Positions 1 through 64,000 of a stretch of 64,000 nt of DNA are shown here, piece after piece. The translations under genes were made by a program, and so were the position numbers. Every line of letters starts with the position of its first letter. The first letter of the stretch is position 1. The notes under the pieces were generated by a model. That model was not told the DNA's origin. It worked only from the letters and a program-made list of their open reading frames with translations, and ran no database searches. The stretch comes from Metabacillus endolithicus (GTDB lineage: Bacteria; Bacillota; Bacilli; Bacillales; Bacillaceae), in NCBI RefSeq assembly GCF_023078335.1, contig NZ_CP095550.1, forward strand, positions 434,001-498,000, written 5' to 3'.

Positions 1-794
1 CCCAGGAATGTAAGAATCGAACGTACAATATTTCCTTCTTCTAATAATACTCCTGAAACCGTATTCAGTAAAATCAAAACTAGTGGAATCATAATTAATG
101 AAGCAATTAATTTAAAGCTAGGTAACTCTTTGTCATACTCAATTTCTTCTAAGTTCATATAATCTGGAACAACAACATGTAATTTTTTCGAAATATATTT
201 TGCGAAAAGTGGTCCAGCAATGATCATCGCAGGAATACCTGCAATTGTACCGAATAAGATAACCCAACCTAGATCAGCACCGATTAAGTCAGCAACAGCA
301 ATAGGACCTGGTGTTGGAGGAATAAAGCTATGTGTTACAGCTAATCCTGCTAACAATGGAATACCATAGTATAATAATGATTTTCCTGTTTTCTTTGCTA
401 AACCATAAACGATTGGTACTAAGATGATAAATCCAACATCAAAGAATACCGGGATCGCTACAAGGAAACCTGTTACACCTAACGCCCACTGTGATTTATC
501 TTCACCAAATTTTTTAACAAGCGTTTGTGCTAAACGCTCAGCACCACCTGAAACTTCAAGCATTTGACCAAACATTGCACCTAAACCAACAACAACTGCT
601 ACGAATCCAAGGGTTCCACCCATACCGTTTTGCATTGAGGTCACAACTTCATTTAAAGGCATTCCTGCTAAAATACCTACAATTAAACTGACTAATAATA
701 ACGCAACGAATGCGTGTAATTTGGTACGAATAACTAAAAATAACAAAAGAAAAATTCCGGCTAATGCCACTAAAATTAACATTTGATCTGACAT
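1..794 (-). CDS. gntP: Gluconate permease GntP, partial (C-terminus outside window)
   Basis: Inner-membrane gluconate:H+ symporter of the GntP/DsdX family. The reading frame is open to the left window edge, so about 264 N-terminal residues of a usual ~448 are visible. It is a run of hydrophobic helices with the family-typical stretches GLGAMFGQMLEVSGGAERLA and SFIPPTPGPIAVA. The ATG at 792-794 follows an AAGGAAGG ribosome-binding site. It lies 94 bases downstream of the 6-phosphogluconate dehydrogenase gene on the same strand and is probably cotranscribed with it, so that import and oxidation of gluconate are coupled. Family assignment is secure; substrate is inferred from the neighbours. Confidence 0.93.
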   Translation of the reverse strand, partial: MSDQMLILVALAGIFLLLFLVIRTKLHAFVALLLVSLIVGILAGMPLNEVVTSMQNGMGGTLGFVAVVVGLGAMFGQMLEVSGGAERLAQTLVKKFGEDKSQWALGVTGFLVAIPVFFDVGFIILVPIVYGLAKKTGKSLLYYGIPLLAGLAVTHSFIPPTPGPIAVADLIGADLGWVILFGTIAGIPAMIIAGPLFAKYISKKLHVVVPDYMNLEEIEYDKELPSFKLIASLIMIPLVLILLNTVSGVLLEEGNIVRSILTFL

Positions 795-827
795 CTAGAA
801 CACTACCTTCCTTACTTGATTTGGGGT

Positions 828-863
828 AAGAAGAAAGCGCTGTTTTTAAAACGCTATCTTCTT
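828..863 (-). promoter_or_regulatory. Stem-loop between gnd and gntP
   Basis: A 12-base arm at 828-839 (AAGAAGAAAGCG) pairs with 852-863 (CGCTATCTTCTT) with one mismatch, leaving a 12-base loop. It sits between two genes of one operon and no T-run follows it on the minus strand. It is therefore more likely an mRNA-processing or stability hairpin than a full terminator. The structure is seen; the role is inferred. Confidence 0.45.
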
Positions 864-888
864 AGTCTTCCTAATTTTCGAAAAAAAT

Positions 889-1785
889 TTATTTTTTCTC
901 TACAGCATGTCCGCCAAATTCGTTACGAAGTGCTGCGACAACTTTACCTGTAAACGTATCATCTTCAAGCGAACGATATCTCATCATCAATGCCATCGTA
1001 ATAACAGGTGCAGCAGTTTGAAGATCAAGTGCCGTTTCAACCGTCCACTTTCCTTCACCAGATGAATGCATGATTCCTTTAATTCCTTCGAGCTTTTCAT
1101 CTTTAGAAAATGCATTTTCCGTTAACTCCATTAACCAAGAACGGATAACAGATCCATTGTTCCAAACTCTTGCGACTTTTTCGTAATCATAGTCAAATGG
1201 ACTTTTCTCAAGAAGATCAAATCCTTCCGCAATCGCTTGCATCATCCCGTATTCTATTCCGTTATGAACCATTTTCAGAAAATGACCACTACCTGCTTTT
1301 CCAGAATAAAGGTAACCGTTCTCAACTGTTATGTCTTTGAAAACCGGTTCAATTTCTTTAAAAACCTCTTCATTTCCACCTATCATTGTGCAAGCTCCAT
1401 TACGAGCACCATCTACACCACCACTTGTTCCACAATCAAAGAAATAAATTCCGTTCGTTTCACACTCTTCATTTCTTCTTAATGAATCTTTGTAGTGGGC
1501 ATTACCACCATCTATAATTCGATCTCCCTCTTCTAAATATGGAAGCAATTGTTCAAAAACAGATTGTGTTGCCTCTCCAGCTGGGACCATCATCCAAACG
1601 GTTCTTGGTTTTGATAGTTTACTAACCAACTCTTGAATTGAATTTGCTGTTTGTACTCCCATTGAGGAAATTTTTTTCATAGATTCTTCATTAACATCAA
1701 AGGCTACAACATCATACTCTTTATCTACTAAATTAAGAGATAACTGATATCCCATCTTTCCTAAGCCTATCATTCCTATTTGCAT
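889..1785 (-). CDS. gnd: 6-phosphogluconate dehydrogenase, decarboxylating, short NAD-type
   Basis: Oxidises 6-phosphogluconate to ribulose 5-phosphate and CO2 in the cytosol. The 298-residue length is that of the short, usually NAD-dependent class (B. subtilis YqeC-like), not the ~470-residue GntZ/GndA class. The Rossmann fingerprint GLGKMG is at residues 7-12, the substrate loop CGTSGGVDGARNG near 118-130, and the catalytic-helix motif KMVHNGIEYG near 171-180. The ATG has an AGGAG site six to seven bases upstream. With gntP downstream and an RpiR regulator divergent, it forms a gluconate-use module. A gluconate kinase is not in the window. Confidence 0.93.
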   Translation of the reverse strand: MQIGMIGLGKMGYQLSLNLVDKEYDVVAFDVNEESMKKISSMGVQTANSIQELVSKLSKPRTVWMMVPAGEATQSVFEQLLPYLEEGDRIIDGGNAHYKDSLRRNEECETNGIYFFDCGTSGGVDGARNGACTMIGGNEEVFKEIEPVFKDITVENGYLYSGKAGSGHFLKMVHNGIEYGMMQAIAEGFDLLEKSPFDYDYEKVARVWNNGSVIRSWLMELTENAFSKDEKLEGIKGIMHSSGEGKWTVETALDLQTAAPVITMALMMRYRSLEDDTFTGKVVAALRNEFGGHAVEKK

Positions 1786-1832
1786 GTGTATTTCTCCTAA
1801 CTGTTTACGGAATAAATTTTCTTGATATCTTT

Positions 1833-1860
1833 ATTATATGAAAAAAAATTCTTTTTGCAA
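1833..1860 (-). promoter_or_regulatory. Sigma-A promoter of gnd-gntP
   Basis: On the minus strand TTGCAA (1855-1860) and TATAAT (1833-1838) are separated by 16 bases, about 50 bases before the gnd start. The -10 is a consensus match. The -35 is overlapped by a cre site, the classic arrangement for CcpA repression. Confidence 0.65.
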
Positions 1861-1869
1861 GCGATTCCA
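1856..1869. promoter_or_regulatory. CcpA-binding cre site
   Basis: TGCAAGCGATTCCA fits the relaxed cre consensus TGNAANCGNWWNCA at every fixed position. It overlaps the -35 element of the gnd-gntP promoter, so CcpA bound here would block RNA polymerase when glucose is present. B. subtilis gluconate genes are known to be under catabolite repression, which agrees. Confidence 0.6.
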
Positions 1870-1935
1870 GAAAAATATTTTTTCTTTTTGTGAAATTTAG
1901 TATAATAAAAGAAAGCCTATCAGGAGGGAAGATTT

Positions 1936-2790
1936 ATGAAAAAAACTCAGGAGCCTTGTTTGGTCACGATTCGCAAGCTCTATCCAAAGTTCAGTGTTAC
2001 AGAAAGAAAGATTGCCGATTATATTTTAAAAAACCCAAATAAAATTATTCATTCTTCCATTAATCAATTAGCAGAAGATTTAGAGGTTGCCGATTCAACT
2101 GTTTTCCGTTTTTGTAAACGACTTGGGTATAAAGGGTATCAAGCAATGAAAATTGCCCTTGCATCCGAAGTTGTCTCGCCTATTCAGGATATTCATGAAA
2201 AAGTTACGGAGGGTGACACGGTTGATACAGTGGCTTCAAAAGTATTTCGATCAAATATAAAGACGATTGAAGATTCATTATCTGTGTTAAATGAGGAACA
2301 TTTACAAGCAGCTGTTGATTGCATGATTAGTGCAAATTCGATTGAATTTTTTGGGAGCGGCGGTTCAAGCATTATCGCCCTTGATGCCTATCACAAACTG
2401 GTGCGAACAGGCTTAAAGGTTCACTCTGTTATTGATACACACTTCCAGCTAATGGCAGCATCGCAAATGACGGAAAAAGACTGCGCCGTTTTTATTTCTC
2501 ATTCAGGTTCTTCGAAAGATATTCTTCATATCTTGAATGTAGTAAAATCCACGGGAGCGAAAATGATCGCAATTACCAATTATGCGAAGTCTCCGTTAAG
2601 TGCAGCCGTTGATATTCCTCTCTATACAGTGTCTGAGGAAACCGAATATCGATCAGAAGCTTTATCATCTCGAATCGCACAACTAACGCTAATTGATGTT
2701 CTTTATGTGAATATTTTATTAAAACGTGGCAATGAAGGAAAAGAAGCATTAAAGAAAATGCGTGAGGCTATTCTTGTGAAGAGGATTTAA
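1936..2790 (+). CDS. RpiR/MurR-family transcriptional regulator
   Basis: A 284-residue regulator with an N-terminal HTH_6 DNA-binding domain (about 1-77; recognition region around LAEDLEVADSTVFRFCKRLG) and a C-terminal SIS sugar-phosphate-binding domain (about 120-260; FFGSGGSSIIALDAYHK). RpiR proteins sense phosphosugars. It is divergent from gnd-gntP with a 150-base shared promoter region, so a role as gluconate/6-phosphogluconate-responsive regulator is the natural inference. A TATAAT at 1901-1906 is its likely -10, with a poor -35. The ATG follows AGGAGG. The operator is not identified. Confidence 0.9.
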   Translation: MKKTQEPCLVTIRKLYPKFSVTERKIADYILKNPNKIIHSSINQLAEDLEVADSTVFRFCKRLGYKGYQAMKIALASEVVSPIQDIHEKVTEGDTVDTVASKVFRSNIKTIEDSLSVLNEEHLQAAVDCMISANSIEFFGSGGSSIIALDAYHKLVRTGLKVHSVIDTHFQLMAASQMTEKDCAVFISHSGSSKDILHILNVVKSTGAKMIAITNYAKSPLSAAVDIPLYTVSEETEYRSEALSSRIAQLTLIDVLYVNILLKRGNEGKEALKKMREAILVKRI

Positions 2791-2801
2791 CAGAAGCTAT
2801 T

Positions 2802-2846
2802 AACACAAAAAACACCTCCCAGAGAAGAGGTGTTTTTGTGTTTTTT
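2802..2846. terminator. Bidirectional intrinsic terminator
   Basis: A ~16-base stem with one bulge pairs 2802-2818 with 2827-2842, followed by T-runs in both directions. It sits between the convergent regulator and chemoreceptor genes and serves both. Confidence 0.85.
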
Positions 2847-4845
2847 AAACTTTAAACTTACTGATCATTTCTCTCAGGTTTACTGCCATTTCACTCAATG
2901 ATTGAGCAGATGTAGCAATCTCCTCCATAGATCCTAATTGTTCTTCTGATGAAGAAGCAACTTCCTGTGTACTTGCTGTTGTTTCTTTAGTAATATTTGA
3001 TATCTCACCGAAAGAAACTGCAGCCTCAGCCGTAACAACTGAAATTTCTTGAGCAGTAGCTGCCATTTGATCTATTTGTTCTGAAACAAGTTTCGTTGAT
3101 TCTATAATTTCGAAAAAATTTCCTTGTGTTCTATTTGCTAGCTCTAATCCATCATTAACGTCTTGTGTCACCTGACCCATTCCTTTAAGTGAGCTAATCA
3201 TTTCGTATTGTATGGATGAAATTAGTTGGCGAATTTGATCAGAAGATTTTTTCGATTCTTCAGCTAACTTTCTCACCTCATCTGCAACAACTGCAAATCC
3301 TTTCCCCTGTTCACCTGCACGAGCCGCTTCAATCGCTGCATTTAATGCTAATAAATTGGTTTGATCAGCAATACCTGTTATGACTTCAACGATATTTCCA
3401 ATTTGTTTTGAGCGCTCGTCAAGTGATTTAATCATTTCATTTGATGTTTGAACAGATGATTGAATCGACTTCATTTGTTCTACAGTTTGTTTTACAGACT
3501 CTCCACCTGTTTGAGCTTTATCAATAGTGCTTTGTGACGTTTCTGAAATGGATGAAGATGAAATAGCAATTTGAGAAATTCCCATTGCCATCGTTTCTAA
3601 TGCTTTTTCACTGTGAGAAACTTTTTCACTCTGAGAATCCGCTCCGCTTGCTACTTCCTGGATAGCAGTTGTTATATACTCTGTTGTCGTCTTAGATTCC
3701 TCTGCACTGGCAGTTAACTCTTCAGAATGAGCAGCAACAAGCTCTGAGCTCTGATTTACCTCTTGTATAAGTTCTTTTAAATTTCCTGACATTGTATTAA
3801 TACTACTTGTTAATATTCCTATTTCATCTTTTGTTCTAACCTCTATATTTTCTCCCGTTAAATCACCTTCTGCAATTTTCTTAATGTGACGAGTAACATT
3901 TGTAAGAGGTTTACTTATTGAATTAGAAACGAATATAGCTAATAACACAATTAGGATAAATGAAATTCCAAAGATTAAAAAGGTCATATTTTTAATATGG
4001 TTTGTTGCTGAAAGGACTAGTTCAATTGGTGTTTTAAAATATAATACATAACCAGAAATTTCAATTGGTGTATATGCAATTACATATTCCTTTCCTTCAT
4101 CTTCTACGATTGAATATCCGGATTCTGTTTTTCCTTTTTTAATTAATTGCTGAACATCTTGTGAAATTGACGTTTCTTCAACAGCTTTTCCAACCCAGTC
4201 TTTTGTTGGGTGTACTTGTAAAATACCTTCGTTGTCTACCAAGTTCGGAATGATTGATTTTTCTATATTACTCCCTACAAACTCTTGAATAACAAGCTCA
4301 AAATTTACCGAAGCTGACAAAACTCCAAGAATCTCACCTTTTTCATCTTTAACAGGAGTTGCGAGAACTAAAATTCTGTTACCGGTTGCTTTTGACGTCA
4401 ATACATTGGAAATATTACTCTCGCCCTTTAAACCTTGCTTGAAATACTCGCGATCTGCAAGATTCATCACACCAATATTTTCTTCCGTTGTATGAGCTCT
4501 AACAATTCCTTCTTTATCCGTGAAAACGACAGTTTCATAAGCTTCTGATTGGTCTTTTATTTTTTTTATAAAGCTTAACTGTCGTTTTGGATTTAGAGAG
4601 CTCATTGTATCTGTTTTTGAGGCTAGCTGTATCTCACTCATTCTTTTGTCTAGCCATTGTTCTATACTGTTTGAAGTACTTTTTGCTAAATCTCTTAGCC
4701 CTACTTCCTCTTTCTTTATTAATTCCTTACTGTTAAGTGAGTAAATAATGGCAGATGCAGTTCCTAATGGGACTAGTCCAATTAGTAAGAAAATAATAAT
4801 GAGCTTTGTTCTTATCTTTTTGATCGAAAAAATAGATTTTTTCAT
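2845..4845 (-). CDS. Methyl-accepting chemotaxis protein, dCache type
   Basis: A 666-residue membrane chemoreceptor of the size of B. subtilis McpA/TlpA. In order: a TM helix at about 14-33, an extracellular double-Cache ligand domain (about 35-275), a second TM (about 285-310), HAMP (about 310-365) and the methyl-accepting signalling domain. The highly conserved hairpin tip, including [20 protein letters not shown], is intact. The ATG at 4845 was chosen because AGGGGGA precedes it; an in-frame upstream ATG lacks a site. It signals through CheA/CheW. Related Cache receptors bind amino or organic acids, but the ligand here cannot be read from sequence. Confidence 0.92.
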
Positions 4846-4991
4846 ATTTGACTTCCCCCTTAAATAAATATACATTAGTATCTTTATTTATAGGTCTATC
4901 GGATAAAAAAGAAAAGTCGATTTTTGTTACTTTTTAGGATTAGTTAGGTATATATACCTAATAATATCATTTAAAAATTACTAAAGCATAA

Positions 4992-5030
4992 AAAACAGAG
5001 AAGACAAACCATCATTGTCTTCTCTGTTTT
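4992..5030 (-). terminator. Intrinsic terminator of pepF
   Basis: A perfect 16-base stem (4992-5007 with 5015-5030) with a 7-base loop begins just beyond the pepF stop codon, followed by a T-rich tract on the minus strand. Confidence 0.85.
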
Positions 5031-5033
5031 GAA

Positions 5034-6821
5034 TTATAATGAAGAAAATTCCTCAACAAGTTCCTTGAATTTCTTTAATGAGTTTTCAATCGGATATGGT
5101 GCAGTTAAATCCACACCGGTACTTTTTAATAATTCCAATGGATAATCAGCACTTCCACTTTTTAAAAATTCCAAGTAAGAATGTAATGTTTTTTCATCAC
5201 CTTCTAAAATTTTTGTAGCAAGGTGAATAGCTGAAGCAAAGCCTGTCGCGTATTTATACACATAAAAAGGACGGTAGAAATGAGGAATTCTTGACCAGCC
5301 GTATTTTACCTCTTCATCAAAAACAACTTCATCTCCGTAATATTCACGGAACAACCCCTCATATGTTGTATTAAAAACTTCTACATTAAGTGGCATTCCC
5401 TTCTCTGCCATTTCATGTGTTTTCATTTCAAATTCTGCAAACATGACTTGTGTAAAAAATGTTCCTTTAAATTGATCAATAAAATGATTAACCAAATGCT
5501 TTCGTACATCTGCATTTTCTTCTTTATCTAAAAGGTAGTTAATTAAAAGCACTTCGTTAACAGTAGAAGCAACTTCTGCAACAAATATGCTGTAGCGCGC
5601 TGTGATTTGTGGTTGATGTAACGAGCTTAACTTGCTATGAACACCATGACCGCATTCATGAACCAAAGTAAACAAACTGTCCAAATTGTCTTGATGGTTT
5701 AAAAGAATATACGGATGAACGCCATAAACTCCAAGGTTATATGCACCCGATCGCTTACCTGGTGTTTCCCTCACATCAAGATATCGGTTTTCCTTAAATT
5801 CCCTTAGTGTTTTGATGTAATCTTCGCCTAATGGTGAAAGAGCTTCACACATGATCTCATATGCCTTGTCATATGTTATTTCTTGCTTTACACCACTTAC
5901 TAATGGAACGCTTAAATCATATTGTCTAAGTTCATCAAGTTGTAATTTTTGCTTACGAAGCTTAGAGTATTGATGCAAAGATGAGATATTTTGCTTCGTT
6001 GTTTCAATTAAATTCTCATATACTTCTCTAGGAACATTATCACCAAATAATGCTTTCTCTAAGGCAGAAGGGTAATTTCGTAACTTTGCCATTGTGACGT
6101 TGTTTTTAATAGCAGATGACAAAGTCGAAGCGATCGAATTTTTGAGTTGCAGATATGGTTTATAATATGCTTTGTATGCTTCTTTACGTTTTTCTCGATT
6201 TTCATCCTCGATTATTTTTGCATACATGCCTCTTGTTAATTCAACTTTTTCACCATCATCGCTTGTTACTTCTCCAAACTTGATATCAGCATTGTTCATC
6301 ATGCCAAATGTGTGACTTGGTGAAGATAGAGCTTCACCAAGCTTTGAAATCACTTCTTCTTGCTCTTTACTTAATACATGCTTTTTGTAACGGAATGATT
6401 CCCATAAGTCTTCCTCGAAATACTCAAGCTTTTGTTCTGATGTTATGTATTCTTTTAATGTTTCTTCCTTTAAGCTCAAAAGAAATGGCATAAAAAAAGA
6501 AGTTGATGAGCCAGCTTTTATACTTAGTTGTTTAGCACGTTCTAAAAGCGATTGTGAACTTGTTTCTCGTGTATCTTCATCCACATTTAACATTGCATAC
6601 GCATAAAGCTTGTTAAAGGTAAAAGACATTTCTTCCTTTTTCTTTAAAAATGAGTAAAGTGATGGGCCGTCATGAATATTTCCGTCAAAACTCTTTAATT
6701 CTTCTACTTTTTCATTAATTGTATTATAGTCTTTCTCCCAATCTTTCAGGTCTGAATAAAGGTCATCTAAATTCCATTTTTCCTCAATCGGAACATCTTT
6801 TCTGGAAGTGTATGTTGTCAT
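5034..6821 (-). CDS. pepF: Oligoendopeptidase F
   Basis: Cytoplasmic zinc metallopeptidase of family M3 that cleaves short peptides of roughly 7-17 residues. Length of 595 residues is typical. The zinc-binding HECGH motif lies near residue 390 within HECGHGVHSKLSS, and the third ligand region EVASTVNEVLL follows. The N-terminal helical PepF domain and C-terminal catalytic M3 domain are complete. ATG with AAGGGGAGA upstream. It is a single gene with its own terminator. In Bacillus, PepF is linked to peptide turnover and sporulation-related peptides; any specific role here is not shown. Confidence 0.95.
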   Translation of the reverse strand: MTTYTSRKDVPIEEKWNLDDLYSDLKDWEKDYNTINEKVEELKSFDGNIHDGPSLYSFLKKKEEMSFTFNKLYAYAMLNVDEDTRETSSQSLLERAKQLSIKAGSSTSFFMPFLLSLKEETLKEYITSEQKLEYFEEDLWESFRYKKHVLSKEQEEVISKLGEALSSPSHTFGMMNNADIKFGEVTSDDGEKVELTRGMYAKIIEDENREKRKEAYKAYYKPYLQLKNSIASTLSSAIKNNVTMAKLRNYPSALEKALFGDNVPREVYENLIETTKQNISSLHQYSKLRKQKLQLDELRQYDLSVPLVSGVKQEITYDKAYEIMCEALSPLGEDYIKTLREFKENRYLDVRETPGKRSGAYNLGVYGVHPYILLNHQDNLDSLFTLVHECGHGVHSKLSSLHQPQITARYSIFVAEVASTVNEVLLINYLLDKEENADVRKHLVNHFIDQFKGTFFTQVMFAEFEMKTHEMAEKGMPLNVEVFNTTYEGLFREYYGDEVVFDEEVKYGWSRIPHFYRPFYVYKYATGFASAIHLATKILEGDEKTLHSYLEFLKSGSADYPLELLKSTGVDLTAPYPIENSLKKFKELVEEFSSL

Positions 6822-6891
6822 GAAATCTCCCCTTTCTAAAAGGTGCCTTTACTACTATATTCTACGTCTGTTGTTTTTACCCTTTTCATTA

Positions 6892-7353
6892 TTAAATTTG
6901 CTCAGTACGCTGCTTTCCTTCGTCAGTTACAGCAAATTTACGCGACATCTTTTTTATCTTTTCAACTTTACGGAACCGTAAAGCTGACCAATCCTCATCT
7001 ATGGCTATTTGCCGAACCGGTTCATATCCCTCCGCAGCTAATAATCCACCAACTGTTTCACGGCTGCAGTCAGAACCCTTATATGTTTTTGATGATTTTT
7101 TAGGGTAACAAATCCAAAATAAACCATCTTCCTTAATAGCTTGTACTGCTACTTGAGCAAGAGACTTCAATTGATCATTTGCTGTACCGAAAATCTGTAC
7201 AAAATCATACTCATCGCTTTTAGCTTCGTTATGAACGTCTCCTGTAAAGGATGAAATAACTTCATTGTAGGAATTAGGGTGATTCATTATCAGCACTGGT
7301 TGTCCACTATCTTTAAATTGTAGTTTCTTCAGTATTGGATTACTTTCTACCAT
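6892..7353 (-). CDS. DUF3052-like hypothetical protein
   Basis: A 153-residue soluble protein without signal peptide or membrane helix. The N-terminal half (LKKLQFKDSGQPVLIMNHP... SFTGDV) and the WICYPKKSSK segment near residue 93 resemble the DUF3052 family, whose function is unknown. The C-terminus is basic. ATG preceded by GGAGTG. It lies upstream of pepF on the same strand with a ~70-base gap, so cotranscription is possible. Family call is from pattern memory and is moderate. Confidence 0.65.
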   Translation of the reverse strand: MVESNPILKKLQFKDSGQPVLIMNHPNSYNEVISSFTGDVHNEAKSDEYDFVQIFGTANDQLKSLAQVAVQAIKEDGLFWICYPKKSSKTYKGSDCSRETVGGLLAAEGYEPVRQIAIDEDWSALRFRKVEKIKKMSRKFAVTDEGKQRTEQI

Positions 7354-7524
7354 GTGGTGTCACTCCATTCTAAATTTACATTATCCTATATATATCACTT
7401 TCCTCAAATGAAACGCAATGCGAAAATAAACTGACTATTAACAAAGTTTATAGAAGTTCCATTTCACCAACTGTTACGTTAAAAAACTGTATAGTTTACA
7501 TAATAATATTATCTAATTAATTAA

Positions 7525-7554
7525 AAAACAGGACATCAAACATTGTCCTGTTTT
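7525..7554 (-). terminator. Terminator of the leucine-degradation operon
   Basis: An 11-base stem (7525-7535 with 7544-7554) follows, on the minus strand, the enoyl-CoA hydratase stop at 7559-7561 and ends in a T-run. Its position right after the repaired stop supports the frameshift correction of that gene. Confidence 0.8.
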
Positions 7555-7558
7555 CCTC

Positions 7559-8343
7559 TTATTCTCCTATATAATGCGGTTTTCGCTTTTCTTTAAATGC
7601 CTTTAACCCTTCTAATCGATCCTTTGTTGGGATGGTCATTTCATATGCTGCTCTCTCAATACTTAGCCTGTTGTTAGGTTAACATGATACCCTTCATTAA
7701 TCGCTTTTTTCGCTTGCGTAATAGCAATTGGAGCGTTCTGAGCAATTTCCCTGGCAATCTCAATTGCCTTCCTTCCTACATTCTCAGGCTCTTCAACATA
7801 TTCTACTAAGCCTATTTGGAGCGCTTCTTCTGCGGCTATTTTTCTAGCAGTGAAAATTAATTCCTTTGCTTTTCCTTTTCCTATTAACTGAGGCAATCTT
7901 TGCGTTCCCCCTGCACCAGGAATGATTCCAAGTGATGTTTCCGTTAATCCAAGTTTAGCAGTTCGGGAAGCAACTCGAATATCACACGCTAAAGCAAGCT
8001 CCAACCCTCCACCAAATGCAGCTCCATTAATTGCCGCAATCACGGGCTGAGGCAAAGTTTCTAGTTTATTTATTGTCTCTCTAATCAAAGATACTGTTTT
8101 TTTTACTGAAATAGCATCCATTTCTGAACGTTCCTTTAAATCAGCTCCTGCACAGAACACTTTTCCCCCAGATCCTGTTATCACAATACATCTAATGCTT
8201 TGTTCATATTTAGCAAGCTCAAAAGCTTCTTGAAGTTCTTTTAACATAGTAATAGACAATGCATTTGCTGCTTTAGGGCGATTTAATTCAATCTTTAAAA
8301 TACCTTCATTTATAACTGTTATGATTGCTTTGTTATTCATCAA
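7559..8343 (-). pseudogene. yngF: Enoyl-CoA hydratase (methylglutaconyl-CoA hydratase type), frameshifted as sequenced
   Basis: Hydrates an enoyl-CoA; in this operon the expected substrate is 3-methylglutaconyl-CoA. The crotonase core is intact: oxyanion region NGAAFGGGLELALACD and the second glutamate region ETSLGIIPGAGGTQRL. As sequenced the frame ends after residue 226. In the next frame the C-terminus continues as [20 protein letters not shown] and ends at 7559. Adding one T at about 7662-7666 (GGC-TTA-AGT) gives an uninterrupted 261-residue protein, the normal length. A sequencing error is more likely than decay because every catalytic residue is kept. Last gene of the operon. Confidence 0.9.
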
Positions 8344-8354
8344 TACATCTTCTC

Positions 8355-9695
8355 CTACCGACCGAAGTATTTTGCCAGAAAATTAGTTGTTGTATCACCA
8401 GATTGAAATGCACTATGTTCAACAATCTCTCTAAGAATAGGAATATTTGTTTTAATACCTCCAACGTGGTATTCAGATAATGCAAGTTGAAGTTTTTTGA
8501 TCGCATCCTCACGATCTTTTCCCTTAACTATTAACTTTGCAATCATCGGATCGTAGTAAGGAGTAACAATTGATTGCTCATGTACCCCGAGCTCATGCCT
8601 AATTTTATCTACTTCTGGTAAGGAAAGAGAAGTAATAGTCCCAGGTGAAGGATAAAAGGTTTTCGGATCTTCCGCATAGATTCGAACTTCAATGGAATGT
8701 CCATTTAGAGGTATTTGTTCTTGAGAAAAACGCAACAATTCTCCTGCTGCCAACCGCAGCTGTTCTTCGACTAGATCAATTCCGGTAATTTCTTCTGTTA
8801 CAGGATGCTCGACCTGTAACCTTGTATTCATTTCAAGAAAATAGAAGCTTTTGTTTTCATCTACTAAAAACTCAATTGTTCCTGCATTTTGATAGCCTAT
8901 TGCCTTTGCTGCTTGAACAGCTGTTTCCCCTATATTTTTTCTTAAGTCATAATCTACAAAAGCTGATGGAGCTTCTTCTACGATTTTTTGATGTCTTCTT
9001 TGTATCGAACATTCCCTTTCCCATAGATACACAGTATTTCCTTTGCTATCTGCTAAAAGTTGTATTTCAATATGTCTCGGGTTTTCGATGTACTTTTCTA
9101 AATACATCTCTCCGTTGCCGAAAAATGCAATGGCTCTTTTTTGATTTCCTTCAAAAGCCTTTACCATTTCTTCATCATTTCTAACAATCTGCATTCCTAT
9201 TCCACCGCCACCAGAAGAGGCCTTTAACATGATTGGATAACCAATTTCTTTTGCAACCTTAACTGCTTGTTCTGAATTTGATAAAGAAGTTAAAATACCA
9301 GGAACAACAGGTACTCCGGCTTGCTTCATTATTTTACGTGCTTCAATTTTACTTCCCATGCTAGCAATTACCTGCGGAGACGGTCCAACAAAAACAAGTC
9401 CCTCTTCTTCACATTTTCTAGCAAACTCTGGATTTTCAGATAATAGTCCGTAGCCTGGATGAACAGCTTCAGCACCTACCTCTTTTGCAATTTCAATAAT
9501 AGTATCGATCTTTAAATAACTGTCTGCCACACGTGGCCCACCTACCAGATATGCTTCATCAGCAAATCGTCTGTGTGGAGCGTCCTGATCTGCCTCAGAA
9601 TAGATAGCAACTGTTCTAATACCTAATGATTTGCATGTTCTCATAATTCGAACCGCAATTTCTCCTCGATTTGCAACAAGTATCTTTTTGAACAA
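8355..9695 (-). CDS. yngH: Biotin carboxylase subunit of methylcrotonyl-CoA (acyl-CoA) carboxylase
   Basis: ATP-dependent carboxylation of the biotin carrier. 446 residues, the size of YngH/AccC with no fused biotin domain. Visible: N-terminal KILVANRGEIAVRI, ATP-grasp glycine loop KASSGGGGIGMQ, and the catalytic EMNTRLQVEHPVTEEITG. The start is the TTG at 9693-9695, eight bases after GGAGGTG; an in-frame ATG farther up lies inside the preceding gene and has no site. It works with the separate 70-residue carrier (13386-13598) and carboxyltransferase (10906-12433). Housekeeping acetyl-CoA carboxylase is a less likely role because of the leucine-pathway neighbours. Confidence 0.93.
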   Translation of the reverse strand: MFKKILVANRGEIAVRIMRTCKSLGIRTVAIYSEADQDAPHRRFADEAYLVGGPRVADSYLKIDTIIEIAKEVGAEAVHPGYGLLSENPEFARKCEEEGLVFVGPSPQVIASMGSKIEARKIMKQAGVPVVPGILTSLSNSEQAVKVAKEIGYPIMLKASSGGGGIGMQIVRNDEEMVKAFEGNQKRAIAFFGNGEMYLEKYIENPRHIEIQLLADSKGNTVYLWERECSIQRRHQKIVEEAPSAFVDYDLRKNIGETAVQAAKAIGYQNAGTIEFLVDENKSFYFLEMNTRLQVEHPVTEEITGIDLVEEQLRLAAGELLRFSQEQIPLNGHSIEVRIYAEDPKTFYPSPGTITSLSLPEVDKIRHELGVHEQSIVTPYYDPMIAKLIVKGKDREDAIKKLQLALSEYHVGGIKTNIPILREIVEHSAFQSGDTTTNFLAKYFGR

Positions 9696-9720
9696 ATGAA
9701 GTACACCTCCATTTTTATCA

Positions 9721-10860
9721 TTAGCATCCAATTTGCTTTGCGATAACCATTCGTTGAACCTCTGATGTCCCTTCACCAATTTCTAATAATTTTGCATCAC
9801 GGAAAAACCGCTCTACTTGGTATTCCTTCATGTAGCCATAACCACCATGAATTTGAATCGCCTGATCACATACTTTCATACAAATTTCGGAAGAAAATAA
9901 CTTTGCCATGGCCGCTTCGGTTTTAAATCCTCTTCCTTTGTCTTTAAGCCATGCAGCTTTGTACACCATATTACGAGCAACCTCGATATTCATTGCCATA
10001 TCAGCCAATTTAAATTGTATTGCCTGAAATTTTGATAAGTTTTTTCCAAACTGAGTACGATTTTTTGCATATTGAAGGGCTTTTTCATAAGCACCCTGTG
10101 CAATACCAACTGCCATTGCACCAATTCCGATTCTTCCTCCATCAAGTGTAGCCAAAAATTGTTTATATCCGTTTCCTTCCACACCAAGAAGATTTTCCTT
10201 TGGAATCGTAACTTCTTCTAGTATTAATTCTGTTGTGTTTGATGCATGTAACCCCATTTTTTCGTAATTAGCTATTACCGTAAATCCTTCAGAGTCTGTT
10301 GGGACAAGAAAGGCACTAATACCATTTATCCCTTTTGTTCGGTCTGTTACAGCTGTGATGGCCAAATTTTTTGCATAGCTTGCATTTGTAATAAAGCATT
10401 TTGAACCAGAAAGCTGCCACTCATTTTCCTTTAAAATGGCTGTGGTCTGAGTGCCTGCTGCATCAGAGCCTGCGTTTGGCTCCGTTAAGCCAAAGGCACC
10501 TAAGTACTCACCTTTACATAATGGTGTGAGATAGTCTTCTTTCTGCTGTTCTGTTCCAAACATAAATATTGGGGCAGCACCTAACGAAATATGCGCAGAA
10601 TACGTTATACCTGTTGAAGCACATACTCTACTCAACTCCTCAACAACAATGGCAAAGCTAATTGTGTCGGCATCACCACCACCATATTGCTCAGGAAACG
10701 GTAAACCCATCATCCCTAATTTTGCTAACTGTTGAAAAATCTTCTCCGGAAATTCCCCCGAACGATCTCTTTCATCTGCTTCCGGGGCCACTTGTTCTTC
10801 AGCAAACTCATGAATCATGTGACGAATCATCTCTTGCTCTTTCGATAAGTCAAAATTCAT
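9721..10860 (-). CDS. yngJ: Acyl-CoA dehydrogenase, likely isovaleryl-CoA dehydrogenase
   Basis: FAD flavoenzyme introducing the alpha-beta double bond into an acyl-CoA. 379 residues with the FAD/substrate motif FGLTEPNAGSDAAGT near 125-140 and C-terminal IQIHGGYGYMKEYQVERFFR. The segment LEIGEGTSEVQ keeps Glu at the usual short-chain catalytic-base position. Corresponds to B. subtilis YngJ. Flanked by carboxylase subunits in the leucine operon, which points to isovaleryl-CoA as substrate. The exact acyl specificity cannot be read directly. Confidence 0.9.
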   Translation of the reverse strand: MNFDLSKEQEMIRHMIHEFAEEQVAPEADERDRSGEFPEKIFQQLAKLGMMGLPFPEQYGGGDADTISFAIVVEELSRVCASTGITYSAHISLGAAPIFMFGTEQQKEDYLTPLCKGEYLGAFGLTEPNAGSDAAGTQTTAILKENEWQLSGSKCFITNASYAKNLAITAVTDRTKGINGISAFLVPTDSEGFTVIANYEKMGLHASNTTELILEEVTIPKENLLGVEGNGYKQFLATLDGGRIGIGAMAVGIAQGAYEKALQYAKNRTQFGKNLSKFQAIQFKLADMAMNIEVARNMVYKAAWLKDKGRGFKTEAAMAKLFSSEICMKVCDQAIQIHGGYGYMKEYQVERFFRDAKLLEIGEGTSEVQRMVIAKQIGC

Positions 10861-10905
10861 TTTTTCTTCAATCCCCTCTATTCTTGTGTTTTGAGCGATT
10901 GATGC

Positions 10906-12433
10906 TTATACGGGATAAACAGGATGCTTACGTGTTGAGAAAGTAACATACTTTGAACGATAAAGATCAAATCGTGTAATTAACTCATTTCTTAGTGAGT
11001 TGGCAGGAATAACTCCATCAATAATCATTTCAGAAGCCAACCGATAAATATCAATGTTTTCACGATATTCATCTCGCTTTTCCTGAATAAATTGTGACCT
11101 TTCTTCCTCAGGAAGCTCGGCAATTTTATTTGCATAAACAGCATTTACTGCCGCTTCAGGCCCCATAACAGCAATTGATGCAGTCGGAAGCGCTAGGCAA
11201 CAATCTGGATCAAAAGCAGGACCTGCCATTGCATACAAACCTGCACCATATGCTTTACGAACGATAATCGATATTTTTGGAACTGTTGCCTCTGCCATAG
11301 CTGAAATCATTTTCGCTCCATGACGGATAATTCCGGCTCGTTCAACCTTTGTTCCAATCATAAAGCCAGGAATATCAGCTAAGAAAAGTAATGGAATATG
11401 AAAGGCATCACATAATGTAATAAATTTAGCCGCTTTATCAGCTGAATCATGAAATAAAACTCCGCCCTTTACACGCGGCTGATTGGCGATTATCCCAACC
11501 GGGTGACCATTCAATCGACAAAAGCCTGTAATAAGTTCTGGAGCAAACTTTTTCTTTATTTCAAAAAATGAATCAGCATCAATGATTCGTTCAATAAGAT
11601 CGTACATATTAAAAGGTGCATTTTGGTTAGTAGGTATGATTTCTTCTAATGTTTTTTCAAAGGATTTTGGAGGTATCAAATCTAATTGTGGTGGTTTTTC
11701 TGTATAATTTGCTGGAAAAAATGAGAGATAATTGCACTAATTCGATGGCTTCTTCTTCAGATTTTGCTAGTATATCTCCACAGCCTGATGTTGTGCAATG
11801 CATTTTTGCTCCACCCATTTCCTCGAGGGAGACTTTTTCACCAATCACCATTTCTGCCATTCGTGGAGAGCCTAAGTACATGGAGGCATTTCCGTCCACC
11901 ATAATTACAACATCACAAAAAGCTGGTATATAAGCTCCACCTGCTGCAGATGGTCCAAACAGAAGGCAAACTTGAGGAATTTTTCCGGACAGCTTTACTT
12001 GGTTATAAAAAATTCTTCCTGCTCCCCTTCGTCCAGGGAACATTTCCACTTGATCTGTAATCCTTGCTCCAGCTGAATCAACAAGATAAATCATCGGTAC
12101 TTTTAATTTTTCAGCCGTTTCTTGAATTCTAATCATTTTCTCTACTGTTCTTGCTCCCCAAGAACCAGCTTTAATTGTGGAGTCATTTGCCAATACACAA
12201 ACAGTCTGACCGTTTACTTTTCCCATTCCTGTTACAACACCATCTGCTGGTAATGTTTCATCTAAACAATTAGCAAACAGTCCGTCTTCTGTATCTAAAC
12301 CTTGATCAAATAATAATGCTAGTCTGTCCCTAACAAACAATTTACCTTTTTCTTTATTTTTTTCATGATATTTATCTGGTCCACCCTTTTTTATTTTTTC
12401 AAGTCTTTCTTGTAAGGATTTTTCAAGTGTCAC
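10906..12433 (-). pseudogene. yngE: Carboxyltransferase subunit of methylcrotonyl-CoA carboxylase, frameshifted as sequenced
   Basis: Transfers CO2 from carboxybiotin to 3-methylcrotonyl-CoA (or a related acyl-CoA). Two overlapping frames cover the N- and C-terminal crotonase-like halves. The N-part (with LVDSAGARITDQVEMFPGRR and FGPSAAGGAYIPAF) breaks at about 11728-11736 and the C-part resumes with a YLSFFPANYTEKPP sequence in another frame, close to the conserved family sequence there. The repaired protein has about 509 residues, as in YngE (about 510). The GTG at 12433 was chosen because GGAGGGAG precedes it. The indel lies in a T-rich stretch; both halves are otherwise intact, so sequencing error is likely. 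Confidence 0.9.
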
Positions 12434-12464
12434 AGTTGCTCCCTCCATTTTCAGATTCATAGAG

Positions 12465-13370
12465 TTATGATTGCATTGCTTGATATACTTGTAGGCTATG
12501 ACTGGCTAATGACCGTCCGATTTTTTCTTGAATAAATAAAGCAGCATTGTGGATTTTATCCTTAGATATACCTGTTTCTATTTCCATTCCTTCTAACATA
12601 TATAGTAAATCATCTGTTGCTACATTTCCCGATGCACCCGGTGCATAGGGACACCCTCCAAGGCCTCCTATAGAACTGTCAAATCGAGTAATCCCTAAAT
12701 TCAAGGAAGCGGTTACATTCGCGAGCGCAGTTCCTCTTGTATCATGAAAATGCATCGCTAGTTTATCCGAATGAAACCTTTTTAACATCTCGGTGGTAAT
12801 CTCTTGTACTTGTTTGGGAGTAGCAACACCAATTGTATCACCTAAAGATACTTCATAAACTCCCATTTCAAATAACTCTTCACAAATGCGCATTGTTTTT
12901 TGTACAGAAACATGACCCTCATATGGACATCCAAAAACAGTTGATATATAGCCTCTAACTGATTTTCCGGAAGATAGAGACTCTTGTACAACATCAGTAA
13001 GAATAGTTAAAGTCTCATTTATTGATTTGTTAATGTTTTTTCGATTATGTGTTTCACTTGCAGAAAGAAAGATAGATACTTCATCTATGTTTGCATCAAG
13101 TGCCTTTTCAAGACCCTTTTGATTTGGAACAAGTGCAGCATAAGTTACACCTTCAACTCGTTCGATTCCTTTTGCAACAGAGTACGCATCAGCTAAAGCT
13201 GGAATCCACTTTGGGTGAACAAATGATGTAATTTCAATATAAGATAATCCTGTATGTGAAAGTTGATTAATCCATTGTATTTTATCTTCAGTTGAAATAA
13301 ATTTCTTCTCATTTTGTAAGCCATCACGAGGGCCAACTTCCTTAATTGAAACTGATAGTGGCCACTTCAC
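12465..13370 (-). CDS. yngG: Hydroxymethylglutaryl-CoA lyase
   Basis: Cleaves HMG-CoA to acetoacetate and acetyl-CoA, the last step of leucine breakdown. TIM-barrel of about 301 residues with N-terminal KEVGPRDGLQNE (metal/substrate) and the family active-site signature SSIGGLGGCPYAPGASGN, containing the catalytic cysteine, near residue 230. Metal-binding HFHDTRGTALAN is also present. GTG at 13368-13370 follows AAAGGAGG by seven bases; a TTG one codon earlier is possible. Tightly packed between the carrier (15 bases) and carboxyltransferase. Confidence 0.95.
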   Translation of the reverse strand: MKWPLSVSIKEVGPRDGLQNEKKFISTEDKIQWINQLSHTGLSYIEITSFVHPKWIPALADAYSVAKGIERVEGVTYAALVPNQKGLEKALDANIDEVSIFLSASETHNRKNINKSINETLTILTDVVQESLSSGKSVRGYISTVFGCPYEGHVSVQKTMRICEELFEMGVYEVSLGDTIGVATPKQVQEITTEMLKRFHSDKLAMHFHDTRGTALANVTASLNLGITRFDSSIGGLGGCPYAPGASGNVATDDLLYMLEGMEIETGISKDKIHNAALFIQEKIGRSLASHSLQVYQAMQS

Positions 13371-13385
13371 CAAATTTCCTCCTTT

Positions 13386-13598
13386 CTATTCATATTCAAC
13401 CAATACATCACCCTCGTTGACAAAATCACCTTCGTTTACATTAATTCTTTTTATCAGTCCACTTTCTTCAGCGCTTATCGGAATTTCCATTTTCATTGAT
13501 TCTAAAATCACCACATCTTGACCTTCTGCAACGTCTTCCCCAACCTTGACTAGTATTTTCCAAACGCTTCCGGCCATATTTGCTTGTATGTGACTCAA
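13386..13598 (-). CDS. yngHB: Biotin carboxyl carrier protein (biotin/lipoyl attachment domain)
   Basis: A free-standing biotinyl domain of 70 residues. The biotinylation motif ESMKMEI, with the modified lysine, is near the middle and is followed by the family's C-terminal hairpin NEGDFVNEGDVLVEYE. The TTG at 13596-13598 is used because GGGAGGG lies seven bases before it; the in-frame upstream codons would add an unsupported basic leader. B. subtilis YngHB (73 residues) is the same type. First gene of the visible leucine operon. Biotinylated by BirA, then loaded by YngH. Confidence 0.92.
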   Translation of the reverse strand: MSHIQANMAGSVWKILVKVGEDVAEGQDVVILESMKMEIPISAEESGLIKRINVNEGDFVNEGDVLVEYE

Positions 13599-13731
13599 AA
13601 GTAATCCCTCCCACCTACTTAATGGCATATTAATGCCTATTACTATCCTATTCGCATAAAAATTCACTTATAATCGGATATTTGAATTTCAATTATTTAG
13701 AAAAATCAGTTTTTGTCTACAGTGATGAAAA

Positions 13732-13757
13732 AAGCCAACACATCATGTATTGGCTTA
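13732..13757 (-). terminator. Short terminator hairpin after yueI
   Basis: AAGCCAA (13732-13738) pairs with TTGGCTT (13750-13756), overlapping the yueI stop codon, followed on the minus strand by a T-rich stretch. Stem is short, so strength is uncertain. Confidence 0.55.
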
Positions 13758-14189
13758 AAATAATTTCTTAAAAAACTGAACAAGGTGATTTTCATCAGTA
13801 TCTTGTTCAGGGGTTTGTGAATTCTCTTTTTTTGTTATGTATATATTCTCCTTATCAATAGCATAATCAAAGGCTAAAACAAGTCCTAAATCAGTATCAT
13901 GCTCTTTATCTGTTGATATAAGATACTTATTCCCAACATTATTTGCAAGCTTAATATAGTCAGACAAATACGTATAATTCATCTTTCCATTGAGAAATAA
14001 TGTTGCTTCTTTATTTTGTTTCATTAACTCTTCCACTTCAGAATAGGTGCCTTTTTCTCTAACTTGAGATTGTGTTAAGGCAACAACGACTCTTTCTCTT
14101 AAGGTGCCAAGAAATTTCCTTCGTTCATCTGGATTGATTTCACGAGGACCAGTGATTCCTTGTTGAATGTATTCGTCTATACGATCCAA
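13755..14189 (-). CDS. yueI: YueI family protein (DUF1694)
   Basis: A 144-residue soluble protein matching the YueI/DUF1694 family: N-terminal GITGPREINPDERRKFLGTL and the RERVVVALTQSQV strand, then a conserved middle around ATLFLNGKMNY. Function is unknown; the fold is related to ribosomal L7Ae-like small domains only by loose resemblance, so I do not assign a role. TTG start at 14189 with GGAGGG six bases before. Single gene with its own terminator. Confidence 0.85.
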   Translation of the reverse strand: MDRIDEYIQQGITGPREINPDERRKFLGTLRERVVVALTQSQVREKGTYSEVEELMKQNKEATLFLNGKMNYTYLSDYIKLANNVGNKYLISTDKEHDTDLGLVLAFDYAIDKENIYITKKENSQTPEQDTDENHLVQFFKKLF

Positions 14190-14395
14190 ACGTTTCCCTC
14201 CTTTTTTTCTTTTTATTTAGTGTATCCTATTTTTCTATATAAAAAAAAGATGTGGTTTGGATGATCGATTATTTAGTTTACCATAATATTTTTACGTTAA
14301 ACTCGTTTGCTGTGTGAAAGACGTTTTATTTGCTACTCAAGATTTTTATAAATTTGGGTGATGAGAGACATTGCACAGGTGTATTACTTTACTTT

Positions 14396-14509
14396 TGTCG
14401 TTCATACCGGCTATGAACGACACTACCCCAGAGCTCCCCTTTTCTTTTGTCGTTCATATCGCTTATGAACGACACCATCCTCGCTCTTCCAGTACTTTTG
14501 TCGCTCATC
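14396..14509. repeat. Array of 27-bp palindromes at ~52-bp spacing
   Basis: Two near-identical palindromes, TGTCGTTCATA-N5-TATGAACGACA, at 14396-14422 and 14448-14474, are followed by a degenerate left arm (TGTCGCTCATC) at 14499-14509. Starts are 52 and 51 bases apart and each is preceded by CTTTTG, so the unit is a tandem repeat with a perfect 11-base inverted repeat inside. It lies in the 336-base gap between the yueI start and the repaired ArsA stop. No gene is seen in the gap. Could be a REP-like element or a regulator-binding array. Confidence 0.8.
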
Positions 14510-14525
14510 AATCAATCATTCCACT

Positions 14526-15466
14526 TTATGTTGTTTTTAAATGGTTGTTCAAGAATGTTGCAAAGCTTTTTAAAAGTTCCAAAGAATTAATATCTGTTTC
14601 AAACAAAGGGATATAATGCTTATCCTGCTGCGCAAACTCTTTTTCAATCCAGGAAAGGTAATCTTGTTCATTCTGCTTTCTTTTTTCCAAAAGTCTCCAT
14701 CAACTTCTTGAGATAGAATTTTATTGATAAAAAGAGTGCTAACATGTAAATCATGGTCAGCTAACGTTTTGACAGCTTTAGACGTTTCTATGATTGATAA
14801 TCGCTCTGGATTTAAAATAAAGATAAAGCCTGTCTTATTCTTGTTTAGAAGGATTTTTCTCACATTCAGAAAACGAATTTTACGTTGTTGAAGAACTTGA
14901 AAAACAGGATCTTCGACTGGCTCACCATCATTCAAGAGCTGTGTATAGGTATCATTTCGTTTTTTTCTCCGCTCAAGCATTCCATCAATCCACACGCTCA
15001 TAAGCTCAGGAAGTGTTAATAATCTTAACGTATGCCCTGTTGGAGCTGTATCAAAGATTATTCGATCATATGCTTCTCCCTCATCAAGGATAATGGAAAC
15101 AATTCGATCAAATAATGATGCTTCCTCAGCACCTGGGGCCGAACTTGCAGCATCAATCTGCCGGTATACCTCTTGTTGCATATGTGACTTTACAACACCA
15201 CGTATGTTTTCCTTAACCTTTTTAATATAGTTGCTTGTTTCAATAGATGGGTCAATTTCAAGCGCATCCAAACCCGGATACACTTGAATTGGATCATTTT
15301 TAAGAGTTTTGTGAAAAATATCACCAACATTATGTGCTGGATCCGTTGACACTAATAAGGTTTTTTCCCCAAGATTTGCAAGCATTAAGGCGATTGCTGC
15401 CGCACTTGTTGATTTTCCAACACCGCCTTTGCCACCAACAAACAAGATTTTTTCTTCCTTAATCAT
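14526..15466 (-). pseudogene. ArsA-family ATPase (GET3/ArsA-like), frameshifted as sequenced
   Basis: Deviant Walker-A P-loop ATPase: GGKGGVGKSTSAAA at residues 9-22, switch region STDPAHNVGDIF, and DTAPTGHTLRLL near 150-161. ArsA homologues hand metalloids or tail-anchored proteins to membrane partners. The frame breaks in a run of six A (14681-14686 on the plus strand). One added A restores QNEQDYLSWIEKEFAQQ and a stop at 14526, giving 313 residues, a normal length. ATG at 15466 follows AGGGGGA. Ten bases downstream of a small Cys-Cys-ending gene and of cstA; no arsenic genes are near, so arsenite export is unlikely. Confidence 0.85.
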
Positions 15467-15476
15467 TAGCTTCCCC

Positions 15477-15740
15477 CTAGCAACATCGTATTCCATCTAA
15501 TGGAGACTTCTCCATTCCCATTCGCAAGTGCCAATCATGAAATTTTTCAATTATATAAGGATAAAGCTCAAGCGTGTAGTAAAACGCTGGATTTGGAAGA
15601 CCTAATGTTTCCGATAAACAAAGAAATAAAAACAAATCATCTTCATCTCTAAGTTCTCTTGCTATTTCCGTTCGATGTTGAACAGAGAGAATATCGTCAT
15701 ATAGCTGAAGTATTTTCTTAATGGAGGAAAGTCCTATCAC
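15477..15740 (-). CDS. Small protein ending in Cys-Cys (cory-CC-star-like)
   Basis: An 87-residue, mostly helical protein that ends exactly in GIRCC-stop. A C-terminal Cys-Cys, the small size and position directly before an ArsA-type ATPase fit what I remember as the 'cory-CC-star' family; function is not known. No signal peptide or TM helix. GTG start at 15740 with GCAGGTGAG upstream. The gap to the ATPase start is 10 bases, so the two are surely cotranscribed. A metal or thiol ligand role for the Cys pair, or a hand-over partner of the ATPase, is speculation. Confidence 0.6.
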   Translation of the reverse strand: MIGLSSIKKILQLYDDILSVQHRTEIARELRDEDDLFLFLCLSETLGLPNPAFYYTLELYPYIIEKFHDWHLRMGMEKSPLDGIRCC

Positions 15741-15798
15741 ATGTACTCACCTGCTTTTTTCTAATCTAATATTTTCATCTAATAATCTATAACCAACT

Positions 15799-15822
15799 AG
15801 GGAACCCTCAGAAAAGGTTCCC
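15799..15822 (-). terminator. Hairpin between cstA and the Cys-Cys gene
   Basis: GGGAACC (15800-15806) pairs with GGTTCCC (15816-15822) across a 9-base loop just after the cstA stop. No good T-run follows on the minus strand, so it is probably a partial terminator or mRNA-end stabiliser that lowers expression of the two downstream genes. Confidence 0.45.
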
Positions 15823-15833
15823 CTATCAACATA

Positions 15834-17571
15834 CTAGTCCTGAATTATTTTATGATCTTTTTTCGTTAATTCTTTTAAAGCTGTTAGCACAATCCAAATC
15901 GCAAACACGAGGATAATACTACCGAAGATAAATAATAAAAGATTCATGTCAGTCGATCCTAAGCCTGACCATTCAAACACAACCTGCTGAATCATTGCCC
16001 ATATTGTCATAAACAGAATAAACACCATTGGAATAAAGGACACAAGATAGTTTCGACCAAGTCGTTTTAACCAGATGGAAATAAGCAGCAAGCTGATTCC
16101 TGCTAAAAGCTGGTTGGATGTTCCAAATAAAGGCCAAAGTAGATAGCCACCTGATCCAAATCCGTTTGGTCCCTTTGGTAATAAAACTAAAGCAGCACTT
16201 GCAACTACAGCAATTGATGTTGCCACATGTGGTTTTGTTAAAGTATCCAATTTATACTCTGTTCCAAGTTCAGCGATAATGTACCTCATTAATCGAACAG
16301 AAGAATCAAGTGTTGTCGCTGCAAAGCTAACTACAATAACAGAAATAATGGTAGCCGCAATATCAGCCGGTATGCCGATTCCAGTAGCCAGCTGTGCTCC
16401 GCCTGCAATAAAATTACCAAGTCCTCCACCATTTGCAGCTGCAAATGAACTGTAAGCTTCTTTAAATTCTCCTGCACTTGAAAATACGGTTACGCAGGCA
16501 ATAATTGAAATTAAAGCTAAAAACCCTTCTCCAACTGCTCCTAAGTAACCAACAAATCGTGCATCTGTTTCTTTATTCAATTGTTTAGATGAAGTTCCAG
16601 AGGAAACAAGACCGTGAAAACCTGAAATCGCTCCACATGCTATCGTTATAAATAAAAGTGGAAACCAAGACTTATCTGCAGCATCCGGATTTGTGATCGG
16701 TGCTGTAATTTCAGGATTTAAGAATAATAACCCTGCGTACATAATCACTAAACCAACAACTAATTGATGAGAATTAATATAATCCCTTGGCTGTAGCAGT
16801 TTCCACACCGGAAGAGTTGAAGCGAAATAGCAATAAATCATTAATATAATAATCCAAATAAAGAAAGCCATTGATACACCATTTAACCCGAAAGCAACAC
16901 TAGCTTCAGCCCCGCCGAAATATTTTACTAAATCAATTTGTAAGGCAGGTATTTTACTTGTTAAAACTGCTGAACCATACATAACGGCTAAAGCAATAAT
17001 TGATGGTAAAAGCATACTGCCTTTCTTTTTGTAAACAGCGTAGCCAATCCAGATCGCTAGCGGAATTTCGATAAAGACCGGAATAACACTTGCCGGAAAC
17101 TTAATAAAGAGATTTGAAATAACCCAAGCAAAAACGGCATTTACCATAAGTACTAAGATGAGAATAATAAAGAGGAATAATAACTTTGCTTTTTTCCCAA
17201 CTAACTTGTTTGCTAGTGTTCCAACTGACTGCCCTTTGTTACGGACAGATAATACTAGTGTTCCAAAATCATGAACACCTGCAGCAAAAACAGTTCCTAA
17301 TAGCACCCAAAGCAGTGCAGGAAGCCAGCCCCCAATAAACTGCGATTGCAGGACCTACAATTGGTGCTGCACCAGCAACAGAAGTAAAATGATGACCCCA
17401 TAAAACAGATTTCTTCGTTGGAACAAAATCAACTCCATCCTGAAATTCATGTGCAGGTGTAACATAGTTAGGATCAAGGCGATAAATTTTTTCTGCAACA
17501 AACTTAGAATAATAACGATAACCTAACCAGAATACAACTGTCCCAATTACAGCCAACCAAACAGCATGCAT
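15834..17571 (-). pseudogene. cstA: Carbon starvation protein CstA, frameshifted as sequenced
   Basis: Multi-pass membrane transporter of the CstA/BtsT family; relatives import pyruvate or peptides during carbon starvation. The N-terminal frame (HAVWLAVIGTVVFWLGYRYYSK) and the C-terminal frame meet at a run of five G (17329-17333). Removing one G gives VYWGWLPALLWVLLGTVFAA and a continuous 578-residue protein, close to the usual ~600. Family motifs such as HHFTSVAGAAPIVGPAIAV and FGTSNQLLAGISLL are intact. ATG with GGGAGGGG upstream. A perfect cre lies 54 bases before the start, in line with known CcpA control of cstA. Likely an error, not decay. Confidence 0.93.
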
Positions 17572-17624
17572 TTCTTTCCCCTCCCACTTTTAATAATCGA
17601 AAAAATCACTTCAAGGAAAGTATA

Positions 17625-17638
17625 TGTAAGCGTTATCA
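17625..17638. promoter_or_regulatory. CcpA-binding cre site of cstA
   Basis: TGTAAGCGTTATCA matches the strict consensus TGWAARCGYTWNCW at all 14 positions. It lies 54 bases upstream of the cstA start, in the expected promoter zone, so glucose should repress cstA through CcpA. Confidence 0.8.
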
Positions 17639-17667
17639 ATTAAGTATCAACATTTTGAATTTTTTAT

Positions 17668-17755
17668 GGGACATGGGGACAGGTTCATTGTCCCGGAACA
17701 TTACTATTATCTAATTTCTAAATTTATCAATAAGTTGTGTACGTTTTTATTATCT
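17668..17755. repeat. Diverged direct repeat, copy A
   Basis: About 88 bases aligning with 20136-20225. The most conserved part is ACAGGTTCAT-(T/C)GT-CCGGAAC, then TCTAAATTTAT and TTATTATCT. The left end in this copy forms a GGGGACA/TGTCCC palindrome, the type of short element scattered through Bacillus intergenic DNA. The remaining bases of the 17572-17922 gap hold the cre site and no gene. Confidence 0.6.
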
Positions 17756-17891
17756 GTATTGTCAGATACAGTTCAAATTTATTAGAAGAATGATAACTAA
17801 TAATGTATGTTTCTCGCATTTGTTTTGTCTAAATCTAGGTCAGGACTGATCAAGGAATATTGTGCCTATCACACCTTTATTTATCTTCAAA

Positions 17892-17921
17892 AAAATCCCG
17901 TTATAGAAAAAACAGGATTTT
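17892..17921 (-). terminator. Terminator after the small membrane protein
   Basis: AAAATCC pairs with GGATTTT (17892-17898 with 17915-17921) and is followed by a run of T on the minus strand. It starts one base beyond the stop codon that the frame-corrected membrane protein would use. Confidence 0.65.
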
Positions 17922-17922
17922 A

Positions 17923-18248
17923 CTAACTCTTATTGTGAACTCTCAGAAAGTTCTTTTTCATTTCGGGGTATGCTTTTACTTTTATAAGAAGTACAAATAG
18001 AATAAATGGAAAGCACATTATTAAATTTCCAATAACACTATTGGTCCATAGATAAAAGCTCCTACAATCATAACAAAGGAATAGATGATAGGAATTAAAT
18101 AGACAAGTAAAAACAGGATGTTCATTATAAGTAATGCTAGGTATTTAGACTTCTCTGTTTTTGTAGCAGCGATGTTCCCCATTTTTTTACACTCTTTTAT
18201 TTCATCAATTGTTTTTCCAATAATACTAATAAAGAAATTTAACTTCAT
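17923..18248 (-). pseudogene. Small two-helix membrane protein, probably frameshifted
   Basis: Not recognised. The first frame gives 75 residues: a short cytosolic part, then a long hydrophobic stretch (LALLIMNILFLLVYLIPIIY) and a stop. In a neighbouring frame, starting at about 18030, the protein would continue for 36 codons with a second helix (MCFPFILFVLLIK) and a basic tail, ending at 17923 right beside a terminator. One added base gives 108 residues. Lies at the far end of the toxin accessory region, so an immunity membrane protein is possible but unproven. ATG with AAAGGAG. Confidence 0.5.
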
Positions 18249-18315
18249 AGAATTTCTCCTTTATTAAATCGCTATTTTTTAAAAGCGGGTTTATCTATAC
18301 CCTTACTTAAATGAA

Positions 18316-18347
18316 TAAGCGATAACTGGGTTACCAATTATCGCTTA
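18316..18347. repeat. Perfect 10-base inverted repeat
   Basis: TAAGCGATAA (18316-18325) and TTATCGCTTA (18338-18347) flank a 12-base loop, in the 265-base gap between the membrane-protein gene and the next gene upstream. Without a T-run it may be an operator or an mRNA hairpin. Nothing else is seen in this gap apart from a TATAAT-like element nearby. Confidence 0.55.
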
Positions 18348-18513
18348 CTAAGCTTTGGTATAATATAAAATTAACGACTATTTTAACACTTTTCTCTCAA
18401 CTACTTGAAAAGTTTTTGCACCCTCTTCGAGTTTATCAAAACTATCATTTAACCGAGTCTAAATTAGCTCCCCCTAAACAAAACATATCATAAAGATAAC
18501 ATAGTCTCTTAGT

Positions 18514-19121
18514 TTACCCAAAAAGATACAACCTTTTCAGCTCTTCTATTAGATTAGAATCTCCCTCTACTTTAATTTTATCAATAAGATCATAGAAACG
18601 TTCTAAATTAGAACAATAATTAAACATAACTCCAGCAGCAATTTTTAGCCTTCTGGATTCAGTGATGTAAATCTTAGAAGTATCTTCTCCTAAATACAAA
18701 ACATTATATTTATCTTCCTTTTCCTTTTCTAAAATAATTCTTTTTAGTTTCAGATCAAAAAAGGAGTAATACCGATTACCAAAAGCTTTTTCAAAAATTT
18801 CTTGGATTTCTTTTAATGATTGTGTATTCTCGATCTCATCACTAAAATTTGAATGATAATCTCTAACCTCTAGCCTATTTTTTGCATATATATATAAAGC
18901 TACAACCGACTTATATTCCTCTAAAAAGGAAGCTTCTTTAAACTCTTTTCCTCTTGATACACTAATAAGATCAAAACAGCTATTTGACATATCAAAAGTC
19001 AATTTAGCAAAATTTTCAGGATATGGTCGATTCCTAACGGAGCGATAGAAATAATTCCTTTTTCCCTATTCATAATACAAAATTCTTTTGAGATTAGGTT
19101 ATAAATGTTGGTAAGGTTCAC
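18514..19121 (-). pseudogene. Hypothetical protein of the toxin accessory region, frameshifted
   Basis: Not recognised as a family. The longest single frame has 162 residues from an internal ATG with no ribosome site. Upstream in another frame is a GTG at 19119-19121 with GAAGGAGTG before it, coding NLTNIYNLISKEFCIMNREK and onward to about 19015. Adding one C at 19014-19022 fuses both into 202 residues. The protein is soluble and mixed alpha/beta, with charged tail. Position between toxin fragments and the same orientation as the toxin operon suggest an orphan immunity protein; this is inference from context only. Confidence 0.5.
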
Positions 19122-19259
19122 TACTTTTCACTCCTTCACAGCCATGAAATATCTTTAGGTGATCACAAAATTATGCATTTAGTTAGAATAGAACAAAACG
19201 AATCAATACTAAGAAAGTAAGTTGAAAACTGAAGGACACTTGATTCAAATGCATAATGT

Positions 19260-19440
19260 TTCTAGTTGTGTCCCTAGTTTTAGTAATCATTTAAACTTTG
19301 ACCATCTTATAAAGAAGTTTGTAGCAGATGTGGAATTGGATGCAGGAGCAATATACCGGCAGGAACTGTAAATCCACTATTCGGTTTTGAAGGTGGAGGA
19401 ACGTAATTTATAAAGTACTATTATTTATCAAACAAATAGA
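19260..19440 (+). pseudogene. Decayed fragment resembling a toxin C-terminal tail
   Basis: On the plus strand one frame reads KKFVADVELDAGAI and the next frame continues IPAGTVNPLFGFEGGGT, then an in-frame TAA where CAA would give GGGTQFIKYYYL. The GxVNPLFGFEGGGTQ pattern is reminiscent of TNT/NAD-glycohydrolase-like toxin ends. One missing base and one nonsense change break it, and no start is visible. The rest of the 19122-19645 gap holds no other gene. A remnant of a displaced toxin tip in opposite orientation is plausible; the match is short. Confidence 0.3.
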
Positions 19441-19516
19441 TTCTTGGAATCATGCATCAGTTTTGGTTTAGATTGCTTGAAACAGGAAAGTAAAAACCAT
19501 ATAACCTATAGACCTT

Positions 19517-19550
19517 CAAAGAACAGTTAATGGAGTATAACTATTCTTTG
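19517..19550 (+). terminator. Possible terminator hairpin
   Basis: CAAAGAA-c-AGTTA pairs with TAACT-a-TTCTTTG (one mismatch), followed on the plus strand by a T-rich stretch. It is downstream of the plus-strand toxin fragment and may have been its terminator. Confidence 0.35.
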
Positions 19551-19645
19551 TTTCTCGTTTAGAGAAATTGATTTATTCTTTCTATTTTCTCTCTCGCCTG
19601 CCCATGAGTTGAGATACGTAGTACATTTACCAAACACCAATAAAT

Positions 19646-20140
19646 TTATTTATCTGTTTTGAACAGATTCCCCAACATTACAGATTTTTTTAATTCCAAA
19701 ACTTCAATTTCATGTTGTGTTACTATTTTCTCATAATAGTATTTATCTGTTCGTTCGAATCCATTTTGCTTTGCAAGTTCTGCGTTAGTAGTTCCTAGCC
19801 TAAATTGTGATCCTGCAGCATTAAAACTTAAATTGAATATATTTCCTTTTTGTCTTGCTTTGTAATCAACTTCAAAAATTTCGTCAATCTCTTCTTTCTT
19901 AACTTCCTTAATATACAGGCTGGGGAGATTGGTACTATCTTTAATATTGACTGAATATAGCTTTTCTTTAAAACCATTGTTTAAATCGGCTAGATCTTCA
20001 CTTACTAACCTTATATTATCTCCATCAATATTACTATCTCTAAAAATTTTATTTTTATATTCAAATGTTTCTTTTTCCTATTAGAAACTTCACCCGTTCC
20101 CTCTACACCATCTTCATTTCCCTTTCCTTCAAGAAGGGGA
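19646..20140 (-). pseudogene. Orphan C-terminal toxin cassette
   Basis: A promoterless fragment that begins with EGKGNEDGVEGTG, nearly identical in DNA to the hinge of the full LXG toxin (20092-20131 against 21208-21254), and then carries a different tail. After one missing A in a run at 20072-20076 the tail reads about 140 residues, including GFKEKLYSVNIKDSTNLP and NLSFNAAGSQFRLGTTN, to a TAA at 19646. No ribosome site or LXG domain precedes it. This is the architecture of an orphan tip that recombination at the hinge can place onto the resident toxin. The tail's activity is not recognised. Confidence 0.7.
20092..20131. repeat. Toxin-hinge homology block, orphan copy
   Basis: About 40 bases nearly identical to the hinge of the intact toxin (see 21208-21254). 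It marks where the orphan tip could recombine. Repeat copy B begins immediately beside it. Confidence 0.75.
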
Positions 20141-20225
20141 CAGAGGAACAGGTTCATCGTACCGGAACCTCTTTCCTTTTATCCAATTCTAAATTTATAT
20201 ATTAGCAGTATATGTATTTATTATC
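20136..20225. repeat. Diverged direct repeat, copy B
   Basis: Aligns over about 90 bases with copy A (17668-17755), in the same orientation. Together the copies bracket a 2.4 kb segment with the membrane protein, the hypothetical, the plus-strand fragment and the orphan tip. It abuts the toxin-hinge block, so it sits at the cassette boundary. Confidence 0.6.
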
Positions 20226-20329
20226 TTGAAGATTAACAATCGCATATCTATATCCACATTAAGGGATAACTTTTTATCTTCTTACTATTATTTCAATATT
20301 AGGTACAATGTTAGTTTTTCAGAAAAAAT

Positions 20330-20366
20330 AAAACCATGAAAGACTACTTAAGTTTTCATGGTTTTT
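20330..20366 (-). terminator. Terminator of the type VII/toxin operon
   Basis: AAAACCATGAAA (20330-20341) pairs with TTTTCATGGTTTT (20353-20365), directly after the immunity gene, with T-rich sequence following on the minus strand. Marks the end of the long operon that starts near 33.6 kb. Confidence 0.8.
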
Positions 20367-20371
20367 AGAAA

Positions 20372-20773
20372 TTAACGATATCTTAGAATAATTGAACTAA
20401 CACAACCTTTTTTGTCAAATACAGATTCTACATTGCCCCAAGAATAATGATAAGATTCATTACCTAAAACAGTTAACAACCACTGGTCATGACTTTTTTT
20501 CTTTGCAATCTCAACATCTTCTGTCCAATTATTCCAAGAAAGTCCATTAATTACTTCTGATAAATGTACCTCTTTAAGCTTTCCATTATTGAAGAAGAGT
20601 GTTAGTAAGAACCTTTTCCCATTTACCTCTTGTGTATCTTTTAATATGTAATTATTATTAACAATTCCTCCCTTGTACAAAGAAGTAGTCATAAAAGTTT
20701 CAGGTGTCATTTCTGAGTTTAAAACTATATTTCCATTATCTAATATAATGGAACCGGTTATTTTATCAATCAT
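20372..20773 (-). CDS. Probable immunity protein of the LXG toxin
   Basis: A 133-residue soluble protein directly behind the toxin gene (17 bases), on the same strand, which is where cognate immunity genes sit. It has an N-terminal KITGSIILDNGNIVL strand pair, MTPETFMTTSLYKGG, and a C-terminal SWGNVESVFDKKGCVSSIILRY. This pattern resembles small immunity proteins I have seen beside contact-dependent toxins with a related tip; I cannot name the family. It is followed by a strong terminator. Function is inferred from position. Confidence 0.65.
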   Translation of the reverse strand: MIDKITGSIILDNGNIVLNSEMTPETFMTTSLYKGGIVNNNYILKDTQEVNGKRFLLTLFFNNGKLKEVHLSEVINGLSWNNWTEDVEIAKKKSHDQWLLTVLGNESYHYSWGNVESVFDKKGCVSSIILRYR

Positions 20774-20790
20774 TCTTAATCTCCCTATTA

Positions 20791-22578
20791 TTAATTAAAA
20801 TTTGTAAGACGCTGAGAGTGGATTGGTTTAAGAATCCCCTGCTCGATTAATTCGTTTGCATCCGGTACAAACATTTGTGGTAAATTTCCAGGCCCATAAT
20901 GTGGATTTGCTTTAGTAATTCCAAATGCTGCCGTTAAATCATCATCTACAACATATGCTGTCATTCCTGGTCTATAACCAAATTGGGGGTGCTTTTGCAC
21001 TTGCAAACCTTCAAACAGGACTGTTGCATCATTCCCGGACCTTTGAATAGCTCGACTTGTAGTGAAGTATTCAGACCCAAATGGTTCTCCCCTGTAGATT
21101 ACGGTTCCTTTTTTTAGTGTTATATCTCTATATTTATCAATACCAGGATATGCACCTTGCCCTTGCCAACTTCTTGCAATTTCTGAAGGACTAATGTTTT
21201 TACTTTTACCCGTACCCTCTACACCATCTTCATTCCCCTTTCGCTTCCCTTCAATAGAACCATTAATTTTCGGCCTATTTTTCAGCAAAACTGAAGAGGC
21301 TCCTCCGCCAGCTAATGTAAACACACCAAGACTATTCAACCAGTGCTCCTTAGATAAGGGATCCTCAGGATTGAATGTACCATTGATTATATCTGCAGAA
21401 CCAAAAGTTAAATAGTTTAAAAAGTCATAGAAAGAGTCTGTAGAGTTATTGTAACGAAGTTTTGCCCCTTCCCAAGTGACTTTCGCTCCATCTAGCCCAC
21501 CCAGTGTAAGATAATTAGTAAAGTCATATGGAGAATCAAACATTTTATCCGCTCTAGTTTCGAGACCGTGCCAGACGTCTTGACCTATCTCTTTAAAACT
21601 ATTCAAAGATTTATCAAAGAAATTTAATTCTTCATTTTCCTTTTTTTCTACTTTCTCGGGCGAAACTTTTAATAAACCATACCTCATATATAGTAGCATT
21701 GTGTAATTCAATCGTTCATCTTTACTTAGCTGTGATCCCGTTACAGGATCAAATCCATAGATTGCACGAAGTAAATCATTATAACCAGAGAATTCAGCCA
21801 CATTAAACTCATCATTATTCCAATTGCCTTCATACAATGTATTCGTTTGAATTCCCTGTTCCTCAAGCTCTTTATTTTTCAGTCGTAAGTAGTTATCTGT
21901 ATGAAACTTCGCTCCTGCTTGAAGCTGATAGATTTCACTAGTACGAAAAGCTTCGGCATTAAAGTTAATAGGTTGTATTTTTACTCCTGTTGATGTAGCA
22001 TCTTTCAATGCCTGATACAATGATTGTGCATTGTCCTGTTCATACATGGAATACATATACTCATTGAGTAATTCTTGATCGACTCTCTCAACAGCTTCTA
22101 TCGTTTTTTGCCTTTTCACTCGTGAATCGTCCATGTATGCTTGAAAGTCTGAGGTGGAAAATACTTGTAAGGAAAGTATATCATTTATTTTTTGGAAGAT
22201 GCTATTTAATTCACTTCGATGTTGATCGACCATATCTTCTGCTTGTCTTTCACTTTTACTTAAATTATCTTCTAAAAAGCTGCTATGTACAATTGTTTCT
22301 GCACCTAGCTTATCACTGATTAATTTATAGTTAACTCCATTAAAAAACGCAATCTGACAATCTATTAATTGAAACCAGGCATCCATGACTTCCGTGTGCG
22401 CTTTATAAAACCCTTTTATCGCATCAGCACCTTTACCGGTAAATGAATCTAGTTCGACAAGTGCTTGAAACGTTTTTTGTAAGGATTCTAGCTGTGATCG
22501 TAGTTTTTCGTAATCATTCGATCTCTTTTCCATCGTATCGACCAATGACTGTGAATCAAGTACCCTCAATTCGTCCAC
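20791..22578 (-). CDS. LXG-domain polymorphic toxin secreted by type VII
   Basis: A 595-residue antibacterial toxin. Residues 1-~215 form the helical LXG targeting domain that docks with the small partners encoded just upstream. About 320-440 is a pre-toxin linker with a repeated DS-x-YDF-x-NYLT-x-G motif. The hinge EGKRKGNEDGVEGTG is at 442-456. The last ~140 residues are the toxin tip: KKGTVIYRGEPFGSEYFTTS, LFEGLQVQKHPQFGYRPG, NPHYGPGNLPQMFVPD. This LFExLQV-xxHP-xxGYRP pattern also ends some Gram-negative contact-dependent toxins as I recall; the enzymatic activity is unknown to me. GTG start. The orphan cassette at 19646-20140 is a spare tip. Confidence 0.85.
   Translation of the reverse strand: MDELRVLDSQSLVDTMEKRSNDYEKLRSQLESLQKTFQALVELDSFTGKGADAIKGFYKAHTEVMDAWFQLIDCQIAFFNGVNYKLISDKLGAETIVHSSFLEDNLSKSERQAEDMVDQHRSELNSIFQKINDILSLQVFSTSDFQAYMDDSRVKRQKTIEAVERVDQELLNEYMYSMYEQDNAQSLYQALKDATSTGVKIQPINFNAEAFRTSEIYQLQAGAKFHTDNYLRLKNKELEEQGIQTNTLYEGNWNNDEFNVAEFSGYNDLLRAIYGFDPVTGSQLSKDERLNYTMLLYMRYGLLKVSPEKVEKKENEELNFFDKSLNSFKEIGQDVWHGLETRADKMFDSPYDFTNYLTLGGLDGAKVTWEGAKLRYNNSTDSFYDFLNYLTFGSADIINGTFNPEDPLSKEHWLNSLGVFTLAGGGASSVLLKNRPKINGSIEGKRKGNEDGVEGTGKSKNISPSEIARSWQGQGAYPGIDKYRDITLKKGTVIYRGEPFGSEYFTTSRAIQRSGNDATVLFEGLQVQKHPQFGYRPGMTAYVVDDDLTAAFGITKANPHYGPGNLPQMFVPDANELIEQGILKPIHSQRLTNFN
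21208..21254. repeat. Toxin-hinge homology block, copy in the intact toxin
   Basis: Codes the hinge residues ~442-457 of the LXG toxin. Nearly identical DNA recurs 1.1 kb downstream at the head of the orphan tip. This is a ready substrate for homologous tip replacement. Confidence 0.75.
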
Positions 22579-22598
22579 CTCATCTCTTTAAACTCTAT

Positions 22599-22859
22599 TC
22601 ACCTTGTTATGGCTTCGTCCTGATCTTTCATAGCCGTTATGTTAATTTTAGTATCTGCTACATTTTTTTCTAATTCCTTCATATAATCATTTATTAACCT
22701 AATAATATTTTGTTCTCGTTCCTTCCATTCTATTGTATAAGTAAGATAGTTTTCGCCTAACAGAGAGACAGGTACATCCTCAAGCTTTACATTTTCGATT
22801 GCTTTTTGAACCTCGTCTAACTTATCCATTACATCTGAATGAATTAGTTGAATTTTCAT
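22599..22859 (-). CDS. DUF5344 family protein (YwqI-like), LXG partner
   Basis: An 86-residue, all-helical, charged protein of the WXG100-like size class. The family (YwqI of B. subtilis) is encoded directly before LXG toxins, and related small proteins act as targeting factors or chaperones that bind the LXG domain for export. It has a coiled-coil tendency and no signal peptide. ATG with AGGGTGA upstream. It lies 20 bases before the toxin and 28 bases after the DUF5082 gene, in one operon. Confidence 0.8.
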   Translation of the reverse strand: MKIQLIHSDVMDKLDEVQKAIENVKLEDVPVSLLGENYLTYTIEWKEREQNIIRLINDYMKELEKNVADTKINITAMKDQDEAITR

Positions 22860-22887
22860 AAAAAGTCACCCTATCTTAATCTAATAT

Positions 22888-23226
22888 TTAGTCTTCATCA
22901 TTTTCTAGTGACCACAATAAGGCGTATAGACTTGCTATTTCCGTCTGTAAGGAAGCTATTTTTTCACTTATTGAGCTTTGATAGGTGTCATATTTGGCGG
23001 ACCCAATCCATTGCATATTGTTATAGGCAAGTTCTCGTTTATCATCATATTCATCTGATCGAACACCCTTCCAGCTAGGTGCTAATTCAGGCTCCTTGAT
23101 CATTTTGATTTCTTGTAATAAAGATTGCTGTTCTCCCCCAATTTCACCATTGGCTGTTTGGAGTCTAGAAATTTGTTCTTGTAATTCTTGAATTCTGGCA
23201 CGTATCGCTCCTGCGTATAGCCCCAT
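22888..23226 (-). CDS. DUF5082 family protein (YwqH-like), LXG partner
   Basis: A 112-residue helical protein: an N-terminal coiled coil (RIQELQEQISRLQTANGEIG), then APSWKGVRSDEYDD, which is a WxG-type turn, and a second long helix. This is the YwqH/DUF5082 layout, a WXG100-like hairpin that precedes YwqI and the LXG toxin in B. subtilis. Expected to assemble with the toxin's LXG domain and its DUF5344 partner for recognition by EssC. ATG with GGGAGGAG upstream. Confidence 0.82.
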   Translation of the reverse strand: MGLYAGAIRARIQELQEQISRLQTANGEIGGEQQSLLQEIKMIKEPELAPSWKGVRSDEYDDKRELAYNNMQWIGSAKYDTYQSSISEKIASLQTEIASLYALLWSLENDED

Positions 23227-23250
23227 CCTTTCGCTCCTCCCTATTCAAAG

Positions 23251-23742
23251 CTATGAACTTTCTATCCTTTTCTTATTTGCTTTACCATATGTAACAAACA
23301 CAATTGTAAGCATAATTAAGCAAAAGATAATGAAACCAAGAATTAACAGAGATAAGGATGAAGAGGATTTAGAATCCTCTTCTGTTTTCACTACCTTGAT
23401 TGACTGTGATCCTGAGAATAGGTTTAGCTGCTTTGCTTGGTGGATAATTGTATTTGTGTTTTGATTTTCCTTTTTAAATATCTCTGCATTTATTTCATCA
23501 ACGTTAAAGATCTTTTTTCGTTTAAACGTTAATATCTTTTGTTCTTCAGGAATTTGATGCTTTTCTTTCGTTAAAGCATCTCCCTCAATAAGGTCTGTAT
23601 CTTTATTACCCGTTTCTCGTTCGTATTCATTCGGACTTAATTCCTCTATGCTTTCAATATTAGTACTCCCCTTAACAGGAGAAGCAAGGCCTAACGAAAA
23701 GAAAATAATAAGCATGAAGGCTATCAACTTACATCGCTTCAT
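23251..23742 (-). CDS. essA: Type VII secretion protein EssA (YueC)
   Basis: Small membrane component of the type VIIb apparatus. About 163 residues: an N-terminal hydrophobic signal-like helix (LIAFMLIIFFSLGLASPV), a polar outside domain, and a second TM helix near the C-terminus (LSLLILGFIIFCLIMLTIVFV) with a short basic tail. This two-helix layout and position after esaA identify it as EssA/YueC. It overlaps the esaA end by 14 bases. The start is uncertain: ATG at 23742 gives the best signal helix, while in-frame ATGs 3 and 10 codons earlier are also possible; none has a clear ribosome site, fitting translational coupling. Confidence 0.82.
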   Translation of the reverse strand: MKRCKLIAFMLIIFFSLGLASPVKGSTNIESIEELSPNEYERETGNKDTDLIEGDALTKEKHQIPEEQKILTFKRKKIFNVDEINAEIFKKENQNTNTIIHQAKQLNLFSGSQSIKVVKTEEDSKSSSSLSLLILGFIIFCLIMLTIVFVTYGKANKKRIESS

Positions 23743-26700
23743 TATAATCATCTGTTTCCGCTTGGATTGCATTCAAACTGCGACGTTCCAATAAAATTTG
23801 TACAGCTAGAAGGATAAGGAACATAACCGCTAATACACTTATTCCAGGTAAAAATAATGAATCACGACCATACTGGATTGATGTATACACTTTTGACATT
23901 GGGTCATTAAAAGTAAAGTTTGGCGTTGTTAGAGATAGTAACGGAACAACATAGAATACAATCATTCCCATTACAGCTATCGCTCCAACTAAACGTTGAA
24001 TTGTAAAGGACACCAATATAATTCCCGAGCTAACAAGCATTAACATAATGGTAAAGATTGTCCATTCCATTCCTTTTGTCTCATCTAACCCATATATATT
24101 CATTCCGTACAAACTAATCACAAAACCGACCGTTAAGTTTAGTAAAACAAACAGTACTGCTTTTAACCAATGCGGTAAAGAATGAAAGAAATGAATCAAA
24201 AAGCCAATCATTAAACTTGCTAATAAAACGATGAACATGACAACTACAGGTGGAACGATTTTTTCTTGCTTTTGCACAGTCTCACCTGCTGTTAACTGAA
24301 GAGGACTTGCTAAAAATTCATACACATGACCATTTGTTTGTCCATCCACAAAAGCATTTCCTAGTACGCTAAACACATCATCTCGGATAAGCTCAGTTGA
24401 AACGACATTTGCATTCCATTTATCATTTAAAAGATCTGCATTTGCTTGAACTTTATTGACTTGCTGTTGCAGGTTATTGGTATAGTCAACTATTATATCC
24501 TGACTATTTTTAGCAGAGTTTATCCATTGATAAATAGATTGTATTTTCCCAGCCATTTGTACCTGATTCGAGACAAGGTCACTACTAGTTTTACTGTTAG
24601 CTAATACAGGTGCTTCTGATATACTTTCCAGTTCTCCTAGCATTATTTGCTCCAGAATCGCTTCTGCTCCATCACCTATAGAGGTTAAATCATTCATTAA
24701 ATCTTCGTGATTTTCTTGTATCGCTCCTTGATATTGAGCAGCAAAGACTGCGAATGCATCCTCTAAAGCTACTAACCCATCCTTTGTAGTAGGTAAATGA
24801 TGCTCCATCTTTTCCCAGATATCTGTATTTGAGTCTGGTACCTTAAGAATCTCTTCAAGCTCACTTACTAATTCTTCATTCTCAAGAACTTCCTTTTTAA
24901 TATCTTTATCCAGAGTATTACCAGTCAAGGTCGTCTCATATTGAGATAAGTATGCATAATAATGTAGTAAGTCAATAATATCTCCAGAAACAATTTCATT
25001 AGAGAACATTTCCGTCAATACTTCTTTTCTACGATCTGAAAGTAAAGATGAACTCAAGATTTCTTGTTCTTTTTTATTAATTTCATCAATTATGATCAAA
25101 ATATCATCCGTCACCTGTGCAATTTGAATTCTTAGCTGCTTATTTATCTCTATTAAATCGTCTTTATAGCTAGATAATTCGTTATATTTCTCCGTCATTA
25201 CCTCAAAGCGTTTCAATAACTTATCGTTTGCCGCAGCTAAACTTTTTACCTCTTTTTCCAAAGAATCAGTTTCGGGTTTTTCGGCAATCTTTTTATTAAG
25301 GTTGTTAATTTGACTACTTAAATCATCCATTTCTGTTAATAGTTGATCCTGATCTTCATTTTCCACCATTTTAATGGATTTTTTCACTTCATCTATTCGA
25401 CTAGAGACATTTGCTAATGATTTCTGACTTACGAGAATTTCATCTTGGTTTGTAGTATCATCCCCTGATGTTGGAGGTTGTGAACCTACATTTCCTGAAT
25501 TTGGTGAAGTTTTATTATCTTCCTCATTATTAGGATCATGCGAACTTAAAGCCCCACTTTCATTTCCAACCTCAGACTGATTTTCTGTCCCAGCCTTGTC
25601 TTCAGACTCAGGCAAGTCTTTTGCTGCATCTTCATTATCTCCGGACTCCTGTGAATCTACTGCCGCACCATTGCTTTCGGGACTTTCCGAATCTGCTGCC
25701 CCATCATTTCCTTCGAGATTCTGCGGTTCAGCTGTCTCATCATTTCCTACTGGATTCGTCGGGTCTTCTTCCCCACCAATTTCTCCAGGATTCTCCGGGT
25801 CTTCATCATTTCCTCCGCCTCCTCCATAAGTAGGTGGTGGTGGCGTGTCTGGAATATCTGGTATGATTGGATCTCCTTCTAATCCCGCTAATTTCCATTT
25901 CAATTCAATTATTTTCGTTTGAAAATGATTTAAGGAAACAGTATTAATCAATTGCTTTTGATAGTGATCTAGAAGACTTGAGTGATAGTTTAGCAGTGAT
26001 TGCTTCTGGTTATTGGTAAAGCTATTTTGTTGCTCCTGCATTGTTTGGAACAATTGTTGTCCCTCTTCCATTCCTTGCTCTATTTCAGTCATTTGCCTTA
26101 AAAGCTGCAGCTGATTTTTGTTAAATAGTTGTTCTGTTTTTTGTAGGCGTGGTTGTTGCATTTGTGTTATCTTATTAATTTTCAACTTTGATTCTGTCTG
26201 TATTTGTGCTAATAGCTGCTGCTGTCCTTTTTGGTAGGCTTTATACTTTTCCACACCCTGAATAAAGTTAGACAAATTCTGCGTGAATCCATTTAGAACA
26301 TCTTCTTGTCCATCTGACTCTTGGTTTACGTCTTGAATCGAGCTTTGTAAACTAACAAGAAGTGATTGTTGACCATCTAGTTGCTCCGCCAAACTCTTAG
26401 AGCTAGGCTTGTAAAAAGCGTGCATCGTTTCTTGGAAATCTCGTTCTTTTTGTAAAATCTGATCAAATTCCTCACGAACAGAATTTAAGTCGGTCGCGAT
26501 AAAGTTCCAGTAGAGCGAAGACAAATTTTTATTCACTCGTTTACTTGCTTGTTCAATCTCTAATAACGCTTTTTCCTGATTCACCGCATTCAATTGTGTT
26601 TGTACTTTATAATCAAAGTTTACCTTGCTAGGGTTGTTCTCATCATAAGTCATTGCAGTTTGTGAAAAATCCGATGGAATGTAAACCACGGCATCATACT

Positions 26701-26971
26701 TTAAATTGCGTAGGCCATTTTCAGCCGAACTCCGACTCACCACATTCCACTTATAATTGGAATCATTTTCAAGAATATTTGTAATCTTACTGCCTAACTC
26801 CAGTTTCTCGCCATCTTCTTCCATTCCAATGTCCTCATTGACGATAGCGATAACCTGTGTGGCATTTTCTTTGATCTTAAAAGGCTCTTTCCCGATTGCC
26901 TGAAAAAAGACAAATGGAGCCAGAATAATGAAAATCGTTATAATGATTAGCTTCCACAAGCCGCTCTTCAT
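23729..26971 (-). CDS. esaA: Type VII secretion protein EsaA (YueB)
   Basis: Large membrane protein of the type VIIb apparatus; its B. subtilis counterpart YueB is the receptor of phage SPP1 and projects through the wall. 1080 residues: TM1 at about 8-25 with an YhgE/Pip-type N-terminal region, a very long extracellular coiled-coil stalk, and a cluster of about five TM helices at ~905-1065. Residues ~365-515 are a low-complexity, Pro/Gly/acidic linker that interrupts the stalk. The ATG overlaps the essC stop (TAATG), so translation is coupled. Length matches YueB (~1076). Confidence 0.93.
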   Translation of the reverse strand: MKSGLWKLIIITIFIILAPFVFFQAIGKEPFKIKENATQVIAIVNEDIGMEEDGEKLELGSKITNILENDSNYKWNVVSRSSAENGLRNLKYDAVVYIPSDFSQTAMTYDENNPSKVNFDYKVQTQLNAVNQEKALLEIEQASKRVNKNLSSLYWNFIATDLNSVREEFDQILQKERDFQETMHAFYKPSSKSLAEQLDGQQSLLVSLQSSIQDVNQESDGQEDVLNGFTQNLSNFIQGVEKYKAYQKGQQQLLAQIQTESKLKINKITQMQQPRLQKTEQLFNKNQLQLLRQMTEIEQGMEEGQQLFQTMQEQQNSFTNNQKQSLLNYHSSLLDHYQKQLINTVSLNHFQTKIIELKWKLAGLEGDPIIPDIPDTPPPPTYGGGGGNDEDPENPGEIGGEEDPTNPVGNDETAEPQNLEGNDGAADSESPESNGAAVDSQESGDNEDAAKDLPESEDKAGTENQSEVGNESGALSSHDPNNEEDNKTSPNSGNVGSQPPTSGDDTTNQDEILVSQKSLANVSSRIDEVKKSIKMVENEDQDQLLTEMDDLSSQINNLNKKIAEKPETDSLEKEVKSLAAANDKLLKRFEVMTEKYNELSSYKDDLIEINKQLRIQIAQVTDDILIIIDEINKKEQEILSSSLLSDRRKEVLTEMFSNEIVSGDIIDLLHYYAYLSQYETTLTGNTLDKDIKKEVLENEELVSELEEILKVPDSNTDIWEKMEHHLPTTKDGLVALEDAFAVFAAQYQGAIQENHEDLMNDLTSIGDGAEAILEQIMLGELESISEAPVLANSKTSSDLVSNQVQMAGKIQSIYQWINSAKNSQDIIVDYTNNLQQQVNKVQANADLLNDKWNANVVSTELIRDDVFSVLGNAFVDGQTNGHVYEFLASPLQLTAGETVQKQEKIVPPVVVMFIVLLASLMIGFLIHFFHSLPHWLKAVLFVLLNLTVGFVISLYGMNIYGLDETKGMEWTIFTIMLMLVSSGIILVSFTIQRLVGAIAVMGMIVFYVVPLLSLTTPNFTFNDPMSKVYTSIQYGRDSLFLPGISVLAVMFLILLAVQILLERRSLNAIQAETDDYNEAM

Positions 26972-29900
26972 TACGTATGCACCTTCCTTTCGGTTAACAT
27001 AAGTGGAATTTGAATTTTCGTATCCTTTCCATTCGCAACATAATATCCAAAGCCTGGTTGAATTTCTTGTTCCTTTCGAACATAAGGGAGATTAAATAAG
27101 GTTTGGTCTGTTTTTTTCATTAAAACAATACCTTGTTGAACCTGCTTCACTTCAGCTGTTAATGGTTCAAATCCTCGAGATAAATCGTTATTAGAACCAG
27201 CAACAACAATATGGAAGCCTAAGTGTCCAAAGCTTGTCATATACCGAACGAGTTGATCTTGTGTCTTTTTATCAATCGTTTGTAAAAATCTTGCATAACC
27301 ATCAATAAACAGATAAATTGACTCATACTGAACGGTGTTAATTCCTTGCTCAAGCATAAGCTGTTGCTCTCTAGCTCTTTCATGTAAGGTATCATCGAGT
27401 GAATCTAACCAGTTTTTAATAGAATCATTAGTAGTTAGATAGACAACTTGCTCCTTATCTCTGTAATCAATTAAACCTTGGTCAATTGAATCAAATATGG
27501 CCAATTGTTGGGCACCTTGATCTATTGTGTTATGGAGGAGTACCTTTACTATATTTGTTTTTCCTTTTTGAGATTGGCCAACAATAACACAATGCTTATG
27601 CTGTTTAAAATCAACACATACAGGTTGTACAGTCTCTTCGTTTAAGCCGATTGGAGTCACACCTGTTTGTGATTTTTTCATATAAGTCACAAACTGTTTG
27701 TAATTTAATTCTGTTGGTAGCATTGGAATTCCAACAGGTTCATCCAAGTCACTGTATTTGTCTTGTAAATGCTGTACTTCTTCTTTCAATAGTCGCAATT
27801 GCTCATAATCATCCTTTCCTTCATTGGACAAATAAACTTGTGAAAGATAAGTTTCATCCTTTTTAATCAGGACCCGTCCAGGGATTGGTTCAGGAATAAA
27901 CGGTACACGCCCAACTATCGAAAATGCTTCGTTATGATCAATTAAATAGTGAACAATTTTCGTTCTTAATGTATTTAATAATGATTGTCTAATTGAATTT
28001 ATTCTTGTTGCAGATAAAATGATATAAATTCCTAACGATTGTCCGTCTCTGGCAATCTGTTGCACCGTTGTTTCAAAATCAAGCATTTCTTCTTTTACAA
28101 CATCAAAATTATCGATCGTGATAAATAATAGTGGTAGCTTGTTATCAGACAAATGGTTGTACATTTTTATCGAGCTGACCTCTAATTCCTGAAACAACAC
28201 CTTTCGATTAGCCATTTCCTCTCGTAATCTACCAACCAATTTCTCTAATTTTCGATCTTCATCCATAATGAAATATTCTGCTGTATGTGGTAATTGTTTT
28301 AATGGAAGTAAGCCACCATTTCCAAAATCTAATAGGAAATAGTTTATTTCCTCTGGAGTATATTCGTGTGCCATTCCCATTAAAAGTGTTATTAGTGTTT
28401 GCGTTTTTCCATAGCCAGAAGAACCAATCAACCCGATGTTTCCATCCTCCATTAATTCGTAATAATATGGTGATTGAATTTGCTTTTCTGGTTCATCCGT
28501 CATAGCCACTAATACACGTGGTGAATTTTCCTTAGCAAGATGATTTGAATGTTTATATAATCGATTTGCTAATGGCTCTAGCCATGGACTTCTTAGCTTC
28601 TTAATGCCAAGCTTCTTTTGCGTGCTCTCAATTTTATCCACAATTTGCTCAATTTCTGTCTTCACTGTATTTACTACACTCTGTTCAGTTGCTAGATCAG
28701 ATAATGGGATCAGTCCCAGGTCAGTTACAATCGCCACCTCATCCTCACTTATCGATGTATCTTCTTGATACGGTGCTCCACTCCATGCTGATTGAAAAAG
28801 TTCATATACCTCGTTGTTCCCAACCTGCAAGTACCCTCTACCAGTTATGGTAATACCAGCTGCATCACCATTTTTCAAAATCTCTCGACTGTCCTCAACA
28901 TTTTGAACTTTTAGCGCTACTCTAAATCTAGCATTACTCAAAATCTGATCATTGATCACCCCACCTGGTTTTTGTGTTGCTAAGATAAGGTGAACACCGA
29001 GACTTCTTCCAATACGAGCTGCACTGACTAGCTCCTGAATAAACTCAGGTTCTTCACTTTTCAATTCAGCAAACTCATCTGAAATGATGAATAAATGGGG
29101 TAGTGGATCAGCTGTTTTTCCTTCTTTGTACATTCGCGTGTATTGATTTATATGTGTTACTTGATATTCATCAAATAAACGCTGTCTGTGTTTTAATTCA
29201 CTTTTTATCGAAGCAAGTGCTCGTGTGCTAAAGTTTTTGCTCCCCTCGATATTTGTAATTGTCCCTAACAAATGGGGAATTCCTTTAAATGGTTGAGCCA
29301 TTCCTCCTCCTTTATAGTCAATTAACAGGAATGACACCTCATGCGGATGAAAATGTACAGCTAGAGATAATATGTAGGTTTGTAAAAATTCACTTTTCCC
29401 TGATCCCGTTGTTCCTGCAAGCAAACCATGAGGACCGTGAGCCTTTTCGTGCAAGTTTAATTCAACAAGGTCATTTTTTCCTTTTAAACCAACAGGAACA
29501 GCCAATGACTTTGCCGACTCCATCGTTAACCAGTTTTGTGAGATTGGAAGATCCGCTATATCCTTCACCTGAAGCATTTCCAAGAACGATACATGATCTG
29601 GGATTGAGTTGGTCATACCAATCTGGTGATTTAGAGTACGCAGCATTCTTGCAAAAGCTTCGTTATTTTTTTGTGTATGTTCATCTAAGCGAAAACTAAT
29701 TTGCACTGCTTTTTTCTGCTGAATTAATATATCGCCTTCTTCGTCATTAATATAACGAACAAGTGTATGAATATTGTCCGAGAAGCTTTCCTTTACCTCG
29801 GCAACGAATACTACAGATATTCCTAAATGAGTATAATCTCCTTCTAAATATTGCATAATCACATGCTCAGAAATTAATTGCTGATCAGTAATAAAAAAGA

Positions 29901-31443
29901 TAAAATGAGGCAAAAATTTCACTTTTCCCTTATCTTCTACCAGGTCACGTTCTCTTATCATTTCATAGATAAAGGTGAGAAGCTGATCCCTGGTTCTTTC
30001 GTTATAGATAAACCCTTTTGCAAATGATTGTGGAAATCGAAAGTGTGGAAGCCATTTCATCCACTCCCAATCAACATACTCATCTTCATTAAAAATGAAA
30101 ATAAAACGAACATCATGGTAGCTATGCTGAAAAGCCAATTGTCCAATTAGTTGATGTAACTCTTTTTTAAGTACAGACCTTTTACCAATTAACCCGATTG
30201 CTCCTTCCGAAAGATTGACTGTAATCGGAAGATTATTTAACGAACGATAAGTACTTTCTAGCTTTTGTGACTCTTCTAATAAATCATCCATTTCGCGCTT
30301 TGACATATCTGTATTATTATTTGTCATACTAAAACTCGCAGGAACTGTCCCTCTACCAAGTCGAAATTGTAAAAAATCATCACTCTCAATTGTTCTCTCC
30401 CATATTCGATCCGAAATATGAGAAGTAAGATATTTCATTCGTTCAAAGCTGGGAAAGTGAAATTCTAAAACCTTCTGCTGCTTTTGAGCTAATTGCTCTA
30501 ACTCTTCCCGTTTTGTTACAAGGTATTGCTTGTAAATTCTTCTACGACGCTGTTCATTTTGTTTATGGCGTTTTCTATCTTTAACATATTGTGCGGTTGA
30601 AGTTAGTAAAGTTGTTAGAAACATCACAATCGATACAACGATAAAAATTCCTCTTGGAACAAAAATCGTTATGAATGTCATCGCGATGAGCATTGTTAAC
30701 GGAGGAAGGATAATAAGCCACAAACCACGACGGTTATCTTCTACTTCCTGTGAGGGGAAAGACAACTGCACTTTATCATCAGGAAGATCATAAATCATTC
30801 GAGGTGTCCGTCGATAAATGGGATAACGCTTTTGCATTTCTGATTGAGGCATATCTATGATAGGCAAGCTACACTCAAATTTCTCAAGGTACTTTACTTG
30901 TATCGTATCCTCAGCAATAAAAGTAATTTGCATAAAATCCCAAAGAATAGTATCTCCCTTTTTAATAAAAGAACATTCCTTTTGCTGATGACCATTCACA
31001 TATAATCTAGTTTTCAATGCTTTTATATTCCACTTTGTATGTTGTTTATATAAAGTGAATTCTTCAACATCAGATTGGGAATGTATCCCCTTCACTAAAT
31101 CACCAGTTTGTGGAGCAATCGTAAACAGACACTCATCTTTATGACCAATATAAAATGTACTCTCGAAAGAAAATTCCGTTGTTATCATTATTTTTAATGA
31201 ATGGTCCCCTAGGAAAACCTGTTGTTCTTGATTAAGCTTAATATTAATCTCTAATTCATTATCTATCTTTATACGAGCAGCACTTTCCTCTACCCATACT
31301 AAAATAGTGTCCTCCACCTCTTTTACACTTGATATTGTCAACGTATCAGAAAGACTAGTACCAATCGTAACCGGTTCTTTGCTTCCTTGTTCTACTAAAA
31401 TAGATTGATAGGTGTTCTGATAAAATATCCAAAGTCGAATCAA
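26971..31443 (-). CDS. essC: Type VII secretion ATPase EssC (YukBA)
   Basis: The motor of the type VIIb system; FtsK/SpoIIIE-family membrane ATPase of about 1490 residues. Two FHA-like domains occupy ~1-190, two TM helices ~245-290, then three ATPase domains. Walker A motifs: GTTGSGKS near 671, GSSGYGKT near 1009 and GQSQKGKT near 1291. Only the first domain has a clean Walker B (LFIISDEFAEL), as usual for EssC, where D1 drives and D3 binds substrate signals. TTG at 31443 is preferred, six bases after AGAGGTG; a GTG three codons earlier is possible. It binds the YukE-type substrate and the LXG complex. Confidence 0.95.
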   Translation of the reverse strand: MIRLWIFYQNTYQSILVEQGSKEPVTIGTSLSDTLTISSVKEVEDTILVWVEESAARIKIDNELEINIKLNQEQQVFLGDHSLKIMITTEFSFESTFYIGHKDECLFTIAPQTGDLVKGIHSQSDVEEFTLYKQHTKWNIKALKTRLYVNGHQQKECSFIKKGDTILWDFMQITFIAEDTIQVKYLEKFECSLPIIDMPQSEMQKRYPIYRRTPRMIYDLPDDKVQLSFPSQEVEDNRRGLWLIILPPLTMLIAMTFITIFVPRGIFIVVSIVMFLTTLLTSTAQYVKDRKRHKQNEQRRRRIYKQYLVTKREELEQLAQKQQKVLEFHFPSFERMKYLTSHISDRIWERTIESDDFLQFRLGRGTVPASFSMTNNNTDMSKREMDDLLEESQKLESTYRSLNNLPITVNLSEGAIGLIGKRSVLKKELHQLIGQLAFQHSYHDVRFIFIFNEDEYVDWEWMKWLPHFRFPQSFAKGFIYNERTRDQLLTFIYEMIRERDLVEDKGKVKFLPHFIFFITDQQLISEHVIMQYLEGDYTHLGISVVFVAEVKESFSDNIHTLVRYINDEEGDILIQQKKAVQISFRLDEHTQKNNEAFARMLRTLNHQIGMTNSIPDHVSFLEMLQVKDIADLPISQNWLTMESAKSLAVPVGLKGKNDLVELNLHEKAHGPHGLLAGTTGSGKSEFLQTYILSLAVHFHPHEVSFLLIDYKGGGMAQPFKGIPHLLGTITNIEGSKNFSTRALASIKSELKHRQRLFDEYQVTHINQYTRMYKEGKTADPLPHLFIISDEFAELKSEEPEFIQELVSAARIGRSLGVHLILATQKPGGVINDQILSNARFRVALKVQNVEDSREILKNGDAAGITITGRGYLQVGNNEVYELFQSAWSGAPYQEDTSISEDEVAIVTDLGLIPLSDLATEQSVVNTVKTEIEQIVDKIESTQKKLGIKKLRSPWLEPLANRLYKHSNHLAKENSPRVLVAMTDEPEKQIQSPYYYELMEDGNIGLIGSSGYGKTQTLITLLMGMAHEYTPEEINYFLLDFGNGGLLPLKQLPHTAEYFIMDEDRKLEKLVGRLREEMANRKVLFQELEVSSIKMYNHLSDNKLPLLFITIDNFDVVKEEMLDFETTVQQIARDGQSLGIYIILSATRINSIRQSLLNTLRTKIVHYLIDHNEAFSIVGRVPFIPEPIPGRVLIKKDETYLSQVYLSNEGKDDYEQLRLLKEEVQHLQDKYSDLDEPVGIPMLPTELNYKQFVTYMKKSQTGVTPIGLNEETVQPVCVDFKQHKHCVIVGQSQKGKTNIVKVLLHNTIDQGAQQLAIFDSIDQGLIDYRDKEQVVYLTTNDSIKNWLDSLDDTLHERAREQQLMLEQGINTVQYESIYLFIDGYARFLQTIDKKTQDQLVRYMTSFGHLGFHIVVAGSNNDLSRGFEPLTAEVKQVQQGIVLMKKTDQTLFNLPYVRKEQEIQPGFGYYVANGKDTKIQIPLMLTERKVHT

Positions 31444-31482
31444 GCTATTCACCTCTATTGCTTCGTTGTTGGTTGAGCCTGT

Positions 31483-32838
31483 TTAGTTGGACTCGGGTTT
31501 CTTCTGCTCTGTTTTCTCCTCTTGCCCTGTTACCTCGTTTTGGACATTGCTCTGTTCTGTTGGTGATTCTTTCGTCTTTTCTTGAGCTTTATCCGTTTGT
31601 TCATTAATTGTAGTCGATGTTTCACCATTTTTTTCTGTCTCAACACTAGGTTGAGCATCAGCTTCTTGTTGTTGACTATTCTCTTCTTCAATCTCTTTCA
31701 TAAAAGCATCTAATTCTTGTTCTATTTCTGAGATTTTCTGTTGTCGCTCTTCATTTTCCATTTCTTCGTCTGCCTTTATTTGTTCTCGATATTTTATTAA
31801 ACCGTAAATGATAATATCGCGATCTTCTAGAAACCTAGCTGCATCTAACGCCAGGTCAGCCTCTCCTCTGCCTATATGAATCCAATACTTGTAATAAAGT
31901 GGATCTGATTGCAGTGTTACGGTATTTTCTACATAATCTTTTTGTTCTTCCGTTAATGATTCATTCACAATGTATGATATCGCTAGTTCAAACTGTGCAA
32001 CATTAGGCAACTGGTCAATTTCATAAGACTCTAATGTGGTCACCACTTGACTATAACGTTTATTTAAATAATACTCCTGAGCTTCAATTACATTGGACTG
32101 TCTAGGATGGAGAAAAAATAAAGAATAAATCAAATAAATAAGAACTGGAACAAAACATACACAAACAGTCCAAAATACAGATCGACTCCACTTCCATTTC
32201 CTCTTACTGATACGGATCAGGGTAGATTCTTTTTCTTTTAAATTCTTCCTATGAGATTGAATGACTTTTAGTAAATGATCATAATCAGTTGCTTGAAGAA
32301 TCGATTGCGCAAGTTTTGATAAATTTAATGTCTTATAATAGTGAAAGTATTCCTCAAAGGAATAGTGGTTATCGAGTAAAGCAGCTACGGTTGCCTTGGT
32401 TTCTAACAAAAGGACCTCGTGATTTTTTTCATAAGGTGGAATGCTTTCCATCACACCATAATGTAGAAAATACGGTGTTAAGCCTTGGTCAAAAACTAAA
32501 TTATCGGGACAAACAACTAAATGTGTTCGAAGTAAATTATGTTTTTTTATTTTACCTACTAACTGATAGGCGGTTACCGTTCTATCACTCTCTTCTAGCC
32601 TAAGGAAAGAGCTTATTCCTAAATAAGAATCCGGCAAATGATAATCAATTACTACTTGATCATCCATCATGGTTACTTTCTTGTTAAACTGCTTTTCTAT
32701 CTGTTCGAGGAAGGATATCTCCTCTAGTGAATCTAGTTTTATTTTTTCTTTCTGAAAAGAAAAGGTAACGATATTTTTTTCTTTCTTTATCGTTGCTTCT
32801 AATTTTTCTTCAATGTAAGAAAGCTCGTTTTCAGCCAT
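31483..32838 (-). CDS. essB: Type VII secretion protein EssB (YukC)
   Basis: Membrane core component that contacts EssC. 451 residues: an N-terminal cytosolic pseudokinase-like domain (~1-210), one TM helix (~222-245, WTVCVCFVPVLIYLIYSLFF), and a C-terminal extracellular helical domain. The last ~85 residues are a low-complexity tail rich in Glu, Gln, Lys and Thr that is longer than strictly needed for the family. ATG preceded by AAAGGAG. In operon between yukD (43 bases) and essC (39 bases). Confidence 0.92.
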   Translation of the reverse strand: MAENELSYIEEKLEATIKKEKNIVTFSFQKEKIKLDSLEEISFLEQIEKQFNKKVTMMDDQVVIDYHLPDSYLGISSFLRLEESDRTVTAYQLVGKIKKHNLLRTHLVVCPDNLVFDQGLTPYFLHYGVMESIPPYEKNHEVLLLETKATVAALLDNHYSFEEYFHYYKTLNLSKLAQSILQATDYDHLLKVIQSHRKNLKEKESTLIRISKRKWKWSRSVFWTVCVCFVPVLIYLIYSLFFLHPRQSNVIEAQEYYLNKRYSQVVTTLESYEIDQLPNVAQFELAISYIVNESLTEEQKDYVENTVTLQSDPLYYKYWIHIGRGEADLALDAARFLEDRDIIIYGLIKYREQIKADEEMENEERQQKISEIEQELDAFMKEIEEENSQQQEADAQPSVETEKNGETSTTINEQTDKAQEKTKESPTEQSNVQNEVTGQEEKTEQKKPESN

Positions 32839-32881
32839 GACTTCATAATCTCCTTTACCACGCTTGGTTCATTTGCTTTAA

Positions 32882-33121
32882 CTATAAAACTTCAATCCTA
32901 TCTCCTGTCATGATCCCAACATCTACCAATCGTTGATGACCTGGAATGATGTTATTTTTGTTCACAACTCGTACCCATGTTCCTTCACGTATATTTCTAT
33001 CTAATTGCTTTTGTTTCCAAGCAATATCAACTAGTTTTTTAACTGTATGGTAATCCGATAAACGTATTTCTAACTTATCATCGATATAATTGCATAAATC
33101 TACAGTAACCTCTATGTACAC
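32882..33121 (-). CDS. yukD: Ubiquitin-like YukD/EsaB family protein
   Basis: A 79-residue beta-grasp protein of the YukD/EsaB family, a conserved small cytosolic component of type VIIb systems that lacks the diglycine conjugation tail of ubiquitin. MYIEVTVDLCNYI... LEIRLSDYHTVKKLVDIAW fits the fold. The GTG at 33121 follows GAGGTG by six bases; a GTG three codons earlier overlaps the site. Second gene of the operon, 68 bases after yukE. Confidence 0.88.
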   Translation of the reverse strand: MYIEVTVDLCNYIDDKLEIRLSDYHTVKKLVDIAWKQKQLDRNIREGTWVRVVNKNNIIPGHQRLVDVGIMTGDRIEVL

Positions 33122-33198
33122 ACATACCACCTCATAATGAGGGAGCGCCTATTAGATAAGCGCTCCCTATGGTTATGTTATCTATAAACTCGTTCGTC

Positions 33199-33492
33199 TT
33201 ATCTACGGATTTGACTAGCAATATCTGCATCTGCATCGCGAATTGCTCCAGCAGTGCTTTTGAGTTGACGATTAATACTCTCTAATAATTCTTCCATATC
33301 TTGAAATGATGGACGTAACATAATGTATTGATCTTGGAATGCTTTGGAGGATTCCCCTTCCCAAATTCCTTCTAATCTCTCAATCATTTTGTCAAGACGA
33401 ACAATTTGTTCATGTACCTCTACTCCTTCTTTTCCATAGAGATCTGCGACTTGTTCCAGCTCTTCTGGTGTAACGCGAATTGTACCTGACAT
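33199..33492 (-). CDS. yukE: WXG100 secreted protein YukE/EsxA
   Basis: A 97-residue helix-turn-helix protein with the WEG turn (LEGIWEGESSKAFQDQY) in the middle, the hallmark of WXG100 substrates. It is secreted as a dimer by EssC and needed for system function. N-terminal GTIRVTPEELEQVADLYGKE is typical of YukE. First gene of the operon, with AAAGGAGAGG before the ATG. The C-terminal YxxxD/E-type export signal appears as a short acidic/Arg tail (DADADIASQIRR). Confidence 0.95.
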   Translation of the reverse strand: MSGTIRVTPEELEQVADLYGKEGVEVHEQIVRLDKMIERLEGIWEGESSKAFQDQYIMLRPSFQDMEELLESINRQLKSTAGAIRDADADIASQIRR

Positions 33493-33522
33493 TGTAACCT
33501 CTCCTTTTAATGAATTTTTATT

Positions 33523-33540
33523 TCACTTATGTATAAGTGA
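33523..33540. promoter_or_regulatory. Perfect palindrome in the yukE leader
   Basis: TCACTTAT-GT-ATAAGTGA, 8-base arms with a 2-base centre, lies 23 bases downstream of the predicted -10 and about 30 bases before yukE. It could be a repressor operator or a leader hairpin. Only the symmetry is seen. Confidence 0.5.
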
Positions 33541-33562
33541 TTTGAAATGGATGTCTATGTCG

Positions 33563-33592
33563 TCTATAGATAACCAATTCACTATATATCAA
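33563..33592 (-). promoter_or_regulatory. Predicted promoter of the type VII operon
   Basis: On the minus strand TTGATA (33587-33592) and TATAGA (33563-33568) with 18-base spacing, about 70 bases before yukE. No other gene is seen in the 33493-33790 gap. B. subtilis yuk genes need phosphorylated DegU; a DegU site cannot be called by eye here. Confidence 0.5.
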
Positions 33593-33790
33593 TAACATAT
33601 TTTTGAGCCATAATATAGATATTTTTGTATTTTTTAACATTAAATGGTAGTATATTCCTCATTACAAATTCAACATAAGGCTAAAATACCTATTAATAAA
33701 TATGTGACAGAAAGGCATTTAGTACTATTCCTGTTTTTGCTGAGGTTGTATTAATATGTATGTTAATTAACGTTTTGTCTTGTAAAATAT

Positions 33791-33826
33791 AAAAAGGCAA
33801 ACTATAAAAAAATAGTTTGCCTTTTT
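33791..33826. terminator. Intrinsic terminator of the M20 peptidase gene
   Basis: A perfect 15-base stem (33791-33805 with 33812-33826) with a 6-base loop, lying directly after the peptidase stop and carrying A/T runs on both sides. Confidence 0.85.
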
Positions 33827-33827
33827 A

Positions 33828-34967
33828 TTATTTATCTTGAGAAAGTCTCTTAATAATGGTTGCCAAAAGAAGTGTTCTTTCTACTAAGCTCGGTATTTCC
33901 AAATATTCTTTATCACTATGAGCATTTCCACCAACAGGGCCTAATCCGTCTATCGTTGCTACCCCAAGTGAGGAGGTAAAGGATGCGTCAGAGCCACCGC
34001 CTGTTGCTGTATCTTCTATTTCGATTCCGATTTCATCTCCAACATCTTGAATGATTCGAAGCAACGCTCTTGTTTTTTTATTTTTCTCCATAGGTGGTCG
34101 ATTCATTTCACCTTCAAGAACTATTTTTGTTCCAGATACTTCAGTAGTTGAACAAATTTCTTCGAGTCGTTCTTCAATGATTTCAACCTGTTCCATTTCT
34201 TTCATTCGAACATCAATTTGTGCTTCGGCATGATCAGAAATTGTGTTAGCACTTGAGCCACCTTCAATTAATCCTACATTAACACTAATGCCGTTTTCAT
34301 GATCTGAAAGTTCATACAGCTGAATAATTTTGTGTGCTAGCTCCTCAATTGCACTTCGACCTTTTTCCGGCTCAATTCCCGAATGTGCCGCTTTTCCTTC
34401 AACAATGAGTGTGTAATTGCCTTTTCCTCTGCGCGCTGTTACCAATGAACCATCCTTACGTGCCGGTTCCATGACGAGGGCATATCTCATACCTTTTGCT
34501 TCACTTTCAATGAGAGACCGTGATGTTGGTGAACCAATTTCTTCATCGCTATTAAGGATAATTTTAATCTTTTTATAGCCTTCATGTCCTTCGTTTAGTA
34601 ATGCTTTTATAGCATATAAAACTGCCGCTTGACTAGATTTCATATCAATAACACCTGGTCCGTATGCTCGATTGCCTTCAATATTAAAAGGTCTTTCTAG
34701 TGCAGTTCCTTTGGGGAAAACAGTATCCATATGAGCTAAAATAACGATGTTAGGATTAATTGCTTCTTTATGCTGAATAACTAAATGATTTCCGTAATTT
34801 TCTTGTGTAATAACCTTAACATGAAAACCTAGTGACAAGTAGTTCTCCTCTAAAATGTGACCAACTTGGTCGACACCATCTTTGTCATGTGAGCCGCTAT
34901 CTATGTTTACTAATTTTTCAATAAAAGTCAGCATCTCTTTTTCTTGCTGATATATAAATGATTCCAT
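33828..34967 (-). CDS. M20 family metallopeptidase (glutamate carboxypeptidase-like)
   Basis: A 379-residue cytosolic di-zinc exopeptidase of the M20/CPG2 (ArgE/DapE) clan. Visible metal and catalytic motifs: LAHMDTVFPKGT (first His-x-Asp), GPGVIDMKSSQAAV, LNSDEEIGS (catalytic Glu), VMEPARKDGS and the C-terminal HSDKEYLEI. A dimerisation domain interrupts at about 175-285. CPG2-like members cut C-terminal glutamate from peptides or folates; the exact substrate is unknown. Own terminator; ATG with GGAAGG-like sequence upstream. Confidence 0.9.
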   Translation of the reverse strand: MESFIYQQEKEMLTFIEKLVNIDSGSHDKDGVDQVGHILEENYLSLGFHVKVITQENYGNHLVIQHKEAINPNIVILAHMDTVFPKGTALERPFNIEGNRAYGPGVIDMKSSQAAVLYAIKALLNEGHEGYKKIKIILNSDEEIGSPTSRSLIESEAKGMRYALVMEPARKDGSLVTARRGKGNYTLIVEGKAAHSGIEPEKGRSAIEELAHKIIQLYELSDHENGISVNVGLIEGGSSANTISDHAEAQIDVRMKEMEQVEIIEERLEEICSTTEVSGTKIVLEGEMNRPPMEKNKKTRALLRIIQDVGDEIGIEIEDTATGGGSDASFTSSLGVATIDGLGPVGGNAHSDKEYLEIPSLVERTLLLATIIKRLSQDK

Positions 34968-35053
34968 GGAGCCGTTTCCTTCTTTCCTTTACCTGCTAAT
35001 ATCTAGTTAAAAAGATTTTACCAGAATAAAGACAGAAAGGTAAGTAGTGTTTC

Positions 35054-35971
35054 TTAGGGTGATATGAGAAGATTTGCTAAAACCCATAGTATAACAAAGC
35101 TCAAAATGATCGTTATATTAGATAAAGTACCGACAAATTTTTGATCATACTCAAATTCGACAGAATAAGGTAACACTGAAACAGATGTTGGTAACAAGAA
35201 GCCCATTAATAACGTGTATTTAAACATGTCGTCAAATGGGAGCAGAAAAAAACAAGAAATTCCTATTACTAAACCAATCCCATACCTTACCCCTAGAAAT
35301 TGCACCATTAGTTTTATATAGCTTTTATCAAATGTAAAATTTAGATAGATTCCTAGCAATAATAAAGATAATGGCATATTTGCTGCAGAGATAATTTCAG
35401 CAACATTTAATATGGTTGAAGGAATTCGTAACTCAATTAAATTAACAATCACTACGATAATATAAGTCATAAGAGGGATCGATTTTGATAACTTAATCAC
35501 CACTGTTTTGGGATCCAGCTTCACATCTTCTTTTGAATAAAAACTCCCAATTAAATAGCTTAAGCCAAAAACAATAAATGCATTTCCAACATCAAACATC
35601 CCAAAATAGGTAAGTCCTTCTTTCCCAAAAATAACTTCAACTAATGGATAAGCAAAAAGACCAATATTAAAGCCTGGTACCATCATCCCAAGCATACCCT
35701 TTATGTTTCTTTGTTTTTTCCTAAATAAAAAAAGGGCAATAAAACCGATGAAGATTCCGTATAGAAAGCCCATTAAGATAAGTAAAAACAACGATGTTTC
35801 TATTTTAATATCATGAAAGGTCACGATGATTAAAGTTGGTAGAGTGATATTAAAAATAATTCTTGATAATCCCTCACCGTCTTTTTCCTTGATGATCCCC
35901 CCTCTTTTTAAAAGATAACCTAATGCAATAATGATGATGCAATACAAAAACTGCAAATTAAAACTACCCAA
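35054..35971 (-). CDS. AEC-family transporter (auxin efflux carrier type)
   Basis: A ~305-residue membrane protein with ten predicted helices in two five-helix repeats, as in the bile/auxin AEC family (YfdV/MleP type), which move small carboxylates such as malate. Characteristic segments: SRIIFNITLPTLIIVTF near the start and AANMPLSLLLLGIYLNF in the second half. The TTG at 35969-35971, ten bases after AAGGAG, gives a natural first helix (NLQFLYCIIIIALGYLLKR); an upstream ATG would add 25 unsupported residues. Substrate not determinable. Confidence 0.85.
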   Translation of the reverse strand: MGSFNLQFLYCIIIIALGYLLKRGGIIKEKDGEGLSRIIFNITLPTLIIVTFHDIKIETSLFLLILMGFLYGIFIGFIALFLFRKKQRNIKGMLGMMVPGFNIGLFAYPLVEVIFGKEGLTYFGMFDVGNAFIVFGLSYLIGSFYSKEDVKLDPKTVVIKLSKSIPLMTYIIVVIVNLIELRIPSTILNVAEIISAANMPLSLLLLGIYLNFTFDKSYIKLMVQFLGVRYGIGLVIGISCFFLLPFDDMFKYTLLMGFLLPTSVSVLPYSVEFEYDQKFVGTLSNITIILSFVILWVLANLLISP

Positions 35972-36150
35972 AATGACATGACTCCTTACATGTGTAAATT
36001 CCTTTAGTTGACTACTGTATACAATATTGCTCATTTTACCGGACATCTAGTACATTATCAATCTAATCAACTTAATCCTACCATTCTATTTCATTATTCA
36101 TAATTTTATGATAAATTAAATAAGACTACTTTGAGAGGATGTTGCAGGAA

Positions 36151-36465
36151 ATGACAAAATTTGAAAACATTACGATAGAAAAGAAGGCAAATGTTTATTT
36201 TGAGGGTAAGGTGACAAGTCGTACCATCTTATTTGAAGACGGAACGAAAAAAACTCTTGGTGTCATGCAGCCTGGTGAGTATGAATTTTCTACTAGCTTC
36301 AAAGAAGAGATGGATATCACAGCAGGTCATTTAGAGTATAAATTACAAGGTGAAGATTGGAAAACAATTGACGGTCAAGGTGTTTTTTATGTACCGGCAA
36401 ATGAAACATTTCAAGTAAAAGCAAACTCTGTTGTAGATTATTGTTGTTCATACATAGGTGAATAA
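36151..36465 (+). CDS. ppnP: Pyrimidine/purine nucleoside phosphorylase PpnP
   Basis: A ~104-residue cupin of the PpnP/YaiE (DUF1255) family that phosphorolyses several nucleosides to base and ribose 1-phosphate. Core motifs [12 protein letters not shown] near 41-52 and the C-terminal [23 protein letters not shown] fit. The family length is ~94-104. An ATG four codons upstream (36139) is the alternative start; GAGAGG lies about 12 bases before the preferred one. A salvage role is known for the family. Single gene, convergent with the methyltransferase. Confidence 0.85.
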
Positions 36466-36471
36466 TCATGT

Positions 36472-36501
36472 AAAAAGTCGTCCATAACAGGACGACTTTT
36501 T
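36472..36501. terminator. Bidirectional terminator
   Basis: A perfect 12-base stem AAAAAGTCGTCC/GGACGACTTTTT with a 6-base loop between the convergent ppnP and methyltransferase genes. Confidence 0.9.
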
Positions 36502-36505
36502 ATAT

Positions 36506-37549
36506 TTACCTTGGTTGAGCGACAATACCATTGTGAACCTTAATATATCCATGTCTCTTGATATCAAATCCACCTTTGTATACATATAGCCCCATTTGCC
36601 TGATGTCCATCAGTTCCCTATAAGTATGATTCATCACATCTGCCATGATCGTATAAAACAATCGTGACTTTACCTGGAAACGAGGAGTTGTCATAATGAC
36701 ATATCCCCCAGGTTTAAGAAATTTTCGATGCCATTCCATTACCTGACCCTTGTAATCATCAGGAAAATGCTCTAAAAGCCCAACACTCAGAACTACATCA
36801 AATTCTTTACCAAAGTGCAAATTCCGTATATCGTCAACAACATAAGAGATATTCATTTCATCTTTGTACCAAATCTTAGGCTGACCAGATGCTGTTTTCT
36901 TTCCTAAAAATGGATAAGTTTCTGGGAAATGACCAAATCGATCTGTTTTGCAGAATTCATCGTAATCGACCATCACAACCTCTCCACCTGGATACATTGC
37001 ATGCAATTGCATTGCTTCATAGCCCTCTGCTGCTCCAAGGAATAAAATTCGTGGCTTTTGAAGATCGAGTCCTTCAAATAAAGCACGTTTACCACGTGGG
37101 TCCCAAATCCCGTCTTCAATTCGATGAGCATAATTCCAAAGAGATAATCTTGCTGTTTCTCCAAGTGCTTGCTTTACTTCTTTCAGTTTAAACTTTGCTA
37201 GGTGTTCTTTCATTTCCTTCTTAGATTTAGCTATTTCTTCAGGAACATCCTTTACAAACCAATCATGAAAAGAACGATTAAAAAACTCCCAGGAGGTTTT
37301 TACACTCATATCTCCGTGTTCTTTTTCCCATTCCTTTTTTGATTTCGCAACCGTCTTTACTTCATAAGGCTTTCCTATTTCCTTCCAAGAAAGTTGAGAC
37401 CAGTCTGACACGACATTTGCATTAAAAAATTGATCTTTATGCTCATTAGTGGGATTACGCAAATCAATTCGATAACTGGGCGTTAATGTTGTTGTGTTTA
37501 ATTCATGGGTGTATCCATAATCATTATCCTCTCTTGTTTGACTCCTCAC
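36506..37549 (-). CDS. Class I SAM-dependent methyltransferase
   Basis: About 347 residues. The C-terminal half is a Rossmann methyltransferase: motif I RILFLGAAEGYEAMQLHAM, motif II VVMVDYDEF, and post-motif VVLSVGLLEHFPDDYKGQV with KFLKPGGYVIMTTP. The N-terminal ~150 residues are family-specific and rich in Lys/Glu; not recognised. GTG at 37549 is preferred since GGGGGGAG precedes it; an ATG seven codons earlier lacks a site. The target (small molecule, lipid or protein) is unknown. A cre-like site lies just upstream. Confidence 0.8.
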   Translation of the reverse strand: MRSQTREDNDYGYTHELNTTTLTPSYRIDLRNPTNEHKDQFFNANVVSDWSQLSWKEIGKPYEVKTVAKSKKEWEKEHGDMSVKTSWEFFNRSFHDWFVKDVPEEIAKSKKEMKEHLAKFKLKEVKQALGETARLSLWNYAHRIEDGIWDPRGKRALFEGLDLQKPRILFLGAAEGYEAMQLHAMYPGGEVVMVDYDEFCKTDRFGHFPETYPFLGKKTASGQPKIWYKDEMNISYVVDDIRNLHFGKEFDVVLSVGLLEHFPDDYKGQVMEWHRKFLKPGGYVIMTTPRFQVKSRLFYTIMADVMNHTYRELMDIRQMGLYVYKGGFDIKRHGYIKVHNGIVAQPR

Positions 37550-37605
37550 CCTTTCCACTCCCCCCGTCATGATTTTTTATATCTTACTATAAGTTTATTA
37601 CATTA

Positions 37606-37619
37606 TGTATACGCTTACA
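37606..37619. promoter_or_regulatory. CcpA-binding cre site before the methyltransferase
   Basis: Minus-strand TGTAAGCGTATACA fits TGNAANCGNWWNCA at every fixed base. It lies 57 bases before the likely GTG start, in the promoter zone. It suggests carbon-source control of a methyltransferase of unknown role. Confidence 0.55.
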
Positions 37620-37653
37620 ATTTGTTTTATTAACATTCACAACGTATAAAAAA

Positions 37654-37678
37654 ATAAGGTCCATAATCTGAACCTTAT
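37654..37678 (-). terminator. Terminator of the hypothetical gene 37701-38273
   Basis: ATAAGGT (37654-37660) pairs with ACCTTAT (37672-37678), then seven T on the minus strand. Short stem but a strong T-run. Confidence 0.6.
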
Positions 37679-37700
37679 CTTCTATCTTTTACTTAAAACA

Positions 37701-38273
37701 TTATGACGACTTTTCAACTTCTACTAGCAAATGAAAAATAAATTGATACAGAGATCCAATTACTTCACCAACAGTCATCGTTTCTTCAAAACCCTTTACT
37801 ACATCAAGAGTAATATTCAAATCCCATAATCCGTCTTGTTGATTAAACATTAAGTTATATTTCTTTTCTCCATCTAGTAACTCACGATCTAGGATGGACT
37901 TAATTGTTTTTTCTTGATTCTTTTTGAGCTTTAACCCAAACATAGCCTCATATGTTCCAAAAACATCATCGACCTCTATTGAAACTGCATCAATAGCTAT
38001 GATGTTAAACCATTTTGATTCAACATATAGAAATTCTGCTTTATGTTTTTTGAAATATGCTATAGATTCAGATAGGAAGGAATCTGATTCTGTTGCAATC
38101 AATTCATCTGTTTCTTTATTACTCCGCTCAATATAAGCACCTAAAAACCTATTTTCTATTTTCTCATTACTACCATTTTCTTCAAAAGGAATATTATTTT
38201 CTTTCATATACTCTTTTTCTACTAGATATAATGGCATCTCTTTATCTAACTGCTGAATCTGATTCTTTAACAA
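37701..38273 (-). CDS. Conserved Bacillus hypothetical protein
   Basis: A 190-residue soluble acidic protein: ERSNKETDELIATESDSFLSE near residue 50, VDDVFGTYEAMFGLKLKKN near 102-120, and GLWDLNITLDVVKGF near 150. I recall similar proteins in Bacillus databases carrying the name 'branched-chain amino acid aminotransferase', but no PLP fold or catalytic lysine motif is visible and I consider that name unreliable. Single gene with own terminator. Confidence 0.6.
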   Translation of the reverse strand: MLKNQIQQLDKEMPLYLVEKEYMKENNIPFEENGSNEKIENRFLGAYIERSNKETDELIATESDSFLSESIAYFKKHKAEFLYVESKWFNIIAIDAVSIEVDDVFGTYEAMFGLKLKKNQEKTIKSILDRELLDGEKKYNLMFNQQDGLWDLNITLDVVKGFEETMTVGEVIGSLYQFIFHLLVEVEKSS

Positions 38274-38331
38274 TATATGTCCTCCATTCTTTGCGATACT
38301 CTATTTACATAGTATAACCTTTTCTTTCGAT

Positions 38332-39087
38332 TTATAAATCCATTTCAATAAGAACCGGACAGTGGTCACTACCCAAAATATCACAATGGATTTGAGAATC
38401 TATTAAACGATTTGTTAATGTTTTTGACACAATAAAGTAATCAATACGCCAACCAATATTTCGTTCACGTACCTTACTCATATAAGACCACCAAGAATAA
38501 ACATCTTTTCGTTCCGGGTACAAGTAACGGAAACTATCAACAAATCCTTCATTCAGTAATAAAGACATTTTTTCACGTTCTTCATCTGTAAAGCCTGAAT
38601 TACCTTTATTTGATTTTGGATTTTTTAAATCTATTTCCTGGTGTGCTACGTTTAAATCTCCACATAAAATAACAGGCTTGTTTTTCTCCAAGGTTGTGAT
38701 ATATGCACGAATTTCTTCTTCCCATTGAAGTCTCTCATCAAGCCTTGCTAAATCTCTTTTTGAATTAGGTGTGTACATTGTAATGAGAAAGTAATGTTCA
38801 AATTCTAACGTTATGATTCGACCTTCTGGTTCTTCGTTCATATCACCAATACCGTAAGAAACAGACATTGGCTTTTGTTTAGTAAAGATGGCAGTACCTG
38901 AATATCCTTTTCTTTCTGCGAAGTTCCAGTATTGGTGATATCCCTCAAGCTCTAAAGAAAGCTGTCCTTCTTGCATTTTTGTTTCCTGAATACAAAATAT
39001 ATCTGCGTTAACTTCTTTAAAATAGTCTAAAAATCCCTTTTTCACACATGCTCTTATTCCGTTTACATTCCATGATACTAATTTCAT
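38332..39087 (-). CDS. exoA: Exodeoxyribonuclease III / AP endonuclease
   Basis: Base-excision repair enzyme: nicks DNA 5' to abasic sites and removes 3' blocks. 251 residues of the ExoIII/APE1 family. All catalytic motifs are visible: N-terminal LVSWNVNGIRACVKKGF, IFCIQETKMQ (metal Glu), SVSYG/GRIITLEF strands, VILCGDLNVAHQEIDLKNPK (Asp-Leu-Asn) and the terminal RIDYFIVS and GSDHCPV (Asp-His). Length matches B. subtilis ExoA. Monocistronic. Confidence 0.96.
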   Translation of the reverse strand: MKLVSWNVNGIRACVKKGFLDYFKEVNADIFCIQETKMQEGQLSLELEGYHQYWNFAERKGYSGTAIFTKQKPMSVSYGIGDMNEEPEGRIITLEFEHYFLITMYTPNSKRDLARLDERLQWEEEIRAYITTLEKNKPVILCGDLNVAHQEIDLKNPKSNKGNSGFTDEEREKMSLLLNEGFVDSFRYLYPERKDVYSWWSYMSKVRERNIGWRIDYFIVSKTLTNRLIDSQIHCDILGSDHCPVLIEMDL

Positions 39088-39184
39088 CTATTTTTCTCCC
39101 TGATTTCATAAATTGACTGTAGAACTTATATAGTAAACGATTTTCCTAAAATACTAAACACATATGTTCTCTAGGTAATAAAAT

Positions 39185-39216
39185 AAGCGGTAAAAGCTTT
39201 TTGCTTTTAACCGCTT
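39185..39216 (-). terminator. Terminator of the cysteine dioxygenase gene
   Basis: AAGCGG-TAAAAGC pairs with GCTTTTAACCGCTT (one bulge) around a tight loop, six bases beyond the stop codon, with a T-rich stretch after it on the minus strand. Confidence 0.75.
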
Positions 39217-39221
39217 AATAA

Positions 39222-39779
39222 CTAATTTTTCTCCAATTGAATTTCTTTCACTTTTTGTCTTTGCTCCTCAGGCCACCATGCTCCACAATCGTCAGATACA
39301 ATACATGCTGCACATTTATTTAAATCATACACCTTCATTCCAGTAATTGGTGGTGAATATAAATGAAGAGTAACCAACTTCGACTTATTTAAAACAGACA
39401 TTTTATGCACACCCTTTTCGGGGGCAAAAAACATTTTTCCATTTTCCTGAAATTCAGTAAAGAGTTCTATAGGCAATTTCGTTCCATCTACTTTATATAC
39501 CGTATTTTTTGCCGTTCCATTTATCACTTGAATCCATCCAAAGGAGCTGCCATGATCGTGTGGCGCACATTCAATTTGAGACCAGTTCATCACTAACAAT
39601 TCAACTCTTTCGTTCTTAAAAAGCAACTTTCGGTAGTATGGTTTATCATCTTCTGTCTTTAATATAGGCTCTAATTCTTCAGGCTGAATAGCAAGTTCTT
39701 CCATCGCCAGTTTTAAAGCATCACTAGATGTATTTTCTAAATTCCCAAGAATCTCATGAATTCGGTCTTTATAATCCAT
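39222..39779 (-). CDS. Cysteine dioxygenase family protein
   Basis: A non-haem-iron cupin that oxidises cysteine (or a related thiol) to the sulfinate. 185 residues. Iron ligands: the His-x-His of APHDHGSSFGW near 83-92 and the later His of KGVHKMSV near 133. Typical HLYSPPITGMKVYDL follows. The C-terminal tail carries four cysteines (KCAACIVSDDCGAWWP plus flanks), a feature of the Bacillus branch. Thiol preference (cysteine, mercaptopropionate) cannot be decided from this reading. ATG with AGGAGG. Confidence 0.85.
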   Translation of the reverse strand: MDYKDRIHEILGNLENTSSDALKLAMEELAIQPEELEPILKTEDDKPYYRKLLFKNERVELLVMNWSQIECAPHDHGSSFGWIQVINGTAKNTVYKVDGTKLPIELFTEFQENGKMFFAPEKGVHKMSVLNKSKLVTLHLYSPPITGMKVYDLNKCAACIVSDDCGAWWPEEQRQKVKEIQLEKN

Positions 39780-39917
39780 ACAAATGTACCTCCTGATGTT
39801 GCTTTTCTAGTTGTCTTTTATGCAGCAGGCTGTTCATATGTATTGGTATGTTCTTGCTGTTTAGCAAGTATAAAAATATTTTTTTAGTAATGATGAAGCC
39901 TTTGTAAAAGACTTAAC

Positions 39918-40844
39918 CTATTTGTACTTTCTTGAAATAAAGAAACCATACAACCTTTCAAATTGACCGTTAACAAAAATCACTCCTATTATAATTATGA
40001 TTCCACCTACTACACTTATGAGAATAATTTTTTCGTTTAGTAAAAGAACAGCTGCGATTAATGTTGCAACTGGTTCTAAATATAGAAAAACAGATACCTG
40101 TGATGCTTCTAGAACATGTAATGCTTTTGCCCAGTACCAATAAGCAACTCCTGATACAAATACACCTAAAAAAAGTAAATGAGCCCACTCTCCAGCCTGT
40201 AAATGAGATACGGCCTCCCACCCTTTATTACGAATCAAAAAAGGAATTGTTAAAACAAATCCTAGTAAGCTCATATAAAATGTAATAACTAGCGGTGACA
40301 ACGGGATGTTTAATTTTTTTAATAAAACGGAATAGACTGCCCAGTTAAGTGTGCTTAGCAACATTAGTAAGTAACCTATGTTTAACGCTGGTTCAAACGT
40401 TTTTTCACTACCACCAGTTGTGATCATTAACACACCAAAAAGAGCTAGTATCATTCCAATAGCTTTTAATACCGTCATTTTTTCATTTAAAAAAATCATC
40501 GACAAGATTACTGTGAAAATCGGTGATAAAGATATCATCCAACCTGCTGAAGATGCATCGATTGTTAGCAATGCACTAGCTTGGATAACCTGATGAATAA
40601 AAACACCTAATATACCTAAAACAATTAAATGTGGGATATATGCAGGATTAATTTTAAGTTTTTCCTTTAATAAAAGTAAAAGACAGAGAAGAAAGAGCGC
40701 ACCAATTCCAAAACGAATAACAAGTAATGTAAAAGGATCTAGCTTGTCTAATACCGCTTTTGTCGAAACGAAAGATACTCCCCAAAATGTGATGGACATT
40801 GTGGCATATAGTGAAGCGGCTAATTTATGGTTTGATGACAACAT
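39918..40844 (-). CDS. EamA-family (DMT) transporter
   Basis: A 308-residue inner-membrane transporter with ten TM helices as two EamA repeats. The first repeat opens with LYATMSITFWGVSFVSTKAVL and the conserved Pro/Arg ILLVIRFGIGALFL-type segment; the second with LNWAVYSVLLKKL and ends near LLLNEKI. The short basic tail follows the last helix. DMT proteins usually export amino acids or metabolites; substrate unknown. It is divergent from the metallo-hydrolase gene and shares its 120-base upstream region. Confidence 0.88.
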   Translation of the reverse strand: MLSSNHKLAASLYATMSITFWGVSFVSTKAVLDKLDPFTLLVIRFGIGALFLLCLLLLLKEKLKINPAYIPHLIVLGILGVFIHQVIQASALLTIDASSAGWMISLSPIFTVILSMIFLNEKMTVLKAIGMILALFGVLMITTGGSEKTFEPALNIGYLLMLLSTLNWAVYSVLLKKLNIPLSPLVITFYMSLLGFVLTIPFLIRNKGWEAVSHLQAGEWAHLLFLGVFVSGVAYWYWAKALHVLEASQVSVFLYLEPVATLIAAVLLLNEKIILISVVGGIIIIIGVIFVNGQFERLYGFFISRKYK

Positions 40845-40942
40845 AATAAATACCTCTCTATTTTAGTCTCTCCTTATCATATGCTTGTCCTTTTGACGAA
40901 TGTATAAAATATTCGAAAGTTAACCCTCATCTCACGTATTAT

Positions 40943-40970
40943 TTGAATTATAGTGTGTTTATGATACAAT
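40943..40970 (+). promoter_or_regulatory. Sigma-A promoter of the metallo-hydrolase gene
   Basis: TTGAAT (40943-40948) and TACAAT (40965-40970) with 16-base spacing, about 60 bases before the GTG start. A FadR-type operator begins on the last base of the -10. Confidence 0.7.
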
Positions 40971-40987
40971 GAATGAGTATTCATTCA
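40970..40987. promoter_or_regulatory. FadR operator
   Basis: TGAATGAGTATTCATTCA fits the B. subtilis FadR (YsiA) consensus TGAATGANTANTCATTCA at every fixed position. It covers the base after -10 through the likely transcription start, so bound FadR would block transcription and long-chain acyl-CoA would relieve it. Confidence 0.8.
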
Positions 40988-41029
40988 TAAAGGCTAGTTT
41001 AATCAATAAGAAATACAGAGGTGATATCG

Positions 41030-41931
41030 TGCAACAAATTGGTCCGATTCAAATTATCGAAGGTCCACATAAAAGTAAAGTTCCTTATTCCAGAAGTCTG
41101 TATATTGAAGGTTCACATGAAAAGGTGTTAATTGATACAGGTGCTGATCCACACTCGCTCCAACAATTAAACAAACAATCCGGCGTTGACTTAGTTATTA
41201 ATACACACTACCATCCCGATCATACTTGTCATAATTACTTATTTCCAAAAGCAGAAAAGTGGATAAATAAAATTGAATACCAGATGTCATTAACAGTTGA
41301 AGGAATTGCAAAAGCAAATGGAGTTTATCAAGAATGGGGTTCTGCAGGCGTAAAGGAATGGGCAGAGAACATTCCGCAAACATGGATTCAAAGTCTTTCT
41401 GAAATTAACGGGTATTACGAATACGAGAAAGAATATCGTCTTGGAGGCGTTAACGTTATTTTTTTGCATACACCAGGTCATACAAAAGGCTTTACTTGTC
41501 CTTATTTTCCTGACTTTGGTGTTGTTTTTACAGGAGATTATGATATGACAACGTTTGGACCATGGTATAACGGTACAGATGGTAACATTGATGAGTTTAT
41601 TTCTTCAGCCCAACGCCTTCTCTCCTTAGACGCTAACACGTTTATTACAGGTCATCAAAAAGGAACATTTCAGAAAGACGAATTTCACGAAGCAATGAAA
41701 AAATACCTTTCCATCATCGACCAACGTGATAACGTGATTGAAAAATATGTACAACAAGGTTTAGATTTTGAAGAATTAACAAGTATCGGTATATTTTATC
41801 CTAAAAACACTTTAGAGCATTCTATCCTTAATACGTGGGAACGAAGTGGAATAAGAAAACATCTTCACCGTTTAGGCTATAAGGTTGAGAATGGAGCGAT
41901 CAAACATTTGGTCTATTCTAATAAAAAATGA
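41030..41931 (+). CDS. Metallo-beta-lactamase-fold hydrolase, predicted FadR regulon member
   Basis: A ~300-residue hydrolase. Metal ligands: NTHYHPDH near 57-64, HTPGHTKG near 146-153, GDYD near 170, GHQKG near 210. The C-terminal ~80 residues (HEAMKKYLSIIDQRDNVIEKYV) form a helical cap as in acyl-CoA or thioester-cleaving members. GTG at 41030 was chosen: AGAGGTGA precedes it, whereas the ATG at 40969 overlaps the operator and promoter. Control by FadR suggests an acyl-CoA or lipid-linked thioester substrate, perhaps a thioesterase; this is inference. Confidence 0.85.
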
Positions 41932-42033
41932 ACTTGAATCAATCTAAGGGAGTTCCTCACCACCGTTGTGCTGTGGCTCTCCTTTATATTAATAATGGAT
42001 AGAAAGCTACAGTCAACTCCCTATCCATACTCT

Positions 42034-42303
42034 TTATTCATCTTCGTCCATCATATCCTCAAAAACAGCTGACACTTTTTCAAATTCATCATCACTTTCA
42101 ATCGGAGACAAATCTCCTTCATCATCAATCTTTAAAAAGAAAATATCAATATCTTCTTCAGATTCCTCTTGAATATCATCAACAAATCCTACTGCTACAT
42201 AATCAGTTCCTTCTAAAGTAATGGCCGCAAGAACCTCAACTTCATTATCCTGATCATTTTCGTCCGTAATTGTAAAAATTTCTCCTACTTCTACTTTATC
42301 CAT
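42034..42303 (-). CDS. DUF1292 family protein
   Basis: An 89-residue, very acidic protein of the YrzB/DUF1292 family. N-terminal KVEVGEIFTITDENDQDNEVEVLAAI and the middle strand TDYVAVGFVDD match the family, which is common in Firmicutes and has no known function. The tail DMMDEDE is highly acidic. ATG with AGGGAG upstream. Single gene, convergent with the metallo-hydrolase. Confidence 0.85.
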   Translation of the reverse strand: MDKVEVGEIFTITDENDQDNEVEVLAAITLEGTDYVAVGFVDDIQEESEEDIDIFFLKIDDEGDLSPIESDDEFEKVSAVFEDMMDEDE

Positions 42304-42454
42304 GAATAATAGCTCCCTTCACACGTACATATAAATGATGATTACTTCTTTATCATGCCAAATTTATGTAATTTCATTCAAGACATTTTATAAAAAAAAT
42401 ACAATTTCTTTCATTATCAGGTTAAAAATTTGATATAAGGAAGGATGTTTGATT

Positions 42455-43141
42455 ATGTCCTATTTTTCTTATCCACCTTTCTACCGTTCAACACCCCCTT
42501 CACAATTAAGCACACCTCAACATAGAACAGTTACCGTAGAAGGTAGAGGAAAAGTCACCGCTGTACCCGATCAAGCAATTATTACGATAGGATTTGTTAC
42601 TGAAAATGAGGATGTTAATAAGGCACAAGCGCAAAATGCGAAAATAACAACTCAGGGTTTAGCGGCTCTGAAAGAAATAAATATCCAACAAGAAGATATT
42701 CAAACAGTTTCCTATACCATTCAGCCTATTTACGAATTCACTGAAGGATCTTCTATCTTAAAGGGATATAAAGTACAACATACTTTTGAAATAACAGTTA
42801 AAAATTTAAATCAAGTCGGTAAAGTGTTCGAAGCGGTTGTAGCAGCAGGGGCAAATATCGCAGAGAATATCGAGTTTGTTGTTTCAAATAAAGATTTATA
42901 CTACCAGCAAGCTTTACAACTTGCTATCAAAAATGCAACTGAAAAAGCATCCAGCATTGGTCAACAGCTGGGTGTTAGCATGAATACCGTTCCGATCAAG
43001 GTTACAGAGAATTCTACAGCCATTTCACCAAGGGACTATACACTTTCTTTATCTGCTGAAGCTACTTTACAAGCAGCACCTCCTATACAAAGAAGTAAGC
43101 TTGAAATTGAGGCAATCGTAACAGTCGTTTTTCCATATTAA
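42455..43141 (+). CDS. SIMPL domain (DUF541) protein
   Basis: A 228-residue protein of the SIMPL/YggE family: RTVTVEGRGKVTAVPDQAIITIGFVTENEDV at the start of the domain (near 25-55 in two pieces), YTIQPIYEF, and the central GANIAENIEFVVSN. C-terminus ends in a hydrophobic strand. There is no signal peptide, unlike periplasmic YggE; the first 20 residues are Pro/Tyr/Ser-rich. ATG at 42455 with AAGGAAGG ten bases before; TTG two codons up is an alternative. Some family members relate to oxidative stress, but that is not shown here. Confidence 0.87.
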   Translation: MSYFSYPPFYRSTPPSQLSTPQHRTVTVEGRGKVTAVPDQAIITIGFVTENEDVNKAQAQNAKITTQGLAALKEINIQQEDIQTVSYTIQPIYEFTEGSSILKGYKVQHTFEITVKNLNQVGKVFEAVVAAGANIAENIEFVVSNKDLYYQQALQLAIKNATEKASSIGQQLGVSMNTVPIKVTENSTAISPRDYTLSLSAEATLQAAPPIQRSKLEIEAIVTVVFPY

Positions 43142-43142
43142 G

Positions 43143-43173
43143 AAGAGGACGAATCATTCTTCGCCCTCTTTTT
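43143..43173. terminator. Terminator between convergent genes
   Basis: AGAGG-CGAA pairs with TTCG-CCTCT (mismatch in the middle), then a T-run on the plus strand. Serves the SIMPL gene and possibly the convergent ATPase gene. Confidence 0.7.
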
Positions 43174-43177
43174 ACTA

Positions 43178-44275
43178 TTAGTTTTGCTTTAAAAACGACT
43201 CAATTTCTTTCGTTAATTCTTCTTTAATAGCATCAATTTTCTTAAAATCCATTGCTTCAATATAATAGGATTCTAATTGGTCTCTTAACTGCTTTGCTTC
43301 AGCAAGATAGGATATTGCTTCTTTCATTTTGTCTTTATATGCTTTTGTTGTTCTAGCAATGTCTTCTGCGTATTTTTCATCTGTTCCAGGTGTGATGCAG
43401 CGTTCATACATATCAATTATTTCATCAGAATTTCTTTCAGGAAAATATTCATGTGGTGCAGTACTGTCAAAAATAGCAATTCCCTTTTCACGTAAAATCA
43501 CCATATCAAGGCTGTTAGGATCAAAACCGCAATGATACACTTCTACATCAAAACCTCTTTGCTCACCTGCAGCCACAATTTTCTTTAACATTGTGGATTT
43601 ACCTGAACCGGCTCTCCCTTTTATAAAGTAACGTTTTTCGATATCTTCTGTTAAATTTTGAATAAAATCAACAGCTCCCTCTGGAGTAGCTGCTCCTAGA
43701 AAACGATGCTGAACTCTAGGCTTTTTGTCTAATGTTGCCTCTTCATAAAACAAGGAAATGATTTCGTCTGTTAATTGGTTAGCCTCAGCAAAATCCATGT
43801 TAGAAATATAAATGTCTTCAATATCATCATGCGCTCTTAATGAGGCAGCAAATGTTTCATATGCTTGATTAAATTTCTTTGAAATCTCCTGATTAAGCGT
43901 AAGTATTTCTTCTTTATGGTGCGATAACTTGTTAGAATCCCATGCTACACCTAGGTTTACATATTCTTCAATAACACCTGGTGCTTTAGGCTCAATTACA
44001 TGTGGTGCTGTTCCATCAACAATTCCTATTTTTTCATTTGGAAGAATGACTCCATCAATGGACTTGTTATCAGAAGCACAATGTAAATACTCTACATCGA
44101 ATCCCTTTTCTTCCATCATTTGACCAACATGCTTCATAAGAGAAGATTTTCCCGTACCTGGGCCTCCCTTTAATATATATAAACGCTCTAGATCCTCTAA
44201 TACTGAGTCATATAAACTATAAAAACCTTTGGCAGTGTTTCCTCCTGCATAATAATGATGAACTTTTCCTGTCAT
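43178..44275 (-). CDS. Tandem P-loop ATPase (PRK06851-type)
   Basis: A 365-residue protein made of two internally similar halves. Each half has a Walker A: GGPGTGKSS near residue 38 and GRAGSGKST near 220, each about 25 residues before an xEYLHCASD / VEVYHCGFD strand and an IGIVDGTAPHV / IAIFDSTAPHE strand. This is the Bacillus family I know as PRK06851; function unknown. It carries no TM helix. ATG with AAGGGGTG upstream. Single gene. Role as a nucleoside-triphosphate switch is only a guess. Confidence 0.85.
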   Translation of the reverse strand: MTGKVHHYYAGGNTAKGFYSLYDSVLEDLERLYILKGGPGTGKSSLMKHVGQMMEEKGFDVEYLHCASDNKSIDGVILPNEKIGIVDGTAPHVIEPKAPGVIEEYVNLGVAWDSNKLSHHKEEILTLNQEISKKFNQAYETFAASLRAHDDIEDIYISNMDFAEANQLTDEIISLFYEEATLDKKPRVQHRFLGAATPEGAVDFIQNLTEDIEKRYFIKGRAGSGKSTMLKKIVAAGEQRGFDVEVYHCGFDPNSLDMVILREKGIAIFDSTAPHEYFPERNSDEIIDMYERCITPGTDEKYAEDIARTTKAYKDKMKEAISYLAEAKQLRDQLESYYIEAMDFKKIDAIKEELTKEIESFLKQN

Positions 44276-44410
44276 CTAATCACCCCTTAACACCTTTGCT
44301 TTTAACATATGTAGATTATCTCACAAGGGTGAATGCCTAATTTTTAAAATCGCGTATTGCGCAAAACTTTTGTATAATGTTCCTATATTTAATAAAGGAG
44401 ATCGTTTCAA

Positions 44411-44710
44411 TTGAACTCAAAAGAACTTGAACAAAAAATCATACAAAACTATCAAAAAGATGAAGGAATGATGATTTTGATTTTTGCACAATGGTGTGTG
44501 AATCATGATCTTAATCCAACTGAACTTTACTTAAGAGCCTATCCTGGGCAATCAGAAAATTATGCCCTTAAACAAACAATTGATTTAACAGTTTCTAAGG
44601 AAGAATCAGAACACATCCCAGATCAAACCCTCCTTAATGTTTTATCATTGTTTGGCAATGAAGACCTAGCTTTTGTTGTAACAGAGGAAATAAATAAAAG
44701 AAAAAAATAA
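44411..44710 (+). CDS. Conserved small Bacillaceae protein
   Basis: A 99-residue soluble protein with MMILIFAQWCVNHDLNPTEL near 20-40 and LNVLSLFGNEDLAFVVTEEI near the C-terminus, a pair of helices I have seen conserved among Bacillaceae hypotheticals. Function unknown. The TTG at 44411 follows AAAGGAGA by about eight bases. A TATAAT at 44373-44378 gives a likely -10. Divergent from the tandem ATPase gene. Confidence 0.65.
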   Translation: MNSKELEQKIIQNYQKDEGMMILIFAQWCVNHDLNPTELYLRAYPGQSENYALKQTIDLTVSKEESEHIPDQTLLNVLSLFGNEDLAFVVTEEINKRKK

Positions 44711-44827
44711 GAGGGATGAAATTAAAATGTTGGTCAAGGTAGTTTTGTGCTTTGGCTTTTTGTCTAAGTCCGCGAAAATTTTCAAAGGATCGTTTGATAA
44801 GTAAGTTGGTAGATTTTCAACTGGAAA

Positions 44828-44854
44828 AAAGCACGCCAATAATCGGCGTGCTTT
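44828..44854 (-). terminator. Terminator of fabF
   Basis: AAAGCACGCC pairs perfectly with GGCGTGCTTT across a 7-base loop, just beyond the fabF stop, then a T-run on the minus strand. The rest of the gap 44711-44827 shows nothing. Confidence 0.9.
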
Positions 44855-44856
44855 CC

Positions 44857-46098
44857 TTAATTATCATATCTTTTAAACACTAACGTGGCATTATGTCCAC
44901 CAAAGCCAAATGAATTCGATAAAACAACAGAAACATCTGATTGCTTTGCTTCATTTGGTACATAATCTAAATCTAGTTCCTCATCGGGTGTTACATAGTT
45001 AATGGTTGGTGGAATGACACCATCTTTTATTGAAAGCAAAGAGAAAATGGCTTCCACTGCACCTGCTGCACCCAACAAGTGTCCTGTCATCGACTTTGTT
45101 GAACTTACAGATAGTTTGTATGCATGTTGACCAAATACTTCTTTTATTGCTTTTGTTTCATTTAAATCATTATAATAAGTACTTGTGCCGTGGGCATTAA
45201 TGTAATCAACATTCTCTGCCTGCAAATTGGCATCTGATAATGCTAGTTTCATAGCACGTTGTCCGCCTTCTCCTTCTGGTGCAGGTGTTGTAATATGATA
45301 TGCGTCCCCAGTCGCACCATAACCAACAAGTTCTCCGTAAATTTTAGCACCGCGAGCTAAGGCATGATCTAATTCTTCTAAAACAACAACACCCGATCCT
45401 TCAGCGATAACAAATCCGTCACGACTTTTATCAAAAGGTCGACTTGCTGTGTTTGGGTCCTGATTTGTCGATAAAGCCGTCATATTAGTGAATCCTGCGA
45501 CTGTCATCTCGGTAATCGATGCTTCAGATCCACCCGCAATCATCATATCTGCTACACCATTTTGAATAACTCGAAAAGCATCTCCAATAGAGTTAGCACC
45601 CGAAGCACAAGCAGTTACTGAGCAATTATTTATCCCTTTTGCTCCAATCTCAATTGAAACCCTGCCAGAGGCCATATCTGGGATGAACATAGGAATAATA
45701 AATGGACTAACACGCTTTGGACCTTTATCTAAATAACGTTTATGTTGTTCCTCAAATTCATCAAGTCCACCGATTCCCGAACCTATCCATACTCCAACAC
45801 GTTCAGGGTCAATTGTTTCTCCTATTTTAATTCCCGAATCATTTACTGCCATTTTACTAGCAGCTATTGCAAAATGTGTAAATCTTGCCATTCTTCTTGC
45901 TTCTTTAAAGTCAATATACTCATCTGTTGAAAAATTCTTTACTTCTCCAGCTACTTTCACTTGAAACTGTTCTGAATTAATTCGTGTTAAAGGTGCAATC
46001 CCTGATACTCCACTTTTAATATTTTCCCAGGTTGTTCGTACATCATTACCTAGTGGTGTTACAGCTCCAATACCTGTAATCACAACTCGCTTCTTCAT
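44857..46098 (-). CDS. fabF: 3-oxoacyl-ACP synthase II (KAS II)
   Basis: Condenses acyl-ACP with malonyl-ACP in fatty-acid elongation. 413 residues; Cys-His-His triad present: [14 protein letters not shown] (Cys near 163), [15 protein letters not shown] (His near 303) and [14 protein letters not shown] (His near 340), with C-terminal [15 protein letters not shown]. Full normal length. Here it stands alone, without the usual fabH before it. A FapR-like half-palindrome lies upstream, which fits control by malonyl-CoA. ATG with AAAGGAGAG. Confidence 0.96.
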
Positions 46099-46230
46099 GT
46101 TAGGTTCTCTCCTTTATAACAAATATATGATATAAACTAATTCTATTTAATAGGATTGATAAATAGATAACTTATGACTTGGTCTTAGTAGCACATACAT
46201 ATATCTTATACTAGATCATGAAAAATGAAA

Positions 46231-46245
46231 AGTTACCGGTACTAA
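46231..46245. promoter_or_regulatory. Possible FapR operator before fabF
   Basis: Minus-strand TTAGTACCGGTAACT resembles the FapR box, whose core is TTAGTACC followed by an inverted copy. The left half is a full match; the right half is imperfect. It lies ~135 bases upstream of fabF, next to a TATAAG-like -10. Confidence 0.4.
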
Positions 46246-46263
46246 AAGAAAATTTTTATAAAT

Positions 46264-46290
46264 GTAAAAAGACCCCCATGTTTGGAGGTC
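46264..46290 (-). terminator. Terminator of the lipoprotein gene
   Basis: GACCCCC pairs with GGAGGTC (one mismatch) across a 6-base loop, then five T on the minus strand, eight bases beyond the lipoprotein stop. Confidence 0.65.
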
Positions 46291-46297
46291 ATTTCTA

Positions 46298-46735
46298 TTA
46301 TAATTCCAATTTTTCAACAGCATCAATAAGTGATGTGATATCCTCTACGGTTTGAAATATTTCGCTATTTTGTATTTCTTCCACCATCACTTCTCCATCT
46401 TGTTGAACTTGTTCTAACTGATTTAGCAATTCTTCATTTTTCGAAACAAGATCCTGATGTAGGTCTTCAGCAACTGCTGGAGCGTCTATGTTATTAAATT
46501 CTTCAATATTTTCGGTTAATGTATTTACCTGATTTTCAAGTTCAGTTCTCATTTCTGGATCACTTGCAGCATTTTCAATTAGACCTGGTGCATTTTCAGC
46601 AAAATCACTCATTGAATTCAATAAGCTATTTGCTTCATTTACATAATCCAACGACTGATTTACTTCATCGACTACAGAACACGCAGTGGTTAGCATAAAA
46701 GCCGCAATGATTATAAGAAAAGAAAGCTTTTTCAT
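46298..46735 (-). CDS. Helical lipoprotein (DUF6376-like)
   Basis: A 145-residue exported lipoprotein. Signal peptide KKLSFLIIIAAFMLTTAC with lipobox LTTAC, so Cys-19 or 20 is lipidated and the mature protein is anchored outside. The mature part is almost entirely helical and acidic, a long coiled-coil-like bundle (QSLDYVNEANSLLNSM... EELLNQLEQVQQDGEVMV). I associate this with a small Bacillus lipoprotein family (DUF6376); function unknown. Own terminator. Confidence 0.75.
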   Translation of the reverse strand: MKKLSFLIIIAAFMLTTACSVVDEVNQSLDYVNEANSLLNSMSDFAENAPGLIENAASDPEMRTELENQVNTLTENIEEFNNIDAPAVAEDLHQDLVSKNEELLNQLEQVQQDGEVMVEEIQNSEIFQTVEDITSLIDAVEKLEL

Positions 46736-46828
46736 TTGATCACTCCTATCGAGTTTATATGTTATATACGGATAACTGGTGAGGAAAGTTTCAAAGACTT
46801 TGTTCTAACAAATAACGCTAAAAACAAT

Positions 46829-46862
46829 AAAAAGGCTAACATCATGGTTGTTAACCTTTTTT
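46829..46862 (-). terminator. Terminator-like hairpin
   Basis: AAAAAGG-c-TAAC pairs with GTTA-a-CCTTTTT across a 9-base loop, four bases beyond the stop of the 39-residue gene, with a T-run on the plus side and A/T-rich sequence on the minus side. Confidence 0.6.
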
Positions 46863-46865
46863 TGT

Positions 46866-46985
46866 TTATGATTCGTTTGTCACTAACCATTTGAGAAATT
46901 CTTGTTCGGGTTCTGTAAGAAATCGACCTAAGTCTCTTGAAAAATATAAATATAACTCTATGTATCTTTTTGCCATTTCGTCCAT
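46866..46985 (-). CDS. 39-residue small protein
   Basis: A short frame starting DEMAKRYIELYLYFSRDLGR and ending KWLVTNES. It has a good ribosome site (AGGGGGA before the ATG) and a terminator-like hairpin four bases after the stop, so it is probably real. Composition is amphipathic, aromatic-rich, not hydrophobic enough for a TM helix. I recall similar tiny proteins in Bacillus but no name or role. Confidence 0.6.
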   Translation of the reverse strand: MDEMAKRYIELYLYFSRDLGRFLTEPEQEFLKWLVTNES

Positions 46986-47080
46986 GAATATCCCCCTAGT
47001 ATGTATAAGAACTTCTTTATTTTATCACGTTCATATGGTAAGTGGTAAAAAATCTTTTAAAACATCAAAAACTCCTAACA

Positions 47081-47299
47081 TTATTCTTCATCTACCATGT
47101 CATCTGAATCAATATCGTCATTATCATTTTTCTCTTTGGTATCAAAGAATTCATTAATTTTTTCAACGATTGACTCATCATTTTTTTCTGGATGATGAGT
47201 AGCATGTTCTGTATCAATAAAGTTCTGAAAGGTATAAGTTTGGATTAGTTTCTTTTTATTTTTGATGTGTTTACCTACAATTAGTAACAAAAATAACAA
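47081..47299 (-). CDS. Small single-pass membrane protein
   Basis: A hydrophobic N-terminal helix (LLFLLLIVGK and the 9 hydrophobic codons before it) followed by a Lys-rich stop-transfer stretch (KHIKNKKK) and an acidic cytosolic tail ending DDIDSDDMVDEE. The TTG at 47299 is only the first start-like codon; the hydrophobic frame extends about nine codons further up to near a GAGGGTGAGG site, but no standard start is in register there. Either a rare start or a sequencing slip at the 5' end. Function unknown. Confidence 0.5.
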   Translation of the reverse strand: MLFLLLIVGKHIKNKKKLIQTYTFQNFIDTEHATHHPEKNDESIVEKINEFFDTKEKNDNDDIDSDDMVDEE

Positions 47300-47416
47300 T
47301 ATTAGAAAGAGTATTAAGTATAAGATAATTACACCTCACCCTCTTACACTGTTTAGTTATCATTCCTAAAAGAAAAAGCTACTTGCGTAACTTTTTCTTT
47401 TTAGTTTCTTTAGGTG

Positions 47417-48183
47417 CTAAGGCATCAAAAATAGAGCTTCTAATGGAGGATTTCCACCTGCAAGACCAACCGCAACTGCTGTATAGGTCTTTCCAGCTTT
47501 AAGCTGTACTTGCGGAATCGTTAACACGACATTATTAGTTCCAGCAACTCTAACTTCTAAATTAACAGTTAATGGGGATAATGTCAGGTAATCTGTAGCT
47601 TTTTCGTACGGAACATTGGGAAAGAGCACCTTACCACCTTGAACTGCAATATCAACATTTGGAGCACCTGGGGAGAGGTGAATAAACCGGACTTTTGCTT
47701 GGTTCGAACTTTTACATACGGTTTATCTACAAAAACATTTAATTTAAGGTTTGCTACCCTTCCAGTTGCTGCAACAGTGTAGTAAGTATTTCTTGTTAAA
47801 GAAAGTTGTTCTCTTAAAACAGGCTGAGTTGTTTCCCCAGTTGGGTACACTTCAATCGTGTAGCGACCATATGGTAATTGTAAGTAATCAGTTGTTTCTT
47901 GAAAAACAAGATTCGTAATGGCTTTATTTCCGTTTACATAAACATCAACACCCGGTGCGTCTGGAGAGGCATGAAATACACGTACAAAGGAATTCTGCTG
48001 TCCAGCTCTGTCTACCATTCCGTAAGTATGTCCATGAAAATCTGCAGCTGCAAGTTGTTGAACACACATTAAATGTTTTTGATAATACATGATGTGCAGC
48101 TGAGGATTTGAATATTTGTAATAGTCCGCAAGCATTAGATATTTTGCCGATTCAAGTACCAACATTGATTCATTTTGGTGCAT
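47417..48183 (-). pseudogene. DUF4397 domain protein, frameshifted as sequenced
   Basis: Contains two DUF4397 beta-sandwich repeats, each opening with the signature VRVFHASPDAPGVDVYVNG / VRFIHLSPGAPNVDIAVQGG and closing with strands such as NTYYTVAATG. The first repeat is in one frame and the second in another; adding one base at about 47694-47700 joins them into 255 residues with no other disruption. No signal peptide; the first ~60 residues are helical (LVLESAKYLMLADYYKYSNP). ATG at 48183 is used since TTAGGAGTG precedes it. Some DUF4397 proteins are surface proteins; here the location is unclear. Confidence 0.8.
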
Positions 48184-48301
48184 GCTATTCACTCCTAAAA
48201 TAGTATTAACACCATACAATATGTAAAACGCCCATATAGTTTCCTATCTTTTGTCATTTTTACAAAAAATTATTTTTGCAATTGTAAAATAGTCACACAT
48301 A

Positions 48302-48333
48302 AAAACAGAGTAGATTTCTCCACTCTGTTTTTA
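48302..48333 (-). terminator. Terminator of the Arg/Asp-rich small gene
   Basis: AAAACAGAGT pairs with ACTCTGTTTT across a 10-base loop, with T-runs outward, 18 bases beyond the stop codon. Confidence 0.8.
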
Positions 48334-48350
48334 TATTCCAATTCATTTTT

Positions 48351-48569
48351 CTACCAAGGAAAGCCTCTTCTTCTTCTTCTGCGATCTTCAGCACCTAGTA
48401 CATCATCATCTCGGTCATATCTTCTATCTCTTCTATCTTCTACACCTGCAACATCATTATCAAAACGACGATGACGTCTTTTATCATCTGCTTCAACGAT
48501 AATCACTTCATCTGCATTAATGATTACACGATCTGCATTAATCACTAGCCTTTTTCTATTTTCTGACAT
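48351..48569 (-). CDS. Small Arg/Asp-rich protein
   Basis: A 72-residue protein. The first 30 residues are two near-repeats (RVIINADEVIIVEAD), a beta-hairpin-like, Val/Ile-rich pattern; the rest is a low-complexity series of Asp-Arg-Arg and GxEDRR repeats ending in RRRRRRGFPW. Such composition suggests a spore- or coat-associated or nucleic-acid-binding protein, but nothing in the sequence proves it. ATG with GGAGGTGG upstream; terminator after it. Confidence 0.65.
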   Translation of the reverse strand: MSENRKRLVINADRVIINADEVIIVEADDKRRHRRFDNDVAGVEDRRDRRYDRDDDVLGAEDRRRRRRGFPW

Positions 48570-48740
48570 TTATCCCACCTCCATTCTCTTTTACTACATT
48601 TTATGAAACGAACATAAAAACGAGTGGACGAGTATATTGGGACTACTCACCAATTTTTTAGTCTCCAAAAAAGGTTACATAATCAATTCTAGGTCAGGAA
48701 AAAATAAACAGATACGGTGGGAATGTGGGGTGAAAAGATA

Positions 48741-48857
48741 ATGAAAAAGTTACTGGCAATTTTACTAGCAGCACTTCTTGCTACTTCTGTTGTGGCATGT
48801 GATGATGCTCCTGGTGAAGATGAAATCGGTGATGGTGAAATCAACGATGAGGAATAA
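48741..48857 (+). CDS. 38-residue lipoprotein
   Basis: A tiny exported lipoprotein: signal peptide KKLLAILLAALLATSVVAC with lipobox VVAC (Cys-20), then an 18-residue acidic tail DDAPGEDEIGDGEINDEE. The ribosome site GGGGTGA lies at the right spacing and a strong hairpin follows within seven bases of the stop. Small acidic lipoproteins of this kind occur in Bacillus; role unknown. Confidence 0.65.
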   Translation: MKKLLAILLAALLATSVVACDDAPGEDEIGDGEINDEE

Positions 48858-48863
48858 GAAAAA

Positions 48864-48886
48864 GACACACGGTTTATCCGTGTGTC
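48864..48886. terminator. Terminator shared by the lipoprotein and MFS genes
   Basis: GACACACGG pairs perfectly with CCGTGTGTC with a 5-base loop. It follows both stops of the convergent genes; the minus-strand side is followed by five T. It overlaps the end of the MFS gene. Confidence 0.85.
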
Positions 48887-50244
48887 GTATTTGTTCTTGC
48901 TTTGATATAAAAATGAAACAACATAATAGCAAGTGTAACGAGAAAGGCCAATCCACCAAAAATATTACGATAAATGAGGTCTACAGCCAAGCCATCTTGA
49001 AGAGTAATCAAGATCCCCGTTAATGTTACACCAAAGGCTCCTCCGAAAAATTGAATTAGCTGAGTCATTCCCATCCCTGTCCCAATCTCTTCAGTTGGGA
49101 GAATCCTTGAAACTTCATTAGCTACACTTGATGTAAGGGCTGAGAAACCGGTGCTCATAAACATATAAGTTAGTAAGATAAAATATGGTGACTTCGTTGA
49201 CAACAATGTAAATAAAACCGTTGCAATAAATAAGAAAAGTTGCCCAAAAAGAATAAGGGGGCCATTGCCAAACCGATCAATTAACCTCCCAATAAACTGT
49301 GCAGCCACTGCAGACAAAATAGCTCCAGGGAAAATCATCATCCCTACTTCCGCAGGGTCTTTTCCAAAAACATCTGTTAAGATAATCGGCATAAGAAAAA
49401 GGGTAGAAAAATGGGTGACAAACGCGACAAATCCGATAAAAAGCAATTTAAGATATTGCTTCTCTTTTAGCAATTTTGGCTGGATAAACGGCATCTTTAC
49501 TTTGTTGATATGCCTCCACATCAGCCAAAGGATAATCATGCTTGAAAATAAGATGATATAAGAAAAGGTTGAGAGAAATAACAACAAACCTGTTACACCT
49601 GCTGCTGTTAAACATCCACCTAACGTATCAAACTTCACCTTCTTAATCTCTTCTTTTGGCAACAGTCTTTGTAAAAGTGGAATAAATAAAACAACTAAAC
49701 CCGTCACGGCAAACAAGTAATTCCATCCTAAATATTGAGTAATAGCTCCCCCAATAACAGGTCCCAGTCCAAATCCAAGTGAAGAGGCTGATGCAATGAG
49801 GGCCATGGCTTTTCCTCTTCTACTTATTGGAATATATCTTCCTGCTAGCACCATCGCAAGACCTGGTACAGCTCCTGCTCCCGCTGCTTGAAGAACCCTT
49901 GTTGTTAATAGAAGTGGAAATGAGTTGGCAAAAAAGCCGATAACTGAAGCAACTCCTAATATGGATAGTCCGATAAGAAGCAGTCTTGAGATTGGGATAT
50001 AATCAGAAAGACGACTAAATGTTAAAGTAGCAATGGCAAAAACAATAGAATATCCCGATACAATCCAAGATGCTGTTGAAGAGGTGAGAGATAAATCTGT
50101 TAACACACTTGGTAAAGCCACATTAAACATCGTTGTATTCATGACAACAAGCCAAACAATAAAGCTCCAAATGAAAACAATTTTGTTTTCCTGTATGGAT
50201 TCTGCCCCTGTACTTTTAGGAGCAGCAATGGAAACCGAAGACAT
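48874..50244 (-). CDS. MFS transporter (DHA2, Tet(L)-like)
   Basis: A 456-residue drug:H+ antiporter-type permease, about 14 helices. It has the motif-A-like FSRLSDYIPISRLLLIGL near 75-93 and motif-C-like GFGLGPVIGGAI near 150-161. Size and layout are close to Tet(K)/Tet(L)-type proteins. The first 25 residues are polar. Substrate unknown; resistance cannot be claimed from sequence. Convergent with the tiny lipoprotein gene. Cotranscription with the esterase gene is unlikely because a terminator lies between. Confidence 0.88.
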   Translation of the reverse strand: MSSVSIAAPKSTGAESIQENKIVFIWSFIVWLVVMNTTMFNVALPSVLTDLSLTSSTASWIVSGYSIVFAIATLTFSRLSDYIPISRLLLIGLSILGVASVIGFFANSFPLLLTTRVLQAAGAGAVPGLAMVLAGRYIPISRRGKAMALIASASSLGFGLGPVIGGAITQYLGWNYLFAVTGLVVLFIPLLQRLLPKEEIKKVKFDTLGGCLTAAGVTGLLLFLSTFSYIILFSSMIILWLMWRHINKVKMPFIQPKLLKEKQYLKLLFIGFVAFVTHFSTLFLMPIILTDVFGKDPAEVGMMIFPGAILSAVAAQFIGRLIDRFGNGPLILFGQLFLFIATVLFTLLSTKSPYFILLTYMFMSTGFSALTSSVANEVSRILPTEEIGTGMGMTQLIQFFGGAFGVTLTGILITLQDGLAVDLIYRNIFGGLAFLVTLAIMLFHFYIKARTNTTHG

Positions 50245-50374
50245 TTGATACCACCTGTTTCTTTCAAGTTATTAAACAATAATACTATCATAATACGTTT
50301 TTTCTTCCTATAAAAGAAAAATGCTTCGAGTATCGAAAAATGAACTTTGTGAAACATTGTCCCAATAAGCAAAA

Positions 50375-50403
50375 AAGGATGAACATGGTATAGGTTCACC
50401 CTT
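50375..50403 (-). terminator. Terminator of the catabolic operon
   Basis: AAGG-a-TGAAC pairs with GTTCA-c-CCTT, one mismatch, then five or more T on the minus strand (AAAAAA on the plus). Lies 15 bases beyond the esterase stop. Confidence 0.65.
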
Positions 50404-50418
50404 ACAAAATAGTAAACA

Positions 50419-51366
50419 TTATGTTACCTGTTGTTTTTGATATTGATTTTCAAGGTAGTCAGCTGCTTCATAAATGGCTTTTCTTCCGTCCTCCAATGGC
50501 AGCGTCATACACATAAAACCATGAATCATTCCTGGATAACAAACATACGTTGTTTGAACTCCTGCTTGTGAAAGCTTCTTGGAATATGCTTCTCCTCCAT
50601 CACATAAAGGATCATACTCTGCCGTAACAATATATGCCGGTGGAAGCTTAGCAGCATCCTCTTCTGGGATGAGCATAGGCGCTGCTAAAGGACTTTGTGT
50701 ATCAGATATGCTCGAAAGATATTGTTGCCTAAACCAGGTCATCGTAGATTTTGTTAGGTAATATCCTTCTCCATATTTTTCATAAGATTCTGTTGGTTCA
50801 AAACCTGTTGATGGGTAAAATAATAGCTGATGACTAATATTAAAATCTTTCCTTTGAACTGCTAAATAACAAGTAACTGCAGCCAAATTTCCACCAGCAC
50901 TATCACCACCTACTGCAATGAACGTTTGATCAATACCTAGATCGTTGGCATGATCATACACCCATTTCGTTGCAAGATACGCATCTTCCACAGGAACTGG
51001 AAATTTATGTTCAGGAGCCAAGCCGTAGTCTACAGATATTACTTTACATTGAGCATGGTTAGCAAGTATTCGGCATAATGAATCATGTGTTTCAATATTA
51101 CCAATTACCCAGCCACCTCCGTGAAAATAGACTAAGGCTGGTAGTGAACTTTTTTCGTTAGGACTGTATATTCTAATCGATATTTCATGTTCATATCCTT
51201 GAATTCTTCTATCTTCTACATGATGAATTTCTTCTGTAATGTTTAAAGAAGAACTAGACTCAACATATAGAGCCCTTGCTTCTTGCAGATTTTGCTGCTC
51301 AACTGCAGGTACATTTCGTTTTTCAAAATGTTGTAATAGTGCAATAACTTGTGGATGTAATGTCAT
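50419..51366 (-). CDS. Alpha/beta hydrolase, hormone-sensitive-lipase family esterase
   Basis: A 315-residue carboxylesterase. Oxyanion motif HGGGWVIGN near 80-88, nucleophile GDSAGGN near 151-157, acid region AEYDPLCDGGE near 247-257, and catalytic His in PGMIHGFMCM near 277-286. The first ATG overlaps the stop of the MaoC gene (ATGA), so it is translationally coupled. Last gene of the sigma-54-type catabolic operon. It may free an acid from an ester or lactone before CoA activation. Confidence 0.9.
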   Translation of the reverse strand: MTLHPQVIALLQHFEKRNVPAVEQQNLQEARALYVESSSSLNITEEIHHVEDRRIQGYEHEISIRIYSPNEKSSLPALVYFHGGGWVIGNIETHDSLCRILANHAQCKVISVDYGLAPEHKFPVPVEDAYLATKWVYDHANDLGIDQTFIAVGGDSAGGNLAAVTCYLAVQRKDFNISHQLLFYPSTGFEPTESYEKYGEGYYLTKSTMTWFRQQYLSSISDTQSPLAAPMLIPEEDAAKLPPAYIVTAEYDPLCDGGEAYSKKLSQAGVQTTYVCYPGMIHGFMCMTLPLEDGRKAIYEAADYLENQYQKQQVT

Positions 51367-51785
51367 GATGATCCCTCGTTATCTTTATATTTTGCAAACG
51401 TAACAATTCCTTTAATAACATCCACTCCATTTTGATTAACTGCGTTTACTTTGAATGTAGAATATTGTACATTCTCTTCTGTTAATCTTGCTTTTAATGT
51501 AATGATGTCACCAAGAAACACCATGCCCCTAAACCGAATCTGATAATCCTGAATAAAACCCTCTTCATGATAAGGGGTAAATAACTTTGCCAAATTCCCC
51601 ATCGTCCACATTCCGTGAGCGATGATCGCTGGTAAAGCCGCTTTTTTAGCTTCATCATCAACTGTGTGAATTGGGTTGTAATCTCCTGAAGCACCCGCAT
51701 ACTTTATAAGGTCTAATCTTGACACAGGTGGTAATGTAACAATGGGCAGCTCTTCGCCTACATGACACCTTAGTAACCTGCTCAT
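51363..51785 (-). CDS. MaoC-like (R)-enoyl-CoA hydratase, C-terminal-type
   Basis: A 140-residue hot-dog hydratase. The catalytic Asp/His motif is seen in YAGASGDYNPIHTVDDEA near 30-47, and the following AIIAHGMWTMGNLAKLF. Works on trans-2-enoyl-CoA, giving the (R)-3-hydroxyacyl-CoA, or pairs with the N-type partner directly upstream (ATGA overlap). Two MaoC halves of this kind form heterodimers in actinobacterial steroid and fatty-acid pathways; that assembly is inferred. Confidence 0.85.
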   Translation of the reverse strand: MSRLLRCHVGEELPIVTLPPVSRLDLIKYAGASGDYNPIHTVDDEAKKAALPAIIAHGMWTMGNLAKLFTPYHEEGFIQDYQIRFRGMVFLGDIITLKARLTEENVQYSTFKVNAVNQNGVDVIKGIVTFAKYKDNEGSS

Positions 51786-52231
51786 ATACTCATCACCTTC
51801 CTTACAGTTTCATTAATAATGACAACCTGCTCAGCAGTGAAAATAAGCTCTTCGCTAAGAGTTTCACCATACTGTTTTAACACCAAAAACCCCATATTCC
51901 CAAGCTTTCCTTGCTTTTCATAGTATTCTTCCACTTCTTGATAGCAGATGATCTCTTCACCAACAAGCAACGGACGTTTGTAATGATATTTTTGTTCACC
52001 ATGAATTAACCCCTTAGCTGGTAAATCAAGCTCATCTATCACACCATAATCAAAAACCCTTGGAAATGTAGGTGGAGCAATATTCTTCTTATATCTTGTT
52101 GTTTTAGCAAACTCTTCATCTACAAAAATAGGGTGAAGATCACCAATCGATTCGGCGAACTTTTTTACTGCACCTCTTTCAACAACATTCTTTACACCTG
52201 AAGATCGTTTTCCAATAGCTTCTTTAAACAT
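51782..52231 (-). CDS. MaoC N-terminal-type dehydratase (FAS1-like hydratase)
   Basis: A 149-residue hot-dog protein of the MaoC_dehydrat_N type, which lacks the catalytic HxxxD/N motif seen in the partner downstream; FAESIGDLHPIFVDEEFAKTT near 28-48 and FPRVFDYGVIDEL are characteristic. ATG at 52231 with AAAGGAGGC; the longer frame upstream overlaps the SDR gene and is not used. Acts most likely as the partner subunit of the MaoC hydratase at 51363-51785. Confidence 0.85.
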   Translation of the reverse strand: MFKEAIGKRSSGVKNVVERGAVKKFAESIGDLHPIFVDEEFAKTTRYKKNIAPPTFPRVFDYGVIDELDLPAKGLIHGEQKYHYKRPLLVGEEIICYQEVEEYYEKQGKLGNMGFLVLKQYGETLSEELIFTAEQVVIINETVRKVMSI

Positions 52232-52286
52232 ATTGATGCCTCCTTTTTTCACAAGATTTCCTGCTTTATTAAACACCAACATAAAT

Positions 52287-53051
52287 TTAATTTTTCGGAC
52301 CACCTGCAACATAAATAATCTGACCGTTAATAAAGGATGATTTTTCATCAGCAAAAAAAGCGACTGCGTTTGCGATATCACTTGGTTTCCCACTGCGACC
52401 AACAGGAATTTTTGAGACACTCGCCTGAATTAAATCTTCAAAAGAAATGCCAAGACGTCTTGCTGTTTCTTTTGTCATATCTGTTTCAATAAAACCTGGT
52501 GCTACTGAATTAGCTGTAATCCCATATTTTCCTAACTCAATCGCTAAGGTTTTTGTAAAGCCTTGTAATCCTGATTTAGCTGTTGCATAATTTGCTTGCC
52601 CTCTATTACCTAAAGCAGATGTTGAAGAAATATTGATGATTCTTCCATATCGGTTTTCAACCATATATTTTTGTGCAGCTCGAGCCGCATTAAACGAGCC
52701 TTTTAAATGAACATCCATAACGAGCTGCCAATCATCGTCCGTCATTTTAAAAAGCAGATTATCACGAATCACACCAGCATTGTTTACAAGGATATCAAGT
52801 GATCCAAAATTGTTATACGTTTCCTCCATTGCGTCTGCCATTTGATCAGCTTCTACCACACTAGCAACCTTCGAAAACACGTTATATCCTTTTTCACGTA
52901 ATTCTTTTGTCGTTTCGTGGACAGCCTCTTCATTCACATCAATAAAAGCTACTTTCGCTCCCTCACTTGCAAAAAGTTCAACAATTCCTTTCCCAATCCC
53001 ACGACTTCCACCCGTTACAAAAGCTACTTTTCCATCAAATCTTCCTGACAT
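52287..53051 (-). CDS. Short-chain dehydrogenase/reductase (FabG-like, 3-hydroxyacyl-CoA)
   Basis: A 254-residue SDR. NAD(P) motif VTGGSRGIGKGI near 10-21, NNAG near 87, and the Ser-Tyr-Lys triad in NISSTSALGNRGQANYATAKSG. The negative residue AFIDVNEEAV at the end of strand 2 suggests NAD(H). In this operon it most likely oxidises 3-hydroxyacyl-CoA before thiolysis. Start ATG 53051 after AAAGGAGG; an ATG two codons upstream overlaps that site. Confidence 0.9.
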   Translation of the reverse strand: MSGRFDGKVAFVTGGSRGIGKGIVELFASEGAKVAFIDVNEEAVHETTKELREKGYNVFSKVASVVEADQMADAMEETYNNFGSLDILVNNAGVIRDNLLFKMTDDDWQLVMDVHLKGSFNAARAAQKYMVENRYGRIINISSTSALGNRGQANYATAKSGLQGFTKTLAIELGKYGITANSVAPGFIETDMTKETARRLGISFEDLIQASVSKIPVGRSGKPSDIANAVAFFADEKSSFINGQIIYVAGGPKN

Positions 53052-53102
53052 AAACATCCTCCTTTTTAGTTCGTCTGTATTTCAATCTTATCATGTTACC
53101 TT

Positions 53103-54278
53103 TTATATAAATTGTCCTACCTTTACATGACCTTTTAATAGATTACGAGAAATGATTACCCGTTGAATTTCATCTGTTCCATCGTAAATTCTCCACAATC
53201 TTGCTTCACGATACCAACGTTCAATAGGGAGTTCTCTTGTGTATCCCATTCCTCCATGAATTTGCAGTACCCGATCTACTACCCGATTCCCCATGTTTGC
53301 TCCATAAAGCTTTGCCATCGATGCTAAATGACGGTTATCCTCACCATGATCAAGTGTGAAAGCAGCGTTTAAGACGAGCCATTTCGCTGCATCAATTTCT
53401 ACAGCAGAGTCAGCAATTTGCCATTGAATTGCTTGTCGTTCAGAAATCGGTTTTCCAAATGTTTCACGCTCTTTCGAATAATCAATTGCCATTTGTAGGA
53501 GTCTTTCTGCGGCACCTACTGCTCTGGCTCCTACAATCCATCTTGCAAAACCAATCCATTCAAGGCCTAGGTTATATCCGCCACCCACTTCTCCAAGAAT
53601 ATTTTCTTCTGGAACTCGGACATTTTCAAAAACAAGACCGGCTGGTCCCCACTCACCCATCGTGTGAATGTATTCTGATTTCCAGCCCATATCGCGGTCA
53701 ACGATAAAGCATGTTACACCATCACGACCTGTGGCCTGATGCTTTTCTTTATCTGTGATCGCAATAACCATTACAAAATCAGCTTCATTGCCACCAGTAA
53801 TGAATGTTTTTTCCCCATTTAATATCCATTCATTTCCGTCCTTAACAGCTGTCATTTTAATATTTCTTGTATCAGAACCAGCTCCAGGCTCTGTCATCGC
53901 GAAACATGATTTTTTATCACCATTAATTGTTGGCAACAAATACTTCTTTTTTTGCTCTTCATTAGCATAATAAAGAATATTGTCTGCCGAACCACCAAAT
54001 TGGAACGGGACAAATGTTTTCGAAACCTCCATCATGACAATTGCTAACATCATTTGACCTAAATCTGCTCCACCGTATTCTTCTGGAGTATTAATTCCCC
54101 AGAAACCAGCTTCTTTTGCTTTTAGTTGTAGTTCCTTTAATTTTCCCGGAGGCAAACTTGGTTTCCCTTCACGTTCGTTTCGTAATACTTCATTTTCGAG
54201 AGGCATTAATTCTTTTTCTACAAATTTTCTAATTGTTTTTTGAACCATTTTTTGTTCTTCTGTTAATCGTAAATGCAT
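53103..54278 (-). CDS. Acyl-CoA dehydrogenase with Asp at the usual catalytic-base position
   Basis: A 391-residue FAD acyl-CoA dehydrogenase. FAMTEPGAGSDTRNIKM near 127-143, ITGGNEADFVMV and C-terminal LQIHGGMGYTRELPIERWYR are all normal. The segment that normally reads YEGT is YDGTDEIQRV: Asp replaces the catalytic Glu. Other family members take the base from a different helix (as isovaleryl-CoA dehydrogenase does), so activity is still possible. ATG at 54278 follows GAGGTGA; the GTG three codons earlier overlaps that site. One of two dehydrogenases in this operon. Confidence 0.9.
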   Translation of the reverse strand: MHLRLTEEQKMVQKTIRKFVEKELMPLENEVLRNEREGKPSLPPGKLKELQLKAKEAGFWGINTPEEYGGADLGQMMLAIVMMEVSKTFVPFQFGGSADNILYYANEEQKKKYLLPTINGDKKSCFAMTEPGAGSDTRNIKMTAVKDGNEWILNGEKTFITGGNEADFVMVIAITDKEKHQATGRDGVTCFIVDRDMGWKSEYIHTMGEWGPAGLVFENVRVPEENILGEVGGGYNLGLEWIGFARWIVGARAVGAAERLLQMAIDYSKERETFGKPISERQAIQWQIADSAVEIDAAKWLVLNAAFTLDHGEDNRHLASMAKLYGANMGNRVVDRVLQIHGGMGYTRELPIERWYREARLWRIYDGTDEIQRVIISRNLLKGHVKVGQFI

Positions 54279-54305
54279 CTCTTTCACCTCATTAACAAAT
54301 ATTTT

Positions 54306-55489
54306 TTATAGTAATTGAAGCATAACGGCCATCCCTTGGCCCCCACCTACACATAAAGTTGCCATTCCATATTGCTCTTGTCTTCTTTTCATCTCATATA
54401 AAAGCGTAATCATGATTTTACATCCAGTCGCCCCAAGCGGGTGACCAAGGGCAATTGCTCCACCATTTACATTTACTTTGTGTGAATCTAGTCCAGTCTC
54501 TCGGATAACCGCTAATGCTTGTGCAGCAAATGCTTCATTTAATTCAATTAGGCCGACTTCGGAAAGGGTCAGATTGGTTCGTGCAAGTAGCTTTTCTATT
54601 GCCGGTACAGGACCAATTCCCATCTCTTTGGGAGAAACACCAGCAGTGGCCCAATCTACTATTCTAGCTAATGGTTTTAAACCTAATTCTTTTGCCTTGC
54701 TTCCTTTCATAATAACCATCGCGGCAGCACCGTCATTTCTACCACAGGAGTTACCGGCAGTAACTGAGCCACCTGCTTTGAAAACTGCTTTTAACTTAGC
54801 CAAACCTTCTAAACTAGTAGCAGGTCGTGGATGTTCATCCTCTGTCACTTGAAAAACTTTTTTCTTTCTTGTATCACCACAGGTATTATTTCTTCTTTAA
54901 AACTTCCTCTTTCAATTGCTTTTGCCGCTTTTTGTTGACTGTTATAAGCAAATTCATCTTGAACTTCACGTGAAACACTGTATCTTTCTGCGACATTTTC
55001 AGCTGTTATGCCCATTCCTAGATCTTTTCCATATAATTCAATTGGCTGCTGACCGTTTTCAAGATTAGAATCTACTAAAGTAGGAGCACCTTCTCCAAAT
55101 CTGGAATTTCTTAAATAAATTGGTGCTCGACTTAAGCTTTCCGTTCCACCAGCAACTACGATTTCTGCCTGCCCAAACGAAATTTGTTGAACAGCTGAGG
55201 TTACAGCTTGCATACCTGAAGCGCAAAGTCTATTAACCGTAAAAGCAGGTGTTTTCTCAGGAATTCCTGCTCTTAATGCCGCTACTCTAGCAACATTTGA
55301 GGATTCTGTTGTTTGCCTAACTTCTCCTAGAATTACTTCATCAATTAATTCTGAAGAAAGATTGATCCTCCTTATTGCTTCCTCGATTACAATTGCACCT
55401 AAATATCCTGAGTTTAAATTTTTTAATGATCCACCGAATCGACCAACTGGTGTACGGACAGCGCTTACAATTACAATATCATCAATCAT
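54306..55489 (-). pseudogene. Acetyl-CoA acyltransferase (thiolase), frameshifted as sequenced
   Basis: A biosynthetic/degradative-type thiolase that cuts 3-ketoacyl-CoA. N-part has the acyl-enzyme Cys in NRLCASGMQAV near 88; C-part has [14 protein letters not shown] and CVGGGQG. The frame breaks in a run of six A after VIQERK (54858-54863 on the plus strand, six T); one added A gives a joined 394-residue protein, full normal length. All active-site residues present. The two pieces overlap by 4 bases as sequenced. I treat it as one functional gene with a sequencing error. Confidence 0.92.
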
Positions 55490-55522
55490 TCTTTGCCTCC
55501 TTTCTTATCTTATTGCAGGAAT

Positions 55523-56671
55523 CTAGCAATATTCTTTTCTTAATTGTCCAGCAATAATATTTTTCTGAATCTCGGATGTTCCTTCATAGATTCTTGTAAT
55601 TCTTGCATCTCGATAATATCTTTCAACTGGATAATCTGTTATATAACCTAGACCACCGTGAATTTGGACAGCTTTATCTGCAACGCGATGATAAACTTCA
55701 GAGCCGTAAAGTTTTAGCATGGCCGCTTCTTTAATCACCTTTTCATTTTGATCTACCATCCATGCAACTCTGTACGTAAATGATCTAAGTGCTTCAATCT
55801 CCATTGCCATCTCAGCTAACATATGGGCAACTGCTTGGTGCTCAATGATTGGTACAGAAAATTGCTCTCTCTCCTGAGCATGTATCATGCACATATCCAA
55901 AAGCTTCTGTGAAGATCCTAAGTTTCTAGCTGCTAGACCCGCTCTGCCATTTGCTAGAATTTTAAGGGCATTAACATAGCCTTGACCAACTTCGCCTAAC
56001 ACGTTTTCTTCGGGAACCTCACAATCTTCAAAAATCAGTTCTGCTGATTGTGAGCCATGAAGTCCCATTTTTCGTTCAATTGCTCCAATCTTAAAGCCTG
56101 GAGAATTTCTTTCAACAAGAAAAGACGTTATCCCCTTTGCACCTTTTTCCGGATCAGTTACAGCCATAACCGTAAAAACATCAGCTACAGTTGCATTTGT
56201 TATATAATGTTTCGTCCCATTCAAAATATATTTATTTTCCTTCTTAATTGCTGTTGTTCTCAAGTTTGTAGCATGTGAACCAGCTTGAGGTTCTGTTAAA
56301 GCAAAAGCTCCGATTTTGTCTCCTCTTGCCATATCAGGTAAAAATCTTTTCTTTTGTTGGTCATTGCCCATTTCAACAATGCCTACAGTTCCGATACCTG
56401 TATGGTTCTCGATTAATGTTGTATAGCCATTATGTGTTTTTCCGATTTCTTCATAAAGTGCACATTTTCCAACCATCCCGATCCCAAGTCCACCGTATTG
56501 CTCTGGAATACTAAGGCTAAACAATCCGATTTCCTTTGACTTTTCGATGATTTCTTTAGGAATTTCGTCATCATCTTCAATTTGCATTGCATGTGGCTCT
56601 ACTTCATTTTTAATAAAATCTCTTATATTATTTCTTAAATAAAGAATATCTTCATCAAACTGAAAATTCAT
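55523..56671 (-). CDS. Acyl-CoA dehydrogenase
   Basis: A 382-residue FAD acyl-CoA dehydrogenase of the short/medium-chain type. [17 protein letters not shown] near 126-142, [14 protein letters not shown] and [20 protein letters not shown]. The catalytic Glu is present in [11 protein letters not shown]. Substrate chain not determinable. Tight in the operon: 27 bases after the upstream thiolase. ATG with GAAAGGAG. Confidence 0.93.
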
Positions 56672-56698
56672 TTCTTCACTCCTTTCATCCTGAAGATT

Positions 56699-57862
56699 TT
56701 ATTTTCTTTCTAATGACAAGGCAATTCCTTGGCCTCCGCCAATGCATGCAGTTACTAAGCCTTTTTTTACATCACGGCGTTTCATCTCATAAACAAGCTT
56801 TGTAATTAACATGCCTCCTGTTGCGGCAATTGGATGTCCATGTGCAATCGCGCCACCATTTACGTTTACTTTATCCATGTTAAAGGAGAGTTCACGGTCA
56901 CATGCTAACACCTGTGCAGCAAAGGCTTCATTAATTTCAATTAAATCATACTCATCTAAATCTTCTTCTCTTTGAGATAAAAGCTTTTGAACAGCTGGGA
57001 CCGGGCCAATACCCATGATGTTCGGATCCACTCCTGCGATTGACCAACCTGTGATCCAGGCTAAAGGTTGTAATCCTCTTTTCTTCGCTTCATCTTCAGA
57101 CATCACTACAAGCGCTGAAGCACCATCATTCACACCAGAAGAGTTACCAGCTGTAACACTCCCTCCTTGCCTAAAGGCCGGTGAAAGCTTTGCGAGCTGT
57201 TCCATTGTTACATTTGGTCTTGGGTGTTCATCTGTTGTAAAAAGAATCTCACCTTTTCTTGTTCTAATTGGAACTGAAACAATTTGCTCATTGAAATAAT
57301 TATTTTCCATCGCTGCTGCCATGCGTTGTTGACTTCGTAGTGAAAATTCATCTTGCTCTTCTCTTGTAATGCTGTATTTTCCCACTAAATTTTCAGCTGT
57401 AATACCCATTGGCGGGTCACCGATATGGTCAGGTGAAAGGTTTCGAGAAACAAATTTGGGTGGCATGCGATCAAATGGTTTATCTTGTGGTGCTAATAAA
57501 TACGGTGTTCGTGACATGCTCTCGGTTCCGCCTGAAATGATAATTTTTGCTTGACCTGCTATGATTGCTTCTGCAGCTAAGGCAACACTATTAATACCTG
57601 AGCCACATTGTCTATCAATTGTTAATCCAGGTACCGAAAAAGGTAGTCCTGCTTCTAGTAACGTAAGTCGGGCGATATTGCCTCCACCGGATAAACAGTT
57701 CCCTAAAATGACATCATCAACTTCTGCCCCCTCTATATTGATCCGTTTTAATGCTTCTTTTATCGTAATCGCCCCATAAATGTAAGGATCTAATGCTGAA
57801 AGGGCCCCACCTTTTTTGGCAATTGGTGTTCGGACAGCAGAAACAATTACTGCTTGTGTCAT
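56699..57862 (-). CDS. Acetyl-CoA acyltransferase (thiolase)
   Basis: A 387-residue thiolase. Cys of DRQCGSGINSVA near 87, GGAIAHGHPIAATGG near 345 and CIGGGQG near 378: all three catalytic regions present. First gene of the operon that follows the sigma-54-type promoter. ATG at 57862 was chosen, with AGGGGAG in reach; the earlier in-frame ATG (57886) lies on top of the predicted transcript start. The second thiolase of the operon (54306-55489) may act on a different chain length. Confidence 0.92.
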   Translation of the reverse strand: MTQAVIVSAVRTPIAKKGGALSALDPYIYGAITIKEALKRINIEGAEVDDVILGNCLSGGGNIARLTLLEAGLPFSVPGLTIDRQCGSGINSVALAAEAIIAGQAKIIISGGTESMSRTPYLLAPQDKPFDRMPPKFVSRNLSPDHIGDPPMGITAENLVGKYSITREEQDEFSLRSQQRMAAAMENNYFNEQIVSVPIRTRKGEILFTTDEHPRPNVTMEQLAKLSPAFRQGGSVTAGNSSGVNDGASALVVMSEDEAKKRGLQPLAWITGWSIAGVDPNIMGIGPVPAVQKLLSQREEDLDEYDLIEINEAFAAQVLACDRELSFNMDKVNVNGGAIAHGHPIAATGGMLITKLVYEMKRRDVKKGLVTACIGGGQGIALSLERK

Positions 57863-57898
57863 ACTAACATCTCCCCTATGTTTCATTTATCCTTATGT

Positions 57899-57915
57899 AG
57901 CAAGTTTCATGCCAA
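57899..57915 (-). promoter_or_regulatory. Sigma-54 (SigL) promoter
   Basis: On the minus strand TTGGCATGAAACTTGCT. It matches the consensus TTGGCAC-G-N4-TTGCT except for one base (C to T), and the GG and GC elements are exactly 10 bases apart, as sigma-54 requires. The likely start of transcription is near 57888, about 26 bases before the thiolase ATG. No sigma-A promoter of similar quality is visible. Sigma-54 needs an enhancer-binding activator, none of which is in the window. Confidence 0.75.
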
Positions 57916-58120
57916 TAATCTTATGACTATCTATAAGAACTAGAGAAATAAGCAATTCAGTTTTGAATTATTTTTCAGTGATGTTAATTCATTTTTGCAA
58001 GCTATCTTTCATTATTGCATTAAAAATTCTCTTGCTTGCTCTGAAAATGAACTTCTGTCAACAAGCCTTAACTCCGACTCTTTTGTTACAATGATGCTCC
58101 TATTCTTTTTTGTGAAACAT

Positions 58121-58145
58121 GTCTCGATTAGACTGGTATCGAGAC
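58121..58145. promoter_or_regulatory. Inverted repeat, candidate enhancer site
   Basis: GTCTCGAT-N9-ATCGAGAC, perfect 8-base arms, about 230 bases upstream of the sigma-54 promoter. Distance and symmetry fit an enhancer-binding-protein site. The rest of the 57863-58181 gap has no gene. Confidence 0.5.
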
Positions 58146-58181
58146 TGCAACTGACTCTTCTCCTGGTTCCTAAGAAAAATC

Positions 58182-58202
58182 GGGTGGTGCCAGGCACCAC
58201 CC
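58182..58202 (-). terminator. Terminator after the ABC substrate-binding gene
   Basis: A perfect palindrome of two 10-base arms GGGTGGTGCC / GGCACCACCC around one A, then ATTTTTCTT on the minus strand. It lies 12 bases beyond the stop of the substrate-binding gene. The GGTGCCNGGCACC core is also a common dispersed element in Bacillus, here in a terminator setting. Confidence 0.75.
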
Positions 58203-58213
58203 TCTAACACCTT

Positions 58214-59431
58214 TTACTGAACTGATTTATCAACGATTTTCCCATCTTCTACAACACCCATTCGAAGCTCTGTTGTTAAGCCGCCGTTTTCTTCAATTTC
58301 AGTAATTTCATAGATTCGTTTGTCAGCAGGGAGGTTGTTTAATCCCTCTTCTACTTTTGCCATAATTGCATCTGGATCATCAACAGATCCTGCTGCTTTC
58401 ATTGCCTCTACAAACAGGTACATAGCCATGTAATGATATCCAGCCTCTGATCCCGGATTTTTACCTTGTGCTGCTGCATAGTCTTCTATGAATTTTGCAT
58501 TGCCATCATTTTTTGAGTGAATAAGTGGTAAAACCCCTACAGATCCTTCTACTAAGTCTGGACCACCCAACACAGCTTCAATTTCATCCAGTTTTGCTTG
58601 GTCCATTATGAGGAATCCTCCTTTAAAACCAAGTTCTCTAGCTTGTTTAATAACAAGGGCAGTCGGCTCTGATGGACCCCCAACGAATAAAACATCTGGC
58701 TTTTCTTTTAATGCATTCGTAACGATTGTGAAAAAGTCTGTATCTTTACTAAAGTCAATGGATCCTTTATACACCACTTCTCCACCTAAGTCCTTCCAAC
58801 CTGGTTCAAGTAATGCAGCCCAGTCTTTTCCATATTGACTAGCAGTTGGAAGCATGGCAATCTTTTTACCGAATCGTTCCATTTGATATTTAGAAAACGG
58901 CTCAATATATGAGCTATACTTTGGAGGAATACGTAATGTTAGCGGATTTCCTTGTTCTGTTATCTTCGGTTCACTTGAATAAGCTCCAATTATAAATTTT
59001 TCCTGAAGATTAAAAACTTGTGTAGCAAAAATACCACCACTATGTGGAACAAAAATGATTGGTGTTTTGTCTTCTTGAACTAACCGTTTTGCATTTGCCC
59101 CTGTTTCATTCGGTAAGTATTTGTCATCTAAAGAAACTAGGTTTAAAGAATAGTTTTTACCGTCCACTTCAAATCCACCATTGTTGTTAATTTCATCTAC
59201 AGCCATAGATAAGCCACTTAATGTGTTCTCACCATAATAGGCAGCAGGACCACTTAAAGGGCCACTATACCCAATATTAACAACTTCACCTGCGGGTTTC
59301 TCTTCTGTATTTGATGTTGTTTCTTCTGTGTTCCCTTCACTTTGGTTTGCTGGTTCTGTTGATGTGTTCCCACTACATGCTGCAAGCATAAAAATTAGTA
59401 CAAAAGCAAAGAAATAAACAAGCTTTTTCAT
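58214..59431 (-). CDS. Branched-chain-type ABC transporter, substrate-binding lipoprotein
   Basis: A 405-residue extracellular solute-binding protein of the LivJ/K (type I periplasmic-binding fold) family. Signal peptide and lipobox LAAC near residue 19, then a Ser/Thr/Glu-rich spacer of about 35 residues. The binding fold starts with VVNIGYSGPLSGPAAYYGEN. Family members bind amino acids, amides or aromatic acids; with a CoA ligase and beta-oxidation genes next to it a carboxylic acid is the better guess. Followed by a strong terminator. Confidence 0.9.
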   Translation of the reverse strand: MKKLVYFFAFVLIFMLAACSGNTSTEPANQSEGNTEETTSNTEEKPAGEVVNIGYSGPLSGPAAYYGENTLSGLSMAVDEINNNGGFEVDGKNYSLNLVSLDDKYLPNETGANAKRLVQEDKTPIIFVPHSGGIFATQVFNLQEKFIIGAYSSEPKITEQGNPLTLRIPPKYSSYIEPFSKYQMERFGKKIAMLPTASQYGKDWAALLEPGWKDLGGEVVYKGSIDFSKDTDFFTIVTNALKEKPDVLFVGGPSEPTALVIKQARELGFKGGFLIMDQAKLDEIEAVLGGPDLVEGSVGVLPLIHSKNDGNAKFIEDYAAAQGKNPGSEAGYHYMAMYLFVEAMKAAGSVDDPDAIMAKVEEGLNNLPADKRIYEITEIEENGGLTTELRMGVVEDGKIVDKSVQ

Positions 59432-59513
59432 CCTTTTTCCCCCTTAAATCTTTTTTCAAAGAAATAAACCTGTAAAAAGAAGTAGACACCTCCTTTCAAT
59501 TAAGGCTCAAGAC

Positions 59514-60221
59514 CTAAGCACCTATATACGCTTTCCTCACTTCGTCATTTTCAAATAAGTCCTTGCTGCTACCTTCTAGTACAATTTTCCCTGTTTCAAT
59601 TACATAGCCTCGATCGGCAATTTTTAGTGCAGCATTTGCATTTTGTTCAGCTAAAAGAACTGTTGTTCCATTTTTGTTTATTTGTTGGATAACACTAAAC
59701 ACTTGTTCTACAATTAAAGGAGCGAGACCAATAGATGGCTCATCAAGTAAAATAACCTTAGGAGATGCCATAAGGGCTCTCCCAATGGCGAGCATTTGTT
59801 GCTGTCCACCACTCAGCGATCCAGCTGGGTCATCTTTTTTGTCGTTTAAAATAGGAAAAAGCTCAAAAACTTCATGAAGTGATTTTTTTCGTTTTCCTTT
59901 ATCTCTTCGATGAACAAAGCCACCTAAAATGAGATTTTCATAAACAGTCATTTGCGGAAATAGCTTTCTCCCTTCTGCACATTGAACAATTCCAAGTGAC
60001 ACAAGACGATCTGCTGATAGTCCACTTATACTTTGGTCGTTAAATTCAATGCTGCCTGAAGAAGGTTTACTTAAACCACTAATCGTTCGAAAGATTGTGC
60101 TTTTCCCAGCACCATTTGCACCTAATAAAACAACAAATTCTCCTTGTTTCACACTAAGATTGATATGTTCTAATGCCTGATATCCACCATAAGAAACAGA
60201 AACATCAGTAAGCTTGAGCAA
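59514..60221 (-). CDS. livF: Liv-type ABC transporter ATPase, LivF
   Basis: About 235 residues. Walker A GANGAGKST near 36-44, signature LSGGQQQMLAIGRALM near 134-149 and Walker B VILLDEPSIGLAP. TTG at 60221 is the start: GGAGGTG lies six bases before; it overlaps livG by 17 bases, so translation is coupled. Partner of LivG in driving the importer. Confidence 0.92.
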   Translation of the reverse strand: MLKLTDVSVSYGGYQALEHINLSVKQGEFVVLLGANGAGKSTIFRTISGLSKPSSGSIEFNDQSISGLSADRLVSLGIVQCAEGRKLFPQMTVYENLILGGFVHRRDKGKRKKSLHEVFELFPILNDKKDDPAGSLSGGQQQMLAIGRALMASPKVILLDEPSIGLAPLIVEQVFSVIQQINKNGTTVLLAEQNANAALKIADRGYVIETGKIVLEGSSKDLFENDEVRKAYIGA

Positions 60222-60978
60222 CAGCTTCACCTCCTAAGTAAGCTTCAATTACAGCTGGATTTTTTTTGATCTCTTCTGGCGTTCCTTCAGCAATTTTTTG
60301 TCCATAATTTAAAACCATAATCTTATCTGCTAGATTCATAATCATTTGCATTTTGTGTTCAATGAGACAAACTGTTATTCCTTTTGAAACCATCTTCTTA
60401 ATCAACTCTGCTAAACCGTCTGTTTCTTCAGGATTTACACCTGCAGCTGGTTCGTCTAAAAACACAATTGTTGGGTCTGTTGCTAGAGCTAATGCAAAAG
60501 CTGTACGTTTCATTTCTTCTTGCGAAATCTCTGACACATGCTTATCTGCAAGGTTTGTTAACCCAACAAACTCTAATACTTCATGTGCTTTTTCTAATGA
60601 TTCCTTTTCTTCTCTTTTCAAACGAGATGTTCGAAAAATTGCATCAAATAACCCTGATGAGGTTCGTAATCTATGTCCAATTAGTACATTATCCAATACC
60701 GTTGATTGCTCGAATAAATGTGTGGTTTGAAATGTTCTAGCAATACCAAGCTTTGCAATTTGATGTGCCTTTAATGATGTGATATCTGTGCTATCAAACA
60801 TTACCGAGCCTGACGAGGGTTGATGAAAGCCACTAATTAAGTTAAAAAATGTAGATTTCCCTGCACCATTAGGACCAATAATTGCCGTTACCTTTCCTTT
60901 TTCAATCTCAAAGTCTACGGAATTAACGGCAGTCGCCCCACCAAATGTTTTCGTCAGTCCCTTTACTTGAACAAGCAT
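60205..60978 (-). CDS. livG: Liv-type ABC transporter ATPase, LivG
   Basis: A 257-residue ATPase with Walker A GPNGAGKST near 35-43 and Walker B IVFLDEPAAGVNPEE near 174-188. The signature is SEISQEEMKRTAFALALATDP instead of LSxGQ, a variant I recall in other Bacillaceae LivG proteins, so probably functional. ATG with GGAGGAG. Overlaps livM by one base. Confidence 0.92.
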   Translation of the reverse strand: MLVQVKGLTKTFGGATAVNSVDFEIEKGKVTAIIGPNGAGKSTFFNLISGFHQPSSGSVMFDSTDITSLKAHQIAKLGIARTFQTTHLFEQSTVLDNVLIGHRLRTSSGLFDAIFRTSRLKREEKESLEKAHEVLEFVGLTNLADKHVSEISQEEMKRTAFALALATDPTIVFLDEPAAGVNPEETDGLAELIKKMVSKGITVCLIEHKMQMIMNLADKIMVLNYGQKIAEGTPEEIKKNPAVIEAYLGGEAVAQAY

Positions 60979-61982
60979 TATTTCTCCTCCTTTACAACAA
61001 CAGATTGCAGATTTCGAGAAAGATCTTTCTGTGACTTTTTAGCTCTCTGCTTGATTAGCCATGTTTGCACTCCCCCGACAATCCCCCTTGGATAGAAAAT
61101 AATCAAGAGAACAAGAATCGGACCAAAAATGAGCATTCGATAGTCTTGTAAAAATTGTAGATATTGAGAAATCCAGACAACAAGAAGAGTTCCAACAAGC
61201 GGTCCGGAGAGTGTGCCAATACCACCAACTAATAAATACATCAACATATCAAAAGTAACGTTAATATACGAAATATCAGGTCCAATAAATCGAACAAATG
61301 ACGCATACAAGCCGCCTGCTAACCCCGCAAAGAATGTGGACAAAACAAATGAAACTAGTTTTTGTTTCATTGTCTCGATCCCAATCGTTTGAGCTAGCTC
61401 TTCACTATTTCTTATTGCCATATATGTTCTGCCGATAAGAGAGTTAATAATTCTCGTGAAAATAAAAATAGTCAAAACGAGAAAGAATAATAATAGATAG
61501 TATTGGGACTTAGGTGTTTGAAACGTTATCGGTCCAATTGGTGCAGGTGGCGGGATCCCAATTAAACCACGGACTCCTTCTGTGAGTGCTTCCCATTTGT
61601 AAATAATCAGATAAATAATGTACCCAACGCAAAGTGTATAAATGGCAAAGAAATGTTCTTTCGTTCGAAGGGCGATTATACCTATTAACAATCCAATAAT
61701 GGTTGTAATGATAATTCCAAGCAGTAGAGCCAACCAAAAATTAAGGCCCACTTTTACTGTTAAGATTCCAACCGAATAGGCACCGATGGCGAAAAAGCCT
61801 GCATGTGCTAATGAAAGCTGACCAGTAAATCCGCCAATCAAATTTAATCCATAAACTCCAATCGTCCATATAAAAGCAGTAGAAAAAATGTGTAATAAAT
61901 ATGGGTTATCTGTTAACAAGGGCACCAAAATAGCTACTACAACTAACAAGATGACGGTATTTCTTTTATTTAAGAAACTCAT
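60978..61982 (-). CDS. livM: Liv-type ABC transporter permease, LivM
   Basis: About 334 residues, ~8-10 TM helices. The family stretch LNLIGGFTGQLSLAHAGFFAIGAY lies near 47-70 in pieces, and GGIGTLSGPLVGTLLV with the EAA-like cytosolic loop near 252-267. Ends with a basic tail (IKQRAKKSQKDL). Overlaps livH at the ATG/TGA. The two permeases form the channel. Confidence 0.92.
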   Translation of the reverse strand: MSFLNKRNTVILLVVVAILVPLLTDNPYLLHIFSTAFIWTIGVYGLNLIGGFTGQLSLAHAGFFAIGAYSVGILTVKVGLNFWLALLLGIIITTIIGLLIGIIALRTKEHFFAIYTLCVGYIIYLIIYKWEALTEGVRGLIGIPPPAPIGPITFQTPKSQYYLLLFFLVLTIFIFTRIINSLIGRTYMAIRNSEELAQTIGIETMKQKLVSFVLSTFFAGLAGGLYASFVRFIGPDISYINVTFDMLMYLLVGGIGTLSGPLVGTLLVVWISQYLQFLQDYRMLIFGPILVLLIIFYPRGIVGGVQTWLIKQRAKKSQKDLSRNLQSVVVKEEK

Positions 61983-62848
61983 CAAGAACGAGCCCCCTTT
62001 ACAAACAAGCCTTTCGGTTTAATAGTCAGAATTGCCACTAATAATAGAAAAGCAATTAAATCTTTATAATCATTTGAAATAAATGTCGCACTTAAGCTTT
62101 CAGAAAATCCTAAGATATAACCACCAATAATTGCTCCGGGGATACTTCCCATACCACCAATAATGATGATGACAAAAGCTTTTAAAATAACAAGATGACC
62201 CATACCAGGAAAAACTAGATTAATAGGTGATGCTATTGAAGAAGCGAATGCTGCCAAAGCACCAGAAATAAAAAACGTAATCACGGCCACTTTGTTTGCA
62301 TTAATTCCTACTAAAAATGCGCCCTCTCGGTTTTGCGACATTGCAATTATCGCTGAACCTGTTATCGTTTTTTTCAAAAATAAATGTAAAAGTATCATCG
62401 CAAGAATAGCTGTACCGATTATAAGAAGTCTTTGTGCAGTAACAGTTAGCCCTAGAAAATCTACAACAATATCATAAGGAGATAACATTCTGCGATATTC
62501 AGCACCCCATACTAACTGAACTAAAGCTTCCAAAAATAAGAGAACTCCAATTGCTGCGATTTTGTCATGTATTGGCGGTGCATTCCGCAATGGATGGAAA
62601 ACTAGCCGTTCCATAACAACGCCTAATAATCCAACGACAATAATGGAAATTAATATTGCCAGCCAATAGTGTAGTCCCATGCTTTCCATAAATAAAAGTG
62701 TGATATAACCACCAACCATATATAAAGCTCCATGCGCAAAATTTGGAATATGCAAAATTCCATATACCAATGTCAAACCAAGTGCAACCAGACTGTAAAC
62801 GCTTCCAATTGTAAGTGCATTGAATAATTGCTGAAATAAAATATCCAT
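61982..62848 (-). CDS. livH: Liv-type ABC transporter permease, LivH
   Basis: A 288-residue permease with ~8 TM helices: SVYSLVALGLTLVYGILHIPNFAHGALYMVGGY (in pieces near 17-48), VMERLVFHPLRN near 80, and IIGGMGSIPGAIIGGYILG near 232. Matches the LivH family in length. ATG with AGGAGGGA. First of the four ABC cytoplasmic-side genes, 12 bases after the CoA ligase. Confidence 0.92.
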   Translation of the reverse strand: MDILFQQLFNALTIGSVYSLVALGLTLVYGILHIPNFAHGALYMVGGYITLLFMESMGLHYWLAILISIIVVGLLGVVMERLVFHPLRNAPPIHDKIAAIGVLLFLEALVQLVWGAEYRRMLSPYDIVVDFLGLTVTAQRLLIIGTAILAMILLHLFLKKTITGSAIIAMSQNREGAFLVGINANKVAVITFFISGALAAFASSIASPINLVFPGMGHLVILKAFVIIIIGGMGSIPGAIIGGYILGFSESLSATFISNDYKDLIAFLLLVAILTIKPKGLFVKGARS

Positions 62849-62860
62849 GTGTTCCCTCCT

Positions 62861-64000
62861 CTATTTGGATACAGAATACATTTCTTTTAGTGTCCGTTTC
62901 AGAATCTTTCCAACCGCTGTTTTTGGAAGTTCCTCTACAAAAGCTATTTCTTTAGGCACTTTATAGGCTGAAAGTCTTTCTCGACAAAATTGAATTAATT
63001 CATCTTCTGTTATACGTTCATTTTCTTTGGTAACAACAATTGCTTTAACTGTTTCACCGCGGTATTCATCTGGAACACCGATAACAGCTGCTTCAAGAAC
63101 TTTTGAATGACTGTAAATAACATCCTCCACTTCAATTGGATATACATTAAATCCACTTGCTAATATCATTTCTTTTTTACGTCCAACAATATAGAAAAAT
63201 CCATCAGCATCCATCATCGCCAAATCTCCAGTATATAACCAGCCATCACGTATTGTATTAGCTGTTTCTTCAGGCATATTCCAATACCCTTTCATAATTT
63301 GAGGTCCTTTTATAATTAACTCGCCAACTTCTCCAATTGGCAAATCTTCCTCGCCGGTAGCTATATCAACAACCTTAGCATCTGTATTAGGTATTGGTAT
63401 TCCGATACTTCCACGCTTTTGAAGTCCCGAAATAGGATTGCGGTGTGTGACAGGAGATGCCTCAGATAATCCATACCCCTCAGCAACATTCGTTCCGCTG
63501 ACTTCATTAAAACGGTTTATCACTTCAACAGGAAGTGGTGCAGAACCACTTGTACAGGTTTTAAGACAACTTAAGTCAAACTTATAGGTTTTATAATAAT
63601 TAAGTAGTGCAATATACATTGTTGGAACACCTGGAAATGAAGTTGGTTTTGTTTTTTCTATCATTTTCACGACCTCTTCCACTTCAAATCGAGGGACGAG
63701 AATTAAGTTTCCACCATTATAAAAAGTAAGATTCATCGCACTTGTCATCCCATAGACGTGAAACAAAGGAGAAATGGTTAGAACTCTCTCTTCTCCTGTA
63801 TTTGTTTTTATATGTGCAGTAGCAGCACTTTGGAGTGTATTTGCAACTAAATTATAATGTGTTAACATTGCCCCTTTTGAACGACCTGTTGTTCCTCCTG
63901 TATATTGAAGAACAGCAATATCTTCTTTAGGATCAACCTTGTCATTAGGGATTGTATCACCAGGATCTTTTAGTAATTGATGAAACAAGCTTTCTTTTTC
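62861..64000 (-). CDS. AMP-dependent acyl-CoA ligase, partial (N-terminus outside window)
   Basis: The C-terminal ~380 residues of an acyl-CoA synthetase/ligase (FadD-like, usually ~515-560). The AMP-binding P-loop LQYTGGTTGRSKGAMLTH, GYGLSEASPV, DGWLYTGDLA and GRKKEMILASGFNVYP are all present, and the catalytic lysine near the C-terminus lies in KTAVGKILKR. It activates a carboxylic acid with ATP and CoA. Frame is open to the window edge. Directly before the Liv genes, so import and activation go together. Confidence 0.93.
   Translation of the reverse strand, partial: EKESLFHQLLKDPGDTIPNDKVDPKEDIAVLQYTGGTTGRSKGAMLTHYNLVANTLQSAATAHIKTNTGEERVLTISPLFHVYGMTSAMNLTFYNGGNLILVPRFEVEEVVKMIEKTKPTSFPGVPTMYIALLNYYKTYKFDLSCLKTCTSGSAPLPVEVINRFNEVSGTNVAEGYGLSEASPVTHRNPISGLQKRGSIGIPIPNTDAKVVDIATGEEDLPIGEVGELIIKGPQIMKGYWNMPEETANTIRDGWLYTGDLAMMDADGFFYIVGRKKEMILASGFNVYPIEVEDVIYSHSKVLEAAVIGVPDEYRGETVKAIVVTKENERITEDELIQFCRERLSAYKVPKEIAFVEELPKTAVGKILKRTLKEMYSVSK

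Follow-up and report, generated by a model that had tools for sequence, protein, structure and literature searches.

Activation of sigma-54 promoters follows a standard mechanism, in which an activator bound at a UAS loops to the polymerase and drives opening of the sigma-54 complex with ATP. The described systems that come closest to the locus presented here are GabR/gabT of Bacillus thuringiensis, in which the GabR PAS domain represses until the inducer GABA is added (PMC4279683, available passages), and the predicted clostridial activator CrbR of butyrate synthesis (PMC6615313, available passages). A regulon survey, in the passages available, places acyl-CoA dehydrogenases, thiolases and acyl-CoA synthetases of Bacilli and Clostridia under predicted sigma-54 control, and reports beta-oxidation enzymes as enriched among the predicted targets in both classes (PMC12316311). 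On these passages, beta-oxidation genes of Bacilli have already been predicted in print to be under sigma-54 control, and the remark in a first-pass annotation of the present DNA that a beta-oxidation-like sigma-54 operon would be unusual looks overstated beside them.

The locus straddles the end of a window of 64 000 nucleotides (the whole stretch of DNA that was analysed) from Metabacillus endolithicus. It consists, in order, of an activator gene, a promoter, an acyl-CoA ligase gene with genes for an LIV-type transporter and its binding protein, a terminator-like stem, a second promoter and a thiolase operon. On the sequence evidence set out below, the SigL promoters of the thiolase operon and of the ligase/LIV operon are very probably both switched on by the adjacently encoded PAS–AAA+–HTH activator via a UAS of the form ATTCA-N4-TGAAT. 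Coordinates are in window numbering unless a genome or locus prefix is given or a whole-genome site is meant.

The -24/-12 element above the thiolase operon, TTGGCATGAAACTTGCT (57915–57899, minus strand), differs from the sigma-54 consensus TGGCACGNNNNTTGCW at one position and has the 10-base gap between GG and GC that had been reported for it. A consensus match on its own is weak evidence for a sigma-54 promoter: the window contains 28 sites with up to two mismatches to TGGCACNNNNNTTGCW versus 25.8 expected, and the whole genome contains 33 sites with up to one mismatch versus 16 with the reversed pattern. The element is credible because of its position and its conservation. It is intergenic, outside every frame of at least 120 codons, with a ribosome-binding site and a start codon just downstream (the thiolase 1 ATG at 57862 is preceded by AGGGGAG). 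Among relatives, where conservation of the GG/GC elements had been suggested as a check, a -24/-12 element is preserved ahead of the thiolase as well as the ligase in all five loci that retain the gene order from activator through esterase (L161, L162, L200, L201 and L202). The inferred transcription start lies near 57888, giving a leader of ~26 nt to the ATG, in agreement with the earlier estimate. This supports the proposal that a large acyl-CoA degradation operon is read from a sigma-54 promoter.

Of the 33 genome sites, 32 were classified, and 11 of these lie in no frame of at least 120 codons; site 3897362 was added to the 11 by eye, as a 153-codon frame spans it, yet a ribosome-binding site and a start codon follow 29 bases downstream. 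An activator domain is present within 2 kb of nine of these 12 non-coding-type sites versus none of the other 20. The window promoter is one of the 12, with its activator domain 7.2 kb distant, and site 389634, among the other 20, may be a promoter too, given the ribosome-binding site and start codon after it. The sigma-54 gene itself was recognized by a PF04552 match in a 437-aa frame at 1850659; further PF04552 matches are found in a 284-aa frame at 3895286 and in a third, marginal case.

The thiolase operon is encoded on the minus strand and starts with thiolase 1 (56699–57862, by family models; the mechanical open reading frame starts at 57886 and the ATG is at 57862). There follow acyl-CoA dehydrogenase 1 (55523–56671), whose closest solved structures are mostly of short-chain or butyryl-CoA types, thiolase 2 (54306–55489, by family models and relatives) and acyl-CoA dehydrogenase 2 (53103–54287, by family models). 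Family models also place a short-chain dehydrogenase/reductase (SDR; 52287–53057), a candidate 3-hydroxyacyl-CoA dehydrogenase, a FAS1-type dehydratase-domain protein (51782–52420), a candidate MaoC-like hydratase subunit whose true start is probably inside this open reading frame, a MaoC-like hydratase subunit (51363–51785) and a LipP1-family esterase of the hormone-sensitive-lipase type (50419–51366). The probable last gene encodes an MFS transporter (48874–50244, by family model and stem), so that the operon probably takes in this gene and ends at a terminator-like stem at 48886–48864. The eight-gene block described in the first-pass annotation agrees with these families and their spacing, with the amendments that the MFS gene is probably included and that thiolase 2 is broken into two overlapping frames in this assembly, versus a single whole frame in all five relatives examined. 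The break marks either a pseudogene or an assembly error. A second RpoN-like gene and its neighbouring activator gene also both look frame-broken (L232:8439–11253; G000:C1 about 3894.4–3897.3 kb), and these breaks together with that in thiolase 2 hint at indel errors in the assembly.

Genes for a ligase, a dehydrogenase, a hydratase, a hydroxyacyl dehydrogenase and a thiolase, as assigned by family models, thus occur together and make up a beta-oxidation gene set. We infer that a short, branched or cyclic acid would suit the short-chain-type dehydrogenases, the LIV-type import and the esterase. The identity of acyl-CoA dehydrogenase 2 to its counterparts is mostly 84–94% in matched relatives (71% in L169 and 76% in L229) and may reflect either strong constraint or transfer; with the two nearest species set aside, identity is 49–70% for the activator and 54–80% for the binding protein.

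The partner operon, also on the minus strand, starts with the acyl-CoA ligase gene (62861–64000, continuing to 64450 in window numbering), continues with the two ATPases and two permeases of the LIV-type ABC transporter (59514–62848) and ends with the LIV-type substrate-binding protein (58214–59431). A terminator-like stem with a T run (58182–58202, minus strand) separates it from the thiolase operon. A second -24/-12 site, TTGGCATAAGTATTGCT, lies between the activator gene and the ligase gene, and the two operons therefore probably form one regulon. The activator gene (G000:C1:498668–500338) is found ~670 bases past the window end in the same direction as the operons, where a PAS/AAA+ enhancer-binding gene had been proposed as a thing to look for. 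Its product contains PAS (PF00989), Sigma54_activat (PF00158), lid and HTH_50 (PF18024) domains. The activator loop reads GAFSGA, as in 13 of 49 orthologues, the other 36 having GAFTGA; the GAFSGA variant is said to permit activation in the available passages of two papers (PMC4641369, PMC6615313). A profile search of the genome gave 13 strong Sigma54_activat matches and four weak ones, so that the earlier statement that SigL operons are few was overstated for this organism. A molybdopterin oxidoreductase gene directly precedes the activator gene (L018:12463–14823, beyond the window), and its frame contains a -24/-12-like match that is likely to be fortuitous.

Orthologues of the activator were detected at E ≤ 1e-150 in 10 of 80 genomes of the family and 45 of 397 of the order, and at E ≤ 1e-140 in 25 of 398 of the class; within the genus, three of 21 genomes (G000, the present one, with G002 and G015) have one at E ≤ 1e-150. 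We laid out 51 loci, of which 49 are distinct: 40 of the 45 order matches, five from searches of relatives and the family, and four named records. The activator loci carry ligase, dehydrogenase, thiolase, SDR or LIV genes in variable order, apart from L216 (4.4 kb downstream without a match, then the contig end) and L230 (contig end); these gene families are large, and their presence alone is weak evidence. Transport genes differ by locus, with LIV-ABC genes in many and TRAP-type genes in L203. The recognition region of the HTH domain, roughly [TS]SQ[AP]T[IV]VRKL[KQ]KY, is common to the loci, including those without an exact copy of the UAS.

The likely enhancer at these promoters is ATTCA-N4-TGAAT, a predicted UAS. 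Above the thiolase operon, one exact copy, ATTCAAAACTGAAT (57955–57968, minus strand), is located 53 bp upstream of the T that begins TTGGCA. A possible degenerate second copy with two mismatches, TTGCAAAAATGAAT (57987–58000, minus strand), is weak; it sits 85 bp upstream of the -24 element, and a further two-mismatch stretch spans 58007–58020. At the ligase promoter, one copy is exact and two have one mismatch. Across the 49 loci, sigma-54 sites with up to one mismatch number 55 on the strand of the activator versus two on the opposite strand, and the 300 bp above those 55 sites contain 76 exact UAS copies. With the gap set to any of the nine other lengths between 0 and 9, at most four copies are found; the 29 other permutations of the arms yield at most one each, and random placement a mean of 1.6 copies (maximum 10). 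An exact UAS within 280 bp of a sigma-54 site (up to two mismatches) is present in 42 of the 49 loci, at 50 promoters. When the six loci used for motif discovery, all positive, are removed, 36 of 43 held-out loci have an exact UAS, as do 21 of 25 held-out clusters of activators grouped at 75% identity. What the comparison of loci shows is thus the promoter, the activator gene, the motif, its spacing and their linkage.

Spacing follows a pattern as well. The 50 promoters have three copies (exact or with one mismatch) in 28 cases, two in 17 and one in five. The copy nearest the promoter lies at 53–56 bp in 15, at 64–67 bp in 18 and at 74 bp in two, and in the remaining 15 it falls outside these phased bands, at 39 or 86–213 bp. 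Neighbouring copies (n = 73) are separated by 18–20 (29), 42–46 (18), 53–58 (16) or other (10) distances. Spacing in steps of one turn would be the pattern expected of sites on one helix face.

Seven of the 49 loci have no exact UAS near a sigma-54 site, though their HTH looks alike. At class level, two of 20 loci have an exact UAS, nine have only a one-mismatch copy and nine have neither; the four exact copies are all at gap 4, with zero at the nine other gaps. Over the whole genome the 14-mer shows no enrichment (12 places versus 11 for the reversed control), its single match in the window is within chance (0.42 expected), and it carries information only where a sigma-54 site is adjacent.

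The enhancer had previously been sought in a palindrome, GTCTCGAT-N9-ATCGAGAC (58121–58145), which does exist, with perfect 8 bp arms, at a plausible distance of 206–230 bp above the -24 element. The enhancer role is rejected, and we give it next to no chance, because the palindrome is a lone copy of a genome-wide repeat core (GTCYCGAT-N9-ATCGRGAC) and because G002 and G015, the two closest relatives, retain the promoter but have no copy of the palindrome here; its conservation had been suggested as a check. At up to two mismatches, GTCTCGAT-N9-ATCGAGAC has 434 copies in this genome (reversed control 1), 279 in G002 (2) and 457 in G015 (5), and none in any of the three other operon-bearing relatives (G128, G165 and G305). 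Exact copies of GTCNCGAT-N9-ATCGNGAC number 336 here, 219 in G002 and 355 in G015 (controls 0, 1 and 1), with none in 18 other genus members. In 15 stretches inspected around listed copies, of which the 12 from this genome hold 157 of its 336, neighbouring cores are mostly 52 bp or a multiple apart (49–52 in L255); the stretches were picked from visible clusters, so that solitary copies are under-sampled. The linker is similar inside an array and different between arrays (four arrays; L244–L258 stretches). A 2021 survey of Bacillus tandem repeats describes, in the passages available, a 52-nt class, and its table includes a 'litoralis' 52-nt consensus containing GTCTCGAT and ATCGGGAC (PMC8161180). 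The arrays here resemble that class in their 52-nt period and in these core arms; the window copy is by contrast solitary, with zero tandem repeats found. It has the terminator-like stem on one side and, on the other, what is left of a thioesterase gene (58017–58089, approximate limits, minus strand), recognized by comparison with relatives. The thioesterase frame is whole in L162, L200, L201 and L202 (4HBT by Pfam in L162, L200 and L202, the three scanned), and the gene is also lost in L161 and in G002. Of the genus members, only three sister species have a palindromic core common to arrays with array-specific linkers, a feature that may merit closer look, though the 52-nt class is known. A tempting palindrome beside a promoter can thus be repeat-family DNA, and the case suggests the enigmatic 52-nt repeats as a source of false regulatory sites.

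Control of the sigma-54 promoter by another activator of the genome, rather than the adjacent one, is improbable. The genome offers candidates in its 13 strong activator-domain matches, and the promoter at 3897362, which by sequence reading precedes an aminotransferase-like gene, bears ATTCA-N4-TGAAT at -115 and ATTTA-N4-TGAAT at -55; because of this similar site above a different promoter, the motif may not belong to the adjacent activator alone. It nevertheless accompanies orthologues of that activator at the 42 positive loci, and the promoters beside two other activators (4866929 and 319975) carry copies of like build with different letters, TTCTAA-N4-TTAGAA and GATACA-N4-TGTATC, respectively. 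The promoters beside four more activators (880692, 2490999, 3887138 and 4173869) have no callable site of that build. It is less probable still that the operon owes most of its transcription to a housekeeping promoter (FadR control and read-through from the LIV operon being examples), with the -24/-12 match incidental. FadR does control the fatty-acid degradation operons of B. subtilis; against this, no FadR-like operator was found at up to three mismatches to the consensus in 19 kb, the gap before the thiolase operon contains the strong terminator-like stem, and the -24/-12 element is conserved in the five syntenic relatives. A search for sigma-70-type promoters between 57850 and 58260 gave no match versus 1.2 expected, in line with the earlier statement that no other promoter is visible; over 48300–58260 on both strands the count is at chance level (30 versus 27.6 expected) and hence uninformative.

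The adjacent activator is the probable common regulator. A sigma-54 (SigL) promoter would drive the thiolase operon and its twin the neighbouring acyl-CoA ligase/LIV-transporter operon, and both would be turned on by the PAS–AAA+–HTH activator whose gene lies shortly before that of the ligase. Its target would be the 14 bp palindrome ATTCA-N4-TGAAT, of which a promoter has one to three, as a rule on the same helix face, some 50–145 bp above the -24 element; once bound, the activator would loop to the sigma-54 polymerase. Sensing of a carboxylic acid or its CoA ester by the PAS domain would lead to ATP hydrolysis and promoter opening. The imported acid would then be activated by the ligase and degraded by dehydrogenase, MaoC-type hydratase, SDR and thiolase. 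We infer this working, including binding, activation and the kind of inducer, from what is established about such activators and from the case of GabR, in which the PAS domain represses until GABA is added.

Beyond this locus, it is rather likely that the activator and ATTCA-N4-TGAAT act as the constant part of a regulon for acid degradation across many Bacillales, with enzyme and transporter genes reshuffled between genera and the control module conserved for longer than gene order. For an uncharacterized activator, the analysis predicts a binding site and two target operons, along with a regulon that can be tested across many Bacillales. The pairing of activator and site was not found in the literature searched (titles and abstract openings). 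In the regulon survey (PMC12316311), the available passages do not name an activator for the beta-oxidation genes, and the term 'UAS' is absent from the main text. CrbR (PMC6615313, in the passages available) is likewise predicted to be a sigma-54 activator, and several UAS precede an operon that carries genes for thiolase, MaoC and acyl-CoA dehydrogenase; CrbR differs in serving butyrate synthesis and in having UAS of the TGT-N10-12-ACA kind, and the likeness is one of description, orthology aside. GabR (PMC4279683, in the passages available) differs in its target, the GABA shunt, and in its site, a 21 bp repeat, and shares with the present locus a PAS–AAA+–HTH activator and repeats close above a catabolic -24/-12 promoter.
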